Shown here: positions 1-23,080 of the stretch, piece after piece
Layout: each line of letters starts with the position of its first letter
Numbering within the stretch: position 1 is the first letter of the stretch
The notes under the pieces: model-generated
The model's database searches: none
Told to the model about the DNA's origin: nothing
What the model saw: only the letters and a program-made list of their open reading frames with translations
Position numbers and translations under genes: made by a program
Virus record (IMG/VR): IMGVR_UViG_3300042389_000121
Location: 1 to 23,080 of that record
Strand: one strand, 5' to 3'
Length of the DNA stretch: 23,080 nucleotides
Origin: a virus

Positions 1-1999
1 TGTCTCCTTCTCCCACTTTTGGCAGTCCCACTTCGGGTTGTTCGCTGCGTGACATGCCTTCCTCTGTGCTTGGCTCTTGAATGGCATTGCTTCTTTCGAT
101 TAAAAGGTTAGATGTTTCTTTATCATTAGACACACCAATCTTGTGTGCTTTAAAATCATTGGCAGTCATGCCACTTATAATCTCTGTGAACTTATCCTTG
201 GCATACTCAACACCATCAATGGTATATGACGGCACACCAACACGGGTATGAGCCACGATATCGTTGACTAACTGATTGATATACTCACGATTGTTTCCCT
301 CGGGAACTTCTTTGTTCTGAGTTACGTTCAGAATCTCATCATTGATGCGCCTAATCTCATCAGAGTAGTACTCTGCCCTATCCTTGGTGGATGTCAATTC
401 TTTCTTTGCTGCCAATAAATCCATCAGACGGGTGACTGTCTCGGGTTTTGGGGTAGTATTCTTTCCCTTACCGACACTTAATAGGTCTGTGGCAGCACGA
501 TAGTTCGATACGTTCTCTTGGATTCGATTGTAAGCCTGCTCATCAATCCTACCCAATCTATTCATCATCTCACTCCACTTAACTACCCGCTCCATAGATG
601 TGCTGACAAGCGGGAGATTCTCGGGGTTCATAAGCCTATCAGCGACACCTCTTATCTTCTCATCAGCCTCTTTCTGCGATGGAAGCTTTTCTTTCTGAGA
701 CATAGCTACAGCCTGCAAAGTGCCTCCCATTGCGCTACCCATGAATGCGCCTTGTAGCATACTCTCTCCGACACCATCCATTATCTTAATGTCGGGTTTG
801 TATCCCGAATATTTATTGATAACGTTCTGAGAAAGCTGAGTCGCTCCCTCCTCGAAAGAATCACCTAAAGGCGCAAGCCAAGGGTTTGTGATAAGCATAT
901 CAACGAAGCCGTTCTTGATTCCTTTGCGTACAACACCCTCTGCAACATCCTTACCTTCTCGCTCAATAAGCTTCCTTATTGCTGCTCCCGTTGCTCCTGC
1001 TCCCAATACGCTTTCAAATGTGTACTCCATAGACCCCGACAAAAGGCTCACAAGAGCAAGTCTGTCTTGACCTATCTTCTCATAGTCGTTATCATCCAAT
1101 GACTGCTGATATGACTGCTCGGCAAATGTACCTACTTGCATCCCAACCATAGCAGGCGAAGCAGCACCGCCCGATGCAGCAATAGCCACAGTAGTTGGCA
1201 GAGACTGAGCCGTACCGCTAATAAGATTTCTGAAACCTAATCCAACATCACCTTCTGAAAATGCAGTTAAAGCACCCTTATCCAATTCGGGGTTTATGGT
1301 TCTGACATACTTGTCTATCTCCTTGCCACGCTCAAATAAGTAGTTCTTGGTATTCTCCATATGAGCAATAGGGTTCAACTCAACACCCGCAACATCGGCA
1401 GATTGTACCCAAGGAGTATCTCTCCAATGCTGAACGGGAATGCCTAATGCTCTTGGCGCTGAACTTGCAACATCCCAAGCAATCTCGGGTACACCTAATG
1501 CGCCCGAGACAAGCTTACTTGTCCCCGACTCAACTTGCCCTTCAATTTCCTTCTGGAACAGAAGACCTTTGAAGATTAACGATGCTGCCTTGGTGAGGAA
1601 GTTCCCCTCCTTCTTCTCCTCGCTTGGAGGATTTTCAGCTGCCTTATATGCGTTAGATATCGACTGTTCTTTATTTAGATTATGCTGAGATAGTGGGTCT
1701 ATCTGCTCTATCTTGTCTCCGATAGCCTCCATTGCTGATGGATTCGAAGAAGTTTGCAAGTCTGTCGTAGCAGATGCGATAGTAACCTCTTTTTTTTTTA
1801 CAGTAGGCTCAGATGTTTTTCCTACTAATACACCAAACTCAGCTATCGACTTCTGATAACCTTCCCCTTTGACATACTCATACATATCATTGAACACATC
1901 ATTATTGGTATACAACAATGTAGTGAACTCGTTGATGTCTTTTGTATATCCCTCTGATACGGCTCTATTATACAAGTCTTTTAATACTTCCTCATTCAT
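1..1999 (-). CDS. Large internal virion (cargo/polyvalent-type) protein, N-terminal part; runs off left edge
   Basis: An open frame starts with ATG at 1999, four bases after the stop of the upstream gene, and stays open to the window edge, giving 666 complete residues. Residues 9-29 and 39-60 are two copies of a short motif, each with an aromatic start, a central GY(T/Q)K and a following EF. A low-complexity linker rich in S, T, K and E follows. Then come hydrophobic Gly/Ala-rich stretches (about 255-290 and 408-433) separated by a helical part containing EEGATQLSQN (about 383-392). This mix is typical of very large phage proteins that are packaged and ejected with the DNA, and of polyvalent proteins that carry enzymatic domains further on. 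No catalytic domain is visible in this part. In crAss-like phages the virion RNA polymerase is one of the giant cargo proteins, so the missing C-terminal part matters. The role is inferred from position and composition. Confidence 0.7.
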   Translation of the reverse strand, partial: MNEEVLKDLYNRAVSEGYTKDINEFTTLLYTNNDVFNDMYEYVKGEGYQKSIAEFGVLVGKTSEPTVKKKEVTIASATTDLQTSSNPSAMEAIGDKIEQIDPLSQHNLNKEQSISNAYKAAENPPSEEKKEGNFLTKAASLIFKGLLFQKEIEGQVESGTSKLVSGALGVPEIAWDVASSAPRALGIPVQHWRDTPWVQSADVAGVELNPIAHMENTKNYLFERGKEIDKYVRTINPELDKGALTAFSEGDVGLGFRNLISGTAQSLPTTVAIAASGGAASPAMVGMQVGTFAEQSYQQSLDDNDYEKIGQDRLALVSLLSGSMEYTFESVLGAGATGAAIRKLIEREGKDVAEGVVRKGIKNGFVDMLITNPWLAPLGDSFEEGATQLSQNVINKYSGYKPDIKIMDGVGESMLQGAFMGSAMGGTLQAVAMSQKEKLPSQKEADEKIRGVADRLMNPENLPLVSTSMERVVKWSEMMNRLGRIDEQAYNRIQENVSNYRAATDLLSVGKGKNTTPKPETVTRLMDLLAAKKELTSTKDRAEYYSDEIRRINDEILNVTQNKEVPEGNNREYINQLVNDIVAHTRVGVPSYTIDGVEYAKDKFTEIISGMTANDFKAHKIGVSNDKETSNLLIERSNAIQEPSTEEGMSRSEQPEVGLPKVGEGD
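1790..1799 (-). other. A10 homopolymer inside coding sequence
   Basis: On the coding strand, ten consecutive A residues (the end of a GTA codon plus three AAA codons) encode V-K-K-K at about residues 67-70 of the cargo-like protein, just after its two motif repeats. Runs of this length are possible sites of polymerase slippage or of sequencing error. The frame is open on both sides with coherent protein, so the length given is probably right. Confidence 0.55.
1820..1975 (-). repeat. Two-copy GY(T/Q)K..EF protein repeat
   Basis: Two motif copies of about 21 residues, spaced 30 residues apart, lie at the N-terminus of the cargo-like protein. Shared positions are (L/M)Y at the start, EGY(T/Q)K in the centre, I.EF after it and a closing L. 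The copies differ in most other residues, so this is an old protein-level duplication and not a recent DNA repeat. A likely role is a virion-incorporation or protein-binding tag, but that is inference. Confidence 0.6.
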
Positions 2000-2003
2000 A
2001 TCG

Positions 2004-3878
2004 TTATAGGGGTTTATAGTTGACTTTTTTAGTAGTTGATTCTTTCCCTTTATCTATAAGAGCGTCAGACGAAATGAATGTTTCTCCCGATTTAGCTGAA
2101 GATGCTAAGTCATATATGTTCTTTATTATCCTCTTTATCTCTGACTCCAAGTTTGCCCCCTTCTTCATTGGGATACGGATAACACCCTTCATTACGCTCG
2201 GAAGACTTATCCTTACGTTGGTAACACCACCAACCTCCTCAGGTGCTATTGACATCTGACTTGTTGCTGAAGGAGGCAAGGTCTGAAGTATAGTAGTTAC
2301 AACGGCAGCTGCATTTTTAGCTGTCTCTGTCTCACTATAGAATTTAAAATTTGTACCCCTCTTAAAGGTTGAATTAAAATAGTCATCAAGTCCTTTAGGT
2401 GACATTTTACCTTCACCGTCATTAACAGCAACGTAAGCCTCGTTATATGCAGGAGTCTTAACTCCTTGTTTAGCCCCGCCCGTAGCAGTAGAATATACTT
2501 CCTTTCCCGTGAATCCAACAGATTTTAGTACACGTTTAGTGTCACTCATACCTGACAATACAGTTGCACCTGTAGTCCAATTTTCATATGGGATTATGGC
2601 TCCTTTACTATCCTTAAAAGGTAGTATATATGCGGGGTCTCCATTTTTATAAGTTATAACAAGGTTATCATCTTGTTTCACTATATCTTTAATCTCAGGC
2701 TTAAGCCCCTTAAAATAGTTAGCTGCCATATCTTGCTGCGCTTCAGTACCCGTATATAGTAGACCCAAATTTGAAGCTATATCTTCCTTTTGTTTTTTTT
2801 CATCTCCACGTGCATAGTCAGCCTCTGTAGGACGATAAGGAGCGGGAGGAGCAAACTTCTGCTCGGGAGTCACCTTGTAGTCAAGCATGGTACGAAGCCT
2901 TGACTGCACCTTATCCTTGGCATCTTTCTCCTGCTCGGGAGTAAGTGAAGGAACAAGCCTTCCCGATGACGGTTGGTTCGGGTCTTCTTTAAGTAGAATA
3001 TGGTTGGCATCAACTGCCTTTGGGTCTAACGTAAACGTGTACGTCTGACCATTAGGAGCGGTCTTAACAAAATCAGTAAGAATACTACCTACATTTCTTG
3101 GGTCAACCATGAGGCTTTCTATAATATTTCCCTCAGTCTTTTGATACTCGGGACTCAATAGTACGCTCTCAACTGTTGATGCGCCTTCAACACCCGCTGC
3201 TTTTGCTGTAGTTATATACTCGCCCAATGTCCCCGATATAGCAGTTAGCTTTCCGACAACATCAAACTTATTAATCTTCTCATTCATCCTTGCCTTTAGG
3301 CTTGAGATGGTTGAGTACTTAGACCTATCGGGGTCTAATATCATCTGCCCCGTCTTAGGGTCTTTGATTTTATTCCCGACACTAACAGTATAATCTGTCG
3401 GACTGATATACAAAGCTGTCTTTGAGAAGTTGCTGAGACCATCGTTTATCTCCATCTCAAACTGCTCTTGGAAAGCAGACTCGCCTTTAGCGTATCTGTC
3501 CATCTTTTCTTTGTATAGCGTATTCCACTCAGTAAGCAATCCAAATGCATTGTTCGTGCCGTCAGTTATGTTCTGGCGCATAACAGTATAGTCTTTAACG
3601 CTAAGGATACCACGCTTGAGAAGTCTGTCTTGCAGAAGCCTTGCCTCCTTTGCGTTTGAGGCATAGTCTAAAGACCACTTGTTTAGGTTGTCATTCTCGC
3701 CGATAGGATTTGACTCCAACACTTGTCCGAACTGACGACTTGACTCATCAATAGCAGCCTTCTTTTCTTCACGCAACTTGTTCTGCTCTTGAAGCATGTC
3801 GGTAAGGTTCTTACCAATCTCTGCCCAATTTACATCGTTCTGAACATTGCGTTCCGCAAATTTATAGTATGTACTCAT
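2004..3878 (-). CDS. Structural/internal virion protein, 624 residues
   Basis: ATG start 15 bases after the upstream stop; TAA stop followed closely by the next gene. The N-terminal quarter is strongly helical and charged (for example LREEKKAAIDESSRQF near residue 35), and the middle and C-terminal parts are mixed alpha/beta with many K, D and T residues. There is no signal peptide, membrane segment or catalytic motif. It sits between a small helical internal-protein candidate and a giant cargo candidate, so the best guess is a virion protein of the cargo/ejection set in the crAss-like arrangement. The N-terminal pattern resembles a conserved hypothetical family I associate with uncultured aquatic phages, but I cannot name a characterised homologue. 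The real start is well supported because the sequence is coherent from the first residue. Confidence 0.75.
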   Translation of the reverse strand: MSTYYKFAERNVQNDVNWAEIGKNLTDMLQEQNKLREEKKAAIDESSRQFGQVLESNPIGENDNLNKWSLDYASNAKEARLLQDRLLKRGILSVKDYTVMRQNITDGTNNAFGLLTEWNTLYKEKMDRYAKGESAFQEQFEMEINDGLSNFSKTALYISPTDYTVSVGNKIKDPKTGQMILDPDRSKYSTISSLKARMNEKINKFDVVGKLTAISGTLGEYITTAKAAGVEGASTVESVLLSPEYQKTEGNIIESLMVDPRNVGSILTDFVKTAPNGQTYTFTLDPKAVDANHILLKEDPNQPSSGRLVPSLTPEQEKDAKDKVQSRLRTMLDYKVTPEQKFAPPAPYRPTEADYARGDEKKQKEDIASNLGLLYTGTEAQQDMAANYFKGLKPEIKDIVKQDDNLVITYKNGDPAYILPFKDSKGAIIPYENWTTGATVLSGMSDTKRVLKSVGFTGKEVYSTATGGAKQGVKTPAYNEAYVAVNDGEGKMSPKGLDDYFNSTFKRGTNFKFYSETETAKNAAAVVTTILQTLPPSATSQMSIAPEEVGGVTNVRISLPSVMKGVIRIPMKKGANLESEIKRIIKNIYDLASSAKSGETFISSDALIDKGKESTTKKVNYKPL

Positions 3879-3893
3879 TGTGTGTCTTTTACG

Positions 3894-4718
3894 TTAGTCG
3901 AAATTAAAAACAGTCTCGGGTGATGGTGTGCCATTCGGGTCATATATCTTCAGCTTCAAGCTTTTTAAGAATGAAGTCTTCTGTAAATCTAACCACGATT
4001 GGAACTCATTTTGAGTCATCTTACCTACATGGCTAACATCGACACCGTCTACAGTCCCAAGGTTTGATATTGAAGATTGTAATGTGTCTCCCGACCAAGG
4101 CACTTCTGCTTTAACTGCTCCTTCTTGAGCATCGCCCAATCCGACTTGCGCTTTTGCATTTGAATCCTTTGGGTATAGCGATACAAGACCAATGGCTTGC
4201 TGTGCCGTATTAGCTAAGCCTTGGAATCCCTGCGACAAATTGGCTTGCCTTGACTCAGCAGCTTGAGCAGCAGCCATCTGCGCCCCTGCAACTTCTTCCA
4301 AATCTAACTGAGTCTTTATGTCACGGAGTCGGCTGTCCTCAGATGTGACCATCTTGTTTAAGGCATCTTGCTCTTTTGTCATAGCTGAACGAATCTGACC
4401 TTGACCTTCCTGCTCAGCCATCTGAACCCTTCCCGCTGTAGATGCGACACCACGCTCAGACTCTCGTCCTGCCTCTGTAGATTGCGCCCCTGCTGCTAAT
4501 AACGCTTGCCTCTCTAAGTCGTATGGCTCTTTAGCAATAGCTAACTGCTTATAGAAGTTTACGTCAAGTTTCTTTCTTGCCTCCTTCATTGCCATCTCAG
4601 CATCATGCTCAGCAGCAAGTTGAAGATTCCTCTGCTTACCTGCTTGGATAAATGATGTTGTCGTTGTTGCTGCTGACATTGCTAATCCTGCCACAGCTAA
4701 TACTGTCCCAATTGCCAT
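3894..4718 (-). CDS. Internal virion / DNA-ejection-type protein, 274 residues
   Basis: The N-terminus (residues 1-25) is a small-residue hydrophobic helix rich in Ala, Gly, Val and Thr that could insert into a membrane. Residues 30-170 form a long Ala/Gln/Glu-rich helical region with the heptad-like, low-aromatic composition of podovirus internal core proteins such as T7 gp14. The C-terminal 80 residues are more globular. The ATG follows the stop of the acetyltransferase gene by one base, which suggests translational coupling. A role in forming a DNA-translocation channel on ejection is inferred from composition and position; there is no diagnostic motif. Alternatives are a tail-tip chaperone or a generic structural protein. 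Confidence 0.7.
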   Translation of the reverse strand: MAIGTVLAVAGLAMSAATTTTSFIQAGKQRNLQLAAEHDAEMAMKEARKKLDVNFYKQLAIAKEPYDLERQALLAAGAQSTEAGRESERGVASTAGRVQMAEQEGQGQIRSAMTKEQDALNKMVTSEDSRLRDIKTQLDLEEVAGAQMAAAQAAESRQANLSQGFQGLANTAQQAIGLVSLYPKDSNAKAQVGLGDAQEGAVKAEVPWSGDTLQSSISNLGTVDGVDVSHVGKMTQNEFQSWLDLQKTSFLKSLKLKIYDPNGTPSPETVFNFD

Positions 4719-4719
4719 A

Positions 4720-5130
4720 TTATAGTTTCTTAAAATGTTCTGAGTTATATGCGATTCCTTCTATAAATCCTAAGTTGATAAGCCTGTTGCTTAGGGAGTT
4801 ATTGCTTATCAACGCATATGCATATTTATACCCTAAGTTCCTGCTTATATTAGTAAGTGTATCAATTAGAATACTTAATGCATCCCGTCTTTCGGGCTTT
4901 TTATTGTACCCTTTGTTTGACACTATCCAATTTATCCACGCTGTATTAGAATTGTTAGCGTATAAGAACCCTGCACAGACAGGTGTTTCCCCATCAAGTA
5001 CCATGACTCCTCCACTACCATTTTCAGGAAGTATATCCCTTATAGGGGCTTTCATTCCCCAATCAGCCCACCACCCGACAAGGATAGCATCATAATCAGT
5101 TTCTACGAGTGGTCTAATTTCAAAGTCCAT
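4720..5130 (-). CDS. GNAT-family N-acetyltransferase-like protein, 136 residues
   Basis: Length and layout fit a single GNAT domain, which transfers an acetyl group from acetyl-CoA to an amine. An N-terminal strand with IRPL..TDYDAI (5-16) is followed by an acidic loop, a central strand pair GGVMVLDGETPVCAGFLY (40-57), then a strand AWINWIVSN (64-72) and the pyrophosphate-loop region KKPERRDAL (77-85). The end has the familiar NNSLSNRLINLGFIEG pattern (110-125). The classical acetyl-CoA motif R/Q-x-x-G-x-G/A is not clear; KKPERR occupies that place. The gene lies among virion genes and heads the unit that encodes the internal proteins, with a promoter-like box seven bases before its ATG. The substrate is unknown: modification of a virion or host protein, or an antibacterial-type resistance function, are possible. 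Confidence 0.8.
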   Translation of the reverse strand: MDFEIRPLVETDYDAILVGWWADWGMKAPIRDILPENGSGGVMVLDGETPVCAGFLYANNSNTAWINWIVSNKGYNKKPERRDALSILIDTLTNISRNLGYKYAYALISNNSLSNRLINLGFIEGIAYNSEHFKKL

Positions 5131-5137
5131 GGTGGTA

Positions 5138-5145
5138 CAAAGATA
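5138..5145 (-). promoter_or_regulatory. Bacteroidota-type -7 promoter box before the acetyltransferase gene
   Basis: The minus strand reads TATCTTTGTA, matching TAnnTTTG, with only seven bases between the box and the ATG at 5130. No TTG was found at the expected -33 distance. If active, the transcript would be almost leaderless. It shares its ten bases exactly with the boxes at 13221 and 16690. Confidence 0.5.
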
Positions 5146-5153
5146 TTAATTTT

Positions 5154-5948
5154 TTACGGATAACTTTTCATAACGGATGATTCTACTGCAAACAGCTCTA
5201 TATGTGATGTTGAGTCATTCTCCAATTCAAATATACAGTAGTGTCCTAATACCCCATGCGATTCAGCAACCGAGTTTTTTACGAACATAAAGTAGGCATC
5301 TACAATTGGTATAGTTACAAGTGGTAGGTTCTGAACGGTAATCTTATTTATGCCATTAGGAATATCTACTGTAACGAGATAAACCTCCCCTGCATAGATA
5401 GGATTAGTATATGGGGGAATAGCGTAATAAAGAGTATCCCCACAGCTTATGATGTTTCCTATTGATACAAGTGGTGATATGGAGAAGTTTACCTCTACCA
5501 ACGAAGGAAGTAACGTAACTAATGACTCTCCCCTTCCGATCCCATTTATCGACCTTAACACATACTCATCTGATGATGCAGGGATTGAACCTGAGTTTCT
5601 TACAAATGCAAAGAACGACTGCTCCTTCTTCTCAAACCATGCCTCATCAATGTACCCCGTGTTCTGCATATCAGTAGTCAATGATGCTCCCCATGCAGCA
5701 TCTCCCTCTAAGTTTAATGTCTTAAAGAGTTTGTTTACAAGAGGCTCATCATTAAACACGCTACGAATCTTTGATGTGTATTGCTGTCCATAAAAGTTAT
5801 TACGGATTGGATGTGAGTTATGCTTGTACAGGTTGCCATTATTAAATGAGTAGAAATTATTATTCATCCCAATCATCCAATCGGGGATGTAAGAATAAAA
5901 TGAAGCCCATCCTTGCGCTCCCTCGCTAAATGTTAGTGTATATTCCAT
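5154..5948 (-). CDS. Virion structural protein, 264 residues
   Basis: A beta-rich, aromatic protein with few charged clusters. The N-terminal third carries the pattern GWASFYSYIPDWMIGMNNNF (residues 13-32), followed by NNGNLYKHN and later KLFKTLNLEGDAAW. I recognise this as a conserved hypothetical family often placed beside, or fused to, the large tail protein in uncultured Bacteroidota phages. The rest looks like a beta-sandwich. No signal peptide or enzyme motif is seen. It follows the 305-residue protein after ten bases, with no promoter in between, so it belongs to the tail unit. A place on the tail exterior or tail tip is inferred. Confidence 0.7.
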   Translation of the reverse strand: MEYTLTFSEGAQGWASFYSYIPDWMIGMNNNFYSFNNGNLYKHNSHPIRNNFYGQQYTSKIRSVFNDEPLVNKLFKTLNLEGDAAWGASLTTDMQNTGYIDEAWFEKKEQSFFAFVRNSGSIPASSDEYVLRSINGIGRGESLVTLLPSLVEVNFSISPLVSIGNIISCGDTLYYAIPPYTNPIYAGEVYLVTVDIPNGINKITVQNLPLVTIPIVDAYFMFVKNSVAESHGVLGHYCIFELENDSTSHIELFAVESSVMKSYP

Positions 5949-5958
5949 ATTCTTATTG

Positions 5959-6876
5959 TTAAGGGCAAACCTCTAATGCGACAACGATTCCATTATTATC
6001 AACGTTAAATCTATAATATAATGGGTAAATTCCAACCTTATACCATCCTGCTGATAATTTATTTATACCATACCTATCATGAAATACAAAGTCATATAAC
6101 CCTACAGTACCAAACGACCCATTAACAGGTACATTGTAGTATACAGCCTCATTATCCTCGGCAGCACAAGCCTCCGAGTTTAAATTATATCTTAGGCTTC
6201 CAACAAATTGCGTAAGCAATGTAGGGCATGATATCTCTATATCAAATGCTGTAGATGGGCAAGCTCCAATAATTGTAACAAGTATATCCTCAGGATATGT
6301 GTTAAATTTTGGGATTACCATTACTGATTGGTGTGGTATATCAGCAGTTGTCTTTACTTGATTCAGCAATATAGGTATAGACTGTGTATTACCCGTAGGG
6401 ACAAATGATGACCCGTTATAATTGTACTCATTAAGAATAAACGAATTGCCTGCTAATCCACAATCCTCCGATACCTTGCCAATATATGTAGGTGAGTTTA
6501 TTACTGTACTCGTCAATAATCCATATGACGGGGAACTAAGTTTATTATAAATTGAACCATTATATGTAGCCATTATCCCATCGGGAATGCTAAATGGGTC
6601 AAATCTAATTATTATAGCTCCCGTTGAATTACCCGTGTTTATATTCATAAGGTATACCCCTTCATTCCCCGTTACGCTTATAGTCTCTCCACATGGCGGA
6701 GAGCATGAAGGGCAAGCATTAGGGGCAAGAAGATGTCCACTTACCTGCTCCCTTGCTATAGTGCTATCAGAATAGAACCCATCGGGGGCGTATAATGTTA
6801 GCTCAACATCATAAAATACTGCTGTTGCTTGAAGTAGTGTTGGTGCATTTAGATAATATAATCCGTGGAATGCCAT
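5959..6876 (-). CDS. Cysteine-containing beta-rich structural protein, 305 residues
   Basis: The N-terminal 50 residues are followed by a cysteine motif NACPSCSPPCG (about 53-63), then repeated beta-strand patterns with many N, S, G, T and aromatic residues typical of exposed phage tail or fibre proteins. Further cysteines occur at spaced points (EDCGL, GACPS, SCPTLL, EACAAE, EVCP at the end). There is no signal peptide or catalytic motif. It sits directly after the 1541-residue tail protein, whose C-terminus is also cysteine-rich, so the two may contact each other or share disulfide chemistry in the mature particle. I recall this CPSC-containing pattern from conserved hypothetical proteins of aquatic phages. 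Receptor binding is a reasonable but unproven guess. Confidence 0.7.
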   Translation of the reverse strand: MAFHGLYYLNAPTLLQATAVFYDVELTLYAPDGFYSDSTIAREQVSGHLLAPNACPSCSPPCGETISVTGNEGVYLMNINTGNSTGAIIIRFDPFSIPDGIMATYNGSIYNKLSSPSYGLLTSTVINSPTYIGKVSEDCGLAGNSFILNEYNYNGSSFVPTGNTQSIPILLNQVKTTADIPHQSVMVIPKFNTYPEDILVTIIGACPSTAFDIEISCPTLLTQFVGSLRYNLNSEACAAEDNEAVYYNVPVNGSFGTVGLYDFVFHDRYGINKLSAGWYKVGIYPLYYRFNVDNNGIVVALEVCP

Positions 6877-6908
6877 AGTTTTATTGTTTAATTTATGCTT
6901 TTAGCTTT

Positions 6909-9900
6909 TTAATCCCCTCCGCATCCGCACTCTGCGAATGTTACTATGCCTACACCTGTGTTGATATGTGGTTCTACCATAGAGCAAATCATGATAGTAT
7001 CGTATGGATTTATTTCACCTGTGGCTATCTCTCCCCCACAATCGGCATACGTAAATGATAGCGCTGCCCCTATTGTATTCTCTATTGACCACTTATTACA
7101 TGGCTCATTACAGCAAGAGCAACATACATCTAATATACTCTCTGTAGACCTGCAAAGATTGGTAAGAACAGCATCTCTTAAGTCCCATATAAGATATAGG
7201 TTATCTCCTGTTGAAGGCATAACGAATGTAGCATGGTACTGATTAGGGCTATCTGTTACATTTGGGGTGGCAAGTGATGATGCAGCAATTAAATCTGCAA
7301 CTTCAGGGGGAGTCTCTCCATAGAATGTATCAGTCCTTAAGTACCTAAACTTATACTTTAATGGGTCAAATATAAAGTTATCGAATCCATATTTATTGGA
7401 TATTATGCTGACAGTACTACCATTGGTAGGGAAAGCCCCAAACCCTTGAAATCCTAATGTAGCCAACCAATACGTGACAAGAGGGTTAGTAGACCCTGCT
7501 GCAAACTGTATTAGAGTAGACTGTATGGGAGACACATACATCCCATCCTGAAATCTGTACTGAATATGAGAGTATTTAAAGGCTTCATATGAGTTTGTAA
7601 CTACAACTTGAAAGATTGTTATCTCATTAGGCTCAACACAAGCAATATTCAAATCTAATACTACATCACCACTTTGCGAAGTTATGGTGATATAAGCCAC
7701 CTGAACCTCTATCTCGTTCTTATCATAATTGAGATAGCCTGAATCACTAACCTCTCCTGTGGACGTTATAACGCTATTGTAGGAGACATCTATTTGGAAT
7801 GTGTTTTCCGCAGATACAAGTGTATACTGAATAAATGCATGACCAACAACACTCCCAAGGTTTACGCACGTTGTAAATGGAGACCCCTCAGATATCGTCA
7901 TCCTAAGTCTTGTTCCGCAAGGAGCGCAATCTAATGATGACGGAGTCTTTATGTTATTTGATGATAGTACATACTCTCCTAAATATGGGTCATATCCACC
8001 AAGCTTTTGCGTATCAAAGGAGTCATGGAATAAGTCACGAAACCATGTCCTCATACCAAATTCAGATACAATCGTTAGCTTATCGCTATTGTACGAACCT
8101 CCCTTTAACTGTAGGACAACACCCCTCTTTGCATCTGTGAAGTACTTATCGTATCCCCATGATACATAACTTTCAGGGTTGTGACTGATTCCATAGTTCT
8201 CTATCCGTGCAAGTTGAGTCCCCAATACCTCGGGGATTGACGTGATAGTCCCACCTGCTGCTGCATCAGAGAGTAAGTTCTTACCCGAAAGAACATATGA
8301 TATTTTATCCTCTTGGATTACAAGGACATCTGTCTCACGTCCATCCATTATCTGTATTAACCCAAATGAATTTTCCAACCTCTTATAGTTTAAGAGACCT
8401 GCATTGAACTCATTTAGTTTATTTATATTAGACTCGTTATTAAATATACCACTATATGTGATGTCTGCAAATCGCCTTGTACTCTTATAGTCTTGGACAG
8501 ATACTGCCGTTACGCGGTTTCCAAAGTTGAATCCCTTCCCAACAATTGAGTCACGAATCTTGTAACTCTCTGTTCCATTGCCAAATGCATAGCAATTAAA
8601 GAATCCCGTATCTACTATCCCGTTCTGATTAAGTAAGAAGTCTTGATTCTGTACATTACCCATATGCTCTCCATCTGATGAGATAGCAAATGACTCTTCA
8701 TTTTCAAAGAATATGTCAGGGGATGCATCTTGTGGCTCTGTTTCAAATATAACAGTTCCGCTTGAAGTGAAGATAATTATGTGAGCCGTTACATAAGACT
8801 TCCTTTTCTTGGCATTTATTATAAGTATATCTCCTGTACATCTCTTAGTCCCTGTAGTCATTAGATACATCCGACCGTCTATTGGGTCTTCAAAGAATCT
8901 CCAATAGTTAGTGCATAATGAAGTATTAATATCATTAGGATTTGTTGCTATTGTAATATCATATGAGTTATCGGGAGGGCATTCACCTCCTCCAATATCA
9001 GCAGTACCTGTATTTAATATGTTCTGTACATTATCCCCATCCCACCAAGCCTTAAAACTTAAATATGGAGCTGATGCGACAAGTGTCTTATCTAATGTAT
9101 AGTTACGCCTTTCACACGCATTATCACCACCACCTGTACCCTTACGCTCAAACTTATATGATAGCTTTATAATACTGCCCTGTGGTATCGCTATGGGGAT
9201 TACAGTTGACCCTGAAAGAAAACTAACAGGATAATGAAGTATAGGATAATTTCTGCCCTCATAAAACCAAGAATCATAATCTGCTACAGCACTTTTCTCA
9301 TGCAGGTCTATTATAGCATTATCGCCCTTTACTGTATTAAAGTCATTGGCATTTAACTTCATATAAACACCTGAAGGGACAACTATAACATTACCTTCCC
9401 CATCTACAGGTTCTATAAACCCCTCTATTTGTGCTTCCTTATCAAGTACTGTAGCGTACACACATGATGTAGTAGCTCCTTCAGTATCAGCCTTTACAAT
9501 TAACCTATCCCCCTTCTCTATCTTTTGAGAATTTTCACCATCTAATAAAAAGAATGATGAATTTGTTTTGGGGTCATTAAAGAATATGTTGCTATATATA
9601 GTTTCATACGTATGTTCATCGGGCTTTATAACAAACTTATATCGTGTTGCCCAATAAGGCGCAATCTGCGTTGTTGGTATAGTAACACGGATACTGTTCT
9701 TGGTATCAGATGCACTACAAGGGAATGAAACCGTATTGTCGGCACTAACTAATGCTGTGGATGAGCGTAAGAAATCATCCATATATACGATAGCAACCTC
9801 ATATCCCCTATTACTGTGAAGGCTTCTTGGAGTTGAAATCTCTTGGAATGTCGTATTAGCATAGTTTGCTTTATAATATTCATACTTAGTAACAGTCGGA

Positions 9901-11534
9901 GAAACTAAGTCATCAACATATACTGCTGCTAAAAGCTGTATCTCTATTATGCTACTTGATGTAGATGATGTAATCTTTATTGGTTGGGTAAGTCCATCTA
10001 TTCCACTATCTGATTTATATAATCCTCCAAGATTATTTGGAAGGTTGCAATTAAAGAAGTCAGTCCAAGTCCCACCATTACAAGCAAGTGACATCGGTTT
10101 TATGTTAGCGACAGTACCTACCACAGATAGGAACTCATCACTTGTAACCATTTCATGTACAGAGGAATAATCCCTTGGCAAAATAAATGGGAACGTTAAG
10201 TCTGTATTTGCAGTTACATCAGTTGGGTATGGAGGTGGCACTATACCTGACCAATCGCTATGCTCAAATCTTAAGTCAATTGTAATTGACGAATTAGATT
10301 TAAGTTCATATCCTGTAAGGTCAATGCTTATAATTGAGTTAGTTATTAATTTAACTCCATCAATACTATAGCTCCCTTCATCAAATGTATTTGAGAATGA
10401 TGTTACGCCTATCTCCTCAGAGATTGGGTCTGTAAAGTAATCTAACCTTGAAGGATTCCCATACTTATCAATCAAATCATATCCCTCAACATAGTTGCCA
10501 AACATAATTCTGTTGCCCATAATTGTCTGCGCCTTTGCCAATAATGGAACACTATCAAATAGTCTTAATAACTCGTAGTCAGGCAGTATGGTAAATATCT
10601 TGCTATTTGCAAATGAGTATGTATATACTGTATTATCTACAAGACCCATGTTCTTCTTGTTGAGCTTCTCTATTACATTTATAATATTGCTATCCGCTTC
10701 CTTAAATAGGATGTCTATTCCCTTAACATACTTACTCCCTGTATTGTATGATATAATAGCTGCATTGCCATAGTTTATCATCCCCTCATTCAGATAGCTG
10801 TCTACACTAAAATTAAATGCTTTTGGGATAAATGCAGGTGCGCTAAACTGAGAGATAGCAGAGTACTCATCATCTTCGTACAGATACCTATATGCAAAGC
10901 ATATCAATCGTTCCTGTAGAAAATTATCTTCATTTCCTGTATATAGTACTTGTACAGGTGGGGACTCAATAGGCGGTTTCTTTATAACAAGAATTTCCTC
11001 AGCCTCTAATGGGTCTGTCCCTATCCCACCAATAGGATACGCTTTTGTAATATTTATCTTTCGTGGAGGATTATAGTCATCAGTCCAAAATAGCATATCA
11101 TCAAGTAAGTCAATACCTGTAATTGTGTATAGTGGATTAAAATTCAATGTAGTGTTTATGCCACCCCCATCATCAATTGTTATGAGATGGTATGTCAGTA
11201 TTGATGTAGTCGTGTTTAGTGACACCACCATGTCAAGTTTACCTGTAGCCCCAAGAGGGAATGATGGGTCATGCACAAACCAATAGATAGTCTCCTTGCT
11301 CCCGTTACCTTTAGAACCAATACAACGTGCATCATCACTTAATGGGATTCCCTCAAACATTAAGAATGAGAGCTTTGTATTCCCAAGAGTATTAGATACC
11401 ACTCCTATATCTGACTTCTCGGCAGAACCCATACGAATATTAAGTGCATCAATATACTCTCCATTGGGGATAAGGCGGTCATCGACAACCTTATTCATTT
11501 TACCTGCGATGAATGTTCTCGTTATGTTGGTCAT
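6909..11534 (-). CDS. Large tail protein (muzzle/stabilisation-like), 1541 residues
   Basis: The largest protein in the window. Its N-terminus (residues 7-36) carries TFIAGKMNKVVDDRLIPNGE and then YIDALNIRMG, a pattern of the large tail proteins that follow the connector proteins in many podoviruses of Bacteroidota and marine bacteria. The body is almost entirely beta-strand-like, with many N, S, T, Y and D residues. Near the C-terminus there is YGFDNFIFDPLKYKFRYLRT and a final small domain (about 1467-1541) with cysteines at CCSCC (1471-1475), 1479, 1499, 1517, 1536 and 1538. By position after two ring-like proteins it matches the muzzle protein of crAss-like phages, which forms the short tail barrel; in P22 terms it would be functionally closest to gp10. 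Only two bases separate it from the previous gene, so it is co-transcribed with the ring proteins. Function is by position and pattern. Confidence 0.8.
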   Translation of the reverse strand: MTNITRTFIAGKMNKVVDDRLIPNGEYIDALNIRMGSAEKSDIGVVSNTLGNTKLSFLMFEGIPLSDDARCIGSKGNGSKETIYWFVHDPSFPLGATGKLDMVVSLNTTTSILTYHLITIDDGGGINTTLNFNPLYTITGIDLLDDMLFWTDDYNPPRKINITKAYPIGGIGTDPLEAEEILVIKKPPIESPPVQVLYTGNEDNFLQERLICFAYRYLYEDDEYSAISQFSAPAFIPKAFNFSVDSYLNEGMINYGNAAIISYNTGSKYVKGIDILFKEADSNIINVIEKLNKKNMGLVDNTVYTYSFANSKIFTILPDYELLRLFDSVPLLAKAQTIMGNRIMFGNYVEGYDLIDKYGNPSRLDYFTDPISEEIGVTSFSNTFDEGSYSIDGVKLITNSIISIDLTGYELKSNSSITIDLRFEHSDWSGIVPPPYPTDVTANTDLTFPFILPRDYSSVHEMVTSDEFLSVVGTVANIKPMSLACNGGTWTDFFNCNLPNNLGGLYKSDSGIDGLTQPIKITSSTSSSIIEIQLLAAVYVDDLVSPTVTKYEYYKANYANTTFQEISTPRSLHSNRGYEVAIVYMDDFLRSSTALVSADNTVSFPCSASDTKNSIRVTIPTTQIAPYWATRYKFVIKPDEHTYETIYSNIFFNDPKTNSSFFLLDGENSQKIEKGDRLIVKADTEGATTSCVYATVLDKEAQIEGFIEPVDGEGNVIVVPSGVYMKLNANDFNTVKGDNAIIDLHEKSAVADYDSWFYEGRNYPILHYPVSFLSGSTVIPIAIPQGSIIKLSYKFERKGTGGGDNACERRNYTLDKTLVASAPYLSFKAWWDGDNVQNILNTGTADIGGGECPPDNSYDITIATNPNDINTSLCTNYWRFFEDPIDGRMYLMTTGTKRCTGDILIINAKKRKSYVTAHIIIFTSSGTVIFETEPQDASPDIFFENEESFAISSDGEHMGNVQNQDFLLNQNGIVDTGFFNCYAFGNGTESYKIRDSIVGKGFNFGNRVTAVSVQDYKSTRRFADITYSGIFNNESNINKLNEFNAGLLNYKRLENSFGLIQIMDGRETDVLVIQEDKISYVLSGKNLLSDAAAGGTITSIPEVLGTQLARIENYGISHNPESYVSWGYDKYFTDAKRGVVLQLKGGSYNSDKLTIVSEFGMRTWFRDLFHDSFDTQKLGGYDPYLGEYVLSSNNIKTPSSLDCAPCGTRLRMTISEGSPFTTCVNLGSVVGHAFIQYTLVSAENTFQIDVSYNSVITSTGEVSDSGYLNYDKNEIEVQVAYITITSQSGDVVLDLNIACVEPNEITIFQVVVTNSYEAFKYSHIQYRFQDGMYVSPIQSTLIQFAAGSTNPLVTYWLATLGFQGFGAFPTNGSTVSIISNKYGFDNFIFDPLKYKFRYLRTDTFYGETPPEVADLIAASSLATPNVTDSPNQYHATFVMPSTGDNLYLIWDLRDAVLTNLCRSTESILDVCCSCCNEPCNKWSIENTIGAALSFTYADCGGEIATGEINPYDTIMICSMVEPHINTGVGIVTFAECGCGGD

Positions 11535-11535
11535 A

Positions 11536-12459
11536 TTATTTTATAATCTTATCCATACCCCGTAAGTTCATAAGGAGTCTTGATGGGTGAATATCGCTAA
11601 GTCTTATCTTTGAGTTACGCAATTCAGATATCTTTTCTTTCCTTGCTCGTGTGACAATGTATTCTTGTACTCCTAACTTGTCGCATAAAATCTCATGCTT
11701 AATATAAGAGTAGACATACTTTTCAAACAACTTGTTTACACATACCTTAGAGTCATCGCCATTCTCCATCCCATCAGACACATACTCAAGGACACAGAGT
11801 TCGTCAGCCATATCTGAACTGAAGTTTATAACTCCTGCTTGTTTATCTATCTTGAATACAGGGTTTACGTTGGCGGTCTCGGTATTGAGACCATATCTTG
11901 CCCCAATCGTATAGTCGAAGAACCATCTTCCCTCATATAACCAACCTTCAGCGCCATTGAACTGATTGCTTTCGTTGAGGTATATGCTCTTGCTCTGACC
12001 CGTTATCCTATCATAATCAAGATTGGAGTGTTCGGGTTCAAGGGCATTCCCATCTATGTCAAAAAGTATACGGCAATCGTGCGCTTGTAGGTATGCTGAA
12101 GAGGACATCTCTTGTATATTCTCCGTTAGAGGTCTTAATACACCATCCTTATACAATGATATCCGTACCCAATTCACATAATCTGATGGTAGCACATACC
12201 TTAACCCGTTACAAACGTTCAACTCTAATACCTTTATAGCTTTAAACGCATCATAGTTAAGATACTTGATAGCCATCTTCGCATGGAATAGAATCTTATA
12301 TCGCTCCTCGTTGTTTACAAGGGAGTGGTTACCTGTATGCATTAACATGAAGTTGTTAACGATATCAAACAAGCTTACATATTGGTACGACCCCCAATTA
12401 ATATTCTCAGGAGCGCTTCCTCCATTCTCGTAGTACTGATACTGAGTGATATATGACAT
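11536..12459 (-). CDS. Head-tail connector / ring-type protein, 307 residues
   Basis: Helical N-terminal half with AKMAIKYLNYDAFKAIKVLE (about 55-74), then a beta segment LRYVLPSDYVNWVRISLY, a central variable loop region, and a C-terminal helical part with VNKLFEKYVYSYIKHEIL. It ends in a conserved-looking RLSDIHPSRLLMNLRGMDK close to the terminus. This pattern is shared by connector or tail-tube proteins next to the large tail protein in many uncultured phages, and by position it would be one of the crAss-like ring proteins that extend the portal toward the tail. ATG start four bases after the upstream stop; the stop is one base from the ATG of the 1541-residue gene. Exact ring number cannot be told from sequence alone. 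Confidence 0.75.
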   Translation of the reverse strand: MSYITQYQYYENGGSAPENINWGSYQYVSLFDIVNNFMLMHTGNHSLVNNEERYKILFHAKMAIKYLNYDAFKAIKVLELNVCNGLRYVLPSDYVNWVRISLYKDGVLRPLTENIQEMSSSAYLQAHDCRILFDIDGNALEPEHSNLDYDRITGQSKSIYLNESNQFNGAEGWLYEGRWFFDYTIGARYGLNTETANVNPVFKIDKQAGVINFSSDMADELCVLEYVSDGMENGDDSKVCVNKLFEKYVYSYIKHEILCDKLGVQEYIVTRARKEKISELRNSKIRLSDIHPSRLLMNLRGMDKIIK

Positions 12460-12462
12460 AAC

Positions 12463-13206
12463 TTATGCTTGTTGTTGTTTATCTTTTTGCTCTTCTACCT
12501 GAGCGAAATTAATTACCTCTGACTCCCTTATAGATACTCCTGCGTACTGAAGAATCTTCGTAATAAGCTTTGGCGCATCTTCTTGAGGAAGTTCAAAGTC
12601 TTGGTAGTCTGACTGTGTTTGGTCAAACATAGGTGAGCCATTAAATAGAGATACGTAAGTCCACTTTGGTATCTTAGGGTATCTTATATATTGACATTCT
12701 ACAGATGTAGGAGCATTGAATGTTCCTTCAGGATATACCGTTAACTTATCTTCTGAAATCACATATGATGGGAATGCAACAGTAGGTTTAGTTGTATTGG
12801 AATTTACAAGCATAGTAATATACCTCTGATTTACCTTCTCGGCTTCTCCTTTGAAAATGCGTGGAACTCCTGCAATATAGCACAATACTTTTATGATACG
12901 AATAAACTCATCTCCTGTCGTTGATATCGATGGTAGATAGAATTGATTATCAAGAAATTGAGTAAGATTCTTTGTAACATAAAAGGCTTCAATATCCTCT
13001 TGTACCTTCTGCTTTAGGTCTGCAAAATCAGTCCCCGATAAGCGAGCATTCTCTTTATTTATAGCAGTATTATACTCAGAAAAATAATTTTCGAAGATTT
13101 CAACTTGAGCTTGTTGAGCGAATAAGTTGAAGTCAGATGGGGATAAGTATCCGTAATTATTTTTGTTCAGTATAGATAGTACTGTATTCCTAACCGTGTT
13201 TATCAT
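12463..13206 (-). CDS. Head-tail connector / ring-type protein, 247 residues
   Basis: The N-terminus has VLSILNKNNYGYLSPSDFNL followed by FAQQAQVEIFENYFSEYN, the helical pattern of the first connector protein after the capsid genes in crAss-like and related phages. A central beta part (SYVISEDKLTVYP) is followed by KITKWTY-like strands and a C-terminal helix LITKILQYAGVSIRE ending in a Gln/Lys-rich tail. The role is inferred as an adaptor that docks on the portal and carries the rest of the tail. This gene opens a transcription unit: a promoter-like element lies 14 bases before its ATG, and a terminator closes the preceding gene. Confidence 0.75.
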   Translation of the reverse strand: MINTVRNTVLSILNKNNYGYLSPSDFNLFAQQAQVEIFENYFSEYNTAINKENARLSGTDFADLKQKVQEDIEAFYVTKNLTQFLDNQFYLPSISTTGDEFIRIIKVLCYIAGVPRIFKGEAEKVNQRYITMLVNSNTTKPTVAFPSYVISEDKLTVYPEGTFNAPTSVECQYIRYPKIPKWTYVSLFNGSPMFDQTQSDYQDFELPQEDAPKLITKILQYAGVSIRESEVINFAQVEEQKDKQQQA

Positions 13207-13220
13207 CTGAATCTTTTTTA

Positions 13221-13252
13221 CAAAGATAAATAAAAAAGAAAAGGGGATACAA
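13221..13252 (-). promoter_or_regulatory. Bacteroidota-type promoter for the ring/tail unit
   Basis: The minus strand carries a -7 box TATCTTTG (13228-13221) and a TTG at 13252-13250, separated by 21 bases. This fits the TTG/TTTG -33 and TAnnTTTG -7 arrangement known for Bacteroidota housekeeping promoters. The leader to the ATG at 13206 is 14 bases after the box. The -33 element falls in the loop region of the overlapping terminator. Confidence 0.6.
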
Positions 13253-13264
13253 TTTGCATCCCCT
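13231..13264 (-). terminator. Intrinsic terminator after the 250-residue gene
   Basis: On the minus strand a seven-base-pair stem (AGGGGAT with ATCCCCT, at 13264-13258 and 13248-13242) closes over a short A/T-rich loop and is followed by TTTCTTTTTTA. It lies 28 bases beyond the TAA of the 250-residue gene and would stop transcription coming from the capsid side. It overlaps the promoter of the next unit. Confidence 0.8.
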
Positions 13265-13278
13265 ATTCAATTATAGTT

Positions 13279-13287
13279 GATTAGATT
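13279..13287 (-). repeat. GATTAGATT word, spacer copy 1
   Basis: The nine bases GATTAGATT (plus strand) lie between the stop of the 250-residue gene and its terminator. The same word occurs in the spacers at 14053-14066 and 16671-16679. It is short and could be chance in A+T-rich DNA. Confidence 0.35.
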
Positions 13288-13291
13288 AGCA

Positions 13292-14044
13292 TTATACTGT
13301 CTCCGATATCCGTTCCAAGACCTTTAGAATCTCTATTCCCTCATCTGTTTGAAGGTATGCGGATACAGCTACCATTGGGTCATCGCCAAATGGGACGATA
13401 AGCAACTTACGTTTATTTAAGGAGGTATTGAGCCACACTTCTTTTTGGTTATTTCTGAATGCAAGCAACTTATTATCAAATAGTGACTGAGTCTTTGATT
13501 GTAACTGTAATGTAGGGTCAGAAAGGATATTGAGTAGCGCAGCAGGTTCTCTTTTGGCGAATATAAGTGTATCTCTCCTGAGTTCGGATGTGGTAACCAA
13601 TGATGGGTCTTTCCCGAATAGAACCCTTGCAACCATCTCAAGTTGTTCAACACTTAACTTCCGAGCCTCAATTAAGGCATCAACCTCAAGGTTCATGGAG
13701 TCAAGAGAAATTTTAGCTTCCTTTTCTTCATCGACCTCGTTGAAAACGATTCCGTTGAGCGGATGGTAATAAAGGAATTTTTGTAAGGCGGGGTTTGTTC
13801 TCGGAACGGTTAAGAATCCGTTCTCAAATATGATAGGTTCAAGGATAGCATTCCCGTCCTGCTCATCTTCAAATGGGGACTTCTGATTTCTTGCATATCG
13901 CAATGACCTATTAACATTATTTTTTTCATCGTACCACAGTAGAGGATACCTCTTTGTATTACGTGTTGGCAGCATATACGAAAGTGGCGCTGCATTTGAT
14001 GTTAGTCGATAGACTACGTCTGATTGTGGCTGTGGAGCATTCAT
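13292..14044 (-). CDS. Capsid-associated candidate protein, 250 residues
   Basis: Unrecognised function. The N-terminal half is beta-like with RNTKRYPLLWYDEKNNVNRS, then SPFEDEQDGNAILEPIIFEN and GFLTVPRTNPALQKFLYYHP (about 90-110); the C-terminal half is helical and charged. No enzyme motif, signal or membrane segment. I associate the pattern of an ILEPIIFENG stretch followed by LQKFLYYHP with a conserved protein found next to phage capsid genes, but have no function for it. Its isolation between two terminators suggests it is made at a lower level than the capsid protein, as expected for a vertex, connector or assembly factor. A capsid decoration protein would usually be made in large amounts, so that option is weaker. 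Confidence 0.7.
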   Translation of the reverse strand: MNAPQPQSDVVYRLTSNAAPLSYMLPTRNTKRYPLLWYDEKNNVNRSLRYARNQKSPFEDEQDGNAILEPIIFENGFLTVPRTNPALQKFLYYHPLNGIVFNEVDEEKEAKISLDSMNLEVDALIEARKLSVEQLEMVARVLFGKDPSLVTTSELRRDTLIFAKREPAALLNILSDPTLQLQSKTQSLFDNKLLAFRNNQKEVWLNTSLNKRKLLIVPFGDDPMVAVSAYLQTDEGIEILKVLERISETV

Positions 14045-14051
14045 TTGATTC

Positions 14052-14066
14052 AGATTAGATTAGATT
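14052..14066 (-). repeat. Three tandem AGATT pentamers in the leader of the 250-residue gene
   Basis: On the plus strand AGATT occurs three times in a row; on the coding strand this reads as AATCT repeats ending eight bases before the ATG. The unit overlaps the GATTAGATT word also present in two other spacers here. Purpose unknown; possibly an unstructured A-rich translation leader. Confidence 0.5.
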
Positions 14067-14068
14067 TT

Positions 14069-14110
14069 AAAAAAGAAGGGAGTAGTGTCTTTGGAGACAC
14101 CACATCCCTT
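14069..14110 (-). terminator. Strong intrinsic terminator after the major capsid gene
   Basis: On the minus strand AAGGGA pairs with TCCCTT and GTGGTGTCT pairs with AGACACTAC (one G-U pair, one bulged base), giving about 15 base pairs with a CCAA loop followed by CTTTTTT. The G-U pair becomes an A-C mismatch in plus-strand RNA, so the hairpin is best formed by the minus-strand transcript. It starts 17 bases after the capsid stop codon. Confidence 0.9.
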
Positions 14111-14127
14111 AATTCGGCAATGTAAAA

Positions 14128-15573
14128 TTAGTATTGGAACAGAACGAAGTTGTTTGCGCCAAGGGTACATACTGCTCTTTCTGACAGGAAGTGAACTTCC
14201 ATTGCATCAAGAGAACTTGTGGTAGCACCACCTGCTGACCCTGTAATCCAAGTTTTGTAGCGCCTGTCTTCAGTTTCTGAAGCACGATAACGGACATGGA
14301 GGAAAGGACGTTTTGCATTCTTACCAAGAATTTGGTCATACACGGTTGTTGAACCTGCGGGAACAAGAAGACCGCTTACTATTTCTGAAGAGGCAATTGA
14401 AGAAAGACCACCACGCATTGTTGGGTCATTCAGATATTTCCAATCCGATTTGTAGAAGTCATAACCCCTACGGAATCCTGAGAATCCAAGGTTCAATGCC
14501 ATCTCAACATCGTTATCGAATAAGCCGAATGATGCTCCACCTGCTGAACCACCCGATACGTAGCCGTTTAACTGAGCCAACATATCATCGATATCAAAAC
14601 TGAAATCACGGTTAACGAAGATTACATTTTCTTCGATTGAGCCTTGTTTGTCAAGACGGGAAACAACGTTGTCGAAGTCAAGAAGTGAGGTTGGGTTTCC
14701 ACCACCCCAAACATTACCACGATTTTTAACAACATAGAAGATACCTTCAGAACCTTTATCACCTGCATCGGTATAGGTAGCCTGAGTTACAACACCCGAC
14801 CCTGCTTCGGCAGGAACTGCTTCAATCATGGATGTTTCAAGATAATCTTCAAAACGGAGACGGGTCTCATGTTCTGATTTCAGATACCATAGGTAGCCTG
14901 TTGCGCCATTCTCGGTAGTTACTTCAACCCATCCAATCTGAGCCATCTGCGAACCGCTAACAGCATATTTATCTTTTATGATAATCGGTGAGTTTGAGAA
15001 GATTTGGCTATCAGCTTCAAGCGAGCCAATCATACCTTCAGTTCCTTTTTTGAATTCAGAACCATAGATGAATACTGTACAAACTTTGTTGGCTGCGAAA
15101 GCTTGTCCTGCTGCTTCGTAGTAAGCTACAGTAAATGTAGTTGCGGTAATGGCAATGACGATACCTTTGTTGGATTTTGACGACCCATCATTAGGGGTAA
15201 TCATAACAGTCTGACCTTTGCGGATAGCAATAGCTGCTGCTGCGGGAACTAACGTGTCACTTACGGTGAAGGTAGCTGTAGATGAAGCAAACATTGCAGG
15301 CGAGGCGATGTTTGTATATTTGGTGTGTAGTCTTCCCTGCTCAGTCCATTTGATAAGGTCAGAGATTGAAGGGAGTTCAGCCCCTACCAAGCGGAGGAAC
15401 GATGCTACGGTACGATTACCATAACGTTCAAATTCTTTCTCGTATGTATCGGGAAGATACTGATTCAAGAAGTCGAAGTTGGTGATATAATTGGTAGATA
15501 ATGCTACCTGTTCGGAAGATGGACTTAACTGATATCCTCCTGTGATTGAGTTGCTTACAAATCCTGCGGGCAT
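14128..15573 (-). CDS. Major capsid protein, 481 residues
   Basis: Position after portal and scaffold, a size near 480 residues, and the N-terminal pattern FERYGNRTVASFLRLVGAEL followed by WTEQGRLHTKY (about 49-85) match the HK97-fold capsid proteins of crAss-like phages. Residues about 115-175 form a compact beta-rich segment with IRKGQTVMITPNDG and FTVAYYEAAG that looks like an inserted or surface-exposed barrel. The following region has GSQMAQIGWVEVTTE and a long helix-like stretch ETRLRFEDYLETSMIEA, which fits the spine helix of the fold. The C-terminal part is Gly/Ser-rich with RYRASETEDRRYKTW. No N-terminal propeptide or protease site is obvious. It shares a promoter with the scaffold and is followed at once by a strong terminator, as expected for the most abundant phage protein. 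Confidence 0.9.
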   Translation of the reverse strand: MPAGFVSNSITGGYQLSPSSEQVALSTNYITNFDFLNQYLPDTYEKEFERYGNRTVASFLRLVGAELPSISDLIKWTEQGRLHTKYTNIASPAMFASSTATFTVSDTLVPAAAAIAIRKGQTVMITPNDGSSKSNKGIVIAITATTFTVAYYEAAGQAFAANKVCTVFIYGSEFKKGTEGMIGSLEADSQIFSNSPIIIKDKYAVSGSQMAQIGWVEVTTENGATGYLWYLKSEHETRLRFEDYLETSMIEAVPAEAGSGVVTQATYTDAGDKGSEGIFYVVKNRGNVWGGGNPTSLLDFDNVVSRLDKQGSIEENVIFVNRDFSFDIDDMLAQLNGYVSGGSAGGASFGLFDNDVEMALNLGFSGFRRGYDFYKSDWKYLNDPTMRGGLSSIASSEIVSGLLVPAGSTTVYDQILGKNAKRPFLHVRYRASETEDRRYKTWITGSAGGATTSSLDAMEVHFLSERAVCTLGANNFVLFQY

Positions 15574-15600
15574 GATGGTTAATTTTTTAGAGTGAATACT

Positions 15601-16668
15601 TTATTTTTTCTTGGCACTTGAAATCCTTAGTCCACGACCTGCATCGGGGTTTACGGCTTTCACTTGCATCCCTCCTTTGTTGGTTATTTCGGGTGACCGA
15701 TGTTCAGACATCTTAATGTTCTTGATGCTTTTCATTGTACCCTCTGTAGCCTCTGCAACTCCTTGCTCATAAAAGAACTTGGCAAATCGCTCAGGATGCA
15801 TTGCAACAGACAAAGCCCGATGATATCCTACTGCATCCTTCATGAGTCCGTTCTCGTCCAAAAACTTATTGATAAAGTTTGTTGGGGTGATTTGATTCTT
15901 CTTCAGTTCGGTTGCATCCGCAGGGGTATACGTTATTTTTTTGCTGTCTATATTGAACTCAAAACCTTTGAACTCAGTACTAAACACCTCATCGGTCTTT
16001 TTCAAGAACCAATCACGTTTACGATTAGCGGATTCTAAATCGGTATTTGCCTCTTTAATATATTGTTTGTAAGCCTTAAAGTCTTCTTCGTCTTCTGAAG
16101 AACGTCCAACCACACTTGACTCAAGGGGCTGTTTGTATTTCTCCTTCTGTTCGTTGAAAAACAATTTAGCTTTAGCAACAATCTTTTTCTTTTCCAACTT
16201 GGCTTTTTTAATAACCGAGTCGTCATCAATATCCTCATCATATGAGTACTGCTCCATCATTGTTTGGATGTCATCCTTATCAAGCCCTTTCTCGGTAGCA
16301 GAGAAGTATTCCATCAGCATCTCATCTTGATTCATTGTATCAAAATCTTTTCTGAGCCTAACAAAATCTTCAATTCCTCGTCCTGTTTCCTTCTTGTATT
16401 TGAAGTACGCAGCAACATCCTCAGGCAATGGTTCAGATTCTTTCCTTTCTGAGAGTAACTCGTCAAAGGATTTAATCTCTTTATTGTATCGCTTTCCAAT
16501 ATAAGAAAGAACGTCTTCTTCTTTTAATTCTAATTGCTGTGTAATAGGATCAATAACCTCAGGTATAATACCTGCATCATTATCTTCCTTTTTTTGTATT
16601 AGTTGTGCCTCTATCTGCTGAATTGATTTCGGCTCAACCGAGTCCAATGCTTTTACTGTGAATTCCAT
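15601..16668 (-). CDS. Scaffold-like protein, 355 residues
   Basis: Located between portal and major capsid protein. The protein is highly charged and helical, with acidic blocks (DEDIDDDSVIKKAKLEKKKI near residue 143) and coiled-coil-like lysine/glutamate repeats. The last 20 residues are glycine- and lysine-rich, ending GRGLRISSAKKK, which resembles the basic capsid-binding tail of phage scaffolding proteins. No enzymatic motif or protease active site is visible. A scaffold that organises capsid and portal during procapsid assembly is inferred from place and composition. The alternative is a structural protein that stays in the head. A promoter-like box lies 21 bases before its ATG and no terminator separates it from the capsid gene. 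Confidence 0.7.
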   Translation of the reverse strand: MEFTVKALDSVEPKSIQQIEAQLIQKKEDNDAGIIPEVIDPITQQLELKEEDVLSYIGKRYNKEIKSFDELLSERKESEPLPEDVAAYFKYKKETGRGIEDFVRLRKDFDTMNQDEMLMEYFSATEKGLDKDDIQTMMEQYSYDEDIDDDSVIKKAKLEKKKIVAKAKLFFNEQKEKYKQPLESSVVGRSSEDEEDFKAYKQYIKEANTDLESANRKRDWFLKKTDEVFSTEFKGFEFNIDSKKITYTPADATELKKNQITPTNFINKFLDENGLMKDAVGYHRALSVAMHPERFAKFFYEQGVAEATEGTMKSIKNIKMSEHRSPEITNKGGMQVKAVNPDAGRGLRISSAKKK

Positions 16669-16670
16669 TT

Positions 16671-16679
16671 GATTAGATT
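16671..16679 (-). repeat. GATTAGATT word, spacer copy 3
   Basis: The same nine bases as at 13279 and within 14053-14066, here in the leader of the scaffold-like gene, immediately before the ATG on the coding strand (AATCTAATCAA then ATG). May simply reflect a preferred translation leader. Confidence 0.35.
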
Positions 16680-16689
16680 TAATTTTTTA

Positions 16690-16697
16690 CAAAGATA
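16690..16697 (-). promoter_or_regulatory. Bacteroidota-type -7 promoter box before scaffold and capsid genes
   Basis: The minus strand reads TATCTTTGTA, matching TAnnTTTG, 21 bases before the ATG at 16668 and just after an A/T-rich spacer behind the portal stop. No clear TTG at the -33 distance. Its position before the two most highly needed structural genes supports a late promoter. Confidence 0.55.
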
Positions 16698-16721
16698 GTA
16701 TTTTTTTTAAATGCTCATTTT

Positions 16722-19157
16722 TTATCGTGGTTCAAACTCAGCAAGGTCAAATCCGTCTAAGCTATCCTCATTAGATTCAAAATTCTGAGGAGGCAGGTTA
16801 TTCTTTCTTTGGTTGATTAACTTAGATTGCTCTGTATTTTGTTGACTGATTCGCTTAGATTTAGAGTCCTCTTTCCTTTGGTCTCTATTAGCTAATGACG
16901 ATTCGGCAATGCCTTTTAATTGCATATTATAGTCAAACTCTTCACGCATTAATTGACTCTTTAACTTAGCCTCATTATTCATACGCTCTATGTCAAATGC
17001 AACTTCGGCTTGTTTAATCTGCATTTTACTCTGAGTCTCTGCCTGTATGGTTTGCATGGCAGTCTGTCCTGCCATTTCTTGAGACTTAAGTTGCTGTTGA
17101 GATATCATAGCTTGCTGTTGCATCTTCATCTTCTCTTCACGGTCTTGCTTCTTGACTCGCTTAATCTTAAGAAGTTGATTCGCAAGTTTTGTATTCCTGA
17201 GTTCCCTTATATCAATGGCATCCTCAAGATAGATATCCCCCTTTGCAAGGGCTACCTGTATATTGGCTTCAAGTTTTGCCTTATCCTCTTCGTCAGGCGA
17301 TACTTCAATAAAGATTCCGAAGTCATAGACATATAGTTCTTTTGTTTCCTCAAGTATAGATACATTATACTTCCCAATCTTATTAGCAAACTCTTCCTTG
17401 AAGTCTGCATATTGCAGTATGTCTGCAATTCTATATGTAAGCCCTTCAGATAAAGTTTTAAACATATACAATCCTGCATCAAGAATATGCCGAGTTGCTG
17501 TATTTGAATTCAATGCTGCTAATTTCTGAAGACCAACTAAAGAATTGGGGTCAGGACTACTACCGTCTCTCGCTTCATTAACTCCCGTCACAGACCTTAT
17601 CATATCAAGGTAATGATTGTAGTTAGCTATAAGCATCTGAGTCTTTGACAAGCCCGAATTTGACGTTAACTGCGTAATAGGGACACGGGCATTATTAAAC
17701 TCTCCATCCTGAGTATAACTTCTTCCGATAACGCTACCCGTTTGGAAGTATAGTCTTAATGCATCCTGCGGATTGTAAGCTGCTCCCGTTCCCAAGTCAA
17801 CTTCGTTTATCCCATCTGCATCAATGAATACTCCATCGGGAACAACACGGGCAATAACCTGCTGCAATTTCAAATGGGTTAACTGAATAAGGTCGGCAAA
17901 CGGTATCATCCTTCGAACTAATGATTCTATAACCCCTTTATACATCCGAGGCGCAACGCAAACATAGTTAGGTATAGCGTGTTGGGTAGCCGATTTGGGT
18001 CTGACCATATTCTCGGCAACCTCCCACTTCAGCATAATATTAGTACCCATGACCATAATGCCATTATACCACACATCAATTGTCTTTTCAATCTTTTCGA
18101 AGTTCCCCTCCTTCATCATTTCTTCGGGTGGGTTAAATGTGTCATCTTTTTCAATGATACGTGCGCCTCCACCTTCAAGTATCTTCTTCTTATAGACAAC
18201 CTTTTTAGTAGTCTTATAGTTGAAGTAAAGTAGTGTGCAGGTATCCCTGTAGAATATGCTATTCTGATAGAACTGAGCAACATTGTAGTAGTTATACCAA
18301 CTTTGACTGTACTTTGAAATTTCCTCCAAATCATCGGGAGTTAATTTTTGGTCAATCTTCATCAGCTCGGTTACGGGAACAGTCTTTATTTCGCCCCAAT
18401 AGAATACGTCTCTAAAGTATGGGTCTTCTGTATAACTATAAACAACATTCGCAGCATCAACATAGCTAAGTTCAACACCTGCTCCCTGTAGGAACTCATG
18501 TTTAGCTACAGCTATACCAATTACAGTAAGGTCATAATCAAGTCTTTTCCGTAATTCAATGTAGTTATTCTCATCAAGCATTGTGTTGATGGCTTCCTCT
18601 TGCGCTATTTCGATTGCAGGTTTATAATTTAACTGCATGAATAAGCTAAGTTCCTCGTCATTCGCAGGAAGGTCATCGGGGTTTGTGGTAAATGGGTCAG
18701 CGCCTGTAGCATCCTTTATTTTCAATAGGATATCTTTTGCTGCCATCTGCCCTTCAATATTATCTTGGTAGCTGCCCCTCTTCTGCTGAGACATTGCATC
18801 TTGTGCATAAGCCTTAACCTTGAACATCCGCTCGGACATTCCATTCACAACAATATCAACAAACTTTGGTAGTATCGGTACGGGAGTCCAATCCAAATTC
18901 ATATATGATAAATCGCCATCGACAGCAACCTCATCCTTGTACTTTTGGATAGATTGTTCTCCCCGTGCATATAGTCTTAATTTATGGAAATCTCTCCATT
19001 GGTTATAATATCTACATTGATTACCGTCTTTTCTAAACCACTCGTATTGAATAGCTTGACCTATCTGAAGTCCGAACTCATCCGTCTGCTTTACAGCATC
19101 GGGAACGAATTGACTTGGGAATGCAGTAGATGCTATATTTACCTTTACGTCTTTCAT
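16722..19157 (-). CDS. Portal protein, 811 residues
   Basis: Forms the dodecameric ring at one capsid vertex through which DNA is packaged and ejected (family knowledge). Size fits the roughly 800-residue portals of crAss-like phages. The region 500-580 carries a strong pattern: SGLSKTQMLIANYNHYLDMI, VTGVNEARDGSSPDPNSLVG, LQKLAALNSNTATRHILDAG. Residues 410-440 (LVRRMIPFADLIQLTHLKLQ) are likely the stem helices. From 670 to 790 the chain is a long Gln/Lys/Glu-rich helical coiled coil (KMQQQAMISQQQLKSQ), as expected for the portal barrel that projects into the head, and the last 25 residues are acidic. The ATG overlaps the terminase stop by four bases (ATGA), so translation is probably coupled. 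Confidence 0.9.
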   Translation of the reverse strand: MKDVKVNIASTAFPSQFVPDAVKQTDEFGLQIGQAIQYEWFRKDGNQCRYYNQWRDFHKLRLYARGEQSIQKYKDEVAVDGDLSYMNLDWTPVPILPKFVDIVVNGMSERMFKVKAYAQDAMSQQKRGSYQDNIEGQMAAKDILLKIKDATGADPFTTNPDDLPANDEELSLFMQLNYKPAIEIAQEEAINTMLDENNYIELRKRLDYDLTVIGIAVAKHEFLQGAGVELSYVDAANVVYSYTEDPYFRDVFYWGEIKTVPVTELMKIDQKLTPDDLEEISKYSQSWYNYYNVAQFYQNSIFYRDTCTLLYFNYKTTKKVVYKKKILEGGGARIIEKDDTFNPPEEMMKEGNFEKIEKTIDVWYNGIMVMGTNIMLKWEVAENMVRPKSATQHAIPNYVCVAPRMYKGVIESLVRRMIPFADLIQLTHLKLQQVIARVVPDGVFIDADGINEVDLGTGAAYNPQDALRLYFQTGSVIGRSYTQDGEFNNARVPITQLTSNSGLSKTQMLIANYNHYLDMIRSVTGVNEARDGSSPDPNSLVGLQKLAALNSNTATRHILDAGLYMFKTLSEGLTYRIADILQYADFKEEFANKIGKYNVSILEETKELYVYDFGIFIEVSPDEEDKAKLEANIQVALAKGDIYLEDAIDIRELRNTKLANQLLKIKRVKKQDREEKMKMQQQAMISQQQLKSQEMAGQTAMQTIQAETQSKMQIKQAEVAFDIERMNNEAKLKSQLMREEFDYNMQLKGIAESSLANRDQRKEDSKSKRISQQNTEQSKLINQRKNNLPPQNFESNEDSLDGFDLAEFEPR

Positions 19158-21433
19158 CTAATTATTTCGCTTAGAGTTCCATTATTAGTATACCTTGCAA
19201 AGTTAATATTTATTTTGGATTGTTTCTTTTCAGTCAAATACAAGTGTCTCTGATTAGCCATGATAGCCAACCCCGAACTTATACTTGCATCAAACTTAGT
19301 TCTATCGCTTATATCAAATTTAGCCCAATCCTCTAACGTTCTTTGGAATGGCATTGACCCCATATCGTCCGAGTCCCTGTATGCCCCTTCAAAATCAATA
19401 CCAACGTACTTCTCTATATACGATTCAATTGCAGATGCATGAGCCTGTTTTATATCCTCAGATGAGTTTGGTATACCTCCAAGTTCACGTTCCGTTTTAG
19501 ATAAATTGTTTGTTGTTTTGTCAGGTCTGTTCAAACAGAATCCACGATACCCCCTATTCTTAAAATGGTACAATAGTCGTGGCTTATTATTCTCAACAAG
19601 AATAGGCATCCCGCAGAATACGCAAGCCATAAGGACTTCCTCAAAGAATATCTCCGCAGTCTGAGGACGAGCAATATATTCCAAGAAGAACTCATTCGTA
19701 GGGGCATCATCAATATGGGATTTAGTCATACCATGGAGAGACCCATTAGACCCCTTCCCCCCTACTACTCCTGAGATGTCATATGAGTCACAGCCAAAAG
19801 CCCCAATGTGTTCATTGGATGGGTATTTGACTCCACCCTTCTCATGAAATCTGTTCTGCAAAGCTGCACTCGGCAACCAACTAATAAGGAATCTGCCATT
19901 ATTGTCGGGTCTCCAAACTACCTTAGTATCCTTGATTCCATCCTCCCAAAAGAAACTGCCCCGTGTAATATTATGAGCCTTAATCATTGAGTCATTGTAA
20001 TCAATCTGCTGATATATTTTCGTAAGATTGAATAAGGATTGCTTGCTCTCATCTCTAAAGGCATGGGACTCTGTTCTTGGGAACTGACGGTAAAACTCAT
20101 TCAGCGCATCGGAGTCAGCCTTTAAGGAATCTACTTCAGCCTCCCAATAATCTATAGCGCCATTAGTGATAGGAATATTATCAATTCCTAACACGGGAGA
20201 AGACGGTTTACGTAGAACAGGCATACCGTATCGGTCAATAAATCCCTCCATGTTAAACTCCATCGGGATAAACAATGAGTACATTCCACTTTTAGTCTGA
20301 CCGTTCTTATTTCGGGTCTTGCAATATGACTCTTCGAATAACTTCTTGTAGTTAGCCCCTCCTTTGCTCAATGCATTTGAGGTAGACCCCATCATACACT
20401 TTCCAACAATCTTATTTCCCAAACGCAAACAAGTCTTTGTGACTCGCCAATTGTTTAATATATCCACGGGCTTTAACCATTTACCACTCTCGTCATGCGC
20501 TAATAGCAATAACTTCTCTCCGTCATATGAATTATCATCCGTGTTCTTCCAATCGATAGTAGTATCCAAGCCACTTATCTCGTTTTGGACGACATCGTAC
20601 ATATTCTTTTTCGTAATCTTAGATGCAGGAATCCTAAATGCTAACTCCATCTTAGGCTTATCCATACCATCTTGAATCGGTTTAAAGAAGAATGGCAACC
20701 GCGTAAGGATAGGTACAACCTTATCTGTAAACATCTTCTTTGCATCCGCACCTGTCTTGGAAAGTATTCCTATCCGAGCATCTTTTGCCAACGTTCCGAT
20801 ATTGATACACTCAGATGACTCCATAAATGAAAATCCTGACCTGCGTATCTTTAGATATATCATCCCAAATGACCGAGAATCTGCTTTGCAAGCCTCCCAA
20901 AAGAGATATAGGATTCTATTGGCTTCACGATAGTCGGGATATCCAACATCGATTGCAGACCATTGTAGGTACATATAGTGAGAGCCTGTAATATAAGTAG
21001 GGTATCCATTATTCATGAACCAAATCCCTAACTCTCTTCTATCAAATTCTGATTCGATATAATCAATCCACCTATCCTTAAATGTGGATGGCATTTCGTT
21101 CCATTGGAAGATTGAGTTGATTTTTTTTAATTCCTTTGGGAGTTCTGTTCTCTCCCAATATTGCTCTGAAGACTTTGGGTGTCTTCGAAGACACTCGTTT
21201 TCTATTGCAGGTAATGCGATATATAGTCCATAGATATAAATTATCTCTCCTACCTTACCTGTTTTTGAAATTACGATAACATCATACTGAGCATTATGCC
21301 CGTATATCCATGAACGAGATGCATTCTTTCGGGTAATTACAGTCTTTGGTATATAGTCATCAACAACCCGATATAGGCTACTTAGACCTTCGTTCTGCAA
21401 ATCCTTCTTTTGTATCTGTTCGCTGTACTCCAC
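19154..21433 (-). CDS. Terminase large subunit, 759 residues
   Basis: ATP-driven DNA-packaging motor with a nuclease that cuts concatemers. The ATPase half has an atypical Walker A region KIRRSGFSF (195-203) without the usual GK(T/S), a Walker B LLLLAHDE (308-315) ending in the acidic pair D314/E315, and a coupling motif GSTSN (349-353). The SKTGADAKKMF segment (225-235) and FFFKPIQDGMDKP are family-like. The nuclease half has three acidic residues in the expected RNase H-like order: D549 in GCDSYDIS, E614 in ILVENNKP and D715 in TKFDASISSGLAIMA. The first codon is GTG; an in-frame stop lies four codons upstream and no ATG occurs until residue 114, so GTG (or TTG at residue 12) must start translation. 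It overlaps the preceding gene by 56 bases. Confidence 0.9.
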   Translation of the reverse strand: MEYSEQIQKKDLQNEGLSSLYRVVDDYIPKTVITRKNASRSWIYGHNAQYDVIVISKTGKVGEIIYIYGLYIALPAIENECLRRHPKSSEQYWERTELPKELKKINSIFQWNEMPSTFKDRWIDYIESEFDRRELGIWFMNNGYPTYITGSHYMYLQWSAIDVGYPDYREANRILYLFWEACKADSRSFGMIYLKIRRSGFSFMESSECINIGTLAKDARIGILSKTGADAKKMFTDKVVPILTRLPFFFKPIQDGMDKPKMELAFRIPASKITKKNMYDVVQNEISGLDTTIDWKNTDDNSYDGEKLLLLAHDESGKWLKPVDILNNWRVTKTCLRLGNKIVGKCMMGSTSNALSKGGANYKKLFEESYCKTRNKNGQTKSGMYSLFIPMEFNMEGFIDRYGMPVLRKPSSPVLGIDNIPITNGAIDYWEAEVDSLKADSDALNEFYRQFPRTESHAFRDESKQSLFNLTKIYQQIDYNDSMIKAHNITRGSFFWEDGIKDTKVVWRPDNNGRFLISWLPSAALQNRFHEKGGVKYPSNEHIGAFGCDSYDISGVVGGKGSNGSLHGMTKSHIDDAPTNEFFLEYIARPQTAEIFFEEVLMACVFCGMPILVENNKPRLLYHFKNRGYRGFCLNRPDKTTNNLSKTERELGGIPNSSEDIKQAHASAIESYIEKYVGIDFEGAYRDSDDMGSMPFQRTLEDWAKFDISDRTKFDASISSGLAIMANQRHLYLTEKKQSKININFARYTNNGTLSEIIR

Positions 21434-21680
21434 GCTCTTCAGTTTCTAAATTTGACTTCTCTAATTCTATTCTGCTCAATATTTCAAACGCATCGAAGAT
21501 AGCTAATTTTTTAGTTGCTGCTGCATTCTTTAATCTATCGGCAGATAACTCACCATTATCATCCTCTGACTTCACGACAGTAGGCTTTAAGATATTCTCT
21601 TTTGCCACCTTGATAAGCTGCTGAATAGCTTCGTACCCTGCATCTATGATTTCTCTTTTTATCTGAGCGGAGGTCTTCAT
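21378..21680 (-). CDS. Small helical protein upstream of terminase, 100 residues
   Basis: All-helical, charged protein with SAQIKREIIDAGYEAIQQLI at the start and NAAATKKLAIFDAFEILSRI (about 52-71) in the middle; the C-terminus is rich in E, R and T. It has no recognisable helix-turn-helix. Position directly before the large terminase, overlapping its start by 56 bases, makes a small terminase subunit possible, though no small subunit is firmly established for crAss-like phages and the sequence alone does not prove it. The ATG overlaps the previous stop by four bases (ATGA). It is the only gene here that ends in TAG. Confidence 0.7.
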   Translation of the reverse strand: MKTSAQIKREIIDAGYEAIQQLIKVAKENILKPTVVKSEDDNGELSADRLKNAAATKKLAIFDAFEILSRIELEKSNLETEERGVQRTDTKEGFAERRSK

Positions 21681-22240
21681 AATACCATGGTTATTTGATG
21701 GTCAAACATCCTGTAGAGTTTCTCCCCATCTACCATGAATTCATATTCGCTGTCAGGTTTAAAGCAAATCTTATCCCCCGACTTAACACCCATCTTTATC
21801 AAGAACTCATTAGGATATTTCATTATCCCCATAAGTGGCTCTTCTTTTATTGGCTTCCCGATTATAGATTTCTCAGGAGGTATCGGTTTAACGAAACAAT
21901 ATCTGTCATATGCATACCATATGTCATTATGTTTATACATGAAGAATTGGTCAACCTCTATAAAGAACAGATTATCCTTAAAGAAACTCTTTCCACTCTT
22001 CTGCCTACCCTTGATATCGTTATAAAATTTGAATGCGTTGTGGTGTACGAGAAGAATATCGCCCTTGGTAATTGCTCCGTCATATCCTAACGGGACTTCC
22101 ATGACAATGGCTTGTCTATTTGAAAACCGATGGTCTTCCTCGGATGTGCTTGTTATAAATTCAATTCCTGCTATTTCTTTTGTATTATCGTAGCGCCTAC
22201 CCATTACAGGAGTAGCTATAAAATAGAATGGTGACTGCAT
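21677..22240 (-). CDS. Beta-rich protein, possible GroES-like co-chaperonin fold, 187 residues
   Basis: Predominantly beta-strand pattern. The middle has GAITKGDILLVHHNAFKFYN (about 75-94) followed by a charged loop KGRQKSGKSFFKDNLF. The end, DGEKLYRMFDHQI plus TMVL, resembles the final strands of GroES-type proteins (an acidic turn, then a Tyr-rich strand and a hydrophobic terminus). At 187 residues it is about twice the length of GroES, so it would need a large insertion or a second domain. Many large phages carry a co-chaperonin for capsid folding, and a place in the packaging cassette would suit that. The evidence is weak; a conserved hypothetical protein is the safe call. It overlaps both neighbours by one to four bases and is surely co-translated with them. 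Confidence 0.75.
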   Translation of the reverse strand: MQSPFYFIATPVMGRRYDNTKEIAGIEFITSTSEEDHRFSNRQAIVMEVPLGYDGAITKGDILLVHHNAFKFYNDIKGRQKSGKSFFKDNLFFIEVDQFFMYKHNDIWYAYDRYCFVKPIPPEKSIIGKPIKEEPLMGIMKYPNEFLIKMGVKSGDKICFKPDSEYEFMVDGEKLYRMFDHQITMVL

Positions 22241-22461
22241 TAGAAGTTTATATTAAATTCGATTGCGATTGGCATTGTGGAACTGAACTCCTTCCAAAGG
22301 AATATCTCATCCTTCTGTTCAACCCATATTTTTATTGACTGTGACTCAATATCCTTTTTGATAAGGTGAATCTTATATCCACCTAATACCTCCTGCCCCA
22401 CAATATAATGCATTGCATTATTTTTGAAGTCTGCTCCGATTGATAGTTTGCGTATATCCAT
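22240..22461 (-). CDS. Small conserved-looking hypothetical protein, 73 residues
   Basis: Not recognised. The sequence (MDIRKLSIGADFKNNAMHYI, then VGQEVLGGYKIHLIKKD) is beta-rich with a central GGYKIHL strand and a final hydrophobic strand. Its ATG overlaps the stop of the tail-fibre-like gene by one base (TAATG), and its own TAA overlaps the next ATG the same way. This precise stop-start chain through three genes, with coherent protein, argues that it is a real gene and not a shadow. Function unknown; a small assembly or packaging factor is possible only by location. Confidence 0.7.
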   Translation of the reverse strand: MDIRKLSIGADFKNNAMHYIVGQEVLGGYKIHLIKKDIESQSIKIWVEQKDEIFLWKEFSSTMPIAIEFNINF

Positions 22462-23080
22462 TATGATACTTTGCTAACTGTTAGTATTATAGAAGGAACA
22501 TTGGGATATGTTACTGATGATGGCTCAGTTGCGAATGTTATTTCATCGTCTTGAGACCACCATATTTCAGAATACTGAGCATTTGTCATATAGACGAAAA
22601 AATTCCATCCTATAACAGTATGGTGTGAATTTGCTTCTACAGTTGCAATTGTAGCTGACCAAGGAACATCAACTCCATTAGTCTTAACCCATATTACTAC
22701 TCGCTTTTGACTACCCCCTGACACTCTAACAACTTGTGCAGAGAATTGTATATTATATGTTCCTGTTTCATCAACAGTTATCCTTGTAGGGTTACCAAGT
22801 AAATCATTTGCAATTGTTATTCCCGCATAGAAGTTAGGAGTATTAAACTGCATTGCCTTTGAAGCACCCGATACAACAGTTTGAGTTGTTGTATCATAAT
22901 AAGAGGCATACTTTGGCACGTATGCTGATGATGCAGGAAGATATACCGTGGAATCAATATCCCCATTAGCTTTTAAGAACTGAGTTGTTGTCCCTCCCGA
23001 TTTTATAATCTTATTTGCTGTAATCGTATACGCTCCAAGATGCACATTATCTGTTGCCCCTGAGTACGGGACGTATCCTA
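22461..23080 (-). CDS. Tail fibre-like protein, C-terminal 205 residues; 5' end beyond right edge
   Basis: The frame is open to the right edge, so the GTG at 23045 is an internal codon and not a start. The residues before it, GYVPYSGATDN, followed by VHLGAYTITANKIIKSGGTT and TQFLKANGDIDSTVYLP, form a repeat-type motif common in phage tail fibres and receptor-binding proteins. The last ~140 residues (from SYYDTTTQTVVSGASKAMQF to the end) look like a C1q/TNF-type jelly-roll head domain: strand pattern ITVDETGTYNIQFSAQV, then VVIWVKTNGVDVPWS, then a Trp-rich WNFFVYM and IILTVSKV. Such heads commonly cap trimeric fibres and bind receptors. It sits directly before the packaging cassette. Domain call is by pattern; the shaft and attachment part are outside the window. 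Confidence 0.85.
   Translation of the reverse strand, partial: GYVPYSGATDNVHLGAYTITANKIIKSGGTTTQFLKANGDIDSTVYLPASSAYVPKYASYYDTTTQTVVSGASKAMQFNTPNFYAGITIANDLLGNPTRITVDETGTYNIQFSAQVVRVSGGSQKRVVIWVKTNGVDVPWSATIATVEANSHHTVIGWNFFVYMTNAQYSEIWWSQDDEITFATEPSSVTYPNVPSIILTVSKVS

Follow-up and report, generated by a model that had tools for sequence, protein, structure and literature searches.

Phage T7 offers the closest described parallel to the locus reported here. Its single terminator Tphi stands right behind the capsid gene, and PMC5592923 describes read-through of Tphi as the sole source of the products of genes 11 and 12, which come after gene 10. T7 has its own RNA polymerase and a tail gene behind the capsid gene, whereas the phage studied here carries host-type promoter boxes and, in that place, a gene of the crAss "gene 75" type. 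In crAss001 and phi14:2 it is probably the host RNA polymerase that transcribes the late genes, according to PMC8375218 and PMC10136315; the former describes strand-specific RNA-seq of crAss001 and the latter, where it deals with crAss-like late transcription, treats it as one block. Bacteroidota sigma-A promoters are a further point of reference. Like the promoter candidate described below, they have an exact TAnnTTTG -7 box and a short leader, the box being placed at -12 to -5 by the convention given for F. psychrophilum in PMC9723704; unlike them, our candidate has no conserved -33 TTG, and a terminator hairpin takes its place. Terminators behind capsid genes and promoters behind terminators are both already known kinds of element. 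For these phages, we found neither a hairpin behind the capsid gene nor a terminator fused to a promoter described in the open-licence literature; the same goes for a link between such a joint and the gene-75 type, for the occurrence of the hairpin across crAss lineages, with or without a U-tract, and for a transcriptome of phi38:1. An Rfam search gave nothing near threshold (best 22.6 bits, 58.7 needed).

The window, by which we mean the whole 23,080-base virus record that was analysed, carries on its minus strand the gene order terminase, portal, 355-aa protein, capsid, 250-aa protein, ring, 307-aa protein and 1541-aa virion protein, "ring" being the name given by the initial annotation to the 247-aa gene. 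The host is probably of the Flavobacteria type. By capsid protein identity the nearest named phage is MW202828 (74%), followed by Maribacter phage Panino (51%), the Flavobacterium elemo phages (about 44%) and Cellulophaga phi38:1 and Calle (41%); a PDB sequence search with the capsid protein matched nothing. The nearest named and classified relatives belong to Elemovirus and Pervagoviridae, both outside Crassvirales; the gene-75-type family and the order of the head genes are found in the window and in Crassvirales alike. Relatives' loci were taken as the best 80 from one scan of viral contigs. A homolog of the 250-aa gene is present in 76 of them, the other four (L006, L011, L021, L073) ending right after the capsid gene, and 77 rows, including the window, were used. 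We call the spacer from the capsid gene to the 250-aa gene SP1 and that from the 250-aa gene to the ring gene SP2. Spacers of up to 130 nt were counted as short, which applies to 70 of 77 SP1 and to 54 of the 69 readable SP2 (window included); the longer ones hold additional sequence, with inserted genes in those inspected. A plain promoter and terminator scan was rejected as evidence, with 8 terminator-like sites in 12 kb and 7.0 in shuffles. Since these counts lie so close together, conservation among relatives was used as evidence instead.

Table 1. Features of the late-gene region of the window (positions from the first letter of the record).
Feature	Positions	Strand	Basis
First ring/tail-unit gene, 247 aa	12463..13206	-	phrog_14543, virion structural protein; phi38:1 gp095 virion structural
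Predicted P2 transcription start, near 13216	13214..13218	-	inferred from box position and PMC9723704 convention
P2 -7 box TATCTTTG, ring/tail genes	13221..13228	-	TAT[CA]TTTG in 54/54 short SP2
T2 U-tract, adjoining the -7 box	13229..13241	-	sequence
T2 terminator stem-loop, 10 pairs, 3-nt loop	13242..13264	-	54/54 short SP2; the -34 region of P2 holds the loop
TTG, "-33" of the initial annotation	13250..13252	-	present in the window; not conserved
250-aa gene, "gene 75" by place, predicted RecA C-terminal-domain-like C-terminus	13292..14044	-	family profiles, models, PMC7886860
AT-rich leader AAAATCTAATCTAATCTGAATCAA of the 250-aa gene, without TAnnTTTG	14045..14068	-	similar leaders follow the 355-aa promoter
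T1 U-tract	14069..14075	-	directly 3' of the stem
T1 post-capsid stem-loop	14076..14110	-	hairpin with U-tract in 66/70 short SP1
Major capsid protein gene	14128..15573	-	phrog_13704, head and packaging; Calle_1 homolog annotated major capsid protein
355-aa head-region gene, 5' of capsid, place of crAss gene 77	15601..16668	-	phrog_16786 (unknown function); synteny
-7 box TATCTTTG, probable promoter of 355-aa and capsid genes	16690..16697	-	box in 67/69 homologous spacers

We read this region, with a probability of roughly 0.6, as a punctuated late operon. The host RNA polymerase would start at the TAnnTTTG promoter 5' of the 355-aa gene and transcribe the 355-aa and capsid genes. Transcription would mostly stop at the stem-loop T1, or a stable 3' end would be left there, giving much capsid mRNA. 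The 250-aa protein would be made from the fraction of transcripts that passes T1, its gene having no recognisable promoter of its own here; T2 would end this read-through fraction, and P2, with its box directly after the T2 U-tract, would start the ring/tail unit afresh. The case for one promoter serving the 355-aa and capsid genes, with read-through into the 250-aa gene, is made by where the boxes are: a TAnnTTTG box precedes the 355-aa gene in 67 of 69 loci, none is found in the 78 spacers between that gene and the capsid gene or in the short SP1, and on the minus strand of the window none lies between 16690 and 13228. The positions, the conservation, the pairing and the separability of terminator and promoter box are direct observations. 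Termination strength, read-through, start sites and protein dose are what we infer from them. The two joints predict where the capsid mRNA ends, which conserved gene product is scarce and where transcription of the ring and tail genes restarts.

The initial annotation had placed two hairpins, two U-tracts, a TATCTTTG box and a TTG on the minus strand of this region, and all of them are there. Both G+C-rich stem-loops are stable (MFE -21.2 kcal/mol and z -5.3 for T1, -18.2 and -5.8 for T2), none of 200 shuffles being as stable in either case. At T1, a hairpin with at least five T behind it occurs in 66 of the 70 short SP1 spacers (best 80 loci plus the window) against 3.9% of dinucleotide shuffles, so that, by sequence, a terminator directly follows the capsid gene in nearly all of them, as Tphi does in T7. 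The four misses are L012, L033, L034 and L052. In L033 and L034 a hairpin whose loop is larger can be seen, and L012 has one when a later start codon is assumed. A consensus fold of 29 aligned spacers, hand-picked from 69 (window included) as the more similar ones, has 12 pairs, 10 of them with compensatory changes, and pairing was kept in 107 of 140 double stem changes between close pairs, which are not independent of one another.

A stem-loop behind the capsid gene is also found well outside the window's own group. By eye it is present in 16 of 19 named phages and not clearly so in Fpv2, cr114 and ProJPt (a short one only). Three systematic sets were restricted to the 75 nt behind the capsid stop and to distinct sequences, and both the hairpin score and the rule for a U-tract were stricter than those of the short-spacer count. 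Hairpins were found in 66 of 70 sequences of the window group (from 76 loci, window excluded; 4.0% in shuffles), in 47 of 47 from crAss001-capsid loci (from 63 loci; 9.6%) and in 45 of 59 from cr4_1-capsid loci (from 80 loci; 3.0%), and TAnnTTTG occurs in none of the three sets within these 75 nt. Control positions in the crAss001 and cr4_1 sets rarely gave a hairpin, whether behind the stop of the next gene (2/37 and 3/48), before the capsid start (0/35 and 0/41) or inside the capsid gene (1/52 and 5/60); the hairpin is therefore specific to the region just behind the capsid gene. Its U-tract is optional, and the hairpin need not be a terminator: U-tracts accompany 54 of the 66 hairpins in the window group, 35 of the 47 in the crAss001 set and 6 of the 45 in the cr4_1 set. 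This is a difference from T7 Tphi, as the post-capsid hairpin persists without a U-tract in some crAss lineages. The initial description of T1 as a strong terminator therefore does not capture what is conserved, since the Crassvirales hairpin often lacks the U-tract. Double stem changes in the two crAss sets kept pairing at rates near chance (7/13 and 11/19), and consensus folding of the crAss spacers gave no common structure. Most relatives examined keep both the capsid-gene hairpin and the fused terminator and promoter, and the hairpin recurs in gut crAss phages; high capsid output combined with low output of the next gene may thus be an old arrangement.

Because the hairpin is particular to the capsid end and its U-tract is optional, a post-transcriptional role is kept as the main rival to the punctuated operon. 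The post-capsid hairpin would then be mainly a 3' stabiliser of the mRNA or a processing site, acting against 3'-5' decay and separating the mRNA of the next gene, with termination secondary. We consider this a possible, if somewhat improbable, explanation. The cr4_1-capsid loci speak for it, 39 of the 45 hairpin-bearing ones having no U-tract and the hairpin at the same place, with few hairpins behind the next gene's stop and none before the capsid start. It has to contend with the other two sets, in which the hairpins come with the U-tract that an intrinsic terminator needs at rates far from those of shuffles (0.4% for the window group and 0.9% for the crAss001-like set).

The second question concerns the expression of the 250-aa gene. 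A TAnnTTTG box is found in none of the 70 short SP1 spacers, which is rarer than in shuffles (4.0%), and the leaky expression proposed by the initial annotation fits this absence. Likewise, the conserved spacers support the separate capsid, 250-aa and ring/tail units that it had envisaged. It is unlikely, in our estimation, that the gene has a non-canonical promoter of its own in SP1, recognised by a phage-specific or alternative sigma factor, with T1 simply insulating it. No variant box (TA..TTG[CT], TA...TTTG, TA.TTTG, TA..TT.G or TATAAT) was enriched across the 70 spacers, although a promoter that these patterns miss may lie in SP1 or inside the capsid gene. In favour of such a promoter, a canonical box does stand in SP1 of four named phages: behind the hairpin in MW202828, whose capsid is 74% identical, and in elemoF, as TAATTTTG in cr118, and in Fpv2, which has boxes in both SP1 and SP2 and no hairpin in SP1. 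By these four, a promoterless gene behind the capsid is not universal. A further point in its favour is that nine hairpin-less cr4_1-capsid spacers have the motif CGTTA[TC] in common.

That motif was seen in 9 of 56 cr4_1-capsid spacers (L106, L107, L112, L113, L115, L116, L120, L128 and L147). All nine are among the 15 loci without a hairpin, and the motif is possibly a promoter in the hairpin's stead.

At the other end of the 250-aa gene, the order of elements is fixed. All 54 short SP2 spacers (best 80 loci plus the window) show a hairpin, then a U-tract, then a TAT[CA]TTTG box, with shuffle rates of 3.4% for the hairpin and 11.4% for a TAnnTTTG box (dinucleotide shuffles). In every one of them the box begins 0-11 nt past the hairpin, with the ATG 13-18 nt further on, and the overlap of terminator and promoter box described by the initial annotation recurs in all 54. 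The loop centre lies 18-26 nt upstream of the box, where a -33 element would sit. The start predicted from the box, near 13216, is 2 nt from the 13214 given earlier, and the leader would be 10 nt long. The same joint is found in MW202828, elemoF, phi38:1 and Calle_1. An exact DNA pattern for it proved too strict, matching only 2 of 5 named phages.

The -33 TTG did not survive comparison as a conserved element. In the window it is present in the terminator loop region as claimed, straddling the 3-nt loop and the 3' arm. Among the 54 SP2, a TTG starts at -24 to -22 in 8 (2.7 in shuffles), at -26 to -20 in 11 (6.0 in shuffles) and at the exact position of the window in 4, with TTTG in 1 or 2; it is enriched yet absent in most. 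P2 is termed a promoter candidate by its -7 box, since the TTG is not conserved. The promoter of the 355-aa gene, which has no terminator just upstream in 64 of 66 loci, also shows few (TTG at -26 to -20 in 5/66, 4.1 in shuffles), and because the element is scarce at both promoters these phages may do without one. The nine nucleotides at -12 to -4 contain a mean of 8.0 T in SP2 and 3.9 at the mostly terminator-free 355-aa promoter, and the T-run ahead of the SP2 box is part of the terminator.

The joint is not a general promoter design of these phages, since, of 49 boxes ahead of open frames counted over the window and stretches of five named phages, 7 are joints by a counting rule that missed elemoF SP1 owing to its spacing. 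Terminator and promoter box are separable modules. In Panino and phi13:2, where genes have been inserted into SP2, the terminator stays by the 250-aa homolog and the box by the ring gene; in 15 window-type loci with a long SP2, the joint stands ahead of the ring gene in 14 and behind the 250-aa gene in 11.

Closeness of this kind could serve to recycle polymerase, RNA polymerase that releases its RNA at T2 staying on the DNA and restarting at P2. E. coli polymerase is described as diffusing on DNA after termination and reinitiating nearby in vitro (PMC6978380), and the 0-11 nt between hairpin and box in all 54 SP2 would suit such a restart. We nevertheless find recycling quite improbable: the published reinitiation needs no such closeness, the evidence for it does not come from a Bacteroidota polymerase, and the counterparts of T2 and P2 are far apart in Panino. 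The initial annotation had raised the opposite effect, read-through at T2 interfering with P2, so that upstream flow would repress P2 through the overlap. A terminating polymerase can be expected to cover the -7 box, which the U-tract adjoins. A terminator just ahead of a promoter normally lessens read-through interference, and the order of terminator, then promoter, kept in 54 of 54, would rather insulate P2; interference is very improbable. It is hardly credible that the T2 inverted repeat controls P2 by binding a protein or forming a cruciform. In favour of this, all 54 short spacers have the loop in the -34 region of P2; against it, the letters of the stem vary freely, with 45 distinct 5' arms in the 54 spacers, and what is kept is pairing and U-tract. 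Double changes in SP2 stems retained pairing in 36 of 47 cases between close pairs, which are not independent, and consensus folding of 49 of the 54 spacers gave no common pairs; both here and in the crAss spacers, consensus folding probably failed on hairpins in differing registers.

In the punctuated operon, the gene predicted to be scarce is the one behind the capsid, and its kinship bears on what it may do. The 250-aa protein has no Pfam match and matches two PHROGs of unknown function. By profile comparison (hhalign), its family is related to the crAss001-like family of 28 sequences (E 6e-6, probability 85) and the cr4_1-like family of 27 (E 3.8e-5, probability 71), which match each other at E 1e-20 and probability 99. 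Comparison with the single proteins crAss001 gp33 and phi14:2 g090 was not significant (probabilities 2 and 0.9). The family profiles thus group the 250-aa gene with its counterpart behind the capsid of crAss-like phages; the name "gene 75" rests on the gene order in PMC7886860, the profile comparisons having covered the crAss001-like and cr4_1-like families. The gene and its homologs, gp33 among them, sit directly downstream of the capsid gene; in cr114 the distance from the capsid gene to the annotated start is 922 nt.

The gene behind the capsid is annotated as a RecA protein in crAss phages, and crAss001 gp33 as a double-stranded DNA-binding domain. An AlphaFold model of the 250-aa protein (65 of 71 sequences) has a pLDDT of 84.9 and a pTM of only 0.53, and matches viral models of phi14:2, Gundel_1 and crAss-like viruses (11 with E <= 0.001); Foldseek against PDB gave nothing at E <= 0.001. 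VIA-align on Foldseek candidates superposes modelled residues 179-250 on the RecA C-terminal domain with Z 8.1 and rmsd 1.9 over 58 residues, the first non-RecA row having Z 5.8. This Z of 8.1 lies near the tool's "common" level and counts only together with the Z of 11.4 of a cr4_1-like homolog (L118; model pLDDT 86.8, pTM 0.54), whose residues 184-250 align with RecA C-termini at rmsd 1.1 over 60 residues, with 76 of 156 chains reaching Z 8. The predicted fold is thus common to both proteins. PDB sequence searches gave nothing reliable for the 250-aa family (best E 0.17), the C-terminus of D. radiodurans RecA at E 0.19 for the cr4_1-like family, and only RNA polymerase subunits at E 0.32 and above for the crAss001-like family. 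The RecA ATPase core was not seen in the 250-aa protein, and a role as a RecA recombinase was rejected: there is no Walker A motif ([AG]xxxxGK[ST]) and no Pfam match, and RecA aligns with residues 177-250 only. The main text of the crAss001 structure paper mentions gp33 0 times, and in phi38:1 the homolog, flanked by genes for virion structural proteins, is entered as hypothetical. A protein with little or no presence in virions would agree with both, silence being all that they offer.

A wider proposal can be put forward tentatively, and we think it less than probable. Throughout the order, the post-capsid stem-loop, conserved in place and not in sequence, may set the dose of the next gene post-transcriptionally; the RecA-C-terminal-like product of that gene would probably be a DNA-binding assembly factor. 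The output added to the stem-loop would vary with the lineage: a U-tract, making it a terminator, in the window group and in crAss001-like phages, for the most part nothing in cr4_1-like phages, and a Shine-Dalgarno-like leader in crAss001-like phages.

Such leaders were seen in the crAss001-capsid loci (L186-L248), where GGAG or AGGA lies 5-18 nt before the gene behind the capsid in 37 of 40; the gene after that has one in 6 of 33 cases and the capsid gene in 0 of 39. By a looser rule, 6 of 25 late genes of crAss001 have one (gp31, gp33, gp35, gp38, gp43 and gp46). These leaders are odd because ribosomes of Bacteroidia are reported in PMC9976891 not to recognise the Shine-Dalgarno sequence, those lacking bS21 favouring an extended one.

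Several smaller observations concern the spacers. The -7 boxes of the two late promoter candidates differ, the 355-aa gene being preceded by TAACTTTG in 32 of 66 and the ring gene solely by TAT[CA]TTTG (54/54); a difference in timing is possible. The sequence AATCTAATC recurs on the minus strand in three window spacers (at 16679, 14066, 14061 and 13287), in two of them directly 5' of the start codon, and looks like an AT-rich translation leader. Cassettes inserted in SP1 of L008, L010, L013, L014 and L016 encode, by eye, small basic lysine-rich proteins, and genes of about 100 codons are inserted in SP2 of L030, L036, L065, L074 and others, several of them in tandem in L065; at both joints the inserted cassettes are mostly flanked by hairpins on either side.

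Elsewhere in the window, a TATCTTTG box at 5138-5145 (minus strand) ends 7 nt before the ATG of a 136-aa gene, whose mRNA would be nearly leaderless; MW202828 has a gene of equal length in the corresponding place, and its annotation is acetyltransferase subunit. A 264-aa protein encoded at 5154-5948 (minus strand) matches parts of larger profiles, including those of the virion structural phrog_38031, phrog_15100 and phrog_14478, a pattern that would fit the splitting of one large protein over several genes.
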